A stretch of 64,000 nt of DNA from Microscilla marina ATCC 23134 (GTDB lineage: Bacteria; Bacteroidota; Bacteroidia; Cytophagales; Microscillaceae): positions 1 through 64,000 of the forward strand of contig NZ_AAWS01000026.1 of NCBI RefSeq assembly GCF_000169175.1, read 5' to 3'. The notes under the pieces were generated by a model, which ran no database searches, had not been told where the DNA came from, and worked only from the letters and a program-made list of their open reading frames with translations. Positions 1 through 64,000 of this stretch are shown piece after piece (positions within the stretch are counted from its first letter, which is position 1; each line of letters opens with the position of its first letter). Position numbers and translations under genes: made by a program.

Positions 1-62
1 TAAAAAAGGCTAAAAATACTAATGTTCAGTTACTTATGGGTATAGCTTTCCACGTGAAAGTA

Positions 63-195
63 CTACTTTTTGATGATATTTATGTATTTGTCTATGTCAT
101 CTTTTGGGAATAGGGTATTTTTTAAGGTTAACATTTTAATCAATTCCTGGTGCTCTTTATCTAAAGAAGCTCTTAAGCAGAATTGTTCATTACAT
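63..195 (-). pseudogene. decayed coding remnant
   Basis: Reading the minus strand leftward from about 195 gives a peptide of roughly 40 residues that looks coding, with segments such as LDKEHQELIKML and FPKDDIDKYINIIKK, ending at a TAG at 63-65. An in-frame stop lies just upstream and there is no start codon. I do not recognise the family. It is most likely the tail of a dead gene. Confidence 0.35.
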
Positions 196-258
196 TACTC
201 ACTTGCAATAAAACAACTATAGGCGCTTAAAATCATTTTAAAAAGAGAGGTAAGGTGA

Positions 259-402
259 CTCTTTCCACCCACACCTTTTGGGAAAGATAGACTAAATAAA
301 GCATTGGAGCACATAGAGTTATTTTTTGGAAAAGTAGGTGTCAAAGCCAAGAAAATAGAGGAGATAAAAACAGAGTTGACTCAATCTGTAAAAAAAAGCT
401 AA
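259..402 (+). pseudogene. short ORF tail, probable gene remnant
   Basis: An open frame from 259 to the stop at 400-402 encodes a lysine-rich helical tail containing NKALEHIELFFGKVGVKAKK. It has no start codon and a stop lies directly upstream, at 256-258. No family is recognised. The rest of 1-586 holds no gene that I can support. Confidence 0.3.
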
Positions 403-586
403 CAATATTAACCTGCTGATAAATAGTGCTTTACACTTTTAATCTAATGCATTGTCCCAAGTATTGTCCTCAACAAATGCCCTTGTAATCCTTGGATCAG
501 ATGCATACTTACCTCAAATTAGCTTCTGTAACTATCGCAGTTATATTACACTTAATAATTTTTCATTCTTAAATTTTTATAAAACA

Positions 587-1237
587 ATGAAAATCATAAA
601 ATATGCATTGTCAATTTTTATGTTCTTGCTCATCACAATGCAAGACAAAGCGCAAGCGCAAACTACTACTGTCAGACAAAATGTGATTTTTGATGGGTCG
701 CTCGATAGCAAAGATTCGTGGCGATTTCACCGCTCTAATAATAATTATGGATTGTATGTAGGGCGCGACCCTCAGGGAAATGCGGGCAATCAATGGGAGT
801 TTTTATTTAGATCAGGGGGTACTTTTGAAGCCAAATTTATTCAGATAGGAAGTGTAATTGGTGGAAACAGAAGTACCAGCTATACTGGCAAACGTCCTGT
901 CGGCAATACCTACCGTTTGTCGGTAGATGGTCACATCATTACAGAAAACGTAACTACCCTGCCTAGTGGTAGCTGGCCAGATTACGTGTTTGAAAAAGAC
1001 TACCAATTGCAAAGTTTGAGTGAGATAGAATCATACATTCAAAAAAACAAGCACTTGCCCAATGTGCCTTCTGCCAAGCAAGTATTAAGTCAAGGGTTTG
1101 AGTTGAATGAGATGACCAAGGCATTGCTCCAAAACATAGAAGTGTTGACCTTACATACCATTGCTCAACAAAAGCAATTGAAAAAGCAGGCGCAAGCCAT
1201 TGAAATACTTCAGAAAAAACTAGCTAATCAAAAATAA
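587..1237 (+). CDS. secreted tail-fibre-like protein, 216 aa
   Basis: This is a probable exported structural protein. I start it at the ATG at 587 because it gives a clean signal peptide (MKIIKYALSIFMFLLITMQDKAQA), whereas the longer frame from 452 adds an unlikely leader. The body is beta-rich with a YGLYVGRDPQGN segment. The C-terminal third carries a pattern often seen in Bacteroidota phage-tail-fibre or endosialidase-chaperone-like proteins: WPDYVFEKDYQLQSLSEIE, then KHLPNVPSAKQV, then a heptad-like coiled coil (about residues 165-216). In such proteins the region trimerises or anchors beta-structured fibres. That role is family knowledge and is not shown here. The following gene begins 50 bp downstream. 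Confidence 0.7.
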   Translation: MKIIKYALSIFMFLLITMQDKAQAQTTTVRQNVIFDGSLDSKDSWRFHRSNNNYGLYVGRDPQGNAGNQWEFLFRSGGTFEAKFIQIGSVIGGNRSTSYTGKRPVGNTYRLSVDGHIITENVTTLPSGSWPDYVFEKDYQLQSLSEIESYIQKNKHLPNVPSAKQVLSQGFELNEMTKALLQNIEVLTLHTIAQQKQLKKQAQAIEILQKKLANQK

Positions 1238-1244
1238 ATTACTT

Positions 1245-1271
1245 GAGGGAAGGTAGTGTGCCTTCCCTCTT
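1245..1271 (+). terminator. hairpin after the tail-fibre-like gene
   Basis: AGGGAAGGTA and TGCCTTCCCT form a near-perfect stem just after the stop at 1237. The T-tract is short, so it could be a weak terminator or an mRNA-end hairpin. An in-frame TTG at 1243 sits in this hairpin, which argues against using it as the start of the next gene. Confidence 0.5.
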
Positions 1272-1287
1272 ATTCACTATCCATTTT

Positions 1288-2364
1288 ATGCGCTATCAAA
1301 TCACAAAAAAAGTTTCTCTCTTAGCCCTTAGTGTCTTTGTGTTTGCTGTAACCCTTGGGCATACCTGGGTTCCTTACTCGACAAAGCTTCCGGAAAGTTA
1401 TCAAATAAAGCTTTCAGCGTATGGCTTCTTTAAGGGTAAACTAGCTGATTTGCAGCCAGTCAATGGAGTGGTTCCTTATACACTTAATACACCTCTTTTT
1501 TCTGATTACGCCCAAAAAGTACGCTTTATAAAACTGCCCCAAGGCAAAAAAACCAGCTATAATGCCAAAGAAGTCTTTGACTTTCCGGTAGGGACTATTC
1601 TTATCAAAAATTTCTTTTACCCTATAGATGAACGCTCTCCGGCAAAAGGTAAACGCCTGGTGGAAACTCGCTTACTGATCCATGAAGCAAGCGGCTGGAA
1701 AGCTTTACCTTATGTTTGGAATGATGAACAAACTGATGCTTTACTTGAAATTGCGGGCGAAACCAAGCAAGTAAGCTGGATAGATAAAAAAGGAAAAAAT
1801 CGCCATCTAGGATATATGATTCCTAATATGAATCAGTGCAAAGGGTGTCATGTACGGGGCAAAAAAATGATGCCAATTGGCCCCAGTGCCCGTCAGTTGA
1901 ATGGTAAATTAACATATAGTAATCACAAAAAAATAAATCAACTGCTGTACTGGCAAAAAACAGGGATGCTACAAGGCCTACCTGCATTAAGTCAGGTGCC
2001 CAAAGCTCCTGTATGGAATGATCCTTCTACAGGAGATCTCAACGCCCGTGCCCGTATTTGGTTAGACATCAATTGTGGGCATTGCCACCGTCCGGATGGG
2101 CCTGCCAACACCTCTGGCTTATTTTTATATATCCACGAACAAAATATGGCAAAGCTTGGGGTATATAAATCTCCTATTGCCGCAGGCAGAGCCGCACAGT
2201 ATGCTAAATATGACATACTACCAGGAGAACCTAATCAATCTTTAATCGTGACCCGTCTTGAAGCTACTGATCCTGGAATAAGAATGCCCGAATTAGGAAG
2301 ACAAATGGTACACCAGGAAAGTATTAAGTTACTCAAACAATGGATAAAAAGGCTTAACAAGTAA
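1288..2364 (+). CDS. diheme c-type conserved protein (SO_2930/HNE_0200-like)
   Basis: The 358-aa protein has an N-terminal hydrophobic signal or anchor (about residues 7-25) and two c-type haem motifs, CKGCH at 184-188 and CGHCH at 263-267. It is therefore periplasmic or surface-exposed. The order of an N-terminal beta region (NTPLFSDYAQK, FPVGTILIKNFFYP), then MNQCKGCH, then DINCGHCHRPDGPANTSGL, then PGEPNQSLIVTRL matches a conserved family of uncharacterised diheme proteins in Proteobacteria and Bacteroidota. Electron transfer or a copper/haem redox role is likely, but no substrate can be named. The ATG at 1288 is chosen because upstream alternatives use TTG inside a hairpin. A strong terminator follows, so the gene is probably monocistronic or the last of its unit. 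Confidence 0.75.
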   Translation: MRYQITKKVSLLALSVFVFAVTLGHTWVPYSTKLPESYQIKLSAYGFFKGKLADLQPVNGVVPYTLNTPLFSDYAQKVRFIKLPQGKKTSYNAKEVFDFPVGTILIKNFFYPIDERSPAKGKRLVETRLLIHEASGWKALPYVWNDEQTDALLEIAGETKQVSWIDKKGKNRHLGYMIPNMNQCKGCHVRGKKMMPIGPSARQLNGKLTYSNHKKINQLLYWQKTGMLQGLPALSQVPKAPVWNDPSTGDLNARARIWLDINCGHCHRPDGPANTSGLFLYIHEQNMAKLGVYKSPIAAGRAAQYAKYDILPGEPNQSLIVTRLEATDPGIRMPELGRQMVHQESIKLLKQWIKRLNK

Positions 2365-2422
2365 ATAGATTGGGATAATGAACCTCCTTGCTTATGATAG
2401 ATGTAGGCAAGTGTAGAAGAAG

Positions 2423-2451
2423 AAAAAAGGAGTTTTTGACTCCTTTTTTTC
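2423..2451 (+). terminator. intrinsic terminator
   Basis: The stem AAAAGGAGT/GACTCCTTTT has a short loop and a run of T's, and lies 60 bp after the diheme gene. The stretch 2452-2701 is AT-rich leader for the next gene. The open frame spanning 2388-2705 runs through this terminator and looks spurious. Confidence 0.85.
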
Positions 2452-2701
2452 TGTATAGCTCACTTCTTTGGTATATTGTTATTTGTCATCAGTGTTGCAT
2501 AAACTATTTTTTCTTACAAAATATAAAACAATGTACTGAGAGCTTTCTAAATTTTTATAAGTATACATTATTTCATTATCCTTCACCTATTTTTTGCGTC
2601 TGGTGCCTGTTTTCTTTCCCCTTTATTCAGGGGTTTATAAAACATATTCGACGCAAGAGTTTTCAACAGTTTATTGTATTATTTAAATCTTTCAATCAAC
2701 C

Positions 2702-5700
2702 ATGAGAGTTTCATTTATAATGCTATGTATTATGTTGCCTATATTGGTAACTGCCCAAAATAAAAGGCTCATTGACTCGCTAAGTCAACGGCTAAAAAAC
2801 ACAGCTTCTGATAAGCAAAAAATAGAACTATACAATTCAATTGCCTGGCAATACCGTCGCACCCATTTATCAAAAAACCAACATTACGCCCAACAAGCAC
2901 TTCAGTTGTCTGAGCAAATAGGTACTGCTGAAGGCAAAGCAGAAGCGTATTATGCAATGGGAGGTGGATTGATGGAAAGTGGTAAGTATGATGAAGCCTC
3001 TAAACTATATCATCGGGTACTAAGCATTTCTAAAAATGTGCAATATTCGCTGGGACAAGCCAAGGGTTATAACGGTTTAGGTGCGTTGCATGAATATAAA
3101 CAAAGCTACGCTCAATCAATTATGTACCATCGCAAATCTCTCGAAATAAAGCTGAGAATTGGGATTTTACCAGAAGTCGCCAATAGTTATTATAACATTG
3201 GTAATACATATCGCAGGTGGGAAAAGTATGACTCCGCAGCCGTTTATATTCATAAAGCTACTCAAATGGCTTTACGAATTGGACGTACGGGGCAAGCTGC
3301 TGATAGTTATGATATATTGGCAATTATTAAAGAAAATCAAGGTAAATTTACCGAAGCCCTTGAGCACTATGTCCGTGCCATTAGTCTATGGGAGAAAATG
3401 GGTAACCATGCCCAAACTGCTTTAATTTATAATGACAAGGGGTACCTTTATCAAAGAATGGGTGAATTTGCCAAAGCCCTTTATGCACATAATAAAGCGT
3501 TGGCATTATATAAGCGGATAAATTATATAAAAGGGTGTTCACGAGTTTATTTTGGTTTGGGAAGCCTCTATTGGCGGCAAAACAAGTACACCCAGGCAAT
3601 TAAATACTACCGCCAAGCGCTGCAAATAGACCTTCAGTTGAACAGACAAATGCATGCAGCAAGTGCATATCAGAACATTGGAGGACTCTATAGTGATCAG
3701 GCAAAATATAAAGAAGCCCTTCATTATTACCGTAAATCTTTAGAAATAAGACTCAAATCAGGTAATAAATATCAGATTGCCAAAAGTTATTTATATATAG
3801 GGCAAGTATATAAAAACAAGAATGAGTACAACAAAGCCAGAAAATATTATTTGAAAATCATTGCTATGAAAAATCAGCTAAACGATGATATTCATATAGC
3901 CAAAACCTATTATGGGCTTGGGGTTACTTATTGGTATAGTGGCAATTATCCAAAGGCACTTGATTATTACCAAAAAGCCCTTTCAACATACCAGAAAAAT
4001 AACCACAAAGAAGAAATTGCCAGATGTTATGATGCCATTGGAATTGTACATGCACAGCAGCAAAACTATGCCTTGGCATTGAAGTTTCTGCTGGAGTCTG
4101 AGATGCTGAAGAAACAACTCAATGATAAAAGCAGCTTGATTTATTGTTATAATAATATAGGCAACCTTTATCAAGATAACCATCAATACTTTCTGGCCAA
4201 AGCGTATTTTGAAAAAGCACTCACATTGGCAAAATCGATCAATGCACCTCAGGAGATTGCCAATACTTATCTTCAATTAGGGTATTTGGAAGTAAAAAAG
4301 AAAAACCCTTCACAAGCAATAGCTTATTTTAGTAAAGTAAAGAAGATGAATAATATTAATACAGAAGCTTTGCTACAGGTTAAGATTTATTGGGGAGTAG
4401 CCTGTGTCTATTTGAAGGATTTTCCAGAGGCATTGTTGTTACTTAATGAAGGGTTAAAAACAGCTCAAAAACAACATAGATTATTACTTGTGAAAGTAGC
4501 TGCTAAAAATCAAGCTAAAGCTTATGAAGCATTAGGTAGTTACAAAAAGGCTTATAACAGTCATCAAATTTTTAAAGAGGTTTCAGACAGCTTAAATAAT
4601 GTAAAGGTTACCAGAAAAATAACCCTGCTACAGGCAAGGCATACATTTAACCAAGAAAAAGACTCTATGCAACGAGTCCAGGCGCAAGAGAAAGCACTGT
4701 TTCAGAATAAAATGATACAAAAAGACCTGACCAATCGCCTTCAGTCTCGTACCCTTTTATTTGTCTCATTAGGACTACTGACTACACTACTTTTTGCCTT
4801 TTACATAAACAAAAGCCGTCAGGTAAAACAGCAGCTGAACCATATATTGATTAATCAACAGCAAGAGCTGAAGTATAAAAATGAAATTCTCGAAATGAGT
4901 AAAGAAGAAATTACTACACAAAGAGATATGCTTGAAGAACAAAAACAAGTATTGTCGTTGTATAAAGACCGTACAGGGCAAAGCTTCAGGTCTGCCAGAC
5001 GAATTCAGAAAGCTTTTCTTCCATCCAAAGAGTACCTCTCTTCTATTTTTAGCGACTTTTTTGTATTGTATTTACCCAAAGATGTGGTTTCAGGTGATTT
5101 CTATTGGGCAACCGAAGTAAACAATACAAAGCTTATGGTAGTAGGTGATTGTACAGGACACGGAGTATCTGGTGCTTTTACTACAATGATTACCCATAAA
5201 TTACTTGATCAGGTCATCAATGTTGAGCAGACTATTTGCCCGGTTACTATCCTCAACAAGATGCAAGACGCATTTCAGCAAAAACTGATGGATGATAAAA
5301 ATCGCTATGTAGACATAGGGCTGGATGTTACTGTACTTGCAATTGAACCTAAACAATCGCAAGTACAAATAAACTTCGCTGGAGCAAGGCAGAGCTTATG
5401 CTATATGCTACCTCAAAACAACAAAATTCACTATATTCCGGGTACCCGTAAGTCAATAGGAGGAATGCGTTTAAAAAATCGGAAGTTTGAAAATCACCAA
5501 ATATTGTTTCCTGAGGGTAGCCTACTGTATATGGGGTCTGATGGATTGGCTGATCAAAGTAATAGTGACTCTAAAAGATTTGGTACAAACCGCCTTTTAG
5601 AAATGTTGGAAAAGAATTATCAATTATCGATGAAACGCCAAAAAAACAAACTGATGAATGAACTTTTTAAATATATGGAGGGTGTAGAACAACGAGATGA

Positions 5701-5728
5701 TATTTTATGGGTAGGAGTTAAACTATAA
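2702..5728 (+). CDS. TPR-repeat SpoIIE-type (PP2C-like) phosphatase, 1008 aa
   Basis: This is a probable signalling phosphatase. An N-terminal signal peptide (MRVSFIMLCIMLPILVTAQN) is followed by about 15 tetratricopeptide repeats (roughly residues 25-660) with recurring AxxYYxxAL patterns. One membrane helix lies at about 683-702, then a coiled coil at 705-760, then a C-terminal SpoIIE/PP2C domain from about 785. Metal-binding signatures are visible as DVVSGDFYW and VGDCTGHGVSGAF (about 797-825), and the domain ends with QRDDILWVGVKL. The topology implies periplasmic TPRs relaying to a cytoplasmic phosphatase that would act on phospho-serine/threonine of a partner such as an anti-sigma antagonist. 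That partner role comes from the family; none is encoded nearby. This architecture is expanded in Cytophagales, and three relatives of the catalytic domain occur elsewhere in this window. Confidence 0.85.
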   Translation: MRVSFIMLCIMLPILVTAQNKRLIDSLSQRLKNTASDKQKIELYNSIAWQYRRTHLSKNQHYAQQALQLSEQIGTAEGKAEAYYAMGGGLMESGKYDEASKLYHRVLSISKNVQYSLGQAKGYNGLGALHEYKQSYAQSIMYHRKSLEIKLRIGILPEVANSYYNIGNTYRRWEKYDSAAVYIHKATQMALRIGRTGQAADSYDILAIIKENQGKFTEALEHYVRAISLWEKMGNHAQTALIYNDKGYLYQRMGEFAKALYAHNKALALYKRINYIKGCSRVYFGLGSLYWRQNKYTQAIKYYRQALQIDLQLNRQMHAASAYQNIGGLYSDQAKYKEALHYYRKSLEIRLKSGNKYQIAKSYLYIGQVYKNKNEYNKARKYYLKIIAMKNQLNDDIHIAKTYYGLGVTYWYSGNYPKALDYYQKALSTYQKNNHKEEIARCYDAIGIVHAQQQNYALALKFLLESEMLKKQLNDKSSLIYCYNNIGNLYQDNHQYFLAKAYFEKALTLAKSINAPQEIANTYLQLGYLEVKKKNPSQAIAYFSKVKKMNNINTEALLQVKIYWGVACVYLKDFPEALLLLNEGLKTAQKQHRLLLVKVAAKNQAKAYEALGSYKKAYNSHQIFKEVSDSLNNVKVTRKITLLQARHTFNQEKDSMQRVQAQEKALFQNKMIQKDLTNRLQSRTLLFVSLGLLTTLLFAFYINKSRQVKQQLNHILINQQQELKYKNEILEMSKEEITTQRDMLEEQKQVLSLYKDRTGQSFRSARRIQKAFLPSKEYLSSIFSDFFVLYLPKDVVSGDFYWATEVNNTKLMVVGDCTGHGVSGAFTTMITHKLLDQVINVEQTICPVTILNKMQDAFQQKLMDDKNRYVDIGLDVTVLAIEPKQSQVQINFAGARQSLCYMLPQNNKIHYIPGTRKSIGGMRLKNRKFENHQILFPEGSLLYMGSDGLADQSNSDSKRFGTNRLLEMLEKNYQLSMKRQKNKLMNELFKYMEGVEQRDDILWVGVKL

Positions 5729-5770
5729 AAGTAATCTACAGGTGCCTTTCTCTCTAAATTAAACTATTTT

Positions 5771-5809
5771 AAAACCACACAAAGCGAACAGCACTTTGTG
5801 TGGTTTTTT
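5771..5809 (+). terminator. intrinsic terminator
   Basis: AAAACCACACAAAG and CTTTGTGTGGTTTT form a long stem followed by T's, 43 bp after the TPR/SpoIIE gene stop. Confidence 0.9.
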
Positions 5810-5839
5810 CATTATCTCTTGCAAGCCTTCTTGCTTGTG

Positions 5840-6100
5840 TTACTCAGTTAAATGTCCCCTTTCTTCTGGTTGGTCTTCAATGTAACTTATTAAATCCAAT
5901 TCCAGTTTTTTTGCCCATCCGATAAGTTCCTCTCCATCTACCCAAATTCAATGAGGTTTCTTCTTTTTTGAGAGTTGTCAGCAATTTTTTAGCATCTACA
6001 TTTTCTGAGACACAGGCATCTCATATATAAATCCTCAATATTAATCCCAGTGCATAAGTAAGACACTTTTTAAGGCTACTCAGTATTCCAAAGATTTATA
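5840..6100 (-). pseudogene. decayed gene with in-frame stop and frameshift
   Basis: On the minus strand a coherent peptide can be followed from about 6100 down to the TAA at 5840-5842. It includes LTYALGLILRIY, a stop, SENVDAKKLLTTLKKEE, a one-base frame change near 5945, then GEELIGWAKKLELDLISYIE, and ends EERGHLTE. I do not recognise the family. The rest of 6101-6736 is AT-rich and shows no gene that I can support. Confidence 0.45.
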
Positions 6101-6736
6101 TTTTCATGTGAAGTAAAAGGAGGCATTGTACTAAGATTATATTTGGGACTGTTCATAGAATTGTGTCATTTAAATTATTAGGAGCGCACTTTGTTCTCTT
6201 ACCTTAATATGGACCAGAGAATACATCCACCTGGATTTTTCAAAAAGCAATCTATATAACTCCTTGCCTGGCATTTATGCCACACCAACCCTTGATTAAA
6301 TTGACAATTCAAACAAGAGTACATCCCTTTGAGATTCAATTCAAATACTTGTTAAATATCTGATATTCAATTGTTTAGTTATTTGATTTATTAACTTATT
6401 CCCCTCTCCTGTCCCCTTATAATCCATAGTCAAAACTTGCTTTCGGTGATTAGCTTGTATTATCTTAGCTTTCGTAATTGTGACTGTTAATCGCTTATAT
6501 ATTTTACTTCTGAATACACTACTTAGTGTAAAGTATACAGTGATTAAGCACTAAATAAATTACTTCTCTTTATTGAAAACACTGATTATTGAAAACACAT
6601 GAACATGGGAGTAATTTGGAATCGCAACACAGGCCTGTTCCCGTAATATCAAGTCGGGGTATTTTGAAAGTAGAAATCAATTAGTTTCCAGCTTTTTATC
6701 CAAGTATTATTTATCTATTTCTTAAGATTAGCTATT

Positions 6737-6994
6737 ATGAATCGTCAACCAAACACTAAGTCCACTAACATTAATAATTACATTCAACAATTGGTACATT
6801 GCCTAGATACTCTCAACGATCAATCTTTTTGGCAATACGCCCGGTTTTATGGCATTCTTGCTGAAAACTTTCAATATGATCGCTATAAAGCCACCGTCAT
6901 GCTATTAAAAGCAAACAGGATGAATAATAGTTTTGCAAAAAAAGAACTCAGGCACCTGGGTTTTCAATCTGTTCCAGTCAAAAAAGTAAGCTAA
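6737..6994 (+). CDS. small protein, first of three paralogues (85 aa)
   Basis: This small soluble protein of unknown function has no signal peptide. Its core is LDTLNDQSFWQYARFYGIL, then an alanine/leucine segment, then FAKKELRHLGFQ. The same ordered motif FWxYxxxYGxxxxN...A...L...FxxxxFAxxELxxL recurs in the two genes that follow at 7315 and 7582, so the three are divergent tandem paralogues. The predicted content is almost entirely helical and short, which would suit a regulatory or adaptor protein, but no function can be assigned. It is separated from the second copy by about 320 bp that includes a terminator-like hairpin, so it is probably transcribed separately. Confidence 0.65.
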   Translation: MNRQPNTKSTNINNYIQQLVHCLDTLNDQSFWQYARFYGILAENFQYDRYKATVMLLKANRMNNSFAKKELRHLGFQSVPVKKVS

Positions 6995-7243
6995 CTTCCG
7001 CTTTAGATTTAATCAAGTCATCAACGACATAGTATGACTTGGTTGTACTATCCTTTACTAATGAAAGATAGCGTTGTTAAGGTCCCTAACTGGCAGATAG
7101 CAAAAGACAAATGTTTGAATTCCGAATTAATGCATTTGATTTTGTGAAACACCCATGTTTTTGGTTTTTCTACGAAAAAAACAAATGCTTCATGTAGAAG
7201 ACTATTAACATATTACTCTGACCAAGAATGAGGGTTTACTCTG

Positions 7244-7276
7244 AAAACAGGAGGTATTTTACCTCTTGTTTTTTTA
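7244..7276 (+). terminator. intrinsic terminator between paralogues
   Basis: AACAGGAGGTA pairs with TACCTCTTGTT with one wobble, followed by seven T's. It lies upstream of the second small gene and argues against starting that gene at 7228. The stretch 6995-7243 holds nothing else that I recognise. Confidence 0.7.
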
Positions 7277-7314
7277 CTCATCAATCAGTTTATCATATTT
7301 TATTCAAGTATATA

Positions 7315-7572
7315 ATGCACCACTACAATATCAGAAACAAGTCAAATACAAAAGGTGAGTATACTCATCAGTGGAAAAAGATAGTTTGTTCATTAGATAA
7401 TAACGTTTTTTGGCACTATGCAGGGATGTATGGACTGATACCAAAAAACTATCAAAATAACCGTGAAAAAGCCAGTAAGCATCTATTGAATGCCAGCTTT
7501 GTAAGTGAAGAGTTTGCAAAAAAAGAACTTAACTATTTTAGAGTACAGGCACAAAATTTCCGTAAGTTTTAA
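7315..7572 (+). CDS. small protein, second of three paralogues (85 aa)
   Basis: This is a paralogue of the 6737 gene. It carries SLDNNVFWHYAGMYGLIPKNY, an internal helix, and SEEFAKKELNYF in the same order and spacing. I use the ATG at 7315 because it gives exactly the length of its neighbours and avoids a leader that would run through the terminator hairpin at 7244-7276. The third copy starts only 9 bp after this stop, so these two are very likely co-transcribed. The function is unknown. The conserved aromatic FWxY and the acidic-to-FAxxEL tail are the residues to watch. Confidence 0.65.
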   Translation: MHHYNIRNKSNTKGEYTHQWKKIVCSLDNNVFWHYAGMYGLIPKNYQNNREKASKHLLNASFVSEEFAKKELNYFRVQAQNFRKF

Positions 7573-7581
7573 AATCCTTTA

Positions 7582-7845
7582 ATGAAAAAAAATAACGACA
7601 AAATGATGGATAGTTCAGAAATGCCTGCTCCAAAAGTAACTAAAAAGCCTTATATTGAATTATGGAGTCAGAAATTACATACTTTAGATGACACTAACTT
7701 TTGGGAGTACCTAAAACTATATGGGATTGTTCAGAAAAATAATAATGGCTGCAGACTCCAAGCTTTAAACAAACTCATTCGAGCCCCTTTTGTTGATGAA
7801 AAATTTGCAGTAAGGGAGCTCATGTACCTGAAAAATATAGAGTAA
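7582..7845 (+). CDS. small protein, third of three paralogues (87 aa)
   Basis: This third copy has TLDDTNFWEYLKLYGIV, a helix with ALNKLIRAPF, and DEKFAVRELMYL. Its N-terminus is longer and charged (KKNNDKMMDSSEMPAPK) and unlike the other two. It lies 9 bp downstream of the second copy. Sequence identity among the three is low outside the motif, so they are old duplicates and not recent repeats. The family is unknown to me. Confidence 0.65.
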   Translation: MKKNNDKMMDSSEMPAPKVTKKPYIELWSQKLHTLDDTNFWEYLKLYGIVQKNNNGCRLQALNKLIRAPFVDEKFAVRELMYLKNIE

Positions 7846-7974
7846 TATAGTAAGCTATTATAGAATAGTTGAAAAGGTAAGCCATCTTTCATCGTAAAAG
7901 TATGCTTACCTTAAATATTGACTTACAGGTTGCTTTGTATAGATTTACAGTAGTTATGGGCTTTTCACTTTCTT

Positions 7975-8090
7975 TTACCCCTCCTGCACCATCATTGCCC
8001 CATTGATCTTGCGCACAATTTCCTGCACAATAAAATCGGCTGATTGTTGCACCTCCTGACCTTTGGTATCTAGTGCCTTAGTCTCTAAAT
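7975..8090 (-). pseudogene. C-terminal remnant of an unknown gene
   Basis: The minus strand reads ETKALDTKGQEVQQSADFIV and then EIVRKINGAMMVQEG before a TAA at 7975-7977. An in-frame stop and the repeat element at 8109-8317 lie immediately upstream, so the gene has lost its front part. The family is not recognised. Confidence 0.4.
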
Positions 8091-8108
8091 AAGTCTACTA
8101 TTAATTGT

Positions 8109-8317
8109 GATGAATTAACTTCGTTGAGCTCGCGAAAAGCTCGGTTTTGTTTTCTGGCGCACTTCAAAAAGTGCGCATAGCCGTAGCTACGTAAGTTTTT
8201 TGAAGTAAAGTCAGCAAGCAAAAGTTTACAGTCCTCCGAGAACAAGCTCGGAGCTGTGAGCTGAACTTGATTCAGGCAGACCGAAAAACCGAGCCTATTT
8301 CTAAATCTTAATTCATC
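8109..8317. repeat. MITE-like hairpin element with 10-bp terminal inverted repeats
   Basis: The 209-bp segment is bounded by GATGAATTAA and TTAATTCATC. A second inverted pair lies inside (GCTCGGTTTT near 8140 and AAAACCGAGC near 8285), as does a central hairpin around GCATAGCCGTAGCTACG. It encodes nothing. Related pieces occur near 12119-12282, 25640-25740 and 59150-59350. Confidence 0.6.
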
Positions 8318-8381
8318 GGGGCAGCTATGCTGTGGCGAGCCTTGCGAAGCTAATGTGTAAAGGGGTTTAGTTCCCGAAACA

Positions 8382-8822
8382 TTAGCCCAAAAACCTTGCT
8401 TTGAGCTCAGGGGTAGGCATCATACATTCATCTTTTTTGCCATACCAACGATACCTGTTTTTAGCAATGAAGTCATACACCGCATCTCGGATAAAACGAG
8501 GTACAATAATAAACCCGTACAACAAACGCCAGGCTCCACCAAACTCACGCGCTACCCTAAGCGCTGCCGTAGATTTTATATAATGCGTATCGCTCTCTAT
8601 CATCACAAAAGAATCAAGGTCGTCTACCGGGCGGTTAAACTTCCGCAATAATGCCTGTCCTACCTCAGATTGTAGCGAAGCAAATAGAAATTTTTCTTGT
8701 TTATCTCTCTTAATAATGGTTTGTACTGCATCATCACACAAATTGCACACTCCATCAAATAGTACAATAGGTTGGGTAGTTTGAGGAACTTGAGTAGGGG
8801 GTTGTGTTGTCTGTGTTTTCAT
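8382..8822 (-). CDS. DCC-family (DUF393) thiol-disulfide oxidoreductase-like protein
   Basis: The 146-aa cytoplasmic protein has the family signature PIVLFDGVCNLCDDAVQTIIKRD (starting at about residue 18) with the paired cysteines C26 and C29. A C-terminal YRWYGKKDECMMP segment is also typical. The family is thought to be redox-active through its DxxCxxC motif, but its substrates are unknown. The start at 8822 gives the usual length, although the first 17 residues are a Thr/Gln/Pro-rich extension that the family does not need. It lies 57 bp downstream of the DUF72 gene on the same strand and may share its transcript. Confidence 0.85.
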   Translation of the reverse strand: MKTQTTQPPTQVPQTTQPIVLFDGVCNLCDDAVQTIIKRDKQEKFLFASLQSEVGQALLRKFNRPVDDLDSFVMIESDTHYIKSTAALRVAREFGGAWRLLYGFIIVPRFIRDAVYDFIAKNRYRWYGKKDECMMPTPELKARFLG

Positions 8823-8879
8823 AGTTTATATAACGTCTTGCAACTATTCAAAGTTTCAGTATTTTCTGAAAGTTGTGTG

Positions 8880-9791
8880 CTAAAACAGTGTACCTTGTAC
8901 TGGAGGACGGTATATTTGGGGAGCTTTCAGGTCAAGCCCACAGGTTTTGTTCAGTGCCCGGATAAGGTAAAGTATCAACTCTGGGGTGGCCTCGTTTTCG
9001 TCGGGTTGGTGAATAAAAAGGTAGGCAGATTGCAAACCAAGACTGATGAGTTCCTGAATACGTGCTACCCAGGCATCTATTCGGGTATAGTCGGTAGGGT
9101 GCAGGTTGTTGCCCACAAACCGAAGTACCAACGTGGGCGTAGTAAGGCGTTGGTGCAGCACATCGCGCCTGCCCGCTACATCGGTGATTACGGTGGCTAC
9201 ATGATGCTGTTCAAGCAATTGTGCGGCATTTTCAAAATGACCTGCTTTAAACCAGTCAGCATGCCGAAACTCCACCGCCAGCGGTATGTGTTGGGGGAAG
9301 TTTGCCAGGTAACGTTGCAGGTGTGCGACATCCTGAGGGCTGAAGTAAGGAGATAACTGCATAAAAGTAGTACCCAAATAATCGCTCAATCCTTCCATTG
9401 TTTGAGCAAATACTTGAGTAAAATCGCTTGCTTTGCCCGCAGGCATCAACTTGTGGCTAATATCCTGGGGTACCTTTGGGCAAAACTTAAACCCAGGGCT
9501 GGCTTGTGTTTTCCATTTGTTTATAGTGTCGTTGTTTGGCAAAGAGTAGTGGGTACTGTTGAGCTCTATAGTATTAAACTGTTGGGCATAGTGCTTCAGG
9601 TATTCTCCCGTAGGTGTTTTTCTAGGGTACAAGGTGCCCACCCAGTTTTTATTACCCCATATAGGGCAACCTATGTATATTTGGGGGGTGTCAGTTTGTT
9701 CCCGTTTTTGCAATAGTTGCCGGGTGCCAGCGGCAATAGGAGGGAGGTCAAAATTGATACTATCTGCGGATTCTACTTTACCAAATTTCAT
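8880..9791 (-). CDS. DUF72 (YecE-like) protein
   Basis: This protein of 303 aa belongs to the TIM-barrel-like DUF72 family. The recognisable run starts with IYIGCPIWGNKNWVGTLYP, continues with YAQQFNTIELNSTHYSLP, FKFCPKVPQDISHKL, PLAVEFRHADWF and ends RFVGNNLHPTDY...LFIHQPDE. No reaction is established for the family. The ATG at 9791 is preferred to the one at 9890 because the extra 33 residues have no counterpart in the family. It is divergent from the membrane-protein gene at 9952 and upstream of the DCC gene. Confidence 0.85.
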   Translation of the reverse strand: MKFGKVESADSINFDLPPIAAGTRQLLQKREQTDTPQIYIGCPIWGNKNWVGTLYPRKTPTGEYLKHYAQQFNTIELNSTHYSLPNNDTINKWKTQASPGFKFCPKVPQDISHKLMPAGKASDFTQVFAQTMEGLSDYLGTTFMQLSPYFSPQDVAHLQRYLANFPQHIPLAVEFRHADWFKAGHFENAAQLLEQHHVATVITDVAGRRDVLHQRLTTPTLVLRFVGNNLHPTDYTRIDAWVARIQELISLGLQSAYLFIHQPDENEATPELILYLIRALNKTCGLDLKAPQIYRPPVQGTLF

Positions 9792-9951
9792 ATTTATAAC
9801 AGGGTTTTGTGGCGTAAATTTATACAACTGTCCGTTTGTCTCAAAAGTTTTTTGACTTGGTACCAGATTTACTTCTAAAAGTGCAATCAACGCATCTTGC
9901 TTTTGTTATATTTGTTAAAATCAAACTTTTCAAAAACCTAAACTAAATATT

Positions 9952-10842
9952 ATGCAAACTGCATCTTATTACAAAAACTCAGGCACTGTGCCTCCATTAG
10001 CACCTGTGCTCATGCTTACCTTGGGAGCAGCCGTTACTTGGGTTATGGCGTTTATCTATGCCTACGCTATTGCTTACATTCCATTTATTTATATCAGCTT
10101 TATACTTACCGCTATTTTTGGGTTGGGTATAGGTGTTACGGTAAATTTATGTGGGCAATTTGGTAAAGCGCGTAACGCCACCTTTACTATGACCTCAGCA
10201 CTGGTGTTGGGTTTATTTGGTGTATATGCTTGTTGGGCAGTGTGGTTCAAAGCCCAAGGAGCCAAAACTGGGTTGTTCATTTCGCCAGATGTACTGTTTA
10301 AACTGGTGCAATTTATTGCAGCAGAGGGTGCCTGGAGCATTTTTGACTCTACGCCTACCGGAGGAGCCTTGTATGCTGTTTGGGGCATCGAAGCGGCCAT
10401 AATTATTGGCGTACCCTTGTACATGGTCAAATCATCGGCCAATGATACTCCTTTTTGCGAGGTGTGTAACAAATGGGCAGACCAGGAAAAAGCTGTAGGA
10501 CCTTTGGCACCTATCATGGATACCCATGCCTTTAAGTCTCGCATAGAGCAAGGGCATTTTCAGGCCATTTTAGATTTACCGTTGATAGAAGATCGCTATA
10601 TTCAATATACAATGGTAAAGCTATTGAGTTGTCCTGACTTTGAAAATAGCACCTTGTTTTTGACAGTACAAGCAGTGACAGTAGAAGTAGACGATGACGG
10701 CAAAGAAAGCACAGACGAAATTGATATTGTCAAAAACCTCATAATTAATCGTGCAGAATACGAACAATTGCTAAACCATGAGTATGCACAAGAAGTAGCA
10801 CACGACGAAGACCCGAACGACGAAGATTTGAGAGAAGAATAA
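9952..10842 (+). CDS. four-helix membrane protein of unknown function
   Basis: The 296-aa protein has about four hydrophobic helices (roughly residues 15-37, 40-62, 80-100 and 143-162), followed by a soluble cytoplasmic tail. That tail begins with a small CEVCNKW motif and ends in a very acidic stretch (DEDPNDEDLREE). The CxxC pair could bind a metal. I do not recognise the family and assign no function. It is transcribed alone, with the divergent DUF72 gene on one side and a strong terminator on the other. Confidence 0.7.
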   Translation: MQTASYYKNSGTVPPLAPVLMLTLGAAVTWVMAFIYAYAIAYIPFIYISFILTAIFGLGIGVTVNLCGQFGKARNATFTMTSALVLGLFGVYACWAVWFKAQGAKTGLFISPDVLFKLVQFIAAEGAWSIFDSTPTGGALYAVWGIEAAIIIGVPLYMVKSSANDTPFCEVCNKWADQEKAVGPLAPIMDTHAFKSRIEQGHFQAILDLPLIEDRYIQYTMVKLLSCPDFENSTLFLTVQAVTVEVDDDGKESTDEIDIVKNLIINRAEYEQLLNHEYAQEVAHDEDPNDEDLREE

Positions 10843-10898
10843 ACTTAAAATCACATGCATAATGCACATTGTTTTAAGTTCAGTAAATGATAGAACCA

Positions 10899-10936
10899 TA
10901 AAAAAAGCAGACTTTATCAAAAGCCTGCTTTTTTTA
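10899..10936 (+). terminator. intrinsic terminator
   Basis: AAAAAAAGCAG and CTGCTTTTTTT form a U-tailed hairpin 57 bp after the membrane-protein gene. It is symmetric enough to act in both directions. Confidence 0.85.
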
Positions 10937-11094
10937 TTATTGAATTTTTTACGATCGTCTGCTACTTTTCTTGGCTGTTTACAGCGTAAAGTGTAAAACT
11001 CGGCACCTGTGACATGATTTTTTTTTGCTAAAAATCAATGTGGTGTACAGAGCCTGGCACCGGTACACATCGGCATCTAAGGACTTGCCGATTG

Positions 11095-12009
11095 TTATTT
11101 AAGCCTAAAAACAAACTGCCCCCCTTCGTTGCCTACCCCTTTGAGCGGGTTGCCTATAGGGTTCTGTTCGGTATTGTCGGCCACTGCTACAGTGACATAT
11201 TGAATAAGTTCTGATACAGCAAATTTGTCTTTTAAGTTATCTTTCAAAAACTTGATCAGGTAAGAAGCAAATGGGCTATTTTTACCCTCCTTGCCGTCCG
11301 ATACATACTCCAGGTTGCCCGAAGTAAGCCCCCAACGAGATTTTACCTGTTCTACTTTTTCTATATATCCCCGGTGTGCTTCCGAAAACAAAGCTCCTGA
11401 AAAACAGGCGTCAGCCACTAAAAATACATGGCGATGGTTCAATGCTTTGATGTATTGCTTAAGCTTAGTATTGGGTATATAAGTAGATGTTTGGTTGATC
11501 TTACCCTCTGAAGGTACCCAGTATCCTTCATCAAACGAAGCGTCATAATAGCCATGTCCTGAGTAGTAAATAAACAGGTTGTCCATTCCGGTTCCTTTTT
11601 CTTTTAGTTTAGTGAAGGTCTTGCGTACTTTTTCGAGGTTTACATCTTCATTGTACAGCTCATATACGTTTTCCTGAGCAAAACCATACCTTTTCATCAA
11701 CACCGTTTTTACATCATTGGCGTCTTTGATTGGGTTTTTGAGCGACTTCCAATACTTGTATCTATCCACGGCAAGCACCAGCATAAAGTTTTTTCCAGTA
11801 CCCCCTACATCAAAATCCAGGTCATCACCTTCGTCGCTTTTACCCTTGCGTAAGTATTTCAGGTCAAAATTATAAGTACGACTATTGGTAAGCGTTTTCT
11901 TTACTTTTTTCTTTTTCTTGCCTCTTTCCTGAGCATTGACAGGTAGGGTTGTTGCAAACAATCCTACAATTGCCAGCGACCAGAAAATGAAATGTTTAGT
12001 TGTTTTCAT
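11095..12009 (-). CDS. secreted caspase-like (C14) protease
   Basis: The 304-aa protein has a signal peptide (MKTTKHFIFWSLAIVGLFATTLPVNAQ), a lysine-rich linker and one p20-type caspase fold. The dyad is intact: His152 in YYSGHGYYD and Cys202 in LVADACFSGALF. The fold starts at FMLVLAVDRYKYW (about 75) with the expected KDANDVKTVL segment. Bacterial orthocaspases/metacaspases usually cut after Arg or Lys; that specificity is family knowledge. A signal peptide is less usual than the cytoplasmic forms and places this enzyme in the envelope or outside. The two genes at 12456 and 13897 lie upstream on the same strand, but a 446-bp gap containing a repeat separates them. Confidence 0.85.
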   Translation of the reverse strand: MKTTKHFIFWSLAIVGLFATTLPVNAQERGKKKKKVKKTLTNSRTYNFDLKYLRKGKSDEGDDLDFDVGGTGKNFMLVLAVDRYKYWKSLKNPIKDANDVKTVLMKRYGFAQENVYELYNEDVNLEKVRKTFTKLKEKGTGMDNLFIYYSGHGYYDASFDEGYWVPSEGKINQTSTYIPNTKLKQYIKALNHRHVFLVADACFSGALFSEAHRGYIEKVEQVKSRWGLTSGNLEYVSDGKEGKNSPFASYLIKFLKDNLKDKFAVSELIQYVTVAVADNTEQNPIGNPLKGVGNEGGQFVFRLK

Positions 12010-12118
12010 TTTGCCTAATATATTTAGGTGATCAAAAGCCAGAGTTTAAATGTCTTATTAAATGAACGAAGTATGGCTCTATGTAGTTTAATAAAGTGTT
12101 TTTAAAGTATTGAGGCTT

Positions 12119-12282
12119 AGTACACTGTAAAATAAATATCTTATGCTTTTTTCGACTTCTTTTGCCCTCTGACTTCTCTTTACAAAAATCGCGTAGCTTT
12201 GGCTATGCTCTATTTGTAAAGATCGCCAGCAAACAAAATAAACTCGAACTAAATGACAACTTACTTAATTTACAGTGTACTT
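12119..12282. repeat. MITE-like element with 13-bp terminal inverted repeats
   Basis: AGTACACTGTAAA at the left and TTTACAGTGTACT at the right bound about 165 bp. The interior holds a stem CTTTACAAAAA/TTTGTAAAG around an inner CGTAGCTTTGGCTATG hairpin, followed by GCCAGCAAACAAA. The interior layout resembles the 8109-8317 element. Between 12283 and 12455 I see nothing else. Confidence 0.55.
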
Positions 12283-12455
12283 AGGAATAGTACCAAAATA
12301 AATTTACATTTTTAACGTCATCTTTCGCTGACAGAATTCGTTAAAAAAACTTGCCGTAGCGCTGCTATGACGCCGTCCCGCAGGGCTGGTTCAACATCCA
12401 CTGGATATTGCCCTGCCTCTCCTGCCAATATAGAACTTTATTTTTACACCATTCC

Positions 12456-13862
12456 TTATTGCAGCGATGAGTCAAGGAATACAATAAAAATATCTTTCCG
12501 GTTGTTTTTTGTCCCAAAGCTTTCAGTAGAGCCAATCAAAACCAATTGGTGATTGTTGCCAGGGTTTATTGCCAGTTTGTTGCCCTCGTCCTCTTCTTTT
12601 CCTCCAATGAGTTTTACCTGTTTTAAGTCTCCTTGTGCATTGTATTTAGCAATGATCATGTCTTTACTGGTAAGAATGTTTTCGTGGGTACCCAATACAA
12701 TAATGTCTTTGTTGCTATCTTCTTCCACATCAGAAAAAGACTCTTTGCTCAACTCCATTGTTTTGAGCCAGGTAAGTGTACCTGCTTGGTTTACCCTTGC
12801 CACAAAAGCATGGGTAGTGTCTCCATCGGTGGTTTCACCCACAAAAATAAAATCCCGGTTATCAGATTGGGTCACCGCCTTGGCTTTGCCTGTAATGCTC
12901 AAGGTGGTATTCCATTGTATTTTAAGACTAGGGTCAAACTTTACAATCAATGGGGCGTCATCTTCGAAGCCCACTACCACAAAGCCCCCATCTTGAGTAA
13001 GCTCCAGAGACGATACCGTCCAGTTGGCACTGCTTATTTCTTGTTTGTCGAGCAATATGCCATTTTGGGTGTCATATACCTCAAACTGAATAGAAGATTG
13101 CCCGCCTACTACTTGCGATGAGCCTACTACTACCAGGTTTCCATTGAGGTCAACCACATCGTTAAAACTTTCATTGAGTTCGGTAGCTACTACTTTTTGC
13201 CACTGTAGTTCCCCATCTTTATTCACTTTCAGCACAAAAGCGTCATTTTCGGTGGGGCTGTCTTCTATATAACCTACTACCACAAAACCGCTATCATTGG
13301 TAGGACTTATGCGTTGCCCGTATACTTGTCCATCGGCAAGGTTGTTAAAGTCGCGTACCCAAAGTTCGTTACCCGAATTGTCAATTTTGCGCAACTGTAG
13401 CACATTCACATTCTTTTTTGCCATCAGTATTGTGCCACTATTGTCTATAGCGGGAGTAAAGTTAAAGCCTACCTCGTCATCAGAGGCAAGCCCAAATGTG
13501 GCTAATTCCTTAGGAGTTTCAGTGGCAGGTAATACTTTAATCGTTTGCGTGCTACTGTCTTTGGTAATGCCATCAGGTTTGGTCGTAATCAGTTTTACGG
13601 TAAAGTTGCCTATACTGTCATAAGTATGCAAAGGCGATGCATCAGTACTGGTTTTGTTGTCACCAAAGTCCCAAAAAAACTGACTTGCCACCGTAGTTGA
13701 GTTTTGCGCAAATTTAACCGTATCGCCCACTTGTACCGTACTTTGTACAAACGAAAAACGGGATTGGAGTTCAATGAATGGAATCTCTTGAATTTGTAAA
13801 CAGCCAATTAAACCCAGTAACAGTCCTCCAAACAATAGTGAGAGAGTAAATCTATAGTTCAT
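12456..13862 (-). CDS. PKD-domain lipoprotein with beta-propeller-like repeats
   Basis: The 468-aa protein has a lipoprotein signal ending LLLGLIGC (Cys21), so it is probably membrane-anchored. It continues with a PKD domain (about 33-112) showing the hallmark FFWDFGDNKTST. After this come about six repeats with the pattern DSGFVVVGYxED...DAFVLKVNKDGELQWQK, which look like a bacterial propeller of the delta-60/SBBP type. Such proteins bind surfaces or glycans, but no ligand is known. It follows the 13897 gene by 34 bp on the same strand and is probably in its operon. Confidence 0.75.
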   Translation of the reverse strand: MNYRFTLSLLFGGLLLGLIGCLQIQEIPFIELQSRFSFVQSTVQVGDTVKFAQNSTTVASQFFWDFGDNKTSTDASPLHTYDSIGNFTVKLITTKPDGITKDSSTQTIKVLPATETPKELATFGLASDDEVGFNFTPAIDNSGTILMAKKNVNVLQLRKIDNSGNELWVRDFNNLADGQVYGQRISPTNDSGFVVVGYIEDSPTENDAFVLKVNKDGELQWQKVVATELNESFNDVVDLNGNLVVVGSSQVVGGQSSIQFEVYDTQNGILLDKQEISSANWTVSSLELTQDGGFVVVGFEDDAPLIVKFDPSLKIQWNTTLSITGKAKAVTQSDNRDFIFVGETTDGDTTHAFVARVNQAGTLTWLKTMELSKESFSDVEEDSNKDIIVLGTHENILTSKDMIIAKYNAQGDLKQVKLIGGKEEDEGNKLAINPGNNHQLVLIGSTESFGTKNNRKDIFIVFLDSSLQ

Positions 13863-13896
13863 ATAAATGTCTTTTTTTGATTGTATTGTACACTGG

Positions 13897-14751
13897 TTAG
13901 AATCGCCAGATCAATGATATTTGACTGCTGCCTGTATACTGATTTACATTAGGAACGATTAAAGGCATTAAGAAAGCCGTTTTCTTTTTATCCTCTTCTT
14001 TTTTAGGGGCAAACATTCGTTTATTTTTCAACCCCCTTAAATATACCCCTACTATGTCGGCGATCCAGACTGCCCCCCCTGCTATAAAAAAACCATAAGC
14101 CAGACGGCTAGACGTGCGTGCTTTATTGAAGAGTTGTTGGTGGTCGGACAAAGTATTAGGAACGCGGTTGTTGTAGTCGTTGAGTTCGTTGTTGGCTTTG
14201 ATATAAAACAGTGTGCCTGCTCCCAGCAATGCAAAAGTAGTGGCAGTAATCCACTCGTAATGATAACCATTGCGTACTTTCAGATCGCCCAAACCAGGTA
14301 ATAACAAAGACCATAAGGCATTTTTGGGACCACCCTTGGCTATTTTAGGTATTTCTTCTGCCTCTATCCGAAACATAATATTCTTACCATTAAAATAAGG
14401 GTTATCTTTAAGAAACGACCAACTTACTACTTTACTTTTTCCTACCTGAACGCTATCGCCAAAATCGCCGGAAAGCGAACGCAAAGGACCTTTGAAAGAG
14501 TTTCCTTTGTTGTTAGAGTAGAGCAATTGAAGGTTGTAGTAACGATTCTTGGGACCTTTTAAGTCATATTTGATCTTTATACTATTGGTGGAGGTATCAA
14601 GCTTGGCACTTAAGAATTTAACCTTCAGGGGACGAGAGTAAAAGATTTGAGCCTGGGTAAGTTCCATGCCTGAAATTAACAAGAGAAATGCGCCAATAAA
14701 AATTCGGGGTAAAAGTTGAGCCATGCCTTTAAGTTCTTTTTTATATACCAT
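13897..14751 (-). CDS. envelope protein with C-terminal membrane helices, unknown function
   Basis: The 284-aa protein has a signal peptide in MAQLLPRIFIGAFLLLISGMELTQA, so the real start may be the ATG at 14724 and not 14751. A beta-rich domain (about 35-135) resembles an extracellular fold with SNNKGNSFKGPLRSLSGDFGD. It is followed by SLLLPGLGDLKVRNG, two membrane helices (about 165-185 and 215-238) and a lysine-rich tail. PGLGD followed by hydrophobic helices occurs in a number of Bacteroidota envelope proteins of unknown role. It heads the small operon with the PKD lipoprotein. Confidence 0.65.
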   Translation of the reverse strand: MVYKKELKGMAQLLPRIFIGAFLLLISGMELTQAQIFYSRPLKVKFLSAKLDTSTNSIKIKYDLKGPKNRYYNLQLLYSNNKGNSFKGPLRSLSGDFGDSVQVGKSKVVSWSFLKDNPYFNGKNIMFRIEAEEIPKIAKGGPKNALWSLLLPGLGDLKVRNGYHYEWITATTFALLGAGTLFYIKANNELNDYNNRVPNTLSDHQQLFNKARTSSRLAYGFFIAGGAVWIADIVGVYLRGLKNKRMFAPKKEEDKKKTAFLMPLIVPNVNQYTGSSQISLIWRF

Positions 14752-15139
14752 GCATTCTACACAAATATAACTTAAAATACGGCAAATAGCCTGTATGCGA
14801 TTTACTTTTTAAGCCAAAATAACCGTCAACTTGGGGTCATTTTGACGTCATCGTTAGACCTTATATGCCAAGAAAGTAGTAAAACAAGTAGCCTCTTGAA
14901 GCAACAATTATCTTGTGAGTCATGAAATAATAGTGGACTTTTTTATGTATTTTAGGGTATCTGGCTCATTTTGCTGTAAAAATGCCTAAATATGATTTAC
15001 TTTTTAAGTTGGAATAGTATTAAATTTACAGCGATTTTGAATAAATATTACTTGTTATACACAAAGGGCGTTGTATAACTTAATTTACCACCAAAGTAGC
15101 ACTATATAGCTGACATGGCTATACCAATAAAAATAAACT
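14752..15139. other. divergent intergenic region with a 15-bp direct repeat
   Basis: The 388 bp between divergent genes contain GATTTACTTTTTAAG at 14799-14813 and again at 14994-15008, in the same orientation. These may be operator-like sites. No RNA gene or ORF is evident. Confidence 0.35.
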
Positions 15140-17902
15140 ATGGATATATACACTACCTCTCCTTTCAAATTATTTAGTATAAAAACTGCTTTGTGGACAA
15201 TAACTCAGGTATTTAGGAGAGTGGCAAAGTGGAGCTTTGGGTGTTTTTTCCTGTGTTTGTTTAGTGTGCATACTTTTGCTCAAACCCCTGAAATAGACAT
15301 AAGGCTAGGGACAAACAGTATTGCTTCAGGCAATACCGTGGATATAGGCATTGCAAGTATAGGGAGCCCTTCAACCACTACATTTACTATCTTGAATGTA
15401 GTGGGACCAGATTTAATTTTAAGTGGCAATCCAAGAGTCATGTTAGGAGGAGCTAATCAATCAGCATTCTCAATTATTCAACCTGTTTTAGGCTCCATAC
15501 CACAAACCGATGATGATGATTTCACGGTTACCTTTAGCCCCACTACCACAGGGGTACATACTGCTACCTTGACCATTTTAAACAATGATTCTAATGAAGG
15601 TACTTACTTGATTAATATTACGGCACAGGCAAGCAGTTTGCCCGCTCCTGCTTTAATTTCTGTAGAGGCAATAGACGGAGTGGTAGATATATTTTGGCAA
15701 GACAACAGCACCACTGAGCAAGGTTTTGAAATATACCGGGCTAAAGCGGTTGGCTCAAATACGCCTCCTGTACCTGGTCCTTTTGTAAAAATATTTGATG
15801 CCCAGGCCAATGTTGATTTTCATACAGACATAGGGGTAAAAGAAAAAGAGCTGTATATATACAAAGTGTTGGCAGTCGCTCCACCAGGACAAACTAATTC
15901 AGGATTTTCTGATACTTTAGCGGTGTTTATACCAGGGCAAGTGCCGGTATCGCCCAGTAGTTTGAACGCAGTGGCGCTTTCTCAAACCGAAATACAAATA
16001 GAATGGGAAGACAATGCGACCAATGAAAGTGGATACGTGATTTCCCGTTCAGAAACAGGGGTACCCGGTTCTTTTTCAATAGTGAATACTACTGGGGCAG
16101 ATGTGGAAAGTTATATAGACAAAGCTGGTCTTGAGTCAAATACTACCTACTATTACAAAGTAAGAGCTGCATCGACAGATGGTTTTTCACCATTTACTAC
16201 TACAATATTTGCTACTACCTTATCCAATGCTCCTGCCTCACCTACCAACTTATCCGTTACCCCAGTATCAGGTACCGAACTGTTTTTAGAGTGGGACGAT
16301 GAGTCGAACAATGAAGCTGGCTTTATTATATCACGTACTACCAATCAGTTGGGTACTTTTACTGTCATTGATACGGTGCCCGCCAATGTAACTACTTACC
16401 AGGATGTGGGCTTGACCAATAATAAGTCGTATTTTTATCATGTACAGGCATTCAATGGAGACGGCTTGTCTGAAACGCATACAAACATTGCTACAGAAAA
16501 AACGGCCGATGTACCTGTTATTCCAACAAATGTACAATTGACCGTAAAAGACTTCAAAACCATTACCGTTTCCTGGGAGGTAAGTGCTGCCCCATCTACT
16601 TCGCGTGAAGCTACCGGGTACAGTGTAGAGCTGGCCAATATTTTAGGCATTAAGCCCCCCGAAGGACGTACTACTAATGGACGTAAAGGGTTGCGTACCA
16701 ACAACGAAGAAGATTTGACGTTTTTTCCAGTGAGGGAGGTAGATGCCAATACGCGTTCGGTTGAAATTACTAATTTGATTCCCAATCAAAAGTATACTTT
16801 TAGGGTAGGGGCTTTTAACGACAATGGTAACTCCCCTTATTCGGTCGAAGTCTCTGCGGTTACCCTGCCCGACTTGTCTATTGCTGTACCCAATGCTCCT
16901 ACCAACCTGATTGCCGAAGCAGTGTCGCATAACGAAATAGACATCACCTGGAGCGATAACTCAAGCAATGAAAGGGTTTTTAAGATAGAACGTAAGTTGA
17001 GTAGTGCTACCAACTGGACAGAAATAGGGCAGGTAATTGGAGGGACTACCAGTTTTAGCAGCCTTGGGTTAAAGGAAGATAGCACTTACCACTATCGGGT
17101 GCGCGCCAGCAACGATGGAGGAGAGTCGGCTTATTCCAACGTTGATTCGTCTAAGACTGAGTGTAACCTGATTGTATTGGTAACCAATAACTCAGGAGGA
17201 ATAAACATTTGCTCAGGCAAAACCTCTTTGTTGAAAGTAAACACCAATGTAACCGATGCGGTGTATCAATGGAAAAGGAATGGAGTAAATATTCCTAATG
17301 CCAACTTACCTGTGTATAATGCCGATCGCACCGGGGAATATGATTGCCAGGTGATTGCAGGGGATTGTCGTAAGCAATCGAGTGTGCCAGTGGTGGTCAT
17401 TGTATCCTCTAGTTTCGACGTAAACATACGTACCACTGACAGCCTTACCCAGTCCATGACCACAAGTATACAAGGAGCACAAAGTTATCAATGGTACCAC
17501 GATTATCAGCCATTAAAAGATGCTATAGCGAGCACTTACCAACCTACTCAAGACGGTTCTTACTTTGTGGTGGTTACCAACAACGATTGTTCGGTTACCT
17601 CTAACCTGATTACTGTGGCAATGACTGCTACCGGACTGAGCAAAAACAAGCTCTCTGGCAACATGAGATTGTCACCTAACCCCGCCGTGAGCCAGTCGGT
17701 GCTGGAAGTAGAGAACAATATATACGGTAAGTACACCATTACCATTACCGACTTGCAGGGGCGAGTGTGTATGGTGCTGGAAGGTAAAAAGACCCAGACT
17801 TTGCTTCATAGAGAGCTGCCTGTACAAAAATTGCCACAAGGGGTGTATTTGGTGAGGCTAAAAATGAAAGATATAGAAGGGGTGCAAAAACTGGTGAGGT
17901 AG
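15140..17902 (+). CDS. FN3/Ig-repeat surface protein with T9SS sorting domain, 920 aa
   Basis: This is a probable cell-surface or secreted adhesin-like protein. After an extended signal region (cleavage near HTFAQ, residue 48) comes a choice-of-anchor-D-type domain (EIDIRLGTNSIASG...FTVTFSPTTTG). About five fibronectin type III domains follow (approximately 170-680), with repeated WxDNSxxExGFxIxR and YYYKVRA motifs, then two Ig-like domains (VYQWKRNGVNIPNA and YQWYHDYQPLKDA). The C-terminal 75 residues (MRLSPNPAVSQ...LPQGVYLVRLKMKDIEG...KLVR) match the type A T9SS sorting signal used in gliding Bacteroidota. The ligand is unknown. The gene is monocistronic by context. Confidence 0.85.
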   Translation: MDIYTTSPFKLFSIKTALWTITQVFRRVAKWSFGCFFLCLFSVHTFAQTPEIDIRLGTNSIASGNTVDIGIASIGSPSTTTFTILNVVGPDLILSGNPRVMLGGANQSAFSIIQPVLGSIPQTDDDDFTVTFSPTTTGVHTATLTILNNDSNEGTYLINITAQASSLPAPALISVEAIDGVVDIFWQDNSTTEQGFEIYRAKAVGSNTPPVPGPFVKIFDAQANVDFHTDIGVKEKELYIYKVLAVAPPGQTNSGFSDTLAVFIPGQVPVSPSSLNAVALSQTEIQIEWEDNATNESGYVISRSETGVPGSFSIVNTTGADVESYIDKAGLESNTTYYYKVRAASTDGFSPFTTTIFATTLSNAPASPTNLSVTPVSGTELFLEWDDESNNEAGFIISRTTNQLGTFTVIDTVPANVTTYQDVGLTNNKSYFYHVQAFNGDGLSETHTNIATEKTADVPVIPTNVQLTVKDFKTITVSWEVSAAPSTSREATGYSVELANILGIKPPEGRTTNGRKGLRTNNEEDLTFFPVREVDANTRSVEITNLIPNQKYTFRVGAFNDNGNSPYSVEVSAVTLPDLSIAVPNAPTNLIAEAVSHNEIDITWSDNSSNERVFKIERKLSSATNWTEIGQVIGGTTSFSSLGLKEDSTYHYRVRASNDGGESAYSNVDSSKTECNLIVLVTNNSGGINICSGKTSLLKVNTNVTDAVYQWKRNGVNIPNANLPVYNADRTGEYDCQVIAGDCRKQSSVPVVVIVSSSFDVNIRTTDSLTQSMTTSIQGAQSYQWYHDYQPLKDAIASTYQPTQDGSYFVVVTNNDCSVTSNLITVAMTATGLSKNKLSGNMRLSPNPAVSQSVLEVENNIYGKYTITITDLQGRVCMVLEGKKTQTLLHRELPVQKLPQGVYLVRLKMKDIEGVQKLVR

Positions 17903-18037
17903 GTATCATTGAGATACCAACACTCCCGCATTCTTCACATAACAACGATGAATATATCCCATTAAAGTTGGATAGGTGAGTAACAAGGTGAGTATGTGAT
18001 TGTTAGGGTTTGTAAGTCATTGAAAAACAATCGAATA

Positions 18038-18076
18038 AAAAAAGGCGGACAGCTCATACCCATCTGTCCGCCTTAT
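18038..18076 (-). terminator. strong intrinsic terminator of the tRNA-like RNA locus
   Basis: Read on the minus strand, AAGGCGGACAG and CTGTCCGCCTT form an 11-bp GC-rich stem followed by seven T's. It sits directly at the end of the Leu-like 5' half, and its first bases overlap the CCTTATAAGG arm. It shows that the tRNA-like sequences are part of a defined minus-strand transcript. Confidence 0.9.
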
Positions 18077-18185
18077 AAGGTGCCTAATTTTAAGTCAGGT
18101 GCGTTTACCAATTTCGCCACTCGCCCAGGTAATACCTGCTTTATCAGTGATAAGCATTGTGGGCGAGGAGGGATTCGAACCACTC
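18071..18185 (-). tRNA. candidate circularly permuted tRNA-Leu(TAA)
   Basis: On the minus strand the 3' part comes first (18185-18160). It has a T-arm with loop TTCGAAT, then CTCGCCC and A as discriminator. After 33 nt (18159-18127) comes the 5' part (18126-18071): acceptor strand GGGCGAG, D-arm GGCGAAATTGGTAAACGC, a complete anticodon arm CCTGA-CTTAAAA-TTAGG with anticodon TAA, and a small variable arm CCT-TATA-AGG. GGGCGAG pairs perfectly with CTCGCCC over 7 bp. The gene is therefore split between the variable arm and T-arm, with its halves swapped. The 5' strand of the T-stem carries one extra T, which must bulge, and this could indicate decay. The minus strand is correct because the T-loop reads canonically only there. 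Confidence 0.5.
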
Positions 18186-18216
18186 AATACCGAAAATAAT
18201 ATTCATTGAACTTTCA

Positions 18217-18339
18217 CCACGGATTTTATAACTTATAACCGCTGCTCTACCTCTGAGCTACCCCGAATGATTGCTGAACTATTTTCGGTGATCTGAAAAC
18301 ATAGACTCGGGGAAAGGATTCGAACCTTTGTCCAACGGT
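18217..18339 (-). tRNA. candidate circularly permuted tRNA, identity unclear
   Basis: The 3' part (18339-18305) reads ACCGT, TGGAC, then a perfect T-arm AAAGG-TTCGAAT-CCTTT, then CCCCGAG. A 37-nt spacer (18304-18268) follows, then the 5' part from 18267: TTCGGGG, TA at positions 8-9, a perfect D-arm GCTC-AGAGGTA-GAGC, A26, and GCGGT. TTCGGGG pairs with CCCCGAG (six Watson-Crick pairs plus a terminal T-G), and GCGGT can pair with ACCGT across the split. The 5' part runs on into TATAAGTTATAAAATCCGTGG, where the usual 7-nt anticodon loop cannot be placed, so no anticodon is assigned. Perfect 10-bp inverted repeats (18189-18198 and 18280-18289) enclose the 5' part. Confidence 0.45.
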
Positions 18340-18540
18340 GTTCTATCTGCGAGAAGTTCTATAAATATTTTTTAAACTAAAACTATGAAGCTGTACACTG
18401 TAACTAATCGGCTACCAAACGGTGATTTCGCGTCGAGAGCACCAAACGGGTTGGGTGTTTGGTTGCGTCAACCTACGTCTTTGTGTTCAGTGCCTTATTA
18501 AACTAAAACTAAGACTGATACTAGGCTTCATAAGACCTTC

Positions 18541-19323
18541 TTACGGGTTTATAATATCTTTGTTTATAAACTCGAATAATTTTGTGGCAAGCTCGCTTTG
18601 CACCGCCTCTGCTTCATTGGCTTTGGAACGGGTGGTTTTCACGGCTTCCAGTACTGTATCTATGCGCTTCAACAGTTCTGCCTTGTCACGGGTAGATATT
18701 TTGGTACTGGTATATACAGTTTCGTACTTACCCACCTGAGCATCGGTGCTTGATTCGCGAATCTCGGCAGGAAAATGCTCTGTAGGGGGATGTATTACAA
18801 TATGTTTGGTGCGTTTTTCGGTTTTGTACTTGTGCTCAGGGTCAGTTTTTTTATACCCTCTACTTTTACCCTCATCATCTTTCCAGTCTTTAGTAGGGTC
18901 AAGCGTAGGAATGGCCTCATAAAAACGGCGTACCTTGGCAAGGTAGTTTTCCAGGGCAAGCAACGAAGTAGCACTTACATCGCCATAACTTTTGCCTTCT
19001 ATCATCAATTCGGCACGTGCCGCCCCTGACGAGTTGGTTTCTTCTTTGGTAAGCGTAGTATTGAGGTATTTGCATACAATATCCGACGCATAAGCCACAT
19101 TCTCAATAATTGTATAATTGATAATTTTATTATCAGTAGTCATTCGTTCGCCTTCACCTTCCAATGGAATCAATACCCTGGTGAGTCCGTCAAATCGGGT
19201 ATCGTTTTTAGTGAAGTTGGCAGTTTGCTCATTCAGAATTTTTTCAGACTGGGCCTTATTGGTTGCTTCTACGGCAAGTACTGCGTGGAGTTTGTTTTTG
19301 TTTTTTTTATTGTCTTTACTCAT
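18541..19323 (-). CDS. conserved protein of unknown function, 260 aa, upstream of the tRNA-like locus
   Basis: The protein is hydrophilic, cytoplasmic and has no signal peptide. The basic start (MSKDNKKNKNKLHAVLAVE) is followed by LIPLEGEGERMTTDNK, a central ELMIEGKSYGDVSATSLLALE, an EAIPTLDPTKDW segment, then IHPPTEHFPAEIRESSTD and a helical C-terminus (AELLKRIDTVLEAVKTTRSKANEAEAV). From memory, uncharacterised proteins of about 230-260 aa with this motif order also occur in actinobacteria; I could not check this. No catalytic motif is evident. The gene ends about 195 bp before the permuted tRNA-like units, on the same strand and with no obvious terminator between, so a functional link is plausible but inferred. 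Confidence 0.7.
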   Translation of the reverse strand: MSKDNKKNKNKLHAVLAVEATNKAQSEKILNEQTANFTKNDTRFDGLTRVLIPLEGEGERMTTDNKIINYTIIENVAYASDIVCKYLNTTLTKEETNSSGAARAELMIEGKSYGDVSATSLLALENYLAKVRRFYEAIPTLDPTKDWKDDEGKSRGYKKTDPEHKYKTEKRTKHIVIHPPTEHFPAEIRESSTDAQVGKYETVYTSTKISTRDKAELLKRIDTVLEAVKTTRSKANEAEAVQSELATKLFEFINKDIINP

Positions 19324-19502
19324 CTCTTGATTAGTTTTTTCAATAGTTTCTTTGGTGTATAGATTTACCTATACGCAGAGGTGTGTAAATAGATGCAAAA
19401 TTTGAACGCTTACTGCCCAAGAAGGAAGGAAACATTATGAATTGTAAAATGGTAGAATTGTAAATCAGGCTAAGTTATCCTACCATTTGCCGAGCGTGGT
19501 TG

Positions 19503-20525
19503 CTAATACACTTCTTCGTCTTTTTGAGTAAGCATACGCATAATGGTATCTTTGAGTGGATCAAGCCCTTTTTGAGTAACCGAAGAAAAAATAAGCGTGG
19601 GTATATCTTCTGGAATTTCGTTGTCTAAAATTTTCTGCACCTCTTGCTCAAGTTCTTCGTCGAGCATATCAGCTTTAGACACCGCCAAAATCCTTTTCTT
19701 GTCCAATAGTTCGGGGTTATACTTGCGCAATTCGTCCAGTAAAGTTTCGTATTCTTCTTTAATGTTGATGTTTTCGGCGGATACTAAAAACAACAAGATA
19801 GAATTACGCTCAATATGGCGCAAAAACCTTAACCCCAGTCCTTTACCTTCGGCAGCACCTTCTATAATTCCTGGAATATCAGCCATCACAAACGATTTAT
19901 AATCGCGGTAAGCCACCACGCCCAGGTTGGGCACCAAGGTTGTAAAGGCATAATTGGCTATTTCGGGCTTGGCAGCAGATACTACCGACAACAAGGTAGA
20001 CTTGCCAGCATTGGGGAAACCCACCAAACCTACGTCAGCCAATATTTTAAGCTCCAATACTACCCATTCTTCTACGCCTGTTTCGCCAGGTTGGGCATAA
20101 TGTGGACTTTGGTTGGTCGATGATTTAAAGTTGCGATTGCCTAAACCGCCTCTTCCACCTGGGGTTAAAATCACCTCTTGCCCATCTTCGGTCACTTCAA
20201 GTTTTACCTCACCAGTTTCAGCGTTTTTTGCCACAGTGCCAATGGGTACTTCTAATATAATATCTTTGCCCTGGGCTCCAGAGCGTCCGGCACCCTCGCC
20301 AGGGTTGCCTTGCCCGGCGGTGATGTGTTTTTGGTATTTCAGGTGCAGCAAAGTCCATAACTGAGCATTGCCCCGTAAAATAATGTGTCCGCCTCTTCCG
20401 CCATCGCCTCCGTCGGGTCCTCCAAGTGGCACGTGTTTTTCGCGGCGAAAATGCGACGAACCTGCTCCACCATGTCCCGAACGACATTGTACTTTTACGT
20501 AATCTATAAAGTTAGAATTTGCCAA
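19503..20525 (-). CDS. obg: GTPase Obg (CgtA)
   Basis: The 340-aa essential GTPase is involved in 50S ribosome maturation and stress signalling. The glycine-rich Obg fold fills residues 1-159, with the signatures [14 protein letters not shown] and [13 protein letters not shown]. It is followed by the G domain with G1 GFPNAGKST (169-177), G3 DIPG and G4 SKAD. The C-terminal OCT domain of some homologues is absent, as is usual in this phylum. It follows adk on the same strand but is separated by a terminator-type hairpin. Confidence 0.97.
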
Positions 20526-20580
20526 ACCTGTTTGTATTTTAAGAGTTGTAAATTATATTTTATCAGCCTGCACTCCTACT

Positions 20581-20623
20581 AAAAAAGGCTATCTGCTACT
20601 TATCAAGTAACAGATAACCTTTT
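20581..20623 (-). terminator. terminator between adk and obg
   Basis: On the minus strand AAAAGGTTATCTGTTACT and AGTAGCAGATAGCCTTTT form a long stem with a T-rich end, immediately after adk. Some read-through into obg is possible. Confidence 0.85.
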
Positions 20624-20639
20624 CAGTAATGCCTTGTAT

Positions 20640-21215
20640 TTAGGCAATGGCGTCTATTTTGCCGCAAAGTATCTCAAAAATTTCATCAATAGAACCTACC
20701 CCTTCAATGGCTACATATTTATCTTGTGCCTTGTAATGGTCGGCTACTGGAGCAGTTTCGTTTTTGTATACATCCAATCGGCTTTGGATCAAAATCTCCT
20801 TTTGGTCATCAGGACGACCAGAAGTTTTGCCGCGCTCCAGAATACGTCTCATCAATTCATCATCACCTACCTTAAGCTCAATCATTTGAGAAATGCTCTG
20901 CCCATTGTCAGCCAGCAATTTGTCAAGTGCCTCAGCTTGTGCCACAGTGCGTGGAAAACCGTCAAACACGAAGCCATTGGCCTCTTTATTTTCTTTAAAC
21001 TTGTTGTCAATCATTCCTATCACTATGTCGTCAGGAACCAATTGACCTTTGCTCATTAAGTCACGGGCTTTGAGACCAAGAGGAGTAGCAGCAGCTACTT
21101 CACCGCGCAGAATGTCTCCGGTTGACAAGTGAATAAGTTCGTACTTTTCTATCAATTTTTTACTTTGTGTTCCCTTTCCGGCACCTGGGGGGCCAAACAA
21201 TATTAAATTAAGCAT
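20640..21215 (-). CDS. adk: adenylate kinase
   Basis: This 191-aa cytosolic enzyme interconverts ATP+AMP and 2 ADP. The P-loop GPPGAGKGT lies at residues 8-16, the AMP-site STGDILR follows near 31, and FDGFPRTVAQAEALD near 83. The LID is the short form (ERGKTSGRPDDQKE), as is common in Bacteroidota, so the zinc-binding LID of long adenylate kinases is missing as expected. The gene order hpt-adk-obg on one strand is a familiar arrangement in this phylum. Confidence 0.97.
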   Translation of the reverse strand: MLNLILFGPPGAGKGTQSKKLIEKYELIHLSTGDILRGEVAAATPLGLKARDLMSKGQLVPDDIVIGMIDNKFKENKEANGFVFDGFPRTVAQAEALDKLLADNGQSISQMIELKVGDDELMRRILERGKTSGRPDDQKEILIQSRLDVYKNETAPVADHYKAQDKYVAIEGVGSIDEIFEILCGKIDAIA

Positions 21216-21420
21216 ATAGAGTATATTTTTAGTTTAAAAACGTTTGCCTTTTTTGTTGGGGCTTACCATCATCCAAGGCACAGATAACACATTTAATGTG
21301 AATTGGGTACCTGTCTGAAGTTTTCACTGTAAGGTTTCAAACAGGTGGTATACCACTCACTGGTTTTGAGCAAACAAACACCGCTATGAAGTGGTGAAAC
21401 AGGAAAGCCTGTAAAATTTA

Positions 21421-21957
21421 TTATTTGATAGCATAAATTGCATTCAGTGTTCTACCTTCTTGGTCGTAGTCAAGCCCATAGCCCACAACAAATTTGTCAG
21501 GAATGGCTATTCCTACATATTTAGGGTGTACCTCTGCCTTAAGGCATTCGGGCTTGGTAAGCAATGTAGCTATTTCAAGCGATGCCGGCGATTGGGCTTC
21601 AAACTGTTTCAGAAGCTTTTCCATAGTAAAACCTGTGTCTACGATGTCTTCAATAATTACCACATGTTTGCCTTTCAACGACACATCCAACCCCATTACT
21701 TCGGTGAGTTTCCCGGTACTGGCTACCCCACTGTACGAGGCTACTTTGATAAAAGCAGTTTCGGCAGGAGTTTTCATATGGGTAATCAAGTCACCCATAA
21801 ATCTAAAGGCTCCATTGAGTACTGCAACAAAAAGCAAAGGCTGTTTTTGTGCATAATCCTTATCTATTTCGGAAGCAATGCGTTGAACTTCTTTTTGAAT
21901 CGACTCGCTGCTAAGGTAGAGGTCGAAAGTTTTGTCTTTTAACTGGACACTATGCAC
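21421..21957 (-). CDS. hpt: hypoxanthine phosphoribosyltransferase
   Basis: The 178-aa purine-salvage enzyme converts hypoxanthine or guanine plus PRPP to IMP or GMP. The PRPP-binding motif VVIIEDIVDTGFTM starts at residue 99, preceded by the FVAVLNGAFRFMGDL loop and the SYSGVASTGKL flexible loop. The C-terminal KFVVGYGLDYDQEGR provides the base-binding aromatic/Asp region. Length and motif order are standard. A 205-bp gap separates it from adk downstream; I see no gene in that gap. Confidence 0.95.
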   Translation of the reverse strand: MHSVQLKDKTFDLYLSSESIQKEVQRIASEIDKDYAQKQPLLFVAVLNGAFRFMGDLITHMKTPAETAFIKVASYSGVASTGKLTEVMGLDVSLKGKHVVIIEDIVDTGFTMEKLLKQFEAQSPASLEIATLLTKPECLKAEVHPKYVGIAIPDKFVVGYGLDYDQEGRTLNAIYAIK

Positions 21958-22384
21958 TATAAAATTGTAGATTTGTAGCTAAAACAATGATTTGGGCTGA
22001 TTGAAAAAACTTCATCAACTTTTGTAAACATACCTTTGCCAAACGTTGGGGCAAAAATGCTTTCTTAAGGCATTATGGTATTTTACAAAGGTTCAAATTT
22101 AGGAAGAAAATCTATTCGAAATAAAAATTAACTCAAAAAAGATGGGAGAGTTTTGTCAGACTTTATCGTTTTTGAGGTAAACCAGGATATTTTGGACGCT
22201 GGGCACGTAGGTTTTTCTGCGAAAGCAACCCCAAATATACACCCCTGCTCAAACTTCCCCCCTCAGTCTGTCGTTTTGTAATCAAACCCACTATTGTACA
22301 TTTTTGGGTGATGGTTTTGCTCTTTTCATCACGCTTGATGTGGGTAAACGCACAAAAAACACTTTAAACAATATCATACACTAT
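21958..22384. other. intergenic region, no feature seen
   Basis: This is the divergent spacer between hpt and the TPR-like gene. I see no ORF, RNA gene or strong repeat. Promoters of both genes should lie here, but I cannot place them with confidence. Confidence 0.4.
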
Positions 22385-23593
22385 ATGTATTTTTTACGCA
22401 CCAAAATTTACGCCTGGTTACTCATCATTACTTGCCTTAGCTTGCCAGTTCTGGGGCAAATTGAGCACTCCGACAATAGCAAAGGTGGCAAGAAGGTTTT
22501 ACTGCTCGATATGCAAACCCAGATTGATATAGCGCATGCCATCAATGCAATGTATAATTTTAAGTTTGATGTTGCCGAAAATAATTTCGAGTTTTTTCGC
22601 GAGAAGCACCCCCATCATCCTATGCCCTATTTTTTGTTTGGCTTGAGCCAATGGTGGAAAATAATGCCCAATCAGGATATAAAAACCTACGACCAAAAGT
22701 TTTTGCAGTATATGAACAAAGTTACTGACCTTGCCAAAGGCATGTACCGCAAAAACCGCAAAGATATAGAGGCTTCATTTTTTCTTTCGGCAGGTTATGG
22801 GCTCAAGGCTACTTTTTATGCCTACCGCAAAAAGTGGCGAAAATCGTTGGTAGCAGCCAAAGCCTCGCTCAAATACTTGCGTCGGAGCAAAAAATTGAAT
22901 CAGATGAGCCCTGAACTCATGTTTGGCGATGCCATCTACAACTATTATACAGCGCATTTGCGCAAAGAAAAACCTATTCTAAGGCCTTTGCTTGCCTTGT
23001 TTCCACGAGGCAATAAAGCTAAAGGGGTCAAGCAGCTCACCAAGGTAGCCTACAATGCTTTTTATACCCGTACCGAGGCACAATACCACTTAATGGAGAT
23101 TTATAGGTATTATGAAAAAGACCGCACCAAGGCATTGCACTTTGCCCGTTACCTATACCGCACCTTCCCTGATAACCCCTACTTTGAGCGTAGTTATGCC
23201 AGCCTTGCTTTTACCTCTGGGTGGTTTTCTGAACTTACGCTGGTGTCTAAAAGTATTTTGAATAAAATAGCGGCTGGCAAACCAGGCTACGAAGCAGTCA
23301 GTGGTCGTTATGCCAGTTATTTTTTAGGGTATACTTACTTGTATCGTTACCACAACAAAGCTGAAGCAAAAAAATACTTTCAACAAACCGTAAGGTTTGC
23401 CGAACAAACCAAAAGTGTGGGGTCGGGCTATTACCAATCGTCCATGGTAAAGTTGGCTCGAATTGCCCGTGATGAAAAGAAAATACGCCTGGCAAAGCTC
23501 TATTACCGCAAGGTAAGAAAGTATGCCAAGCGCCGGAGCAAGCGTTATAAAGAAGCGCGCGCATTTTTGCGCAAATACCGACGGTTTAGGTAA
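22385..23593 (+). CDS. secreted TPR-like repeat protein, 402 aa
   Basis: The ATG at 22385 gives a proper signal peptide (MYFLRTKIYAWLLIITCLSLPVLGQ); the longer frame from 22304 does not. The mature part is helical-repeat sequence rich in Lys, Arg and Tyr, with TPR-like pairs (FDVAENNFEFFREKHPHHPM, AEAKKYFQQTVRFAEQ, AKLYYRKVRKYAK). It ends in a strongly basic helix (RSKRYKEARAFLRKYRRFR). It is probably a periplasmic scaffold; no partner is identifiable. It converges with the Crp/Fnr gene, with 35 bp between stops. Confidence 0.75.
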   Translation: MYFLRTKIYAWLLIITCLSLPVLGQIEHSDNSKGGKKVLLLDMQTQIDIAHAINAMYNFKFDVAENNFEFFREKHPHHPMPYFLFGLSQWWKIMPNQDIKTYDQKFLQYMNKVTDLAKGMYRKNRKDIEASFFLSAGYGLKATFYAYRKKWRKSLVAAKASLKYLRRSKKLNQMSPELMFGDAIYNYYTAHLRKEKPILRPLLALFPRGNKAKGVKQLTKVAYNAFYTRTEAQYHLMEIYRYYEKDRTKALHFARYLYRTFPDNPYFERSYASLAFTSGWFSELTLVSKSILNKIAAGKPGYEAVSGRYASYFLGYTYLYRYHNKAEAKKYFQQTVRFAEQTKSVGSGYYQSSMVKLARIARDEKKIRLAKLYYRKVRKYAKRRSKRYKEARAFLRKYRRFR

Positions 23594-23628
23594 GTTTGGG
23601 CAGGCACCCAATGGCATTTGTGGGCGCA

Positions 23629-24324
23629 TCAGGTATATTGAGCGTTGGCCATTTGGTGCAACCTGGTGGGGTTGATAAGGGTGATGGCTTTGTTTTCTAT
23701 CAAAATCAATTTTTCCTCTCTAAACTCTTTGAGCAACCTGCCCAGGCTTTCGCGGGCGGTGCCTACTATATTGGCGAGGTCTTCGCGAGGAAGCACAATT
23801 TTGCCAGGTTTGCCGGTGGTTTCACTGTATTTTTGCTCTAGCAATAGCAGAAACAAAGCCAGGCGTTCTCTCAATGGTTTTTGTGCCAATACTGTAATCG
23901 TGTTGACCATTACCCCAAACTCGTGACTCATATTTTGAATAAGCAATGCTTGTAAGTGGGGTATTTGCGTCAACAGTTGTTCAAATTTTCGTTGATTGAT
24001 AAACAACATCTGGCAGTCTTCCAGCGCCTCACAAGAGTCGGCATACTTTTCATTGCAAAGCAGTGCGTGGTAGCCCAACAAGTCGCCTTGTTTGTAAATA
24101 TAAAAAATCTGGTCTTTGCCATCCAACCCTGTTTTAAAAATCTTAGCCCGTCCACTTTCAATAATAAACACCCCCGTAGGAATGCCCTCTTCATAAAAAA
24201 CAAGTTTCCCTTTTTTGAAAGTAAGTGGGTAAGCCACGCTTAAAAACATCTTACGCTCTTCGGGCGATAGCGAAGATAGAATTTTATCGCTTTGGAAATT
24301 AAACTTTTCAACGTCTATCTTCAT
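23629..24324 (-). CDS. Crp/Fnr-family transcriptional regulator
   Basis: The 231-aa protein has an N-terminal cyclic-nucleotide-binding beta-roll (about 20-130: YEEGIPTGVFIIESGRAKIF, FYIYKQGDLLGYHALL) and a C-terminal winged helix (LPREDLANIVGTARESLGRLLKEF, about 170-205). No iron-sulfur cysteine cluster of the Fnr type is seen, so the ligand is open. The start at 24324 (MKIDVEKFNF) is preferred to the 24381 ATG. It lies 72 bp downstream of the hydrolase gene on the same strand. Confidence 0.88.
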   Translation of the reverse strand: MKIDVEKFNFQSDKILSSLSPEERKMFLSVAYPLTFKKGKLVFYEEGIPTGVFIIESGRAKIFKTGLDGKDQIFYIYKQGDLLGYHALLCNEKYADSCEALEDCQMLFINQRKFEQLLTQIPHLQALLIQNMSHEFGVMVNTITVLAQKPLRERLALFLLLLEQKYSETTGKPGKIVLPREDLANIVGTARESLGRLLKEFREEKLILIENKAITLINPTRLHQMANAQYT

Positions 24325-24396
24325 AAAATATTTCAATGAGTATTGAGGGGCAAGGGCACCCACTGGTCTTTTGAGCACCACCCTATAACATAAAGT

Positions 24397-25230
24397 TTAA
24401 GCCAGTTTGGTAACTATCCAATCGGCTACAAATTTGAGTACCTCGTCTTTTTTTATTTCATTATGTGTTTCGTGACGCAAGCCCTCCCATAATTGCAAGG
24501 TAGCCTTATCGCCCGCTTTTTGGGCAAATTCTTTAGAGGCTTCGTGTGAAGTGATTTTGTCGGCGGTGCCGTGCATGATCAAAGTGTCAACAGTGAGCTT
24601 TGAGGCATTCTCTAAAGCCCAATTGCCTCCATTGTGCGCCCCAAAAAACGTAGCCACCGACACTTGCCCATGTACCAAGGGGTCAGTGTCATAAGCTTTG
24701 CCCACCTCCTGGTCGTTCGACAGCTCGGCAGAGTCCAGGTTATTGGGTTGGGTCATACCTGGCAAAAACTTACCCACCAACTTGCCTAACAGGACCTGGA
24801 GCTTGGGTGGTTCAAAAGCCAGGCGCAACCAAGGCGATGAGAGCACTACCCCAACCAGTGGTAAAACCTCTTTTTTTAAAATATAATTACTGACCGTATT
24901 TCCTCCCCAACTGTGCCCATACAAAATAATAGGTACGCCCGGAAACCTGTTCTTTGTTTCCTGGAGCAAACGATCCACATCATTTAATAAATGCTCATAA
25001 GGGTGTACATGCCCTCTTTTACCATTGGTTTTTCCGTGTCCACGTTGGTCGTAGCCAATGAGGGCAATGTCGCGGGTGTTAAAATATTCGGCTACATGTT
25101 GGTAGCGGTCTATGTGTTCGCCAAAACCATGTACTAAAGCTACCACACCTTTAGGTGGGTTGTCGGTGGTCCATACATTGCCCTTGATAGTGGTTTTGTC
25201 CAGGTTCCAACTGAAATGTTGTATTTCCAT
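24397..25230 (-). CDS. alpha/beta hydrolase, lysophospholipase/monoglyceride-lipase-like
   Basis: The 277-aa enzyme belongs to the Hydrolase_4 group. The nucleophile elbow GHSWGG has Ser107, the family hallmark IALIGYDQRGHGKTNGKRG lies near 55, the acid is in MHGTADKITS and the base in LRHETHNEI. It likely hydrolyses an acyl ester of a monoglyceride or lysolipid in the cytoplasm; the substrate is inferred from the family. The ATG at 25230 begins MEIQHFSWNL, the usual start of this family, so the frame extension to 25329 is rejected. Confidence 0.88.
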   Translation of the reverse strand: MEIQHFSWNLDKTTIKGNVWTTDNPPKGVVALVHGFGEHIDRYQHVAEYFNTRDIALIGYDQRGHGKTNGKRGHVHPYEHLLNDVDRLLQETKNRFPGVPIILYGHSWGGNTVSNYILKKEVLPLVGVVLSSPWLRLAFEPPKLQVLLGKLVGKFLPGMTQPNNLDSAELSNDQEVGKAYDTDPLVHGQVSVATFFGAHNGGNWALENASKLTVDTLIMHGTADKITSHEASKEFAQKAGDKATLQLWEGLRHETHNEIKKDEVLKFVADWIVTKLA

Positions 25231-25639
25231 AGTGATAAGTTTTTTCAAGCATCGATAATATACACTACTCAATTTCTTGTGAAGTTTTACTGAGGAAAGG
25301 TTGAAGCAAGCTGGCAAGTATTTCTCCAAAAACCAAGTAGAGTAAAACCAAGTGAGTAGGGTAAAACAAACAGTAAAACTATACTAAAATTTTGATCTGA
25401 ATATAAACCCACCAGCTTTTTTTTAATAAAACCCAGACTAACCTTAGGTTTATTTGGGGTGTATGATCTATGATAGAATGTTGACTGGCATGGCAAGTAT
25501 TTTGATTTTAGAACTATCAAAGTTTATTGAGTGGAACTATTTGAATTTCTTTGTACATTGAAACAAGAAAACCAATGGATTTAGTAAAACTACAAAAATA
25601 ATCTAATCCACAGAACGGTATCTCTGGCGGATGTACTTC

Positions 25640-25740
25640 TTCAAAAACTTGTCCTGCAAGGAACTTTCCATAGCTTTGGCTATGCAAAGATTAGCTGAAG
25701 CAGAGCTCGGCACAGTACAACTGTAGCCTCGGTTTTTTTC
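25640..25740. repeat. dispersed hairpin repeat copy
   Basis: The segment contains CATAGCTTTGGCTATG flanked by CTTCTTCAAAAA and by GAGCTCGGCACAG...CCTCGGTTTTTTT. It shares its inner hairpin with the 12119-12282 element and the CTCGG/CCGAG pieces with 8109-8317. The remainder of 25231-25831 is promoter-type spacer with no other feature. Confidence 0.45.
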
Positions 25741-25831
25741 ATTGTCCACCCACCAAATATTTTGTTCTTTTGGAATATTTTATTTCTTCCGTTTTACTTA
25801 AAAGAAAAACACACACTCAATACAATAGATT

Positions 25832-26737
25832 ATGGCATTATTATTCGAAAATTTTGAGAGCTGGAGACAATACTGTAAAGATAAAAAACTACCCTTGTAT
25901 AAACCTGTATTAGAATATGAAATAGAGCAAAAGGGACGAGACGAGCAAACCATACAAGAGGGCTTGCTTAAGGCATACCAAGTAATGAAAGAGGCCGTAA
26001 AGACTGGCTTAAACAGCGACATGACTTCGCGCTCAGGAATGATTGACAATGGAGCAAAAAAAGTATACAACCATCCTGTAACTGTGCTATCGCGTGAGTT
26101 TACCGAAGTGATTTCCAGTGCATTGGCTGCCAAAGAAGTAAACTCTTGCATGGGGCGGGTAGTAGCAGCACCTACCGCGGGAGCATCAGGCATATTGCCT
26201 GGGGTGCTTACCAACTTGCAGAGTTTGCACGGGTTGTCTGACGAAAAAATATGCGAAGGTTTGCTGGTAGCCGCCGGCATTGCCTTGATCATAGAGCGCA
26301 ACGCCAGTCTTGCCGGGGCAGTAGGAGGGTGTCAGGCAGAAACTGGCTCCGCTGCGGCCATGGGGTCGGGCGCTATAGTTTATTGTTTGGGAGGCACCGT
26401 CGACCAAGCCTTCAACGCTGTAGCCATTACCATTCAGTGTATGCTGGGGTTGGTGTGCGATCCGGTAGCAGGCTTGGTAGAAGTACCTTGTGTAGTGCGC
26501 AACGCCAGTGCTGCTGCCATTGCCTTTTCTTCGGCACAAATTGCCATTGCTGACGTAAACGCGGTGATTCCAGTAGACGAATGTATAGAAGCCATGGGAG
26601 AGATAGGACAAAGCATGGAAACCCGCTACAAAGAAACTGCCTTGGGTGGTTTGGCGGCAACCCTTACGGGGAAAGGCATTGCCAAAAAGGTGTTAATTCA
26701 AGATATTGAGATTTTACCCGATGAAGATACTGAGTGA
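25832..26737 (+). CDS. sdaAA: L-serine dehydratase, iron-sulfur-dependent, alpha subunit
   Basis: The 301-aa protein is the catalytic alpha subunit, which converts L-serine to pyruvate and ammonia. Family signatures are MTSRSGMIDNGAKKV, MGRVVAAPTAGASGILPG, GGCQAETGSAAAMGSGA and MLGLVCDPVAGLVEVPCVVRNA. The last two carry the cysteines used for the 4Fe-4S cluster. The length fits the two-subunit type, but no beta-subunit gene is in this window. It precedes the unknown gene at 26882 by 144 bp. Confidence 0.93.
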   Translation: MALLFENFESWRQYCKDKKLPLYKPVLEYEIEQKGRDEQTIQEGLLKAYQVMKEAVKTGLNSDMTSRSGMIDNGAKKVYNHPVTVLSREFTEVISSALAAKEVNSCMGRVVAAPTAGASGILPGVLTNLQSLHGLSDEKICEGLLVAAGIALIIERNASLAGAVGGCQAETGSAAAMGSGAIVYCLGGTVDQAFNAVAITIQCMLGLVCDPVAGLVEVPCVVRNASAAAIAFSSAQIAIADVNAVIPVDECIEAMGEIGQSMETRYKETALGGLAATLTGKGIAKKVLIQDIEILPDEDTE

Positions 26738-26881
26738 TTAGGTACAAGTGTTGCCTCTAAAAGAAGGAGCCTGTATATATCCGAGGCAAGAGGAAACAGT
26801 TTGACCAAGAAATAAACTCATTTTTTTGGCCGATTTTGCCAATCCGGAAGAAAATCAAGATGAGTTAAAATATATAGTACA

Positions 26882-27553
26882 ATGAATAGCGATGCAGTAG
26901 ATAATAGTTTTATTCAGAACCTTGATAACCTGAGTGACCTTGTTACCCAGCATGTAGCAGTTTACCTGGAGGCAAAAGCCAATGAAGTAGAGGGCAAAGG
27001 TTCAAGTCTAGAGAAAATTGTAGAAAAAGGCGCCAACATAAGCAAAGCCGTTGTCGATAATATGGCGGCGCGTTTTGTGGCAAAACGCCTGGGGGTAGAC
27101 AAACTGGAAGCGGCAGGAATGAAGGCATTGCAAGAAGTGGGGATAAGATGGGATAGCGAACTCATGAAACATGTATTGAGCGATGAAGCCATAGGCGATC
27201 AACTTCAGCAAACAGTAGATGAGTATACCAATACTGAAGACTTGCCCAAAAAGTTTAAGTACGAAAGGTCATCCATGTTTTATCCGGTAGTAAAAGCCCA
27301 CAACGATGGGGACTTACACCCACCCGAAAGTGTAAAAGGCAAGGCAATGCAAGTAAGCCGCAAAATAGCCGGAGGAGGCATAAAGGTTTGGCAATCGATG
27401 CGAAAGGGCAAGGTGTTAGGCGCGGCTGCTTCTATACTAAACAGTGGTACCGATGTGCTAAAAACTACCCTGGGGCGTGATACTTCAGAATCGAGGCTGC
27501 GTTTGCTGTTATTGACCGGAATAAGCGAATATTGTAAAAGAAAAGAGAAGTGA
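26882..27553 (+). CDS. unknown protein, 223 aa
   Basis: The protein is soluble and mostly helical with no signal peptide. Its N-terminal half has amphipathic helices (NLSDLVTQHVAVYLEAKANE), the middle has an acidic hinge (DEYTNTEDLPKKFKYE), and the C-terminal half is basic and glycine-rich (KGKAMQVSRKIAGGGIKVW) before ending RLRLLLLTGISEYCKRKEK. I do not recognise a family. The last codons and the terminator recur as a truncated copy at 43551-43640, which suggests that this gene has been duplicated in the genome. Confidence 0.6.
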   Translation: MNSDAVDNSFIQNLDNLSDLVTQHVAVYLEAKANEVEGKGSSLEKIVEKGANISKAVVDNMAARFVAKRLGVDKLEAAGMKALQEVGIRWDSELMKHVLSDEAIGDQLQQTVDEYTNTEDLPKKFKYERSSMFYPVVKAHNDGDLHPPESVKGKAMQVSRKIAGGGIKVWQSMRKGKVLGAAASILNSGTDVLKTTLGRDTSESRLRLLLLTGISEYCKRKEK

Positions 27554-27585
27554 TTTTTTACAAACTTTTAGCAACCAACGATCAG

Positions 27586-27623
27586 TAAAAACCCCAACTC
27601 AATACCCTTGAGCTGGGGTTTTT
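27586..27623 (+). terminator. intrinsic terminator
   Basis: AAAAACCCCAACTCAA pairs with TTGAGCTGGGGTTTTT. A near-identical hairpin lies at 43610-43650, after the partial copy of the same gene end. Confidence 0.9.
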
Positions 27624-27652
27624 GAACTAAACAAGAAATACAACCAACAGGT

Positions 27653-28355
27653 TTATTTAACTACCGAAGGAGGCAATCTCACCCCCATTACCAAAATATC
27701 GTCAGTTTGCTCGTTGGCTCCTTGCCATTGATCCAGCGCCTGCATCAGTTGTTGTTGTTGCCGATCCAGTGGCTGATCCCCAATATTTTGCAATAACTCC
27801 AGAAAACATCGGCTGGTATAGCGTTGGTGATTAACTCCACCAAACTGATCGATAAAACCATCGGAGAAAAGATAAAGAGTCGTAGGCGAAATGTTCGTCA
27901 GGCGTATTTTGTGGGGGGTAAAAGTACGTTTGGCTTCCTTTTGACGACCACCTATGCCTCGACGATCTCCTGGTATTTTATAGATTTGTCCCCCTTGGCA
28001 ATAAATTAGCGGACGCTTGGCTCCGGCAAAATGTAGTACTTCCAGGGCAAGGTCAATGACCACCAGAGCTACATCCATACCATCTGCGGGTATTGGGTTG
28101 TTGCAACGCATTGCGCACCTCTTGATGCAGGCATTCCAGAATGAGCTCAGCATCGGTCATCTGCCGCTCATTGACAATATAATTTAGCAAATCGTTGCCA
28201 ATCATGCTCATAAAGGCTCCTGGTACCCCGTGCCCGGTACAATCTACGGCGGCTAACACTACCTTTCCGTTGACCTTGCGCATATCCCCCAGCCAGTAAA
28301 AATCACCCGATACTACGTCTCGGGGACGGTACAGTAGAAAATAATCTCCTAAGCT
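27653..28355 (-). pseudogene. SpoIIE-type phosphatase fragment, truncated and frameshifted
   Basis: The minus strand encodes most of a SpoIIE/PP2C domain beginning abruptly at DYFLLYRPRDVVSGDFYWLGD (near 28345). It continues through AAVDCTGHGVPGAFMSMIGND to the C-terminus QTDDILVMGVRL. Around 28080 the frame changes between NALQQ and ADGMDVALVV, a single-base shift, so no intact protein is possible. Everything N-terminal to the catalytic domain is missing, and transposase sequence begins at the break. The closest neighbour is the intact 29909-30991 paralogue, whose N-terminus this gene probably once resembled. Confidence 0.8.
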
Positions 28356-28359
28356 CGAC

Positions 28360-29745
28360 TTTAGCCTTATGTAGCATACATTAATGTCTGCTGCATATGC
28401 TCAAGCAAATCTTTTGATATTGTTATCTCACACTCTCCTGTTTTTGGCGAGTGTGAGAAATTAAATTTATTCCAAAAAAGCCCTCTAACATAAGCCAGCG
28501 CATCACTAAAGGTTGGATACGGTTTCTTATACCAAGAAGTCTCTATTGTTGGCAACTCTCCTATGAGTGCTTGCCTGTGAGCCATCAATGTGACTATAGA
28601 AAACACGCCCAATAGTACTGGTGTGGCACGATCAATGGCTTTATTACTCCACTGTCTTTGGGTTTCTACTCCCAAGTGCTTTCTTACTTCTTCGAAGGTG
28701 ACCTCCACTGACCAACGCCTTACATAATAGGTAATCACCTTTTTTAAATCAAGTTCCAAATCAGTACAAAGTATGGCTCTTGGTTCAAGTTTTTGGTCAG
28801 GGTCACATAGTAAAACCCATCTCAGAGGAACCACAGGTTTACCCGCCCGATACCACAAGGCTGTTCCTGTGGTAACCTTCATGACTTTATTTACCTGCCC
28901 ATACCATTTGGTGATATTTTGCCAAACTGTTTGGCAGCCTTTCAATACGTCGGGCAATTTAGGTAGCTTATCACCTTTTACCCGACTACGCCCTCTCTGC
29001 CCCGGAGCACGAAATCATACAAAGCTGTATCCATTCTCATAGTGGCAATGATTGTGGCCAATTTACGTGCTTTGTCAAGAAACTCTATGGATGCATAGCT
29101 GTTATCTCCCACTACAATGATGTCCTTATCTGGCAACCAACGTTTTACTTGTAAAACCATCTGATACGCCTAATTGGTGAGCGTTTTATGTTTTTTGCTA
29201 TCGTTCGCTGGGTGCTAAAACACTTAAAAAGGGTAATGCCCAAACCCGACTAGCCCATACGATGTCGGTCAATAACATCACACAAAGCCAACGCAAACCA
29301 CTACACTTGACAAAATGAGATTTACTACTACGAACACTGTCTCTGTAAATGCCACGTTTGCCAATTTTACTTCCCCACTTTCGTTCAATGGTTTCATCAA
29401 TATCAATTACTACATCATCACCAGGGAGTTGTAATCTTAAAATTTGACGAAGTAATATTTTAGAACAGGCAAGGGCTGACCATTTTGCCCGACTCAAAAC
29501 TCGGTGATACTTTCCGAAATTTTTCACCTTACCCAAGCCCAAAATACGAAGCACAGAATTTACGGTGCGTTTACCCTGGCATAAAATTGCCCCAGTGAGT
29601 AAAAATTGAACATGAGAATATATACGCTTTGAAAAAACAGCTTTATATTGTATTATCACATCTAGAAACTCATTCGGGAATATTTGCATAGTTAAAAATG
29701 TTTCGTCACAATTTTAACTTGCTTTCACCTTTTTTATAGCCTATT
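28360..29745 (-). mobile_element. decayed IS701-like (DDE_5) insertion sequence
   Basis: A transposase reads across three pieces in two frames. The N-terminal piece (29689-29198) has GAILCQGKRTVNSVLRILGL, DDVVIDIDETIERKWG and RGIYRDSVRSSKSHFVKCSG. The middle has IIVVGDNSYASIEFLDK. The C-terminal part (28957-28367) has YYVRRWSVEVTFEEVRKHLG. These match IS701-type DDE transposases. It is dead: there is a frameshift just after LAPSER near 29196, a TAG replaces an expected Trp near 29169, and a second frameshift lies near 28998. I could not define clean terminal repeats, so the outer limits are approximate. Confidence 0.75.
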
Positions 29746-29857
29746 TTTAGCATATGAATTGATGCAAAGGGTTTTCTTAAGCTATTTGACCAGCGCCAGG
29801 CTGATGGTCAGGGACTACTTTGTGTATCTAATGGGGATACCCTTGACTATCAATAAA

Positions 29858-29900
29858 AATGCTTTCTGGAAACGCAAATTGCGGGTTTCCAGAAAGCTTG
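29858..29900 (-). terminator. terminator of the intact SpoIIE paralogue
   Basis: GCTTTCTGGAAAC and GTTTCCAGAAAGC form a 13-bp stem just past the stop at 29909. On the minus strand it is followed by ATTTTTATTG. Confidence 0.85.
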
Positions 29901-29908
29901 CCAAATGG

Positions 29909-30991
29909 TCAAAGGCGAACACCCAGCACCAGGACATCGTCATATTGGGGGGCGGCTCTCTGGTATTCGCAAAGCTTTTGCTCTAGCAATAGTTTTTGAG
30001 AAAGCAAGTCATACAAATGAAGGGTTTGCAAGGTGTCCATTAAACGCAACTTGCCCATTTTTTTGTTTTGAGCATTGGGTTGCTTCATGTAACCATCGCT
30101 ACATAAATAAAAGGAGCTCCCCTGGGGCAAAAGCACTTGTTGGTTGGCAATGGAGAGGTTTTCACTGCCAGGGTTTCCGATGGATTTTGGGGCTCCCTGG
30201 CATTCTTGAATCGTACAAGGGAGTTGCGCCGTTACATAAAACAAGGAGCTCCAGGCTCCGGCAAAAGTTACCCGGTTAGTTTGTTGGATGGTCTCTTCTA
30301 CTTGGCAAAAGGCAATGTCTATTTCGTTGTATTCACGGGCTTCTTGTTGACCCAGTAATTGTTGCATTTTTTTGTGTAGTTGGGTAAGGACCTGAGCGGG
30401 ATTGTGTAAACCTTTTACTTTGACAAAGTGGTTGAGCAAGGTATAGCCCATTAAACTCATAAAAGCTCCGGGAATGTCGTGTCCTGCACAATCGACCACA
30501 GCCACAAAGCTTTGTTGTTCTATCCGACAACACCAATAAAAGTCGCCACTAATGTGTTTTTTGGGGCGGAAAAATACAAACGATTGAGGAAACACAGCTT
30601 CCAGGTGTTTATTAGAGGGCAAAATAGCCTGTTGTATTCCCTGTGCTAACCGCAGGCTTTGGTCTTGCTGGTGTTGGTAAAGCCGTAGTGCGTTGTTTTG
30701 GTCGTTGATAAAACCCCTTTGGACAATCACCTCATCCTGACTTTGGTAAAGAGCTTCTTGGAGAGGTGCCATTTCGTGCTTTAATTGTTGCAAGTAGGCT
30801 TGCTGTAAATCCAATTGATCTTTGAACCTATGTCGTCGTAAAAAACGACCAACAATGAAAGTAATTCCCCCTCCTAGCAAGGCCCAAAGCAGGTAAAGTA
30901 CTTTGGGGTTGGTGAACCAAGAAGTTGCTGACCAAGCCAAGGTCAGTAAAGACCGCTCATTTAGCCATCCCAATAATTTATATATTTCCAT
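29909..30991 (-). CDS. membrane-anchored SpoIIE-type phosphatase, 360 aa
   Basis: An N-terminal membrane helix (about residues 30-50, LYLLWALLGGGITFIVGRFL) is followed by a glutamine-rich coiled coil (60-120) and a SpoIIE/PP2C domain (about 135-360). The metal motifs are present but altered: HISGDFYW is normal, while the usual DCTGHGVPGAF reads DCAGHDIPGAF, with Thr to Ala and Gly to Asp. Activity is therefore less certain than for the 2702 and 53197 proteins. It lies next to a broken paralogue on the same strand, so the locus was once a tandem pair. Confidence 0.8.
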   Translation of the reverse strand: MEIYKLLGWLNERSLLTLAWSATSWFTNPKVLYLLWALLGGGITFIVGRFLRRHRFKDQLDLQQAYLQQLKHEMAPLQEALYQSQDEVIVQRGFINDQNNALRLYQHQQDQSLRLAQGIQQAILPSNKHLEAVFPQSFVFFRPKKHISGDFYWCCRIEQQSFVAVVDCAGHDIPGAFMSLMGYTLLNHFVKVKGLHNPAQVLTQLHKKMQQLLGQQEAREYNEIDIAFCQVEETIQQTNRVTFAGAWSSLFYVTAQLPCTIQECQGAPKSIGNPGSENLSIANQQVLLPQGSSFYLCSDGYMKQPNAQNKKMGKLRLMDTLQTLHLYDLLSQKLLLEQKLCEYQRAAPQYDDVLVLGVRL

Positions 30992-31103
30992 TAAAATAAT
31001 GTGTTTTCAATTGTTGTTCCTTTAGAAAATTACTCAACTAAAGTTGATTTTAACCGCCAAGGTATCCTTTTGATAAGAGGATAAAACCTTTGTATTGTAT
31101 TGT

Positions 31104-32015
31104 TTAAAAAATCACCTGGGCATTAGGCAACCAATTTCGGATCAGTTTACGTTTCCGGTAAGGGATGGGATTGCCAGTGAGGTCGAGTTCTTGTAGGTTT
31201 TTCAGGCAGCCGATTTCGTCGGGCAAGGTGGTCAATTGGTTATCCGCCAAGTTGAGTTTTTGTAGGTTTTTAAGTGTACCTGTTTCTTGAGGCAGGTACC
31301 TCAGTTGATTGTCGGACAAATCCAGGTAATGTAACTGCTGCATTTGCTGAATCGCTCCTGGCAAATAATTTAATTGGTTGCCTCTCAACCAAAGGTATTG
31401 CAGGTTGGGGATGTAGCACAACACCAGCGGAAGGGTTTTGAAGTGATTGTTAAACAGCCAAAATTTGCGCAAGCCCGACAAATGAGTCAGATCGCAAGGC
31501 AAGGTGGTCAAGCAATTTTGAGCCATTCCGAGCACTTTCAGATGAGTTAAGAACGAAACAGCCTTAGGCAAAGCTGTAAAGTTGTTTCCATTGAGCCATA
31601 ACTCCTCTAGGTTTTGCAGGCGGACAAAACCAGCGGGAAGCTGCGCCAGGTAATTGTTGTTTAGGAACAGTTTTTTGAGCCCCTGAAGTTGCTCTATGTT
31701 GGGGGGCAACTCCCGGATGCGATTATCCCACAGGTTGAGCGATTCCAGGTTTTGTAATATGCCAATCTCCGGAGGAAGTTGTTCTAGGTTTTGGTCGCTT
31801 AGCTCAAACACGGGTTGGTTGAGCTGAGCAATTTGCCTGGGTCTAATGCTTTGGAGGGCTTGGTTGAAAAGTGCCCGATATACTCGTAAATAGCTCTCAA
31901 TATAACAGGTGAGGGCTAACTGGGGCATGCTTTTGCTGAGCTCGATAGCTAACGCTACATTTGCCTCATGGGGCGAACGTAGCAGCTTCAGTATTTTGGT
32001 TTGGTAGTTACTCAT
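31104..32015 (-). CDS. leucine-rich-repeat protein, 303 aa
   Basis: A cytoplasmic protein without a signal peptide. A helical N-terminus (MSNYQTKILKLLRSPHEANVALAIEL, YRALFNQALQ) precedes about eight or nine LRRs of 23 residues with the consensus LxxLxxLxLxxNxLxxLPxxIxxL (from about residue 75 to 285), ending in a cap, PYRKRKLIRNWLPNAQ. Such LRR solenoids bind proteins; the target is unknown. The start at 32015 fits the domain edge better than the longer frame to 32153. It is co-directional with the 29909 phosphatase, 112 bp upstream of it. Confidence 0.85.
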   Translation of the reverse strand: MSNYQTKILKLLRSPHEANVALAIELSKSMPQLALTCYIESYLRVYRALFNQALQSIRPRQIAQLNQPVFELSDQNLEQLPPEIGILQNLESLNLWDNRIRELPPNIEQLQGLKKLFLNNNYLAQLPAGFVRLQNLEELWLNGNNFTALPKAVSFLTHLKVLGMAQNCLTTLPCDLTHLSGLRKFWLFNNHFKTLPLVLCYIPNLQYLWLRGNQLNYLPGAIQQMQQLHYLDLSDNQLRYLPQETGTLKNLQKLNLADNQLTTLPDEIGCLKNLQELDLTGNPIPYRKRKLIRNWLPNAQVIF

Positions 32016-32344
32016 TGTGCTGAAACGGTGTAGAAAAAAGAGTATCGTGTGCGTCTTACTTGTTGTTATATTTTGGGTTTGATCACTTGTGTTATTAAAA
32101 TTTGTCAAAAATACAGCATTGGTATCCAGAGAACAACTTTGGCAGATGGACAAAATATGGACAAGGGTAAATAAGCTGTTTTTTCGGTGAATTTATAATC
32201 GGTATTATCCTTTATTTATTCAACTATACTGTGACTGACATGGCTAACCGAAAACTGGAGAATTAAAAAAGGTAAGCTATTTTTAAAGTGACCAAACAAT
32301 CAAAATCATGCTTGCCTGAAACATCAATAAAACTGGGGTTAAGT

Positions 32345-32760
32345 TGTTAAGATATGAGATGTATGTTTATCCTTGTCTGCTTGTTCAAAAACGTTTACCT
32401 GCTTTATATTTAAAGTCAACAATTGATTCTACTCATCAACAAATTGCCAAGGTTGTAGGCATTCAACATGATACATTGGTACGTTCACTGTTATAATCAC
32501 AAAGGCCTACCAGGGGTTTATCAGGTAAACTATAAGGGTAACATGAGCTAAGTCTTATCGCTTATTTTACTGAAAATGCTCCCTTGTCGAGTACTGGGCA
32601 ATAGCAGAAATTAAACAACCCCATTTGGGAGAAGGCAAAAGAATGAAGGACAACCACCGCAGCGATAAAACCAGTAAAAATGCAAAAAGCAGTTTTGGTT
32701 TAAGTTTGGAGAGTGGGTAATAACCACACTTTCCTAACACAATATGAGTGATCATCTTTA
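32345..32760 (+). pseudogene. decayed IS630-like transposase remnant
   Basis: From 32350 the plus strand reads LPALYLKSTIDSTHQQIAKVVGIQHDTLVRSL and then a stop. This is a helix-turn-helix typical of IS630-type transposase N-termini. Further on, pieces such as LIAYFTENAPLSSTG appear between stops and frame changes. No intact frame remains. Confidence 0.45.
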
Positions 32761-33024
32761 ATCTTTTAAAGGTTCTATTTTAACTTCTTTTAGGTCTTTC
32801 ATATCAAAGCCGTCAATTAGGTTTTTAGCTTGTGAAGATGTCAAAGTCAAGGGACAACCATTGGGTTTCCGAATGTGCTTTATGAAAGACTGCCCGGGAA
32901 AACATCACTCCATCTATAGTTGGTCAATAAATGATCTTAACCAGCGCACAATAAACTTTATTTGTAATAGTCCAGAGGTAAGAAAGTTTGAAGATTTCTG
33001 GATAAAGGGCATATTTTTTCCTAA

Positions 33025-33135
33025 TTTGTGACCAATGCCAAGAAAATGGAAGTCCAACTCAAAAATCCATGCGTCTTATCTGTATGATTTTGATGGCAGG
33101 TATTAGTCAAATGACAGCACCTCTTTATTCAATAC
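33025..33135 (+). pseudogene. transposase C-terminal remnant
   Basis: A short frame reads CDQCQENGSPTQKSMRLICMILMAGISQMT before a stop. A 'PTxKxxxxxxxxxGI' tail close to the C-terminus is common in IS4-superfamily transposases (IS1634-like). The assignment is tentative. The rest of 32761-33450 shows only debris and AT-rich spacer. Confidence 0.35.
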
Positions 33136-33450
33136 TTAGGTAAATCATATAAGTTACTGAAAATCAGTATATAATACTTTAGTCTGATTATTTACTACCT
33201 AAATCTCTTTATTTACTAATAACTATTTTAAAGCCTTTTTTAAGCAATTGAAACTACTTTTAAAAGGGTGTTTTTTATAAAAAAGCTTTAAAACCTTCCT
33301 TTATAGGGTAAAATAAATTTTTTTTCAAGTCTTCATATCTCTGTAAGAAATAATAAAAAAAGACAACAAAGACCAAATGGGAGTTTGAACCTTCGCTTGC
33401 TAAACTGACAACATATCAAAACAATTATCAACAAAACATATCACATATTA

Positions 33451-34764
33451 ATGTCTCTAAAATCTGATAAATCCAAGGCCTTACTCGAAAGGCGAAAAAA
33501 TGTAGTGGCTAACGGTGTAGGTGTATTTAACACAGCTACAGTTCAAGAAGCTAAAGGTGCCATCATCACTGACGAAGATGGCAATGAATTAATCGACTTT
33601 GCTGGTGGTATAGGAGTAGTCAATGCTGGTCACTGTCCCGACCCAGTTGTAAAGGCTATCAAGGAACAAGCCGATAAATACCTGCATACAAGTTTCAATG
33701 TTGTGACCTATGAGCCTTACATTAAATTATGTGAAGAATTGTGCAAAATACTGCCGCATGGCGAAGAAACTAAGGTAATGCTTGTCAGTACGGGAGCCGA
33801 GGCAGTAGAAAATGCTATTAAGATTGCGCGTCAGGCAACTAAAAGACAAGGGGTCTTATGTTTTACAGAGGCCTACCATGGGCGAACCCTCATGGCTATG
33901 AGCCTTACCAGTAAGGTTGACTATAAATTTGATTGTGGTCCGTTTGCTCCTGAAGTATATCGTATCCCTTTCCCTAATTTTTATCGCGATTCGAAGGGCA
34001 GGGCATTAGACGAGTTTGTAAAAGACAGCCTCCAAAACCTACATGCCTCTGGCAAAAACCTGATTGACCCCAAAAGTCTGGCAGCAGTCATTATTGAACC
34101 TATTCAGGGGGAAGGTGGATTTAATTCGGTGCCACAAAAGTATTTTGAAGGCCTTCGTGAATTTTGCGACCAGCACGGAATCATGCTCATTGCAGATGAG
34201 ATACAAAGTGGGTTTGCCAGAACAGGGCACTGGGCAAGCTGGCAACACTACAAAGTACAGCCAGACCTCAGTACTTATGCCAAGTCTATGGGTTCTGGAT
34301 TACCCATTGCGGCAGTCCTGGGAAAAGCGAAGGTAATGGACGCAGCAGCACCAGGTACCATTGGCGGGACTTATATAGGTAGTCCAATTGCTTGTGTAGC
34401 GTCACTGGCAACGATCCAATACATGAAAGATATTAAGCTCAACGACCGGGGTAAAGAAGTGGGTGAAATTGTCATGAGCCGATTTGAAAAGATCAAAAAA
34501 GAATGTCCGGAAGTTGGAGACGTGAGGGGTTTGGGGGCTATGAACATCATTGAATTTGTGAAAAATGGAGACCCACAGCAGCCTGACGGAGCATTGTGTA
34601 GTGCCATAGTCAAAGGCTGTGCAGAAAATGGGCTTATTGTAATAAGTGCAGGTGCTTACAAAAATATGATACGCATACTTTCTCCTTTGGTTATTACCAA
34701 TGAACAACTCAATAAAGGGCTTGATATACTTGAGCAGCAAATAAAAACTAAAATTAAAAACTAA
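33451..34764 (+). CDS. gabT: class III aminotransferase, 4-aminobutyrate aminotransferase-like
   Basis: The 437-aa PLP enzyme is probably a GABA (or other omega-amino) transaminase with 2-oxoglutarate. Signatures are GGIGVVNAGHCPDPVV, the phosphate-cup STGAEAVENAIKIAR, AYHGRTLMAMSLT, IIEPIQGEGGFN, the cofactor Asp in LIADEIQSGFARTGH and the Schiff-base Lys278 in TYAKSMGSGLPIAAV. GabT is favoured over ornithine aminotransferase by these motifs and by the succinate-semialdehyde-type dehydrogenase at the end of the cluster, but putrescine or agmatine could also be substrates. It is the first gene of a seven-gene co-directional cluster. The next start codon is 3 bp after its stop. Confidence 0.88.
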   Translation: MSLKSDKSKALLERRKNVVANGVGVFNTATVQEAKGAIITDEDGNELIDFAGGIGVVNAGHCPDPVVKAIKEQADKYLHTSFNVVTYEPYIKLCEELCKILPHGEETKVMLVSTGAEAVENAIKIARQATKRQGVLCFTEAYHGRTLMAMSLTSKVDYKFDCGPFAPEVYRIPFPNFYRDSKGRALDEFVKDSLQNLHASGKNLIDPKSLAAVIIEPIQGEGGFNSVPQKYFEGLREFCDQHGIMLIADEIQSGFARTGHWASWQHYKVQPDLSTYAKSMGSGLPIAAVLGKAKVMDAAAPGTIGGTYIGSPIACVASLATIQYMKDIKLNDRGKEVGEIVMSRFEKIKKECPEVGDVRGLGAMNIIEFVKNGDPQQPDGALCSAIVKGCAENGLIVISAGAYKNMIRILSPLVITNEQLNKGLDILEQQIKTKIKN

Positions 34765-34767
34765 ACT

Positions 34768-35700
34768 ATGAAGCCATTCGCAATTGCAGGAATACAAATG
34801 AAGGTATCAGCGGTTCATTCCAATGTGGAAATGATGAAGTTGAAACTAGACATTACAATGAATCTCTACCCCTGGGTAGAAATGGTCGTTTTTAGCGAGT
34901 TGTGTGGTTTTGGTCCACTGCTTCATACCGCCAAAGAAGTACCAGGGTTATTTGAGCAGGAAATGCAAAAGATGGCCAAAAAGTATGGCATTTGGCTGGT
35001 GCCCGGCTCTGTCTTTGAAAAAAGAGAAAACCTTATTTACAATACAGCCTCTGTCATCAATCCACAAGGTGAAGTAGTGACCAGGTACAGCAAAATGTTC
35101 CCGTTCTACCCTTATGAAGTAGGGGTAACTCCCGGAAGTCAGTTTTGTGTATTTGATGTACCTAATGTGGGTAAGTTTGGTATTTCAATATGCTATGACA
35201 TGTGGTTTCCTGAGACCATCAGAACACTGACGGTAATGGGAGCAGAAGTGATTTTGCACCCTACCATGACTGGTACTATAGATAGAGATATAGAACTTTC
35301 TATAGCAAGAGCCATGGCAAGTGTCAATCAGTGCTTTTTGTTTGATGTGAACGGATTGGATACAGGAGGCAGTGGTTGTTCTATCGTTTGCGGACCAGAT
35401 GGTAGGGTGATATATCAGGCAGGTAGTACTGAGGAAATAATCCCTATAGAATTGAACATAGAACAGGTAAGGCGAAGCAGGGAATTAGGGATATTACGGT
35501 TAGGTCAGCCGCTTAAAAGTTTTCGGGATCACATAGGTGTATTTGGTATTTATCAGGCGAATGCGCCACTACCTTATTTAGACTCTCTCGGACCACTCAT
35601 TAAGCCTACTAAACTTGATAAGTTAGCCAAACTACGCCAGAAAGAAAGTGAATTTATCGAAAATCCGTCTACAGCTACCTACAACGACGAATTTAATTAA
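34768..35700 (+). CDS. nitrilase-superfamily carbon-nitrogen hydrolase
   Basis: The 310-aa cytoplasmic amidase has an intact Glu-Lys-Cys triad: Glu44 in VVFSELCGFGP, Lys109 in RYSKMFPFYPYE and Cys142 in ISICYDMWFPE. The C-terminal 80 residues (from GSTEEIIPIEL) are longer than in minimal members. Family reactions include N-carbamoylputrescine amidase and omega-amidase. Neighbours that decarboxylate basic amino acids and transaminate GABA favour a carbamoyl- or acyl-polyamine substrate, which is an inference. It is translationally close-coupled to gabT. Confidence 0.85.
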   Translation: MKPFAIAGIQMKVSAVHSNVEMMKLKLDITMNLYPWVEMVVFSELCGFGPLLHTAKEVPGLFEQEMQKMAKKYGIWLVPGSVFEKRENLIYNTASVINPQGEVVTRYSKMFPFYPYEVGVTPGSQFCVFDVPNVGKFGISICYDMWFPETIRTLTVMGAEVILHPTMTGTIDRDIELSIARAMASVNQCFLFDVNGLDTGGSGCSIVCGPDGRVIYQAGSTEEIIPIELNIEQVRRSRELGILRLGQPLKSFRDHIGVFGIYQANAPLPYLDSLGPLIKPTKLDKLAKLRQKESEFIENPSTATYNDEFN

Positions 35701-35843
35701 TAAGTACCAGTAAGTAGCAGCAAGTAATGAGCTATAAGCCCTTAGATACCGATGCTACAAGTAAGAGCCACTTGCTCATTATAAGGCAGTTACACCTACT
35801 CATTAGGTATCTTTAATGCTGCCTTGGTACTTACCAAGAATAA
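35701..35843. repeat. imperfect inverted repeat
   Basis: AAGTACCAGTAAGTAGCAGCAAGTAATGAG on the left is loosely complementary to the right arm ending in CATTAGGTATC...TGCTGCCTTGGTACTTACC. It could be a degenerate mini-element or a processing hairpin between the amidase and VOC genes. The rest of the 263-bp gap has no feature. Confidence 0.4.
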
Positions 35844-35963
35844 AGTGTTCAGAATAACCGTTCCGATGTTTTTCGGAAGGATTCGTATATTCAACACCAC
35901 GGAACAGCATTCAGTTAATTTTGAACATCGTTTAGCCACTATTACTTAACTAAAACAAACAAT

Positions 35964-36365
35964 ATGGGACTACCATCAATAAGAAAAAAAAATGCTAAGT
36001 TAAGACACTATGTAAGTTGGTTTGAAATACCAGCATTGAACCTGCTAAGAGCCGTAGGTTTCTACAACTTTATTTACGACATAGAAATGGAGACCACCGA
36101 ATCGGGCGGTTATGCCATGGCTCTTTTTCCTGCTGACAATGGCATAGGGGGGGCAATAGTAGTAGGGGAAGGAAGCATACCCAGTGAATCTGGCCCCTTG
36201 GTTTATTTAAATGCAGGAGCGGATTTAGCTCCCGTTTTGGGAAGGGTAGAGGAAGCCGGAGGCCGTATCGTGATGGAGAAGACGCTTATCAGTAAGGATG
36301 ATGGGTATTTTGCCTTGTTTATTGATACTGAAGGAAACAGACTAGCTCTCCACTCTAAATCATAA
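35964..36365 (+). CDS. VOC-family (glyoxalase-like) protein
   Basis: The 133-aa small metal-binding-fold protein shows the paired beta-alpha-beta-beta-beta modules: YVSWFEIPALNLLRAVGFYNFIYDIE at the N-terminus and VEEAGGRIVMEKTLI...GYFALFIDTEGNRLALHSK at the C-terminus. Its subgroup usually pairs with metabolic enzymes, but the substrate is unknown. The decarboxylase starts 4 bp after its stop, so the two are co-transcribed. Confidence 0.85.
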   Translation: MGLPSIRKKNAKLRHYVSWFEIPALNLLRAVGFYNFIYDIEMETTESGGYAMALFPADNGIGGAIVVGEGSIPSESGPLVYLNAGADLAPVLGRVEEAGGRIVMEKTLISKDDGYFALFIDTEGNRLALHSKS

Positions 36366-36369
36366 CTTT

Positions 36370-39108
36370 ATGTCGAGTCGAAAAAAAACACTAAGTGCGC
36401 AATATTACAGCATAGGTCAGCTTCGGATCAATCGTTGGGATGAACTTAAGACTAAAACTGAAGAATTATCTCATTGTAATGAAGGATCTGCCAATGAAAT
36501 CAAGTACAGAAACGAGGTCGAGCAATTGCTCAATGATTTAGCATCAGTCGAACAATACTTTGTCATACCTGGCAAGACTGTTATTGATAAATTAACCAAA
36601 TCATTAGAAAAAAGGGCGTATGGAGTGTTGGCACACATTGCCAAGAACACCACACGCCAGCTGATCAATGATGTATACAGTGGCAGTGCCGAAGATGACA
36701 AGGAGTCTCTGGAAACAGATTTGGGTCATGATATGCAACAAACTTCCAAAAAGAATTATTTTGAAGTACTTGTACTGGATAACCTGAATTCTGTAGATGA
36801 AACAGCTTTACACCAAAAGATTTCTGAATTGCATGATCCAGGTGATCAGTTTATCTATAATGTGATTGTACAGCGTTCCTTTCAGGATGCGCTGATTACT
36901 CTTTTTTTTAACCCTAATATCCAAGCTGTTGTTATTCACTATGCGCCACCATACCGCTCAACGAATATCACCCCATTGATAAGACCGTACATTCAAAATG
37001 TACTCAAATTTAATCTTGAGGCTGTTCCAGAAGCTCAATTGGGTCCACGTACAGGGAAACTGATCAATCAATTCAGACCAGAACTTGATGTCTATTATGT
37101 CACAGATACCGCACTGGGAGATTTGAAAAACAGTACACTCAATACCTTCAGAAGGATTTATTATCGCAAAGAAGATTTGCAAGAATTGCACTTGGCGGTT
37201 ATCAGAGGCATCAGGGAAAGGTATCATACTCCGTTTTTCAGTGCCCTAAAAGAATACAGTCAAAAACCAACAAGTATCTTTCATGCCATGCCCATATCCC
37301 GGGGAAACTCCGTTTTCAAGTCTAAATGGGTCAAAGATTTTGGCGATTTCTATGGAAGAAATATGTTTTTGGCAGAAACATCCTCTACAACTGGAGGCAT
37401 GGATTCTTTGTTGCAACCAACCGGACCGCTAAAGAAAGCCCAGGAAATGGCTTCAGAAGCTTATGGTTCTCAACGTACATTTTTTGTAACAAATGGTACT
37501 TCCACTGCCAATAAGATAGTACTGCAAGCACTGGTAGAGCCAGGCGATTTGGTGCTCATCGATAGAGATTGCCATAAATCGCATCATTATGGGCTGGTGC
37601 TTTCTGGTGCTTACCCTGTGTACCTGGATTCTTACCCTGTTGAAAAATATTCCATCTACGGGGCAGTGCCTTTAGAACAAATCCTGGAAAAACTATTGGT
37701 ATTGAAGAAAGCGGGGCGATTGAATAAAGTAAAAATGCTTTTGCTTACGAATTGTACTTTTGATGGGATAGTGTATAATGTACAACGTGTCATGGAAAGA
37801 GTGCTGGCTATAAAACCAGACATGGTTTTTCTTTGGGACGAAGCCTGGTTTGCATTTGCCGGATTTACCTATAATTACAAACAAAGAACAGGTATGTTCA
37901 GTGCAAATAAGCTTTACCGAAAATATCAATCTGAAACCTATCGGAAACAATACCTTGAACATGTGCAAGGACTAAAAGAAGGAGAAGAGCCAATCCTCCC
38001 TGATCCGGACAAAGTACGTATTCGGGTATATTCTACCCAAAGTACACACAAAACATTGAGCAGTTTTCGACAGGGTTCAATGATCCATATTTGGGATGAA
38101 AGTTTCCGGAAAAAGACAGAGAATACTTTTTTGGAAGCCTATATGACCCACACCTCTACTTCGCCAAACTATCAGATGCTTGCTTCTCTCGATATAGGAA
38201 GGCGGCAAGTACAGTTTGAAGGCTATGAAATGGTAGAGCGAAGCATCGAACTGGCGATGGTTTTCCGAGCCAAAGTGAATGATACCCCCTTGCTGAGTAA
38301 ATACTTTGATGTACTCACTGTACAAGATTTTATTCCAGATGAATTTAGGGACAGTGGGTTGAGTGAGTTTTATGACCCTGAAACAGGGTGGAACCGCCTG
38401 GAAGAAGCCTGGGAGAATGATGAGTTTATGCTCGACCCAACAAAAATCACTTTGTTTATAGGCAAGACAGGTATAGATGGTGATACTTTCAAAAACAAGT
38501 ATCTGATGGATCAATACAACATCCAGATCAATAAAACCTCCAGAAATACGGTCTTGTTTATGACCAATATCGGAACTACAAGAAGTAGTGTTGCCTATCT
38601 TACCAAAATATTAATAAAAATTGCGACACAGTTGGACGAGCATTTTAATTCGCTGAACACACGTGAAAGAGAAATAGCCGATGCGCGTGTACAGTCACTG
38701 ACGCTGGATGTACCACCATTACCAGATTTTAGCAAGTTTCATTCTTCATTTTTGGCGGTGCCAGGTGTGCCAGGAGGAAACCTAAGGGCGGCTTATTTTC
38801 TTGCATATAGTGAAGAAAACTGTGAATATATCTCGATGCTCGAATGTAAAGCAGCTGTAGAACAAGGGAGGGAGATGGTGGCTTCTTCTTTTGTTATTCC
38901 ATACCCTCCCGGGTTTCCCATACTTGTACCTGGACAGGTGGTGAGTAAAGAGATTATTTCTTTTATGCTGGCATTAGATGTCTCTGAAATTCATGGGTAT
39001 CGTGCCGACCTTGGTCTTCGGATATTCCGTGACTCTGTGCTGAATCGTCAAAAAACAGGAACAGCGATGGGAGCTATGGGACAATCAAAAAAAAAAATAA
39101 AAATTTAA
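36370..39108 (+). CDS. Orn/Lys/Arg decarboxylase-family PLP enzyme, 912 aa
   Basis: This large fold-type I decarboxylase carries an N-terminal wing-like domain (about 1-270), the core starting SIFHAMPISRGNSVFKS, the cofactor region FFVTNGTSTANKIVLQALVEPGD, the Asp in MVFLWDEAWFAFAGF and the PLP lysine Lys561 in STQSTHKTLSS. A C-terminal domain ends YPPGFPILVPGQVVSKE. Classical members (LdcC, AdiA, SpeC) are about 710-755 aa, so this one has roughly 150 extra residues, mostly N-terminal. It should release a diamine or agmatine from a basic amino acid; which one cannot be read from sequence. It lies between VOC and ATP-grasp genes, 15 bp from the latter. Confidence 0.85.
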   Translation: MSSRKKTLSAQYYSIGQLRINRWDELKTKTEELSHCNEGSANEIKYRNEVEQLLNDLASVEQYFVIPGKTVIDKLTKSLEKRAYGVLAHIAKNTTRQLINDVYSGSAEDDKESLETDLGHDMQQTSKKNYFEVLVLDNLNSVDETALHQKISELHDPGDQFIYNVIVQRSFQDALITLFFNPNIQAVVIHYAPPYRSTNITPLIRPYIQNVLKFNLEAVPEAQLGPRTGKLINQFRPELDVYYVTDTALGDLKNSTLNTFRRIYYRKEDLQELHLAVIRGIRERYHTPFFSALKEYSQKPTSIFHAMPISRGNSVFKSKWVKDFGDFYGRNMFLAETSSTTGGMDSLLQPTGPLKKAQEMASEAYGSQRTFFVTNGTSTANKIVLQALVEPGDLVLIDRDCHKSHHYGLVLSGAYPVYLDSYPVEKYSIYGAVPLEQILEKLLVLKKAGRLNKVKMLLLTNCTFDGIVYNVQRVMERVLAIKPDMVFLWDEAWFAFAGFTYNYKQRTGMFSANKLYRKYQSETYRKQYLEHVQGLKEGEEPILPDPDKVRIRVYSTQSTHKTLSSFRQGSMIHIWDESFRKKTENTFLEAYMTHTSTSPNYQMLASLDIGRRQVQFEGYEMVERSIELAMVFRAKVNDTPLLSKYFDVLTVQDFIPDEFRDSGLSEFYDPETGWNRLEEAWENDEFMLDPTKITLFIGKTGIDGDTFKNKYLMDQYNIQINKTSRNTVLFMTNIGTTRSSVAYLTKILIKIATQLDEHFNSLNTREREIADARVQSLTLDVPPLPDFSKFHSSFLAVPGVPGGNLRAAYFLAYSEENCEYISMLECKAAVEQGREMVASSFVIPYPPGFPILVPGQVVSKEIISFMLALDVSEIHGYRADLGLRIFRDSVLNRQKTGTAMGAMGQSKKKIKI

Positions 39109-39123
39109 ATAATAATAAAAATT

Positions 39124-39354
39124 ATGAGCAAAGTAGACAAACCTGAAAATACTATTACGAGCAAAGTAGACAAACCTGATAAGTCTATTACGAGCAAAGT
39201 CGACAAAGCTGAAAACCCTACTAAGAGCAAAGTCGACAAAGCTGAAAGCCCTCTTATGAGTAAAGTTGACAAACCTAATAAGCCTCTTGTGAGTAAAGTC
39301 GACAAACCTGATAAGCCTACTAAGAGCAAAGTCGACAAAGCTAAAAACCCTAAG
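39124..39354 (+). repeat. seven 33-bp tandem repeats inside the ATP-grasp gene
   Basis: Each unit is built around AGCAAAGTAGACAAA or AGTAAAGTCGACAAA and keeps the reading frame (33 bp = 11 codons). Units differ at several positions, so they are older than a fresh expansion. They encode the lysine-rich leader of the ligase. Confidence 0.9.
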
Positions 39355-40803
39355 CTAAAGGGTATTTCTGATATCAGACGATTTTTCTTTAAAAATGAAG
39401 AACCTATCTACTTTATCAGTGCTACCAACTTTAATCTATTGGGTGCCGACGAATGGATTAAGGGGTTCAAGTTTATATGCCACATTGAGTGTTTTGATTC
39501 GTTACATCCAAACGTTTTTTCTCCTAAAGAAGAAATGCCACATGATGAGTTCGAGAGCATTGAAGACATCAACAACTATCTTTTGCAACATCCTGAAGTA
39601 CAGGCCTACATTCGATCAAGAAAGGTGAGAGGCAAGGCAGGTAAAGTCATGTTTTTGATGTTTAATGAAAAAACGGAAAAACTTGCGAAGAAACTAGGGT
39701 TGGAAGTTATTTTTCCAACTGCCAAGATGCGTAATTTATTGGACAACAAGGTGAACACCAACAGAATAGCTGAGAAAGCTGGGGTTCCCTGTGTACCTTA
39801 TGTGCTGTCACCCGTGAAAGGCTACAAACACCTGGGCGAAATTTCTGAAAAAACATTAGGAAATGACCTAGTGATTCAAACACCATTTGGTGATTCGGGA
39901 CATACCACTTTTTTCATTTCAAATGAAGAGGAGTATTCAAAGCATGCAGAAGAAATCGAGCAGGAAGATGAGGTGAAAGTAATGAAACGCATCAACTGTC
40001 GTGGTTCAGCCATCGAAGCTTGTGTAACCAAAAATGGAACAATCGTAGCTCCTTTGATGACCGAACTGGTTGGATTTAAAGAACTTACTCCCTACAAAGG
40101 TGGCTGGTGTGGCAATGAGGTTTACCCTGATGCATTTACACCAGGAATAAGACAAAAAACAAGGAAATATACTAAACTTTTTGGTGATCAATTAAAGAAA
40201 GAGGGTTACAAAGGATATTTCGAGCTGGACTTCCTAATCGATCAGGACAATGGAGAAGTTTACTTGGGCGAACTAAACCCAAGGGTAACCGGGGCAAGTT
40301 CTATTACCAATCACGCTTTATTTGCCTTGGCAGATGCCCCTCTGTACCTTTTTCATATCCTGGAATGGATGAATCATGAGTATGAATTTAGCGTGAATGC
40401 CCTCAACGATCGCTGGGCAAAACAAGAATATATTGATGGCTGGAGCCAGATGGTAGTAAAGCATACAGAAGATACTGTGGAGTATGTGCATGCAGCTCCC
40501 AGGTCTGGAATCTGGCGTATGTTTGACAACGGACATATCCAGTTTAACAGAATGGATACGCACCGAAGAGCGGTAGAAAGTGAAAATGAAGCCTTTTTTC
40601 TGCGCATTACCAAAAAGGGAGATTATCTCTATGAAGGGGCAGATATGGGAATTTTGGTATCAAGGGGGCGCATGATGACCAATGATTTCAAGCTTACGCC
40701 AAAGGCTAAAGGTTGGATCAAAGCCATTAAGTCTCAGTATTCTGCTGAAATGGTTGAAGATAAACGAGTGCCTGTAATGCTTGCAGGAAGTTTGACCAAA
40801 TGA
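39124..40803 (+). CDS. ATP-grasp ligase with N-terminal 11-residue repeats, 559 aa
   Basis: Residues 1-77 are seven tandem copies of an 11-residue unit, consensus xSKVDK(P/A)xxPx. An ATP-grasp enzyme follows: a preATP-grasp region (about 85-190), then MRNLLDNKVNTNRIAEKAGVP, the nucleotide-binding DLVIQTPFGDSGHTTFFI and the metal-binding YLGELNPRVTGASS. The C-terminal 150 residues are family-specific. ATP-grasp enzymes couple a carboxylate to an amine through an acyl-phosphate. Downstream of a decarboxylase, this one plausibly forms an amide on the amine product, but neither partner is proven. It begins 15 bp after the decarboxylase stop. Confidence 0.85.
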   Translation: MSKVDKPENTITSKVDKPDKSITSKVDKAENPTKSKVDKAESPLMSKVDKPNKPLVSKVDKPDKPTKSKVDKAKNPKLKGISDIRRFFFKNEEPIYFISATNFNLLGADEWIKGFKFICHIECFDSLHPNVFSPKEEMPHDEFESIEDINNYLLQHPEVQAYIRSRKVRGKAGKVMFLMFNEKTEKLAKKLGLEVIFPTAKMRNLLDNKVNTNRIAEKAGVPCVPYVLSPVKGYKHLGEISEKTLGNDLVIQTPFGDSGHTTFFISNEEEYSKHAEEIEQEDEVKVMKRINCRGSAIEACVTKNGTIVAPLMTELVGFKELTPYKGGWCGNEVYPDAFTPGIRQKTRKYTKLFGDQLKKEGYKGYFELDFLIDQDNGEVYLGELNPRVTGASSITNHALFALADAPLYLFHILEWMNHEYEFSVNALNDRWAKQEYIDGWSQMVVKHTEDTVEYVHAAPRSGIWRMFDNGHIQFNRMDTHRRAVESENEAFFLRITKKGDYLYEGADMGILVSRGRMMTNDFKLTPKAKGWIKAIKSQYSAEMVEDKRVPVMLAGSLTK

Positions 40804-40828
40804 TATATGGAACATTGATAAGCGTTGC

Positions 40829-40870
40829 TTTTTTCAACAATGGGCAGGACAAGCTCATTGTTGAAAAAAT
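40829..40870. other. perfect hairpin after the ATP-grasp gene
   Basis: TTTTTTCAACAATG and CATTGTTGAAAAAA form a 14-bp stem around a 14-nt loop. There is no downstream T-run on the plus strand, so it may be an mRNA processing or stability element and not a terminator. Confidence 0.6.
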
Positions 40871-41028
40871 CCTGATCCATCAGGGCAACACTTGTCAGCA
40901 TCCTTTATGCTATACACTCAAATAAAATAGTCAATTATTGTCCTCCATAGCTATATCAATGCTATGATGTCCTGGAGCTCACTTAATTATCATTACAAAT
41001 ATCAATTCAATTTGAATTGTTAAAATAT

Positions 41029-41994
41029 ATGGAAAGTCTTTTTACCTCCATTAGTGAGCCAATAGCTGACTTCAAGTGGAAAAAAATATTTAATGAACGG
41101 TGGCCTGCGTATGAGGCATGGCTAACAGCCAATGGTTCGGTCTATGACTCAAAAATGTCATTAGCGGCATTACGAAAGTATATGCCTGGAATGGTGGATA
41201 CCCACGAGCATCTTTGTCATCTGGTGAACGCCAACGAGGCAGCGGTATGCTTTCTCACGGGCTTTCAACCACCAGCATATAATAGTGCCTGCTCTCAGGC
41301 GGTTTCCACTAAGGATACTGTCCAGTTGATTCGTAATTACGATTATCATCCCGATCGTTTTGAAGGGCTACTATGGATGACTGCCTGGAATGGAAAGAAA
41401 GTAATTGCCAGTAGCGATTGCCTGGTGGGTGTGTTGGATGGTATGAATGAAGATGGATTAGCACTGTCTCTTACTTTTGGCGGACGTGAAATAGTTGGTT
41501 TTGGTTTTGGTTTACCATTCATTTTAAGGTACATACTAGAGTTTTGCAGTAATGTAGCAGAAGCAGTAAATGTGTTGTTAAATGTACCATCACATATGTC
41601 TTATAATGTAACCATTACTGATAAAACGGGTATAATCAACACCGTTCAAATAGCCCCAGACCGCAGTGCTGTGGTCACAAGTGCTGCTTTTACCACTAAT
41701 CATCAGGGACCGATAGAATGGGCCGAAAATGCTGGTTTTAATAAAACTGCCCAAAGAGCTACTTTTTTGGAGAATTTATTATTTAGAGGGGTAAGTGGGG
41801 ATGATTTAACCCACTCTTTTCTACAACCTCCACTTTACAATACGAAGTATTTTCACGGTTTAGGCACACTTTATACCGCAGTATATAATCCAATAGAAAG
41901 AACGATGTACTTGCGTTGGCCAAATGATATCATGGTTCAGTCGTTTGATATTTTTACAGAAGAAAAAAAGCTTATAAAATTTAATCATAACTAA
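41029..41994 (+). CDS. C45-type Ntn hydrolase (acyl-CoA:6-APA acyltransferase-like)
   Basis: The ATG at 41029 gives 321 aa. The likely nucleophile is Cys88 in YNSACSQAVSTKDTVQLIRNYDYHP. In C45/linear-amide hydrolases this Cys becomes the N-terminus of the beta chain after self-cleavage, followed by the typical RNxDxH-like segment. Further family matches are SDCLVGVLDGMNEDGLALSLTFGG and TTNHQG near 220. The enzyme would cleave or form an amide by acyl transfer. Its place two steps after the decarboxylase and one after the ATP-grasp ligase suggests that it removes or exchanges the acyl group the ligase adds, which is an inference. The upstream TTG at 41017 is a less likely start. Confidence 0.85.
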   Translation: MESLFTSISEPIADFKWKKIFNERWPAYEAWLTANGSVYDSKMSLAALRKYMPGMVDTHEHLCHLVNANEAAVCFLTGFQPPAYNSACSQAVSTKDTVQLIRNYDYHPDRFEGLLWMTAWNGKKVIASSDCLVGVLDGMNEDGLALSLTFGGREIVGFGFGLPFILRYILEFCSNVAEAVNVLLNVPSHMSYNVTITDKTGIINTVQIAPDRSAVVTSAAFTTNHQGPIEWAENAGFNKTAQRATFLENLLFRGVSGDDLTHSFLQPPLYNTKYFHGLGTLYTAVYNPIERTMYLRWPNDIMVQSFDIFTEEKKLIKFNHN

Positions 41995-42013
41995 ACTTCC
42001 CTTTTAATAACAA

Positions 42014-43369
42014 ATGGAATTCAATAGTATAAACCCATACAATGATCAAATGGTTGGTCAACACACTGCTCAAACTGAACAAGAAGTAGCTGATGCGCTG
42101 AAAAAAGCAGAAGATGCATTTAATTCCTGGAAAAAAGTACCCCTAGCTACACGTGCCTCTTTCATGGTAAAGGCAGGAAGTGTACTACGTGATAATATAG
42201 AAGAATACGCGCGGATGATTACCCTGGAGATGGGTAAACCTATGGCAGAATCTCGATCAGAAATCAATAAATGTGCTTGGGTATGTGATTACTATGCCAC
42301 CCATGCCGAGCAATTCCTTAGGGCAGAAACAATAGAAACAGATGCCCAAAAAAGCTTGGTGAAACATGAGCCTATCGGTTGTGTATTGGCAATTATGCCT
42401 TGGAACTTTCCATTTTGGCAAGTTTTTCGTTTTGCTGCGCCCGCACTCATGGCAGGAAACACTGGTTTGCTCAAGCACGCCCCCAATGTATTTGGCTGTG
42501 CCAAACAAATAGAAGAAGTTTTCATCAAAGCAGGTTTCCCTTCAGGGGTTTTTCAAAACTTGATTGTGCACCATGATCAAACAGAAAGTATCATAGCGCA
42601 TGAAACTATAAAGGCAGTTACGCTTACCGGAAGCGAGCGGGCGGGTGCCGCTGTAGCAGAAATGGCAGGAAGGTATATCAAAAAATCGTTGTTGGAATTA
42701 GGTGGCAACAATGCTTTTATTGTATGGGAAGATGCAGACATTGACCAGGCAGTGAAAACAGCAGTTGGCGCGCGGATGCTCAATGCCGGGCAAAGTTGTA
42801 TTGCTGCCAAGCGCTTTATTCTGATAGAAAGTATTTACGATGAATTTGTTTCTAAATTTACTACTGCTGTTCAGAACCTAAAATCTGGCGATCCTATAGA
42901 TGAGCAGACCGAAGTGGGTCCATTGGCTCGAAAAGACTTAGCAGACCAATTGCAGGCACAAGTACAGAAGTCGATCCAATCAGGTGCGCAATTATTGCTT
43001 GGAGGAAATCAAAAGAATTGCTATCACGAGCCCACCGTTCTGGGCGATGTTAAGCCTGGAATGCCCGCTTTTGATGAGGAAACTTTTGGTCCACTGGCTG
43101 CCATGATCAAGGTAAAAGATGCAAAAGAGGCATTCGAACTATCTGAACAGTCAAAATATGGATTGGGCGTGACAGTGTTTACCCGCAATGTAGAGAAAGC
43201 CTTGTCTATGTCTGATCAAGTGAGCGATGGCGCCTACTTTATCAATCAATTAGTCAAATCTGACCCAAGATTACCTTTTGGCGGAACAAAGCGCTCTGGC
43301 TATGGGCGCGAACTAGCCAAAGATGGGATGATGGAGTTCATCAATCGAAAGACAATTTATGTAGGGTAG
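42014..43369 (+). CDS. gabD: succinate-semialdehyde dehydrogenase-type aldehyde dehydrogenase
   Basis: The 451-aa NAD(P)-dependent aldehyde dehydrogenase has Asn131 in MPWNFPFWQ, Lys154 in GLLKHAPN, the general base Glu228 in LLELGGNNAF and the nucleophile Cys262 in NAGQSCIAAKRF. Its motifs resemble the shorter Sad/GabD-like group. It would oxidise succinate semialdehyde, the product of GabT, to succinate; oxidation of an omega-amino aldehyde is the alternative. It lies 19 bp after the C45 gene and ends the cluster. Confidence 0.88.
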   Translation: MEFNSINPYNDQMVGQHTAQTEQEVADALKKAEDAFNSWKKVPLATRASFMVKAGSVLRDNIEEYARMITLEMGKPMAESRSEINKCAWVCDYYATHAEQFLRAETIETDAQKSLVKHEPIGCVLAIMPWNFPFWQVFRFAAPALMAGNTGLLKHAPNVFGCAKQIEEVFIKAGFPSGVFQNLIVHHDQTESIIAHETIKAVTLTGSERAGAAVAEMAGRYIKKSLLELGGNNAFIVWEDADIDQAVKTAVGARMLNAGQSCIAAKRFILIESIYDEFVSKFTTAVQNLKSGDPIDEQTEVGPLARKDLADQLQAQVQKSIQSGAQLLLGGNQKNCYHEPTVLGDVKPGMPAFDEETFGPLAAMIKVKDAKEAFELSEQSKYGLGVTVFTRNVEKALSMSDQVSDGAYFINQLVKSDPRLPFGGTKRSGYGRELAKDGMMEFINRKTIYVG

Positions 43370-43550
43370 TGCAAAGAAGTCTTATAGCACCCCTCACTGG
43401 TTCAAGATGTGTTAAGAAAATGGTACAAGTTGTCAAAGTTAAGGCATAGCATGCGATCATCTGGAACAGCGCATAGCACGAGAGCATAGTGTCTATGCAA
43501 CAACCGTCATTAATTTGTAACGACTCCTTTTGGGCTTAATTATATGGTGC

Positions 43551-43607
43551 GATACTCCAGAAGCGAGGCTACGTTTGCTGTTATTGACTGGAATAAGTGA
43601 AAAGAGA
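43551..43607 (+). pseudogene. partial copy of the end of the 26882 gene
   Basis: The stretch GATACTCCAGAAGCGAGGCT followed by CGTTTGCTGTTATTGACTGG matches 27480-27530 with a few changes. It keeps the frame DTPEARLRLLLLTGIS but has lost everything upstream. Confidence 0.7.
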
Positions 43608-43609
43608 AA

Positions 43610-43650
43610 CGAAAACCCCAACTCAACAACCTTGAGTTGGGGTTTTTGTT
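43610..43650 (+). terminator. copied intrinsic terminator
   Basis: AAAACCCCAACTCAA and TTGAGTTGGGGTTTTT mirror the 27586-27623 terminator. It probably now terminates the cluster ending at 43369. Confidence 0.85.
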
Positions 43651-43693
43651 TTATAGAGCCTTGAACCCTTGGAGCACACCCTGCTTATTAGGC

Positions 43694-43730
43694 ATAAAAA
43701 AACCCCGCTTCAGGGAAAAGCGGGGGGCTA
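43694..43730. terminator. GC-rich hairpin
   Basis: AAAAAACCCCGCTT and AAGCGGGG form a strong stem preceded by A's, so it fits a minus-strand terminator for a gene no longer present or a backup on the plus strand. The wider gap 43651-44297 is AT-rich. Confidence 0.6.
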
Positions 43731-43804
43731 GTTTACCATAAAATGTTGTAGTATGTGGAGAAGTGCGATGTTGCTTATTGTTCACCTTGAATAAATCGGT
43801 TTAA

Positions 43805-43999
43805 GTGTACAAAGCTATCAAGTATGTAGTCAGCAATTTGCCCGTTGCAGGTTTGGGTGCTTTTATGCCCCACGCCAGGACTTACACATATATTAAAATT
43901 ACTGATCAAAACGAACTATTTTTAGTTGTACCCGATCGTTTCAAAGGTGATCATTTTACCTTTTCCGATAGGTCATCCTTCGCTTCCTTCTATCTTTAA
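43805..43999 (+). CDS. short possible protein, 64 aa
   Basis: This short frame from a GTG (43805) encodes a sequence with plausible protein character (YTYIKITDQNELFLVVPDRF, then GDHFTFSD). It has no recognised family and no visible ribosome-binding site. It could be a gene fragment and not a functional gene. Confidence 0.25.
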   Translation: MYKAIKYVVSNLPVAGLGAFMPHARTYTYIKITDQNELFLVVPDRFKGDHFTFSDRSSFASFYL

Positions 44000-44297
44000 C
44001 CAAACACTTTAAATGATAAATGTCTTTGTTTTGATATCTTGATTACAAAGTTATATGTTTTGTTGTAAAATACAAGTTTTTATTGAAAAAATAATAAATA
44101 TTTTATTTTGATAAACACATTATTATTAATAGTAAAAATGTTTTATGCTAGAGAAGTGTGTTTTTTATTTGGTATAAATGCTGTTGTTCAATTAAAAGTG
44201 GTTAATTGATAAGGGTGATTGTTATACTATAAGCGAACGATCTTTACTTGTATTTTATGGCTAATTACTTACTGCTACCTACACGGCTTCAAACAAA

Positions 44298-45197
44298 TTA
44301 ACCGCTGATATGATTGATTGATTTTAGCTTGGGAAGTTTTATTTTTTTAAGGCTTTTTTTAAGCTTTTTATTTACCTTATCCTGAAAGCCCAACGTATCT
44401 CGATTGATCAAATAAGGATAATCTTCCAGCATTTGATGCACCTTGGCTCTCAGGTTGGTGTAGTCGTTCATTAAGCCCAACTCTTCTTGAATTAATTTAT
44501 AGCTTTTTACTTTGGTTTTAATGGTCTTGGCATCTGCTTGGTGAAGCGCAAAGTCAAGGTAGGTATAAGCATAGCGCAGGTTTTTGGTCACAAGACGGAC
44601 CTCGTGCAATGCCTCAAATGTACGGGGATGGGTAGTTCCATTGATGTCTCGTTGAGTGAGGTAGTTCAAATACCTTTTGTCAAATTTTTTGTGTAGCTTC
44701 TTAAAGTGGCGTTTGGTTTTGAGGTGTTGCACATGCAAAGGCAGGTATGATTCCAGAAACGTTTGCCAAAGTTTAAAAAAACTCTTGTTGAGATGCTTGG
44801 GCAAGTGCAGTACCAGTTCTATACGCGCTATTTTTCGCTCTAGCCTGAGGGCTTGCACCAATGTATGCAGCTGAAAGCTCCCTGCGTTTATTTTGTCCAC
44901 ATGCCCCACCATTACATCAAAGTCACGTATTTTGCCCAAAGCTTTGAGTATTTGTCGAGACTGCAAATGTGCTTGGTTTAGCAACTTAGGGTCAATGTCT
45001 TTGTGAGGCGATGATTTCAGAAAGCCAGTAAGGGTAGTAATGGTGCGCAAGGCAACCCTTGCCTGGTGTACATCTTCTTCGTCTTCGAACGCATATATTT
45101 TAGCTGCATAGCGCTCAAAGGTAGTGAGTATATCTTTAAAGTGCTGGTGCCACAGCGTCAAAGTGTTACTGGTGTCATTTGTTGGAGTTGGGTTCAT
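44298..45197 (-). CDS. CHAD-domain protein
   Basis: The 299-aa helical-bundle protein has repeated conserved histidines and basic residues. The N-terminal half contains DEEDVHQARVALRTITTLTGFL and the second half ALHEVRLVTKNLRYAYTYLDF. CHAD domains bind inorganic polyphosphate, and many accompany CYTH enzymes; none is present here. The ATG at 45197 (MNPTPTNDTSNTLTLWHQHF) is the natural start, and the extension to 45269 is rejected. It is co-directional with and downstream of nuoH by 127 bp. Confidence 0.88.
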   Translation of the reverse strand: MNPTPTNDTSNTLTLWHQHFKDILTTFERYAAKIYAFEDEEDVHQARVALRTITTLTGFLKSSPHKDIDPKLLNQAHLQSRQILKALGKIRDFDVMVGHVDKINAGSFQLHTLVQALRLERKIARIELVLHLPKHLNKSFFKLWQTFLESYLPLHVQHLKTKRHFKKLHKKFDKRYLNYLTQRDINGTTHPRTFEALHEVRLVTKNLRYAYTYLDFALHQADAKTIKTKVKSYKLIQEELGLMNDYTNLRAKVHQMLEDYPYLINRDTLGFQDKVNKKLKKSLKKIKLPKLKSINHISG

Positions 45198-45324
45198 ATA
45201 ATTTTTGCTTGATAGTTTTGGTGTTACACAATACCAATATACAAAATTAGAGGCAATGGGCACAACCAAAACAGCGGCATTTGAACCCCTGTTCCGATAA
45301 ATCAGCTGTTATTATTGGGAAAAA

Positions 45325-46428
45325 TCATACCATCCACAAGCGCCAAATGCCTGACAACAGCACTATAGCAATGGCAAACGGAATAAGCACTTTCCAGCAC
45401 AAATACATCAATTGGTCTACCCGCAAGCGAGGGTAAGTCCAGCGCACCCACATTTGGATGAATACCAACACAAAAGTTTTACTCATTAGCCAAAAGGCAC
45501 CCGTAATGTAGCCATAAACTGTACCTGGCGCCCCACTTGTCCAGGTGGCAAGTTGTACCGCTCCTATGTTGGGCAAAGGGGTGTTCCAACTACCCAAAAA
45601 CAAGATGACAGCTAAAAAACTCACCAACAACATCATGGCGTACTCGGCAAGCATCATCATGGCAAAACGTATTCCTGAGTATTCGGTATGAAACCCCGCA
45701 ATGAGTTCAGACTCTGCTTCAGGAATATCAAAAGGAGCACGGTTGGCTTCGGCAAGGGTACCAATAAAAAAAATAATGAAGGCAATGAGCAAGAAGGGAG
45801 CCCTGACAATGTTCCAACTAAAAAAACCACCCCAATGCGTAACATCTACTCCTAGTGCCTTGAGCCCAAACAGGTAGTTTACATCTTGAGTATGTTGGGG
45901 GTGAGATTGTACCCAAATGCCCTGCTGAAAGCTCATATCCTGCAAGTCGAGGGTTTGGGTAATCATTACAACCGCAAGCACCACCAGCCCTACCGGAATC
46001 TCATAAGATACGATTTGCGCCACCGAGCGCATGGCACCCAATAATGGATATTTGCTGTTAGACGCCCAACCTGCCATTAAAATACCAATGACATCGAGCG
46101 ACACAATGGCCAGCACATATAACAAACCCACCGCTGCGCCTGAACCGATGAATTCGGGAGCAAACGGTATGACAGCAAAGCCCGCAAACACTGCCACAAA
46201 AATAATGATTGGGGCAATCTTAAACACCCATTTGTCGGCATTGCTGGGAACAATGTCTTCTTTTTGTATCAGCTTGAGTATATCTGCCAGGGTTTGCAGC
46301 AAACCCATAGGACCTACTTCCATAGGACCCATTCGGTCTTGAATAAACGCTGACACTTTACGCTCAACATATACCCCAATGAGGGCAAAGGTCAATACAA
46401 ACGGTAAAAAAATAAGGAATGCGATCAT
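45325..46428 (-). CDS. nuoH: NADH-quinone oxidoreductase subunit H
   Basis: The 367-aa complex I membrane subunit has about eight or nine helices and forms the quinone-binding region at the arm junction. Diagnostic stretches are YVERKVSAFIQDRMGPMEVGP near the start, GWASNSKYPLLGAMRSVAQ, then SYEIPVGLVVLAVV, and the acidic quinone-site loop EANRAPFDIPEAESELIAGFHTEYSG. No other nuo gene is in the flanking 18 kb upstream or 16 kb downstream, so it stands apart from the rest of complex I. Confidence 0.95.
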   Translation of the reverse strand: MIAFLIFLPFVLTFALIGVYVERKVSAFIQDRMGPMEVGPMGLLQTLADILKLIQKEDIVPSNADKWVFKIAPIIIFVAVFAGFAVIPFAPEFIGSGAAVGLLYVLAIVSLDVIGILMAGWASNSKYPLLGAMRSVAQIVSYEIPVGLVVLAVVMITQTLDLQDMSFQQGIWVQSHPQHTQDVNYLFGLKALGVDVTHWGGFFSWNIVRAPFLLIAFIIFFIGTLAEANRAPFDIPEAESELIAGFHTEYSGIRFAMMMLAEYAMMLLVSFLAVILFLGSWNTPLPNIGAVQLATWTSGAPGTVYGYITGAFWLMSKTFVLVFIQMWVRWTYPRLRVDQLMYLCWKVLIPFAIAIVLLSGIWRLWMV

Positions 46429-46532
46429 GGGTTTCTCTACTCTGGACTTTTTTGTAGTCTATCTGATCAAATAAAAAAGGCTGGACTGAAGAATCAAAAT
46501 ATTTTGTACTTTTTATAAGGGATCAAGCAGAT

Positions 46533-46563
46533 AAAAAAAGCACAGGATAAAAACCCTGTGCTC
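46533..46563 (-). terminator. terminator of the tricorn-like protease gene
   Basis: AGCACAGG and CCTGTGCT form a stem followed, on the minus strand, by seven T's, about 32 bp beyond the stop codon at 46595. Confidence 0.85.
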
Positions 46564-46594
46564 AAATAATACTATTTAAAGAACATCTATTTAA

Positions 46595-49500
46595 TTACTT
46601 ATTTTTCTTAGCTGCTTGGTTAGTAGCAATTTGCTTCAGCATTTCTTTTACAGCAGCTTGTATTTGTTGGTCTTTGCCCTTGCTCACCTTGTCAAAGTCG
46701 TTGCTTACTTTAATGTCTGGCTCTAGCTGCTTATTTTCAAGGAAAGAGCCATCATTGGCTCGCATACCCACCTGAGGAATCCCAAAAGTCAAAGACCTGT
46801 CCTGAAGGTTCTCCCACCATACAGCTGTTCCAGTACCAGGTACAGGCATTCCTACCAACTTGCCAATGCCTAAAGTTTTGTAAATAAAAGGAAACATGTG
46901 AGCATCAGAGTAGTTAGATTCGTTCATTACTACAACCGAAGGCTTGGTCCACTTAAACTGAGGCTCAGAGCCCAGGTTTTGTCCACGAGGCACAAATTCC
47001 AGGTATTTTTTACCGTTCAGAAAAGTAGCCAGGTCATCGTGTAGCCATCCACCACCATTAAAGCGGGTATCTACAATCAACGCCGATTTACCCGCGTATT
47101 TGCCTAGAGCATCTTCGTATACCTTGCGGAAACTGCTTTCGTTCATGCCCCTTACGTGTACATAGCCTACTTTGCCGCCAGACAGTTGATGAACCATTTC
47201 CTCCATTCTGACCACCCATCTTTTATAGCGTAACTGAAACTCCTGTTGGCGTCCTATAGGTTTGGTGGTTTCTTCCCATCTTTGTTTGGTTTTGGGGTTA
47301 TACAATGACAATAGCGTGTACTTGCCTTTTTTGCGATTAAGCAGTTGATAAGGGTTTGTTTCAGGGCTTAGCTCAACGCCATCTATTTTTTCTATAATTA
47401 CCCCTGCCTTTATTTTAGTGCCTGCTTTGTCTATAGGACTGCCTTTCATTACTTCGGTTACTTTGAGCCCTGTTCCAGTATGGCTATTGTCATAATATAT
47501 ACCTAAGCTTGCAGTAGCATCAGCATTTTTGTGACGGGCACGATAAAAACAACCAGTATGTGAGGCGTTCAATTCTCCCAACAACTCGCTCATCATATCG
47601 GCGTAGTCGTGATTGTTGTTAATATGAGGTAAAAATTGAGCGTAGGTCTTTTTCAAACCGTTCCAATCTACCTTATGCAAATCTTTCAGGTAAAACTTCT
47701 TTTGTACTTGTCGCCACATGTGCTCATACATATACTCACGCTCTTCGGCTTTGTTCAGCACCATTTCGCCACTAAAGCGAATCCTTTTTCTTTTGCCGCT
47801 TTTGGGGTTTATTTTGCTAATGCCACCAGAAGCAAGCAAGAAAATATTCTTTTGGTCTTTGTCCCATCTCATTCCACCACCTCTTGAGTTGAGTTTTGCC
47901 AAAATTTTGGTAGAACGAGTACGCAGGTTGGTTTCCCAAAGGTTGTAACCTTTTTCGAAACGTGCCATATAATACAACTTCTTACCGTCTTTAGACACCA
48001 AAGCTGAAGACAAGCGAGAAGAGTGAATCGTCAGGCGAACTTTACGGTCTTGCATACCTTCCAGTTCTATCTTGACGGGCTTCAGTTTTTTACTTCCCTT
48101 TTTATCTCCTTTTTTGGTTTTCTTACCTTTGGCCTTGGCCGATTTCTCTTTCTTTTTTTTCTCTTTTTCTCTTTCTTTCAGCAAGGCATAGTCTTCTTTG
48201 CTTAGCTTAAACTTATCATAAGCATCTTTGGTAAAAAACATGGCATAAACGTCCATTTGGCTTCCCCAACTTGCCTGACTACGCATACCATGGCGATCAG
48301 AGTAATAAAACATCATATCGCCGCCCATAGCCCAAGTGCCACCACCATCAGAGTAACCGCTTTTGGTGAGGTTCTCAATCGGTTTTTTGGTTCCTTGTGA
48401 GCTTACCAGGCCTACTTCGCCAATCCACTGCTTACGAGGCAGAAAATCAACCAAAAACCATTTGCCATCTGGCGACCAATCATAATACTGGTCTCCATCA
48501 ACGTAAGAATAGTTCCTATTACCCGGCACAATGACTCTTACCTTCTTACTGGCAAGGTTGATCACCCTCAAGGTTGTACGTTCTTCGAGAAACGCTACCT
48601 CTTTGCCATCTGGCGAATACTTGGGGTCAAAAGTTTCTTTCTTTGATTCCAGCACTGGCGTTTCTTTGAGTATGGTAGCGCTAAAAAAGTATTTCTCTTC
48701 TTTACGAGTCAACGAAGTTTGGTACAGGTTCCAGCTACCGTTGCGTTCGCCCGCATACAAAATCGAGCGTCCATCGGGGCTAAAGCTAATATTACGTTCT
48801 TGCTCTGGAGTATTGGTAATCCGTTTGGTAGTTCCTCCTTCAATAGAAGCCGCAAATATTTCTCCGCGTACTACAAAAGCTACTTCTTTGCCGTTGGGCG
48901 ATATTGCCAGGTCAGTAGCTCCTCGGTTGACTGATACAATTTCTTCGGGGTTGTGACGATCTTCGCTAAATATTTTGATATTTACTTTTTGAGGCGAGCC
49001 ATTGCTTGTTTGGGTATATATTTCGCCCGCATAGCGGTAGCAAAGGGTACCATTGTTGGCACGACTCAAATCTCTTACCGGATGGTCTTTAAACTGGGTA
49101 AGGGGCTTTTTCTGTTGGTTGCTCAAAGTCATTTCAAACACATTGATGCTTCCTTTTTCTGCGCTTAGGTACACCATCATTTTTCCATCTTCCGAAATGA
49201 CAGGGTTTAAGTCCTCCCCTTTGAAACTGGTCAATTGAGTAAAAGTATTGGTGGCAGGTACATAGCTCCACAAATCACGGGTAACCGACGATGTGTGGTG
49301 TTTACGACGATCATCTTCGTATCCTTTTTGGTCTTGAAAAACCATTATTTTTCCCGTCTTGTCATAGTTGGCGAATAAGGCTGGAGTAGTCAATATTTGG
49401 GTAGGTTTACCCCCTTTTAATGACACTTGATAAAGCTCTGACATTGCTCCCGAAGGAAACATCGCATTTTGGGCATTGTCCAGGCGGCTTGATCTAAATA

Positions 49501-49879
49501 ACACCGCCTTGCCATCTGGAGTAAAGCTGCTGGGTACATCGTTAGAAGAGTGGTAAGTCAGTCGTTTGGCTTGACCACCTTTTGCTGAAATAAGGTAAAT
49601 ATCAAAGTTGCCATAACGGTCAGACATAAAAGCAATGCTTTGGCCATCTTTTGACCATACTGGTTTCATGTCGTGCCCTTTGTGCAAGGTCAAAAGGGTA
49701 GCAGTGCCTCCTTGTGTTGGCACCTTGTACAAATCACCTTTGTAACTAAATACAATGGTGCTGCCATCGGGCGATATAGCAGGTGTGTTCGTCCACTGTG
49801 GGCTTATTTGAGCCTGCGTATACAACCCTACACTCATCAGTAGCATTGTGAAAAGCAGACGATAATGAATCTTTCTCAT
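46595..49879 (-). CDS. tricorn-like S41 protease, 1094 aa
   Basis: The exported protease has a signal peptide ending in YTQAQ, then WD40-like PD40 beta-propeller repeats (approximately 30-560). These show the recurring xSPDGKxxxFxSxRxGxxxIY pattern (for example MSDRYGNFDIYLISAKGG and YSPDGKEVAFLEERT). A lysine-rich insert (KEREKEKKKKEKSAKAKGKK) near 575 is followed by a second beta-domain, a PDZ-like segment (GIYYDNSHTGTGLKVTEV) and a C-terminal S41 domain. The nucleophile is likely the serine in NESNYSDAHMFPF. Tricorn-type enzymes trim oligopeptides; the signal peptide places this one in the periplasm. It is transcribed alone. Confidence 0.88.
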   Translation of the reverse strand: MRKIHYRLLFTMLLMSVGLYTQAQISPQWTNTPAISPDGSTIVFSYKGDLYKVPTQGGTATLLTLHKGHDMKPVWSKDGQSIAFMSDRYGNFDIYLISAKGGQAKRLTYHSSNDVPSSFTPDGKAVLFRSSRLDNAQNAMFPSGAMSELYQVSLKGGKPTQILTTPALFANYDKTGKIMVFQDQKGYEDDRRKHHTSSVTRDLWSYVPATNTFTQLTSFKGEDLNPVISEDGKMMVYLSAEKGSINVFEMTLSNQQKKPLTQFKDHPVRDLSRANNGTLCYRYAGEIYTQTSNGSPQKVNIKIFSEDRHNPEEIVSVNRGATDLAISPNGKEVAFVVRGEIFAASIEGGTTKRITNTPEQERNISFSPDGRSILYAGERNGSWNLYQTSLTRKEEKYFFSATILKETPVLESKKETFDPKYSPDGKEVAFLEERTTLRVINLASKKVRVIVPGNRNYSYVDGDQYYDWSPDGKWFLVDFLPRKQWIGEVGLVSSQGTKKPIENLTKSGYSDGGGTWAMGGDMMFYYSDRHGMRSQASWGSQMDVYAMFFTKDAYDKFKLSKEDYALLKEREKEKKKKEKSAKAKGKKTKKGDKKGSKKLKPVKIELEGMQDRKVRLTIHSSRLSSALVSKDGKKLYYMARFEKGYNLWETNLRTRSTKILAKLNSRGGGMRWDKDQKNIFLLASGGISKINPKSGKRKRIRFSGEMVLNKAEEREYMYEHMWRQVQKKFYLKDLHKVDWNGLKKTYAQFLPHINNNHDYADMMSELLGELNASHTGCFYRARHKNADATASLGIYYDNSHTGTGLKVTEVMKGSPIDKAGTKIKAGVIIEKIDGVELSPETNPYQLLNRKKGKYTLLSLYNPKTKQRWEETTKPIGRQQEFQLRYKRWVVRMEEMVHQLSGGKVGYVHVRGMNESSFRKVYEDALGKYAGKSALIVDTRFNGGGWLHDDLATFLNGKKYLEFVPRGQNLGSEPQFKWTKPSVVVMNESNYSDAHMFPFIYKTLGIGKLVGMPVPGTGTAVWWENLQDRSLTFGIPQVGMRANDGSFLENKQLEPDIKVSNDFDKVSKGKDQQIQAAVKEMLKQIATNQAAKKNK

Positions 49880-50065
49880 GATTATAATTTGGTTTAAAAA
49901 AATATAATGTTATCACCATGCGTAGATGGTTACACCAAAGCAGCCATCTTGCTTAAGAGCTGTCGCATATTTAATAGTGAGTATATATGCGCAAATATGG
50001 ACAAAATAATGTATTTAAACCCATTTTGGCAGGATAAAATGTAGCGAAGAGAGGTGAGGGGAGAG

Positions 50066-50108
50066 CAAAAAATAAGGCATAAGCTTATTGCCTATGCCTT
50101 GGTTTTTT
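50066..50108 (-). terminator. terminator of the metallo-beta-lactamase-like gene
   Basis: AAGGCATA and TTATGCCTT flank a 10-nt loop, with T's following on the minus strand, close to the stop at 50125. The rest of 49880-50065 has no feature. Confidence 0.7.
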
Positions 50109-50124
50109 AGCGACTTTTTTATGC

Positions 50125-50850
50125 TTATCTGTGCAAAGAAACATCCAAAAGATCCATTGTATGGGTAATGAGTCTACCATCTCCCCAGTCCTGGTGTCCA
50201 GGTACTACAGTTTCTACTTCTTTAAACTTACTCTGCACTTTGAGCAGTCCCTTTTTCCAGAGTTTTAGGTGAGCATCTTTAGTATTACCCAACTTGCGGG
50301 TATCGGTACTTTTGATGAAACATCCCCCAAACAATACCTTTTGCTTGGTGAGGTACACCACAATATTATCAGGAGCGTGTCCCCAACCTGGCGAGAAAAT
50401 TTCAAGATTATTATTCCCACAGTCAATTACCTGACTTTTCTTTAATACAGGTTGTGGAGAAGGCAATCCCGACTTTACGGTTCGCTTGGCAGTAAGTTGG
50501 GTAGATGTCACCGGGATTTTTTCATCCAGAAAAGCCTGAATTCCCCCCGCACGATCGTCGTGAGCGTGGGTAATGATTACTTGTTGAATTGGTTTTTTAA
50601 GGTTCTTTTTTACCCAACCAATGATTTGCTTGGTTTGATCGTCGTCCCAGGCAGTATCAATAATCCATACTCCTTTATTAGTTTTTACAATCAAGCCATT
50701 AGAAGGTACATTGGTGTTGCCCATCTTTTTGTATGAGATATGCACATACACATTTTTTTCCAGTTTCTTTACTTTGATTTTTTGGGCATAGCAAGCATAA
50801 CTTAGCAGGCTGAGTGCTAATACAAAGCAAGTGGTTGTTAGTTTTGTCAT
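50125..50850 (-). CDS. subclass B1 metallo-beta-lactamase homologue
   Basis: The 241-aa exported hydrolase (signal through YACYAQ) carries the full B1 zinc ligand set. Zn1 is bound by His95 and His97 in THAHDD and by His158 in WGHAPDN. Zn2 is bound by Asp99, Cys177 in GGCFIK and His219 in PGHQ. Presence of the Cys ligand plus this spacing separates B1 enzymes from glyoxalase-II-like relatives. B1 family members hydrolyse penicillins, cephalosporins and carbapenems. Activity of this protein is inferred, and an ancestral environmental role is possible. The start at 50850 gives the signal peptide; the longer frame adds 12 residues. Confidence 0.88.
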   Translation of the reverse strand: MTKLTTTCFVLALSLLSYACYAQKIKVKKLEKNVYVHISYKKMGNTNVPSNGLIVKTNKGVWIIDTAWDDDQTKQIIGWVKKNLKKPIQQVIITHAHDDRAGGIQAFLDEKIPVTSTQLTAKRTVKSGLPSPQPVLKKSQVIDCGNNNLEIFSPGWGHAPDNIVVYLTKQKVLFGGCFIKSTDTRKLGNTKDAHLKLWKKGLLKVQSKFKEVETVVPGHQDWGDGRLITHTMDLLDVSLHR

Positions 50851-51891
50851 TTTTGTTTGTTTTGGGTTTGAAAGCTCAAATTTCACTAAAAATGCGCAGG
50901 ATAGCTACCGTGATTGCTACTTAATTTTGGCAATGTATGTTTATCTTAAGTTTTGCCTCGAAATAAGGAGATAGAGGGGAGCATAGCTGGTTTGTTAGAT
51001 GAAAACTTTATTTGGATAAATTGGTTTATTAATTGATAAAACACATTAATTTACCAAGTAAATAAGCTTTATAGGTTGAATATTATACAATAATAAAAGA
51101 TACTCTTGTGGTTTTAACTCTTTTTGTTACTATTTTGTTTTGTATTTTGCGTTCGTTTTCTGTGCTGGCTACCTTGCCTTATCCCACTTTCACAAATCCG
51201 TTTTTGACCAAAAAATTACATCCTGGTAGGTTTGTCAAATCTCTGCTTTTCAATTCCTTACTTTATTTAACATCGTTCACCTACACATCTTTGCTATTTG
51301 AACATTCATTTCAAGTTGACCTAAAAACAAGGGGAGAAGCGTTGAGTTTTAAATGAGCTAGATCTATTACTTTTACAAGAAATCCCTGTTTGTCGATATG
51401 CCAGGAACCACTAAGTAAAAGAGGAGAATATGGTATGAAAAAAATAATACAATATATTGATATATCAACTAATAAGTAGCTTATCTTTTATCGGACTTTG
51501 TCAAGCATAGTATCACTAATTAAAGTTTTTGTGCGGTTTGCTGATACTATATTGATTTGGGATATAATTTTTTTGATAGTAAAACAAAGTTATTACTCAT
51601 TGTGTTGGTTTTATAAAACAAACTCTTTATAATTGTACAAAGCATATCGCTTTTCATCTCAATGGAGAATATTAAGCATAACATAGCGCCCCGATTTTAT
51701 TATTATTGCCGATTTAGCTTCTGCTATTGGTGGCGTTAATCTATTCTCTCTTATCATACATTGCCACCAGGCAGCCCATTCCGACCCGGTTTTCTTTAAG
51801 AAATTCCTTATAACAATACTTGCATTTACATACTGTTAGTTTTAAACAAAAAAACTAAACACATATATAAAACCCCTAAATTAATTTTCCT
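50851..51891. other. long AT-rich intergenic region
   Basis: About 1.04 kb between divergent genes. A short frame at 51108-51356 starts with GTG and shows no protein-like conservation that I can judge. I see no RNA gene. Regulatory sequence for the DAHP synthase gene should lie at the right end. Confidence 0.4.
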
Positions 51892-53007
51892 ATGAAACTA
51901 GAATTAGATATTCACCCGTTACAGAGCTGGATTCCGCATCAGGACAAGCCTTTGATCATTTCTGGCCCTTGTAGTGCCGAGTCTGAAGAACAGCTCGTAA
52001 ACACTGCTAAACAATTGAAGCCATTGGGTATCAACATATTAAGAGCTGGTGTGTGGAAACCACGCACGCGCCCCAATAGTTTTGAAGGCTACGGCGAACA
52101 AGCCCTGAAATGGTTGCAAACTGCCAAAAAGGAGGTAGAATTACCAGTAGCTATTGAGGTGGCCACTCCACAGCACATAGAGTTAGCCCTTAAGCACGAT
52201 GTTGACATTTTGTGGTTGGGTGCACGTACTACGGTAAACCCTTTTAATGTACAGGAGATAGCTGATGCCTTGAAAGGCGTAGATGTTCCGGTGATGATCA
52301 AAAACCCAATCAACCCCGATTTGGCGTTGTGGATTGGAGCCATTGAGCGTATCTATAATGCAGGTATTCGTAAGCTGGCGGTGATTCACCGAGGCTTTTC
52401 TACTTTCCAAAAATCAAAATATCGCAACGAACCTACCTGGCAAATACCCATTGAGCTAAAAACTATTTTGCCCAATATGCCCATCATTGGCGACCCTAGC
52501 CATATTGCCGGACGCAGAGATTTATTACAAGAAGTATCGCAAAAGTCGCTGGATTTGAATTATGACGGGCTTATGATTGAATCTCATATTGACCCCGACA
52601 ATGCTTTGAGTGATGCCAAACAGCAGGTAACACCTGATTCGCTCAGAAATATTTTAGGTGGTTTGCAAACCCGTATCTCCAGAGGTGAAAACCAAGATGC
52701 AGTGTTTTTGAATCAACTGGAAGAGCTACGCAAGCAAATTGACAATGTAGACCGTGAGTTGATTGAGATTTTGAAAAGCCGAATGAATCTGGTAGAAAAA
52801 GCCTGCGAATACAAGCTACAAAATAATGTAACGATTTTTCAGGTAGAACGCTGGAATGACATTTTTAGAAGTCGCTCTGAGTGGGCACAAAAAATGAATC
52901 TAAAAGGAGACTTTATCTCTGAGATTTATAAACTCATTCACGTAGAGTCGATCCGTAGCCAAACCGAAGTAATGGTAAAGCGCGAAACAGTAGACAATTC
53001 TAAGTGA
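51892..53007 (+). CDS. bifunctional DAHP synthase / chorismate mutase
   Basis: This 371-aa fused enzyme catalyses the first step of the shikimate pathway plus the chorismate-to-prephenate step. Residues about 1-265 are a class I-beta-type DAHP synthase (ISGPCSAESEEQL, RAGVWKPRTRPNSFEGYGE, WLGARTTVNPF, RGFSTFQKSKYRNEP, IGDPSHIAGRRDLL). Residues about 275-365 are an AroQ-type chorismate mutase (LNQLEELRKQIDNVDRELIEIL, SRMNLVEKACEYK). This order is the usual Bacteroidota fusion and should allow feedback control by prephenate or chorismate through the mutase domain. Confidence 0.93.
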   Translation: MKLELDIHPLQSWIPHQDKPLIISGPCSAESEEQLVNTAKQLKPLGINILRAGVWKPRTRPNSFEGYGEQALKWLQTAKKEVELPVAIEVATPQHIELALKHDVDILWLGARTTVNPFNVQEIADALKGVDVPVMIKNPINPDLALWIGAIERIYNAGIRKLAVIHRGFSTFQKSKYRNEPTWQIPIELKTILPNMPIIGDPSHIAGRRDLLQEVSQKSLDLNYDGLMIESHIDPDNALSDAKQQVTPDSLRNILGGLQTRISRGENQDAVFLNQLEELRKQIDNVDRELIEILKSRMNLVEKACEYKLQNNVTIFQVERWNDIFRSRSEWAQKMNLKGDFISEIYKLIHVESIRSQTEVMVKRETVDNSK

Positions 53008-53047
53008 GCAAGAACAAAGGTTATTCTTAAAACTGATTATATATAAG

Positions 53048-53087
53048 GAGGCTATCTTTACAGTTGATTGTAAGGTAGCCTTTTTTG
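53048..53087 (+). terminator. intrinsic terminator
   Basis: AGGCTATCTTTACA and TGTAAGGTAGCCT form a long stem with a T-tract, 40 bp after the DAHP synthase gene. Confidence 0.9.
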
Positions 53088-53126
53088 CTTTAGAATGATG
53101 ACATGATGTGAGGCAAGAGAAAGGTG

Positions 53127-53178
53127 AAAAAAAACCTCAGTAACCCACACTCTTGGTAATGAATGGTTACTGAGGTTT
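53127..53178 (-). terminator. terminator of the large SpoIIE sensor gene
   Basis: AACCTCAGTAACC and GGTTACTGAGGTT form a stem, followed on the minus strand by a run of T's. Confidence 0.9.
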
Positions 53179-53196
53179 GCTTGGTGTAATCGGCTA

Positions 53197-56100
53197 CTAT
53201 AACTGAATGCCAATCACTGTAATATCATCTCGTTGGTCAGCATCTTGTTGATGCGCAATGAGCTTTTCGTGTAAGATTTGCTTTTGTGTTTCAAAAGGCA
53301 AATTATAATTTTCGTGTATGATATGTTTGAGATATTTTTCGCCAAAACGCTTGCGTCGTGGATTAGGGTTATCTAAAATACCATCCGTTGTAAAATATAT
53401 TTTTGTTCCTTTTTTGAGTCTTACTGGTTGGTTAGAGAATGTACGGTAGTTTTCGCGTTGCCATCCACCTATCGACTTTCTATCCCCTTTGATTACCTTC
53501 ATTTCTCCGTCCTCTTCTATATAATAGATGTTTTGTTTGGCCGCTGAGAATATAATGTCAAACTCTCCGTTGGGTAGTTCTTCTATTCTTGCCATGCTTA
53601 CTACCATGCCGTCTCCAGTGTTTGCTTCTTTTTGGCGTAGTCTCGCCCTGATACCAATGTGCAAGTGTTCAAGAATTTTGCCTGGTTCCAGTATCTTATG
53701 TTCGCTCAGGGTACGGTTCAAAATACTACTACCAATCATTGACATCAACGCACCTGGTACTCCATGACCAGTACAGTCAACAATGGCAAGGTAAATCATT
53801 TTGTCTGATACCTGACGGAACCAGTAGAAATCGCCCGAAACAATGTCTTTGGGCATGTACAATACATAATAGTCAGCAAACGAGGTGTCCATTTCTTCTT
53901 TTTTAGGCAAAATGGCCGTCTGAATATTTTTTGCATAGTTGATACTATTGGTAATCAACTTATTTTTTACTTCAAGACTTTTACTTTTCTCTTGCAATGC
54001 CTCCTGGGTAGTTTGCAGCTCTTCCATGTTTTGTCTTAGCTCTTCCTCAGTGGTTTGCAGTTGGTTAATCGTATCTTTTAAGCCTTGCTCTTGCGCCTGT
54101 ATTTTTTCATAAGCTTTTTTGAGTACCCGTTCGTTGGCAGCCATTTTTTTATTTTTGCGTTCAAGCTCATCTTTGGCATCTTCCAGTATTTGCGATTGTT
54201 TCACAATTTCTTCGTTTTTCTTGCGAATTTCGCTTTCACTTTCTTTTACCTGCTCATACGCCAGTTTTAGTACTTTCTCGTTGGCAGCCAGTTTTTTGTT
54301 GGCACCTTCAATTTCTATTTGTTTACGCTCCATTGCCTCTTGAGTAGCTTTTAGCTCCTCCATATTTTGGCGTATTTCTTCTTCTTGTGCTTTAAGTTCT
54401 TCGTTTTTCTGTTTGATTTCCAGTTCACGGTCTCTGGCTTTTTTATACGCTTTTTTGAGTACTTGTTCGTTTACTTCCAATTTTTTCTTGGCTTTTTCAA
54501 GTTCTCGTTGCTTTTCGCTCATTGCCTCTTGAGTAGCCTGGAGTTCTTCCATATTCTGGCGCATTTCTTCTTCTTGTGCCAGCAGCATTTCCGTTTGTTC
54601 TGTTTTTTCTTCAAGCGACTTTTCTATCTGCTTCTTCTGCTCTTCTATCTGAGCTGTTTTGTTTTCTACCTCATCTTGTGCCGCAATAAGTTTCTGCATG
54701 TTTTTGTTCAACTCCTCTTCTCGTAGTTGCAGCTGCTTTTCCGACTCTCTGGACTTTTGAAGCAGGCTTTTGGTTTTATGATTCGACTTAACACTTGATA
54801 TGGTGATGGCAATGGCCTCGGCAAGGTGTTCTACAAAAGTGACTTCAAAATCTTCAAAAACCTTAAAAGATGAAATTTCCAGTACTCCTTCTACCGTTTC
54901 TTGTATGGTCAGGGGTACAATTAGTACATTGTTAGGGGCAGCTTTACCAGTGATAGAGCTAATATAGCCATAATCTTTAGGTATGTCTGATATATGAATT
55001 GTTTTACCCTGTCGGAATGCTTGTCCGGCGAGTCCGTGGTCAATTTTAATAGTTTGTTGGGTAGCTTCCTTATCTATGCCATAATAAGCCAATAAGCTTA
55101 GTTCATCCTCTTTGTCTTCTGACAACATATACAGTGCACCCTGGTTGGCGCTCATATACTCTACCACACCTACAATCACTTCGTCTCCTACTTTCAGTAA
55201 GTTTTCTTGTGAACGCAGTACTTCCGAAAATTTAGCCAAACCATCGCTCACCCAATTATTCCGATCCTGGATAGTGGCGCTTCGCTGAAGGTTATCCCGC
55301 ATTTTAATCAGGGTATTACCTAATACAATATCTGGTTTAAATTTGGTTTTTGCCGAGTAATCGCCTGTACCCACCTTGTCGGCAAAGTTTACCATTTGGC
55401 TAATGTTGATGGTAAGTTCATTAATTTCATGGGTAATTTCGCCAATCTCATCGTCCGACTTAGTTTCAATAGTTTCAGGAATGTTTCCTTTCATTAATTG
55501 TTTTACATTGTTGCGGAGTGTAGACAAACGATTAACAATTCTTCGGCTTGATATACCAACAATTAAAAACACTGTAATCAGTATAAACACCAGCCCTACC
55601 AGCACCAGATTAATGCGCAAGTTGCTGGTGACATTGAGTTGGCCTTTAGGTATTTTATAAAGCAGCACCAGGTAATTGTTAGCAACGTCTTTATTAGGCA
55701 CAATCTTACTTGAGGTATAAAGGTGACCATCAACAATTAAAGGTTCGTTGTAATGGGTAGACAATAGCTTCTGTACCTGATCAGGCTCTCTCTCCGAAAT
55801 ATTATGGGTAGGCATTTTCAAGTCTTTGCCCCATAACAAAGTATTGTTAGTATGGTATACATAGTAACCCTCTGAGGTAAGCAACGACAAGTTTGTGTGA
55901 GATTTGTTTTTGATAATTTTATTGTCATTTTTTTCCCAGGCTCTTAAGTTATCCATCAAAAGGTTTAGGTCAAGATCAACCACAATCATCCCTGATTTTT
56001 GGTCGTTTTTGTCCATTACAGGAGTAGCATAAGTTAAGGTAGGTTGGCTAATATCGGGGGTTTGTTTGCGGTCTTTTTTCAGGTAAGGGGTTGTATGATA

Positions 56101-56592
56101 AAACTGTCCTTCCTGAAGTTGTCTGGTTTTTACAAAAAACTCTTCTCCTTTGCTGTTTTTCAACGCCTGGCGTTCGGTACTATTTGCATTGCCGTTTTTG
56201 TAGTCTACTTTGATCAACTCTTGTCCGTTTTGATCTATAAAACGAATCTGGCTAAATACTTTTCGGGTGCGGGCAAGTTGTTGAAAAGTTTCAGTTAAAG
56301 TATGAAGCGATTCTGATGCATCTTCTTTGGTAGTGTCAGCCGATAGTTTGTTCAATTGTGATAATCGACTCAAGAATAACAAGTCGGTTTGGGCACTTTG
56401 AAAAAATTGCTCTACCTGTGTTGCTTCGTTTTTAATTTCACTTTTAGACTTTCTTTTTGCCTGATCATATAAAGCATCAGTAGCGTATTTGTCAGATAAA
56501 ATGACGTATGTAGCAATAGACAAGACCAATAGTACTATCACTGGCAGCGCTAACTTTATGCTTATATTTAGATTACGAAATAACTTTAGCAT
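53197..56592 (-). CDS. Cache-HAMP-GAF coiled-coil SpoIIE phosphatase sensor, 1131 aa
   Basis: This is a membrane sensor. A first helix at about 13-33 and a periplasmic Cache-like domain (about 40-325, with IRFIDQNGQELIKVDYKNG and GMIVVDLDLNLLMDNL) are followed by a second helix (about 328-350) and a HAMP domain (RIVNRLSTLRNNVKQLMKG). A GAF domain (about 455-595, DHGLAGQAFRQGKTIHISD) and a 280-residue coiled coil come next. The SpoIIE phosphatase starts near 915 with DIVSGDFYW and IVDCTGHGVPGALMSMIGSS, motifs intact. The coiled coil contains at least three internal repeats of a QNMEELxATQEAM unit. It likely transmits an extracellular signal to dephosphorylation of an unknown partner. Confidence 0.9.
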   Translation of the reverse strand: MLKLFRNLNISIKLALPVIVLLVLSIATYVILSDKYATDALYDQAKRKSKSEIKNEATQVEQFFQSAQTDLLFLSRLSQLNKLSADTTKEDASESLHTLTETFQQLARTRKVFSQIRFIDQNGQELIKVDYKNGNANSTERQALKNSKGEEFFVKTRQLQEGQFYHTTPYLKKDRKQTPDISQPTLTYATPVMDKNDQKSGMIVVDLDLNLLMDNLRAWEKNDNKIIKNKSHTNLSLLTSEGYYVYHTNNTLLWGKDLKMPTHNISEREPDQVQKLLSTHYNEPLIVDGHLYTSSKIVPNKDVANNYLVLLYKIPKGQLNVTSNLRINLVLVGLVFILITVFLIVGISSRRIVNRLSTLRNNVKQLMKGNIPETIETKSDDEIGEITHEINELTINISQMVNFADKVGTGDYSAKTKFKPDIVLGNTLIKMRDNLQRSATIQDRNNWVSDGLAKFSEVLRSQENLLKVGDEVIVGVVEYMSANQGALYMLSEDKEDELSLLAYYGIDKEATQQTIKIDHGLAGQAFRQGKTIHISDIPKDYGYISSITGKAAPNNVLIVPLTIQETVEGVLEISSFKVFEDFEVTFVEHLAEAIAITISSVKSNHKTKSLLQKSRESEKQLQLREEELNKNMQKLIAAQDEVENKTAQIEEQKKQIEKSLEEKTEQTEMLLAQEEEMRQNMEELQATQEAMSEKQRELEKAKKKLEVNEQVLKKAYKKARDRELEIKQKNEELKAQEEEIRQNMEELKATQEAMERKQIEIEGANKKLAANEKVLKLAYEQVKESESEIRKKNEEIVKQSQILEDAKDELERKNKKMAANERVLKKAYEKIQAQEQGLKDTINQLQTTEEELRQNMEELQTTQEALQEKSKSLEVKNKLITNSINYAKNIQTAILPKKEEMDTSFADYYVLYMPKDIVSGDFYWFRQVSDKMIYLAIVDCTGHGVPGALMSMIGSSILNRTLSEHKILEPGKILEHLHIGIRARLRQKEANTGDGMVVSMARIEELPNGEFDIIFSAAKQNIYYIEEDGEMKVIKGDRKSIGGWQRENYRTFSNQPVRLKKGTKIYFTTDGILDNPNPRRKRFGEKYLKHIIHENYNLPFETQKQILHEKLIAHQQDADQRDDITVIGIQL

Positions 56593-57092
56593 TGTAAAAT
56601 GGATGACTCACAAAATAAGTTAATGAATTCTAAGAATTTAGTAAGGTACGATTGTTTTGTTGATAGGTTATGTAAAAAGTCGTGCCATAGTTGAAAATTT
56701 GATTTAGGAAATTACATAAGCAATAATAATCAATGAAGATACATTTTGTTTTATAAAATAATAAATAAGCGTATGTTTTTTTCTGATGTTGTAGCTATAC
56801 CAATAAGATTATGTGGTGACAAATTGGAAATAATACAAAAAAACAAACTTTTGCAATGCTTTTGGTCAAAGGCTTTTAAATATACTTATACAATATAGGT
56901 TTATTGTAGTGATAAACTTTATTTTTTCTTTATATGCTATTTATTATCAGATAGCTAATTAATAAAAATGCCTGAACGCAACCTAATAATTACGAAATTT
57001 TTATTAAAATAAAAATTTGAAAAAATGAGTAAATTGTTACATTAACAAAAGTTAAAACTCACTACTTGGAATGATTGTTTGACAAAATTGTA
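56593..57092. other. AT-rich intergenic region
   Basis: The 500 bp between divergent genes are strongly AT-rich, with no ORF or RNA gene visible. Confidence 0.4.
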
Positions 57093-57458
57093 ATGATAAA
57101 AAAGAGGTTGAAAAGTTTTGGATACGCAGGAAAGGGGATCAAGTTTTTTTTTGTGACCCAACCACATGCCAAAGTACATACCGTGATGGCGTTCATGGCA
57201 ATAGTATTGGGCATTGGGTTTGATATTGCCAGAACCGACTGGTTGGCAATTGTAGTAGCTATAGGATTAGTATTGGTAGCCGAAACTACCAATACTGCTC
57301 TTGAAGAGTTGGTCAATTTTGTGTCTCCTGATTATCACAAGCAGGCAGGCATTGTAAAAGATATAGCCGCCGGAGCGGTATTGTTGGCTGCTATCACAGC
57401 TTTAGTAATAGGAGTGTTGGTATTTTTGCCCCAAATAGTCAAACTTATACAAACTTAG
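57093..57458 (+). CDS. dgkA: diacylglycerol kinase (DgkA-type, prokaryotic)
   Basis: This small integral membrane protein of 121 aa has three helices. The motifs FFVTQPHAKVHTVMAFMA, the conserved VAETTNTALEELVNFVSP (NTAxE is the active-site signature) and VKDIAAGAVLLAAI identify the DgkA/UdpK family. It phosphorylates diacylglycerol or undecaprenol; the sequence does not decide which. The ATG at 57093 is used instead of the TTG at 57075. Its stop overlaps the 3' end of the convergent kdsB gene by 14 bp. Confidence 0.93.
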   Translation: MIKKRLKSFGYAGKGIKFFFVTQPHAKVHTVMAFMAIVLGIGFDIARTDWLAIVVAIGLVLVAETTNTALEELVNFVSPDYHKQAGIVKDIAAGAVLLAAITALVIGVLVFLPQIVKLIQT

Positions 57459-58185
57459 ACGCTTTGGCAAGGTCATCAGCCGTGTCTATCGACAAGGTAC
57501 TCATCTTGCTAATGCCTACTTTGATACGATAGTGCTCCAGCCAGCGTACTTGCTCTAGTCCTTCGGCTATTTCAAGGGCTGACATGGGCAACTGCGATAT
57601 ATTGGCCAATATGTCGGTTTTAAAACCATAAATTCCCAGGTTTTTATAATAGGGGTGGAGTTTTAGCCATTGAGGTTGAATCTTATCCTTATAATAAGGA
57701 ATAGGGCTTCGGCTGATATACATTGCCTCAAAAGTTTTGGCATTAAATACTACCTTTGCTTCTTTGTGGTCAAACAACTCGTCATAGTCTTCAATTCGAC
57801 TTATCAAAGTTCCAATCTCGGTTTTAGGGTCACTGAACAAGCGCGCCAATTCATCTATTTGGTCTGGATTGATAAATGGCTCATCTCCTTGAATGTTGAT
57901 ACACACATCGTATTCTTTCTGAAACCTGAGCGCAACCTCAGCACATCGGTCAGTGCCCGTAGGGTGGTTGTGTGAGGTCATAATGGCTTCGCCTCCGAAG
58001 TCTTTTACATGCGTAAAAATTCGCTCGTCATCGGTGGCTACTATCACCTTGTCAAGTTTTTGTGCTTTGCTTGCTTGCTCAAAAACCCTTTGTACCATTG
58101 TTTTGCCGCCTATATCTATCAAAGCCTTGCCGCGCAGACGTTGCGATCCATAACGGGAAGGAATAATTCCTAGTATTTTTGTCAT
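57445..58185 (-). CDS. kdsB: 3-deoxy-manno-octulosonate cytidylyltransferase
   Basis: The 246-aa cytosolic enzyme activates KDO with CTP for lipopolysaccharide core synthesis. Signatures are IIPSRYGSQRLRGKALIDIGGKTM at the N-terminus, VIVATDDERIF, SHNHPTGTDRCAEVA, INIQGDEPFI, YISRSPIPYY and NLGIYGFKTDIL. Length and order are standard. It is convergent with dgkA and followed upstream on the same strand by an SDR gene. Confidence 0.96.
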   Translation of the reverse strand: MTKILGIIPSRYGSQRLRGKALIDIGGKTMVQRVFEQASKAQKLDKVIVATDDERIFTHVKDFGGEAIMTSHNHPTGTDRCAEVALRFQKEYDVCINIQGDEPFINPDQIDELARLFSDPKTEIGTLISRIEDYDELFDHKEAKVVFNAKTFEAMYISRSPIPYYKDKIQPQWLKLHPYYKNLGIYGFKTDILANISQLPMSALEIAEGLEQVRWLEHYRIKVGISKMSTLSIDTADDLAKASKFV

Positions 58186-58338
58186 GTAAAACTATTATTT
58201 TTGATCTTTTTTAAAAATGGATAAACCCTGTTTGTTGGTTTTGTAAGTTGTTAAAAACCAGTGTTTTACGAAGTATTTAATGACTTTTAAAACAACTGTA
58301 TACTTGTTACTTGTAGCTAAAAGCTTGAGGCTGCTTAC

Positions 58339-59082
58339 CTACATCAGTCCGTTGGCAGTCCATCCCCCATCTACATTAATATCTTGTCCAGTGATGTATA
58401 CCGAAGCATCAGATGCTAGAAATATGGCAGCCCCGGCTAGGTCTTCAGGGGTTCCCCAACGCTTGATCATCATGTGGGCTTCACGGGCTTTACGTTTTTC
58501 GGGGTCGTTAAAGCTACCAATGGTCATTTCTGTTTTGATGTATCCAGGGGCTATATTGTTGGCTCTTACCCCATACTTACCCAAGTCACGGGCAAAAGCT
58601 TTGGTCATTAAACGAATACCTCCTTTAGACGCTACATATGCTGGGTTGGCAGGAAACCCCAAGCTTGCGCCTAAACTACTAATGCTTATAATGCTACCCC
58701 GTTCCATTTTTTTCATGTGCTCGGCTGCTTCTCTGGTCCAGCCAAAGGCAGCTGTAAGGTTTACCTCAATGGTTTTGTCCCAGGCATCACGTGGATACTT
58801 GCCCTCTTCTACATGGGTAACTCCGGCATTGTTTACCAAAATAGGTGTTTTTTCGCAGTTGGCGTAAGCCTTGGCGCATACCTCTTCCTGAAGTTTTTCA
58901 TCGGTTACATCACCTACTATTTGATGGAAACCTTCTGCTTCTACGTTCTCTTTATGTTGTAAATCTATGCTGTATATTTCAGCACCAAATTTGTGTAACC
59001 CTTTAGCTATTCCGAAACCATTACCTCGACCAGCACCAGTTACAATGGCAACACAACCTTTTAAACTAAATAAGTCTTGCAT
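58339..59082 (-). CDS. short-chain dehydrogenase/reductase
   Basis: The 247-aa classical SDR has cofactor motif TGAGRGNGFGIAKGL (the usual TGxxxGxG), ILVNNAGV, the catalytic Ser in ISISSLGA and Tyr/Lys in YVASK, followed by NIAPGYIKTEM and a C-terminal GQDINVDGGW. Its resemblance is to gluconate 5-dehydrogenase or similar polyol/sugar oxidoreductases; no substrate is fixed. An acidic residue after the second strand (SIDLQ) suggests NAD(H). It lies 153 bp upstream of kdsB on the same strand. Confidence 0.88.
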   Translation of the reverse strand: MQDLFSLKGCVAIVTGAGRGNGFGIAKGLHKFGAEIYSIDLQHKENVEAEGFHQIVGDVTDEKLQEEVCAKAYANCEKTPILVNNAGVTHVEEGKYPRDAWDKTIEVNLTAAFGWTREAAEHMKKMERGSIISISSLGASLGFPANPAYVASKGGIRLMTKAFARDLGKYGVRANNIAPGYIKTEMTIGSFNDPEKRKAREAHMMIKRWGTPEDLAGAAIFLASDASVYITGQDINVDGGWTANGLM

Positions 59083-59149
59083 ATTTCTATGGGTATGTTT
59101 GATTTAGAGTATGTTTAAAAATTAGTTTATTGGTTTATTTTCAAAGGTG

Positions 59150-59350
59150 AAACAGAGCTCGCTTGCTGCTCGGTTATAATCTGGGCTAAAAAATGATTTT
59201 TATGCGTTGGCTTCGTCGATTTTAGCCGTTGGCAGAGCCCCGAATCAAGTTCGGTTTACAACTCCGAGCTTGTTCTCGGAGGATTAGAAACTCAGCACAG
59301 CTGTAGTTATCAGTTCACTTAAAAACGCAACTGCCAGCACAAAAACCGAA
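59150..59350. repeat. dispersed hairpin repeat copy
   Basis: The segment contains GAGCTCGC, CTCGGTT, and CTCCGAGCTTGTTCTCGGAGGA, the latter being the reverse complement of a segment at 8221-8243. It ends with GCCAGCACAAAAACCGAAG, the same tail type as in the other copies. Nothing else is seen in 59083-59471. Confidence 0.5.
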
Positions 59351-59471
59351 GCCCAAAGGGTGAGCGTTGCCTTTTCAGCTAAACTCATCATTTTTAACTC
59401 CGAAAATAAAATATAAACACGCTCTTGTTGTAAAAATGGCAATTACGTGAATTTCAAATTCTTTTGCTTGT

Positions 59472-61007
59472 ATGATTCGCACAAAATTATCTAAAGTATT
59501 CGTATATAGGCTTTTTTGGGCTGTTATACATATCAATAGTTGTTTACTCATTGCAGGTTTTGCTCCATTATGGGCGCAAAACGAAGAGACTTACGATGTG
59601 GCTCACCGCTATAGTGTGGCAGAGCTCAAAGAAGACTTTAAGTTGGTGCGTAAAGTATTGCAACAAGCCCATCCTGGAGTGTATTGGTATACCAAACCTG
59701 AGATTTTTAAGCAAAAGTTTGACAGCACATACCTTCAGCTCAACCAGGCGATGACCGAAGTAGAGTTTTATCGTTTTCTTTCGCCTTTGGTGGCCCTTGC
59801 CAACTGTGGGCATACCGTGCTCGACCCTTCAGAAGAGTACCAAAATCAAGGTAAACGCTTTCCGCTGGATATTAAGTTTGTAGACGATAAAGTATATTTG
59901 TTGTATAATTATAGCGAAGATTCCACTTTGCAGATGGGGTCGGAGCTATTGGAGATTGAAGGACAACCCATCAAGAAAATTGTAGCGAAACTATTGCCTG
60001 CGATCAGCTCTGACGCCCACAATGAAATATTTAAGTATGGTACCCTGGAAGAAGATTTTCAAAACTATTATGACTTGTTTATTGGGAAGCCAGACACTTT
60101 TTTATTGAAGTGTCGTTCGCCGCAAGGCAAAATATTTACTACCAAAGTAGCTGCTTCTGACGATCCTATGCTGAAACGCTACCACAAACGCTCAGCTATA
60201 GAGGTAGGAACCTACCCATTACGTTACAAAGAAATAGACTCGTTGAGCACTGCTGTAATGAAAATCACCTCATTTTATCCTACCGAAATCAAAGAAGGTG
60301 GACAGCGTTTTTCGCGCTACCTCAGGCGTAGTTTTAAGAAAATACACCGCCACAAAATTCAAAACCTGGTGATAGACCTAAGAAACAATGCAGGAGGAGA
60401 GATGTTGTATGCCAACGGTTTGTTTGCCTACTTGTATGGTGAACCTTACATGTTTCTTGACCGCATAGAGGTAGCCACCAATAAGCCGTTAGATTTTTTG
60501 AAGTATACCAATTGGGATAAGATTGATATTCATGATACCAAATATTTAGAAGAGCAAGCGCAAGACTCAACAATAAAAAAAGACGGGGTAAATTATGTAG
60601 TAAAGACCAACTATTATGATTTTCTTGAGATTCAGTATCCACGACGCAAACGGGTGTTTAAGGGCAATGTGTATGTATTGATGAACCGCAAAAGTTATTC
60701 GGCTACTTGTTTGTTTGCGTCACTGTTGTACTCTACCGAAAGGGCTACCTTTATTGGGGAAGAAGCAGGAGGGGGTGCACAAGGGTTGAACGGGGGGACA
60801 TTCTTGGATGTAACCCTGCCTCATACTTACCTCAACCTGGTGGTACCTCTGGAAAAATGGGTAAAGATTCCCCAAAACTATCCTCACCTAAACCGGGGAA
60901 TTATTCCGCATTATGTGGTGCAGCCTTCTATTATGGAGAGAGTAAACAAAGAAGACAAGGTGATGGAGTTTACCTTGCAAAAAATAGCCAAAAGCCCCAA
61001 AAAATAA
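59472..61007 (+). CDS. S41-family secreted protease, 511 aa
   Basis: A signal peptide ends near PLWAQ (residue 36). The N-terminal helical region (RYSVAELKEDFKLVRKVLQQAHPGVYWY) resembles that of C-terminal-processing peptidases. A PDZ-like segment (GSELLEIEGQPIKKIV) follows, then the S41 catalytic core: NLVIDLRNNAGGEMLYA and the likely nucleophile serine in MNRKSYSATCLFASLL, then IGEEAGGGAQGLNGG. It probably cleaves unfolded or C-terminal peptide substrates in the periplasm. The gene stands alone. Confidence 0.85.
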   Translation: MIRTKLSKVFVYRLFWAVIHINSCLLIAGFAPLWAQNEETYDVAHRYSVAELKEDFKLVRKVLQQAHPGVYWYTKPEIFKQKFDSTYLQLNQAMTEVEFYRFLSPLVALANCGHTVLDPSEEYQNQGKRFPLDIKFVDDKVYLLYNYSEDSTLQMGSELLEIEGQPIKKIVAKLLPAISSDAHNEIFKYGTLEEDFQNYYDLFIGKPDTFLLKCRSPQGKIFTTKVAASDDPMLKRYHKRSAIEVGTYPLRYKEIDSLSTAVMKITSFYPTEIKEGGQRFSRYLRRSFKKIHRHKIQNLVIDLRNNAGGEMLYANGLFAYLYGEPYMFLDRIEVATNKPLDFLKYTNWDKIDIHDTKYLEEQAQDSTIKKDGVNYVVKTNYYDFLEIQYPRRKRVFKGNVYVLMNRKSYSATCLFASLLYSTERATFIGEEAGGGAQGLNGGTFLDVTLPHTYLNLVVPLEKWVKIPQNYPHLNRGIIPHYVVQPSIMERVNKEDKVMEFTLQKIAKSPKK

Positions 61008-61431
61008 GAGGAGTAGATTTACACGGTTGGTTTTTAGCAAAAAAAAGAAGCCTTAAGACAACTTTTTTACTCCCAAACCTGTCAGGACATAGTATAAAGG
61101 TGCATTTTATACCTTATTATATATTAAGTTTTCAAGCCCGTCATCAACACTTACCTTTTACACACAAAGCAAATAAACACCTGTAATTTTTATAAAAACA
61201 TCACTGGAAAAAGACTGCCTATAAGTGAACGAGTTTTTTAGCTAAAAACTACAATTGCAAATCGCTACAGAAAAGTACATATATAAAGAGTACAAAGTGG
61301 CAAAAAAAGTCTTTTATAAGCTATAGGGATAGATTATTTCCTTACATACACACAATCTTACATAAACACACATTGGGCGCATTGGCTCACTTTGATGAGT
61401 CATATTTGCAATCTTGGAAAAATCATTACGA
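61008..61431. other. intergenic region, no gene seen
   Basis: The 424-bp spacer before the large surface-protein gene is AT-rich and shows no RNA gene. The frame at 60707-61186 is a shadow of the S41 gene end. Confidence 0.4.
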
Positions 61432-64000
61432 ATGAATGCCATGTTTACAACAATACCGAAAATTAAGCAATCGATGCTACGAACTATACTCTCTCTTGTG
61501 CTGATGCTCTCCACGTTGGGAGTTTGGGCACAGCCTACCTTTAATAGCGCCGAAGTACAAGCCAATTTCCCCAACTGGGTAGATGTAACTTTTAATACCA
61601 GCAATGATATGGTGACAGGCGATGGAGGCACTGGTTTTACCATTAGGGTAAACGGAGCTGCTTCTGCCATTGCTGAGGTACGTTATACTGCTGCGCAGGG
61701 TGTACCTAGCAATCAATTATGGTTTAGGTTGGCAGTTCCTGTAAAAGCTGGACAAACAGTAACCATTGAATACAACGATATAGGGGATACTGGAGAAGCA
61801 ATTGGGGGGCAACTGGCGTCTTTTGGTGCACAGGCAATCACCAATAATGTGACAGCCGTAACGCTTAGCCCTACTCATAATACTACCAATGTAAACCCCA
61901 ATGCTAACTTTACGCTTAACTTTAATGGTACCAATGTACAGGCAAATGCCGGAGACATTACAATTCGTCCGTTGAGCCCGGCAGGTACTGATATAACCAT
62001 TGCAGTGGGCGATGCCCAAGTAAGTATCGTAAACGATGTGGTGACCATTAACCCTACGGCAGACTTAAGCCCTGGCACTCAATATGAAATATTCTTTGCT
62101 GATGACGTGTTCCGAACTACTTCAAGTGGACAATTGGCAGGCATTGCCTCGGGCACTTGGCAGTTTACTACAGGGGGAGCCACAATTACAGGTTTTTCGC
62201 CAACCGATGGGGCTACTGGTATTTCGGTTTTTGACAACCTTCAGGTCACCTTTTCGGACAATGTAACCGCCAATACCGGGAATATTGTGATTAGAAACAC
62301 GACCGATGGAGTTGATGAACACACTATTAGCATTACCGATGGTACCCAAATAAGCATTACCAATAATGTATTGACGATTGACCCTGCAACTGACTTGAAT
62401 CCAAGCAAAGTCTATGAAGTGACAATGGCAGCAGGTACATTGCTCAAAACTGCTGACGGTATGAATGCCGCAGGAATAGCTACTACTGACTGGAACTTTA
62501 CCACTGCTGTGTTGCCTGCCTTTGCCACTACTGCATTTAGCCCCGTAGATGGAGCTACTGATGTGGCAAAAAACACCAACATTACGATTAGCTACAATGC
62601 TTCTATAGTGGCCAATACCGGGAATATAGTCATAAGAAATACTACTGACGGGGTAGACGAGCACACCATTAGTATATTGGATGGTACTCAGGTAAGCATA
62701 TCAGGCAATGTGCTGACGATTGACCCTGCTGCTGACCTAAATGCTAACAAAAATTATGAAGTAACGATGGTTGCTGATGTGGTGCGCAGGGCATCAGACA
62801 ATACTGCGGCTCCTGCCTTGGTCAGTGGAGACTTGAATTTTGGTACAGCAATCACCATTGTGAGCATCAGTCCAACCAATGGCAGTACTGACATCGCCAC
62901 CAATGCTTCTTTTGTGATTACCTTTGATGCAGATGTAACCGCAGGTAGTGGCAACATCAGCTTGGCAGACCTTACCAATGGTGGTACCACCAATATCAAC
63001 GTAGGTGCATTGGTGTTTGCTGGAAACACGGTAACAATCACGCCTACTTTAAATCCTAACACTCAGTATGAACTACGCTGGACAGCGGGTAAAATCAATG
63101 CCAGTGGAGGGGCAGGAGCTACAGTGCCAGTAGTATCTACGGGTGAATGGGTGTTTACTACAATATCGGGCATCGCCCCCAACACCTTGAACCCAACAAA
63201 TAATGCGGTAAATATAACTCCTGGTGCTACCAACCTGAGCCTTACCTATTCGGGCAATGTACAGGCGGGTACAGGTAATATGGTATTGACTAATGTGACT
63301 GATGGAAGTTCTGAAAACATTGATGTAACAGGAGGTAATGTAAGCATTACTGGAGCTGCTGTTACCATTACTCCTCCTAGTGGGCTTACTGCTAATAAAC
63401 TGTATCAGGTAACAATTCCCGCAGGTGGATTTGCCGCAGCGACTGGTGCCAATGCTCCAGTGCCTGAGCTTACCGCAGGCAACTGGCGTTTTACTACCAG
63501 TTCGGCAGTAAGCGTGAATACCTTGGCTCCCACACATAATGGAAGCAATGTAGCTACTTTAGCCAATTTGACCATTAATTTTTCGGGCAATGTACAAGCA
63601 GGGACAGGCAACATTGTGGTTACACCAATTACCCCAGCTGGTACTGCACAAAACTTTGACGTGAACACGTTGGTGACCATTGCTGGAGCAACAGTGACTG
63701 TGCCCAACGTAAACTTAAATGCCAATACATTATATGAAGTAACTTTTGCGAATGGTGTATTGCAAGATGCTATTGCTCCAAACAGTGATGTGACAGGGAT
63801 TACTACTGGCAATTGGCGTTTTACTACTATGCCAGGCATTACAAATACTCCTACTACGCCTGCCGACAATGCCAATAATGTGGCTTTGAACACGAATCCT
63901 TTGATTACCTACTCGGCTGACATTCAGAAAAATACTACAGGTAATGTAACCATTACTCCAATTAACCCAGCAGCAGCAGCCACTGTTTTGCCTATTACAG
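61432..64000 (+). CDS. large Ig-repeat surface protein, partial at the window end
   Basis: The frame stays open from the ATG at 61432 (alternatives 61441 and 61474) past the window edge, giving at least 856 residues. The signal peptide is in MLRTILSLVLMLSTLGVWAQ. The rest consists of at least seven repeats of about 100 residues with the pattern xxTxxSPxxGAxxVxxNxNxxxxFxxxVxAxTGNIxIxxxxDG...LTIxPxxxLxxxxxYEVTxxxGxxxxxxG...WxFTT. This matches bacterial Ig-like domain 5/SwmB types. Such proteins are adhesins or matrix components. A C-terminal T9SS signal would be expected beyond the window. Confidence 0.85.
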   Translation, partial: MNAMFTTIPKIKQSMLRTILSLVLMLSTLGVWAQPTFNSAEVQANFPNWVDVTFNTSNDMVTGDGGTGFTIRVNGAASAIAEVRYTAAQGVPSNQLWFRLAVPVKAGQTVTIEYNDIGDTGEAIGGQLASFGAQAITNNVTAVTLSPTHNTTNVNPNANFTLNFNGTNVQANAGDITIRPLSPAGTDITIAVGDAQVSIVNDVVTINPTADLSPGTQYEIFFADDVFRTTSSGQLAGIASGTWQFTTGGATITGFSPTDGATGISVFDNLQVTFSDNVTANTGNIVIRNTTDGVDEHTISITDGTQISITNNVLTIDPATDLNPSKVYEVTMAAGTLLKTADGMNAAGIATTDWNFTTAVLPAFATTAFSPVDGATDVAKNTNITISYNASIVANTGNIVIRNTTDGVDEHTISILDGTQVSISGNVLTIDPAADLNANKNYEVTMVADVVRRASDNTAAPALVSGDLNFGTAITIVSISPTNGSTDIATNASFVITFDADVTAGSGNISLADLTNGGTTNINVGALVFAGNTVTITPTLNPNTQYELRWTAGKINASGGAGATVPVVSTGEWVFTTISGIAPNTLNPTNNAVNITPGATNLSLTYSGNVQAGTGNMVLTNVTDGSSENIDVTGGNVSITGAAVTITPPSGLTANKLYQVTIPAGGFAAATGANAPVPELTAGNWRFTTSSAVSVNTLAPTHNGSNVATLANLTINFSGNVQAGTGNIVVTPITPAGTAQNFDVNTLVTIAGATVTVPNVNLNANTLYEVTFANGVLQDAIAPNSDVTGITTGNWRFTTMPGITNTPTTPADNANNVALNTNPLITYSADIQKNTTGNVTITPINPAAAATVLPIT

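What the first reader, a model, noticed from the sequence alone, without database searches (positions are those of the whole stretch)
18071..18339. Two adjacent circularly permuted tRNA-like units in a bacterium
On the minus strand both units have their T-arm/3'-acceptor half upstream of their 5'-acceptor/D-arm/anticodon half. In each, the two acceptor strands are complementary over 7 bp: GGGCGAG with CTCGCCC, and TTCGGGG with CCCCGAG including one terminal wobble. Spacers are 33 and 37 nt, and the locus ends in a strong terminator. Permuted tRNA genes are known from some algae and archaea, and bacteria have permuted (two-piece) tmRNA. I know of no bacterial permuted elongator tRNAs. Decay of tandem duplicates could also give this order, and the bulged T in the Leu T-stem supports that option. 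Two units with the same order and retained acceptor pairing favour selection.
Basis: partly seen in the sequence, partly recalled or inferred. Interest (0 to 1): 0.92.

Follow-up and report, generated by a model that had tools for sequence, protein, structure and literature searches.

The report
Permuted tRNA-mimic RNA beside DUF7873
Next to a gene of unknown function, this bacterium carries a structured RNA built from tRNA-like pieces in swapped order; the same protein-and-RNA pair turns up in many bacterial phyla and in phages, so it looks like an undescribed RNA machine rather than broken tRNA genes.

Summary
In detail: two tRNA-like units in permuted order, each with a 7-bp acceptor stem. 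They are not permuted elongator tRNA genes: the first has no anticodon arm, and an intact tRNA-Leu(UAA) lies elsewhere. They are not debris: strict units lie within 900 nt downstream of DUF7873 genes in 56 of 80 named loci, 9 of 10 phage records and 59 of 78 viral contigs, rarely upstream or on the other strand. Blind picks pair 7/7 in 82 of 148, swapped partners in 0.5%. In 148 genomes of the order, the RNA (69 bits or more) is in 24 of 27 DUF7873-positive and 0 of 121 negative genomes, sometimes far from the gene. Bacterial Y RNA (YrlA) has the same module, but this RNA follows DUF7873, not Ro60. It adds a 5' domain, often a second module, and a GGNUA-loop 3' hairpin. Best reading: a DUF7873-partnered tRNA-mimic RNA; binding and function are inferred. 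In the window the second, Leu-type unit is itself permuted, where most relatives have a normal-order tRNA.

The parts
18541..19323 (-). DUF7873 (PF25283) protein, 260 aa; presumed protein partner
   Evidence: Pfam E 2.8e-70; AF2 pLDDT 92, no confident fold match
18525..18532 (-). P1 stem, 5' strand TATGAAGC
   Evidence: 8 nt complementary to 18391-18384; the equivalent helix beats swapped partners in 34 copies; absent from the window's MFE fold, mean pair probability 0.38
18384..18391 (-). P1 stem, 3' strand GCTTCATA
   Evidence: as above
18497..18524 (-). 5'-domain strand with 6-nt period (AGYNTN-like: CTAGTATCAGTCTTAGTTTTAGTTTAAT)
   Evidence: read; similar pattern seen by eye after DUF7873 in other loci; no statistics run
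18372..18385 (-). second strand of the same period (TAGTTTTAGTTTAA)
   Evidence: read; recurs in the alignment
18354..18359 (-). outer stem of unit 1, 5' strand GAACTT
   Evidence: 6 of 6 pairs in the MFE fold, mean pair probability 0.86; G-C to G-U in the sister species; covariation across loci not tested
18208..18213 (-). outer stem of unit 1, 3' strand AAGTTC
   Evidence: as above
18313..18329 (-). unit 1 T-arm
18306..18312 (-). unit 1 acceptor 3' strand CCCCGAG
18268..18305 (-). unit 1 loop capping the acceptor stem (38 nt; starts TC)
   Evidence: C at loop position 2 in 138 of 164 distinct strict units
18261..18267 (-). unit 1 acceptor 5' strand TTCGGGG
18244..18258 (-). unit 1 D-arm
18168..18185 (-). 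unit 2 (Leu type) T-arm with bulged T
   Evidence: in the MFE fold but mean pair probability 0.21
18161..18167 (-). unit 2 acceptor 3' strand CTCGCCC
   Evidence: pair probability 0.99; unchanged in sister
18127..18160 (-). unit 2 loop capping the acceptor stem (34 nt)
18120..18126 (-). unit 2 acceptor 5' strand GGGCGAG
18101..18117 (-). unit 2 D-arm
   Evidence: and RF00005 alignment; 0 of 3 pairs in the MFE fold
18083..18099 (-). unit 2 anticodon arm, loop CTTAAAA (UAA)
   Evidence: sister loop CTTAAGA; 0 of 5 pairs in the MFE fold
18071..18080 (-). unit 2 variable arm CCTTATAAGG
   Evidence: not in the MFE fold; its last two bases overlap the 3' hairpin
18044..18072 (-). 3' hairpin GGCGGACAG / loop ATGGGTATGAG / CTGTCCGCC, then T-run 18043-18037
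   Evidence: GGNTA-loop hairpin in 50 of 77 unit-bearing loci; 9 of 9 pairs in the MFE fold

Best explanation
The locus encodes a DUF7873 protein and, directly downstream on the same strand, a structured noncoding RNA of up to about 0.5 kb (ends not mapped). The RNA has a 5' domain closed by P1, a Y-RNA-like permuted tRNA module (T-arm, acceptor stem capped by a loop, D-arm; an outer stem replaces the anticodon arm), a second tRNA-like unit, and a 3' hairpin with a GGNUA loop. Shown: the architecture, its covariation, and its linkage and co-occurrence with DUF7873. Inferred: it is transcribed, and DUF7873 binds it as an RNP. The permuted order lets an elbow-and-acceptor mimic of tRNA sit at the end of a stem with its acceptor end capped, so it can hold or compete for a tRNA-binding protein without being charged or used in translation, as YrlA docks PNPase for Ro60. 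I think an RNP that tethers or sequesters a tRNA-binding enzyme is most likely; carriage by many phages, in some records inside tRNA arrays, fits a role in tRNA or RNA turnover. I put the RNA-DUF7873 pairing at about 0.9 and the tether mechanism at about 0.4.
For: Strict units within 900 nt downstream of DUF7873: 56 of 80 named loci, 12 of 30 order loci, 9 of 10 phage records, 59 of 78 viral contigs. Controls: reverse strand 0 of 120 and 1 of 78; upstream same strand 0 of 115 and 0 of 77; upstream reverse strand 2 of 115. Blind acceptor pairing 82 of 148 at 7/7 against 0.52%. A3 covariation: 14 of 16 pairs change on both sides, lost when slid (rows had been chosen with paired acceptors). Co-occurrence 24 of 27 DUF7873+ against 0 of 121 DUF7873-, p 1e-24; without the eight genomes that gave training rows, 16 of 19. 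The RNA lies away from DUF7873 in e.g. G034, G049, G089. Ten flanking proteins from seven loci share no family. C at loop position 2 in 138 of 164 distinct units.
Against: No expression or binding data. DUF7873 has no confident structural match, so RNA binding is unproven. Three DUF7873+ genomes lack a strong RNA hit (G004, G008, G090), though G090 has a 48.8-bit hit beside its DUF7873. 24 of 80 named loci and 18 of 30 order loci have no strict unit nearby. Related genomes are not independent in the Fisher tests, G001 and G052 are close to training genomes, and the 69-bit line was set after seeing the scores (at 90 bits: 22 of 27 against 0 of 121). The window RNA as a whole folds only slightly better than shuffles (z -1.52), and its MFE fold lacks P1 and unit 2's D-, anticodon and variable arms. 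The tether mechanism rests on analogy to YrlA.
Confidence: 0.62

Rival explanations
1. It is an ordinary Ro60 (Rsr)-binding Y RNA of the YrlA family.
For: Same permuted module; Rfam YrlA 34.9 bits, E 3.9e-5; own genome has a TROVE gene; TROVE and the RNA correlate in the order (p 9e-5).
Against: Below the gathering score of 69. 10 of 24 strong-RNA genomes lack TROVE, and 20 TROVE+ DUF7873- genomes have no strong RNA. A YrlA-like unit near TROVE exists separately (C16:134851-134996).
Confidence: 0.12
2. The tRNA-like units are decoys for tRNA-cleaving toxins or host anticodon nucleases; phages carry them for protection.
For: DUF7873 in 73 of 50,697 phage records, among annotated tRNAs in four of ten fetched; the 3' tRNA of Bacteroidota-type copies has varied anticodons.
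Against: Core modules have no anticodon arm; many carriers are in bacterial genomes; half of the viral stretches show no tRNA (40 of 80 with one); PADLOC finds nothing for three DUF7873 proteins.
Confidence: 0.2
3. The capped acceptor loop is cut by RNase P and RNase Z, giving a two-piece, CCA-ended, charged RNA, as in permuted tmRNA.
For: Same topology as permuted tmRNA; C at loop position 2, as in CCA, in 138 of 164 units.
Against: Loops can be 5-7 nt; own genome has a one-piece tmRNA at C19:123015-123383; 135 distinct acceptor combinations argue against one synthetase.
Confidence: 0.1
4. Permuted genes for elongator tRNAs, matured as in algae and archaea.
For: Half order and acceptor pairing; unit 2 has a UAA anticodon arm.
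Against: Unit 1 has no anticodon arm; intact tRNA-Leu(UAA) elsewhere; same module beside DUF7873 in other phyla.
Confidence: 0.03
5. Decayed tandem tRNA duplicates.
For: Half order is what two truncated neighbours would leave; adjacent intact tRNAs can mimic the pattern in searches.
Against: Covariation, cross-phylum conservation and co-occurrence; no sister differences in unit stems.
Confidence: 0.01

Closest known systems
Bacterial Y RNA YrlA (Rfam RF02553) with Ro60/Rsr
   Same: Permuted T-arm, acceptor and D-arm module on a basal stem; protein partner; tRNA mimicry (module order from the Rfam alignment; biology from review passages in PMC8394870).
   Different: Follows DUF7873, not TROVE; larger RNA with 5' P1 domain, often two modules and a GGNUA-loop 3' hairpin; scores below the Rfam cut-off.
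Permuted two-piece tmRNA (RF04321)
   Same: Order of acceptor strands and a capping loop before processing (recalled, and passages of PMC3978253).
   Different: RF04321 is not listed at the locus; genome has one-piece tmRNA; window acceptors lack a G3-U70 pair (sequence).
Circularly permuted tRNA genes of algae and archaea
   Same: 3' half before 5' half with an intervening loop (passages of PMC3978253).
   Different: Unit 1 has no anticodon arm and is embedded in a larger conserved RNA; bacteria and phages.

Membership tests
YrlA Y RNA (RF02553) | Permuted T-arm / acceptor / D-arm module | tested here: met
YrlA Y RNA (RF02553) | Score above Rfam gathering threshold (69 bits) | tested here: not met
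   34.9 bits in the window; 28-42 bits in the 5 of 11 loci from other phyla with a listed hit, none listed in the other 6 at E 0.1
YrlA Y RNA (RF02553) | Genome encodes Ro60/TROVE partner | tested here: not met
   own genome has it, but 10 of 24 strong-RNA genomes of the order lack it
YrlA Y RNA (RF02553) | Basal stem closing the module | tested here: inconclusive
   GAACTT/AAGTTC forms in the MFE fold; covariation across loci not tested
YrlA Y RNA (RF02553) | Binding to Ro60 / PNPase | not testable with these tools
   needs biochemistry
Permuted tRNA genes | Both halves of a complete cloverleaf, with anticodon arm | tested here: not met
   unit 1 has none; unit 2 has one
Permuted tRNA genes | Bulge-helix-bulge junction and circular intermediate | not tested
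   no search made; no RNA-seq at hand
Permuted / two-piece tmRNA | Match to tmRNA models at the locus | tested here: not met
   RF04321 not listed up to E 10; RF00023 not among the 16 own-genome matches at this contig; a tmRNA match in the tRNA clan could have been hidden by the tRNA match
Ordinary tRNA gene | ARAGORN cloverleaf | tested here: not met
   0 in window

The most novel reading that the evidence does not exclude
A new class of bacterial and phage ribonucleoprotein: DUF7873, a protein with no recognised fold relative, with a noncoding RNA carrying one or two permuted tRNA mimics, a 6-nt-periodic 5' domain and a GGNUA-loop hairpin. It is spread over many phyla and phages and is independent of Ro60.
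Probability: 0.65. Interest if true: 0.92.

Novelty: new variant of a known kind. Interest (0 to 1): 0.85.

Why it matters
Bacterial Y RNAs are known for Ro60. This would be a second, separate use of the same permuted tRNA mimic with a different protein, found in bacteria and in phages. It gives a concrete protein-RNA pair that can be tested in lab strains, and it offers a route to a function for DUF7873. It also shows, in one genus, a Leu-type tRNA-like unit that became permuted inside a conserved RNA.

Tried and rejected
Adjacent intact tRNAs can imitate the pattern (L003 and L010; tandem tRNA-Phe arrays in L184 and L185, the two best-scoring DUF7873-negative genomes), so they were treated as false. 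An unguided test of the P1 helix was weak (mean 6.38 against 6.01 for swaps); a second test anchored on the AG motif was clear (5.88 against 4.40, sd 0.15). The anchored test was designed after seeing the unguided result, and the window's own MFE fold does not form P1. Foldseek and VIA-align gave no convincing relative of DUF7873; weak Cas7 and beta-lactamase rows were not used. Single-sequence structure prediction was poor (pLDDT 49). For three DUF7873 proteins PADLOC gave nothing and NCBIfam and PHROGs only weak rows; the alignment profile matched no PDB sequence. A reading of the 6-nt repeats as a peptide tag was considered and dropped after reading a few loci by eye; not tested. Two stricter patterns for tRNA-Leu(UAA) missed the intact copy (one search matched only the window, nothing) before a looser one found it. 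Papers: DUF7873 occurs in 0 papers of the library; searches for permuted tRNA-like RNAs, Y RNAs in phages and similar gave no listed title or abstract start describing this RNA. I read passages only of PMC7790460, PMC8394870, PMC3978253 and PMC7824862. The main Y RNA papers were not held, so whether they already count some of these RNAs as YrlA could not be checked.

Full report
What is there. On the minus strand, directly after a 260-aa DUF7873 gene (18541-19323), the window holds two tRNA-like units in permuted order with 7-bp acceptor stems, then a hairpin and a T-run. ARAGORN sees no tRNA in the window. Rfam reports YrlA, a bacterial Y RNA, over the first unit at 34.9 bits (E 3.9e-5; gathering score 69) and sub-threshold tRNA matches over both.

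Is it conserved? DUF7873 was found in 27 of 148 genomes of the order (30 loci fetched) and in 80 named loci kept of 83 from a genome scan. A script that asks for a T-arm, a 7/7 acceptor stem (G-U allowed) and a D-arm within 900 nt downstream finds units in 56 of 80 named loci (15 with two or more), 12 of 30 order loci (3) and 9 of 10 phage records (5). Controls over those 120 loci: reverse strand 0 of 120, upstream same strand 0 of 115, upstream reverse strand 2 of 115, and about 0.2 loci expected in shuffles. In a later scan, 59 of 78 viral contigs have a unit and 23 have two or more (80 fetched, 2 dropped for short flanks; controls 1 of 78 and 0 of 77). Some loci are the same place under two ids (for example L056 and L070) or close relatives, so these are not independent samples. 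Record titles of loci with strict units include Bacteroidota, Planctomycetes, Verrucomicrobia, cyanobacteria, Spirochaetales, Actinomadura and Myxococcota (phylum assignments are mine).

Does the structure covary? When the T-arm and the first D-arm are chosen without looking at the acceptor, 82 of 148 picks pair 7 of 7; swapped partners do so in 0.52%. The 63 picks with five or fewer pairs show that this blind choice is often wrong. In a 22-row Bacteroidota alignment, 99.4% of cells pair and 14 of 16 pairs change on both sides; sliding the partner by 1-3 columns drops pairing to 34-50%. Those rows had been chosen with paired acceptors, so one search is the fairer test. Over all loci there are 164 distinct strict units with 135 distinct acceptor combinations.

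Does the RNA belong to DUF7873? Model R1 was run on the 148 genomes. Hits of 69 bits or more occur in 24 of 27 DUF7873-positive and 0 of 121 negative genomes (p 1e-24); at 90 bits, 22 of 27 and 0 of 121. Leaving out the eight genomes that supplied training rows, 16 of 19; of these, G001 and G052 are close to training genomes. In several genomes the RNA lies far from the gene (G034, G049, G089, compare). The two best-scoring negative genomes owe their hits to tandem tRNA-Phe arrays. The window's own genome has four copies above 100 bits (C12, C26, C36, C50); the next is 47 bits.

Is it a Ro60 Y RNA? TROVE is in 36 of 148 genomes. Of the 24 strong-RNA genomes 10 lack it, and the 20 TROVE-positive, DUF7873-negative genomes have no strong hit. 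TROVE and the RNA are still correlated (p 9e-5). A separate YrlA-like unit lies near TROVE in the own genome (C16:134851).

Anatomy. In Bacteroidota-type copies, a 5' domain is closed by P1 (window TATGAAGC/GCTTCATA; anchored test 5.88 paired against 4.40 for swaps; unguided test weak) and shows 6-nt-periodic strands. In the window's MFE fold the acceptor stems, T-stems, unit 1 D-stem, outer stem and 3' hairpin form, but P1 (pair probability 0.38) and unit 2's D-, anticodon and variable arms do not; the whole is only slightly more stable than shuffles (z -1.52). After the permuted unit, 42 of 49 distinct copies have a normal-order tRNA called by ARAGORN, with many different anticodons and some 4-nt ones. 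The window and its sister species are among the seven without one: their second, Leu-type unit is permuted instead. Sister and window differ at 12 substitutions and one deletion over 516 aligned columns; none is in an acceptor, T, D or anticodon stem, and one turns a G-C of the outer stem into G-U. In several cyanobacteria, actinomycetes, a Spirochaetales MAG, myxobacteria and phages, two permuted units lie in tandem. A 3' hairpin with a GGNTA loop follows in 50 of 77 loci, 2.0 expected.

The protein. With 49 sequences aligned, AlphaFold2 gives pLDDT 92 and pTM 0.80. No PDB sequence or convincing fold match was found. DUF7873 is in 73 of 50,697 phage records (60 rows listed, named hypothetical protein where annotated) and four records of the plasmid collection. 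In four of ten fetched phages it sits among annotated tRNAs; 40 of 80 viral stretches hold a tRNA call, some of which may be part of the RNA itself.

Interpretation. The permuted order is explained by topology: a tRNA elbow and acceptor placed at the end of a stem, as in YrlA (PMC8394870 passages), with the acceptor end capped. I infer that DUF7873 binds the RNA and that the mimic tethers or sequesters a tRNA-binding protein. A decoy role against tRNA-cleaving enzymes is the main functional rival. No expression data were available. No description of this RNA was found in the library searches listed under Tried and rejected; key Y RNA papers were not held, so prior counting of some copies as YrlA cannot be excluded. 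For that reason I rate it a new variant of a known kind rather than categorically new.

Noticed in passing
L006 1501-1646 (G000:C16:134851-134996, minus): YrlA-like unit about 1.8 kb from the TROVE/Ro60 gene, same strand; a second possible unit with a 6/7 acceptor lies nearby (L031 7374-7437). A likely canonical Y RNA locus.
   Followed up: partly
L004 1501-1619 (G000:C19:24578-24696): Permuted tRNA-like unit inside a tRNA array, between tRNA-Lys and tRNA-Trp.
   Followed up: partly
L171, L172, L173, L174, L176, L177: The 3' tRNA after the permuted unit is called by ARAGORN with four-base anticodons (ttcc, cgta, gcag), i.e. enlarged anticodon loops.
   Followed up: no
window 18497-18524 and 18372-18385: 6-nt-periodic strands (AGYNTN-like) in the 5' domain, seen by eye in many loci; meaning unknown.
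   Followed up: partly
capping loops of units, e.g. window 18304: C at loop position 2, where C74 of CCA would be, in 138 of 164 distinct units; could mimic the CCA end or block RNase Z.
   Followed up: partly
BFVD A0A7M1RW91 (uncultured phage cr118_1): Foldseek probability 0.97 and TM 0.61 by target length, 8% identity, E 0.17: a possible remote structural relative of DUF7873.
   Followed up: no
L036 (G000:C54:2342-3073): Second DUF7873 gene in the own genome with no strict unit within 900 nt downstream.
   Followed up: partly
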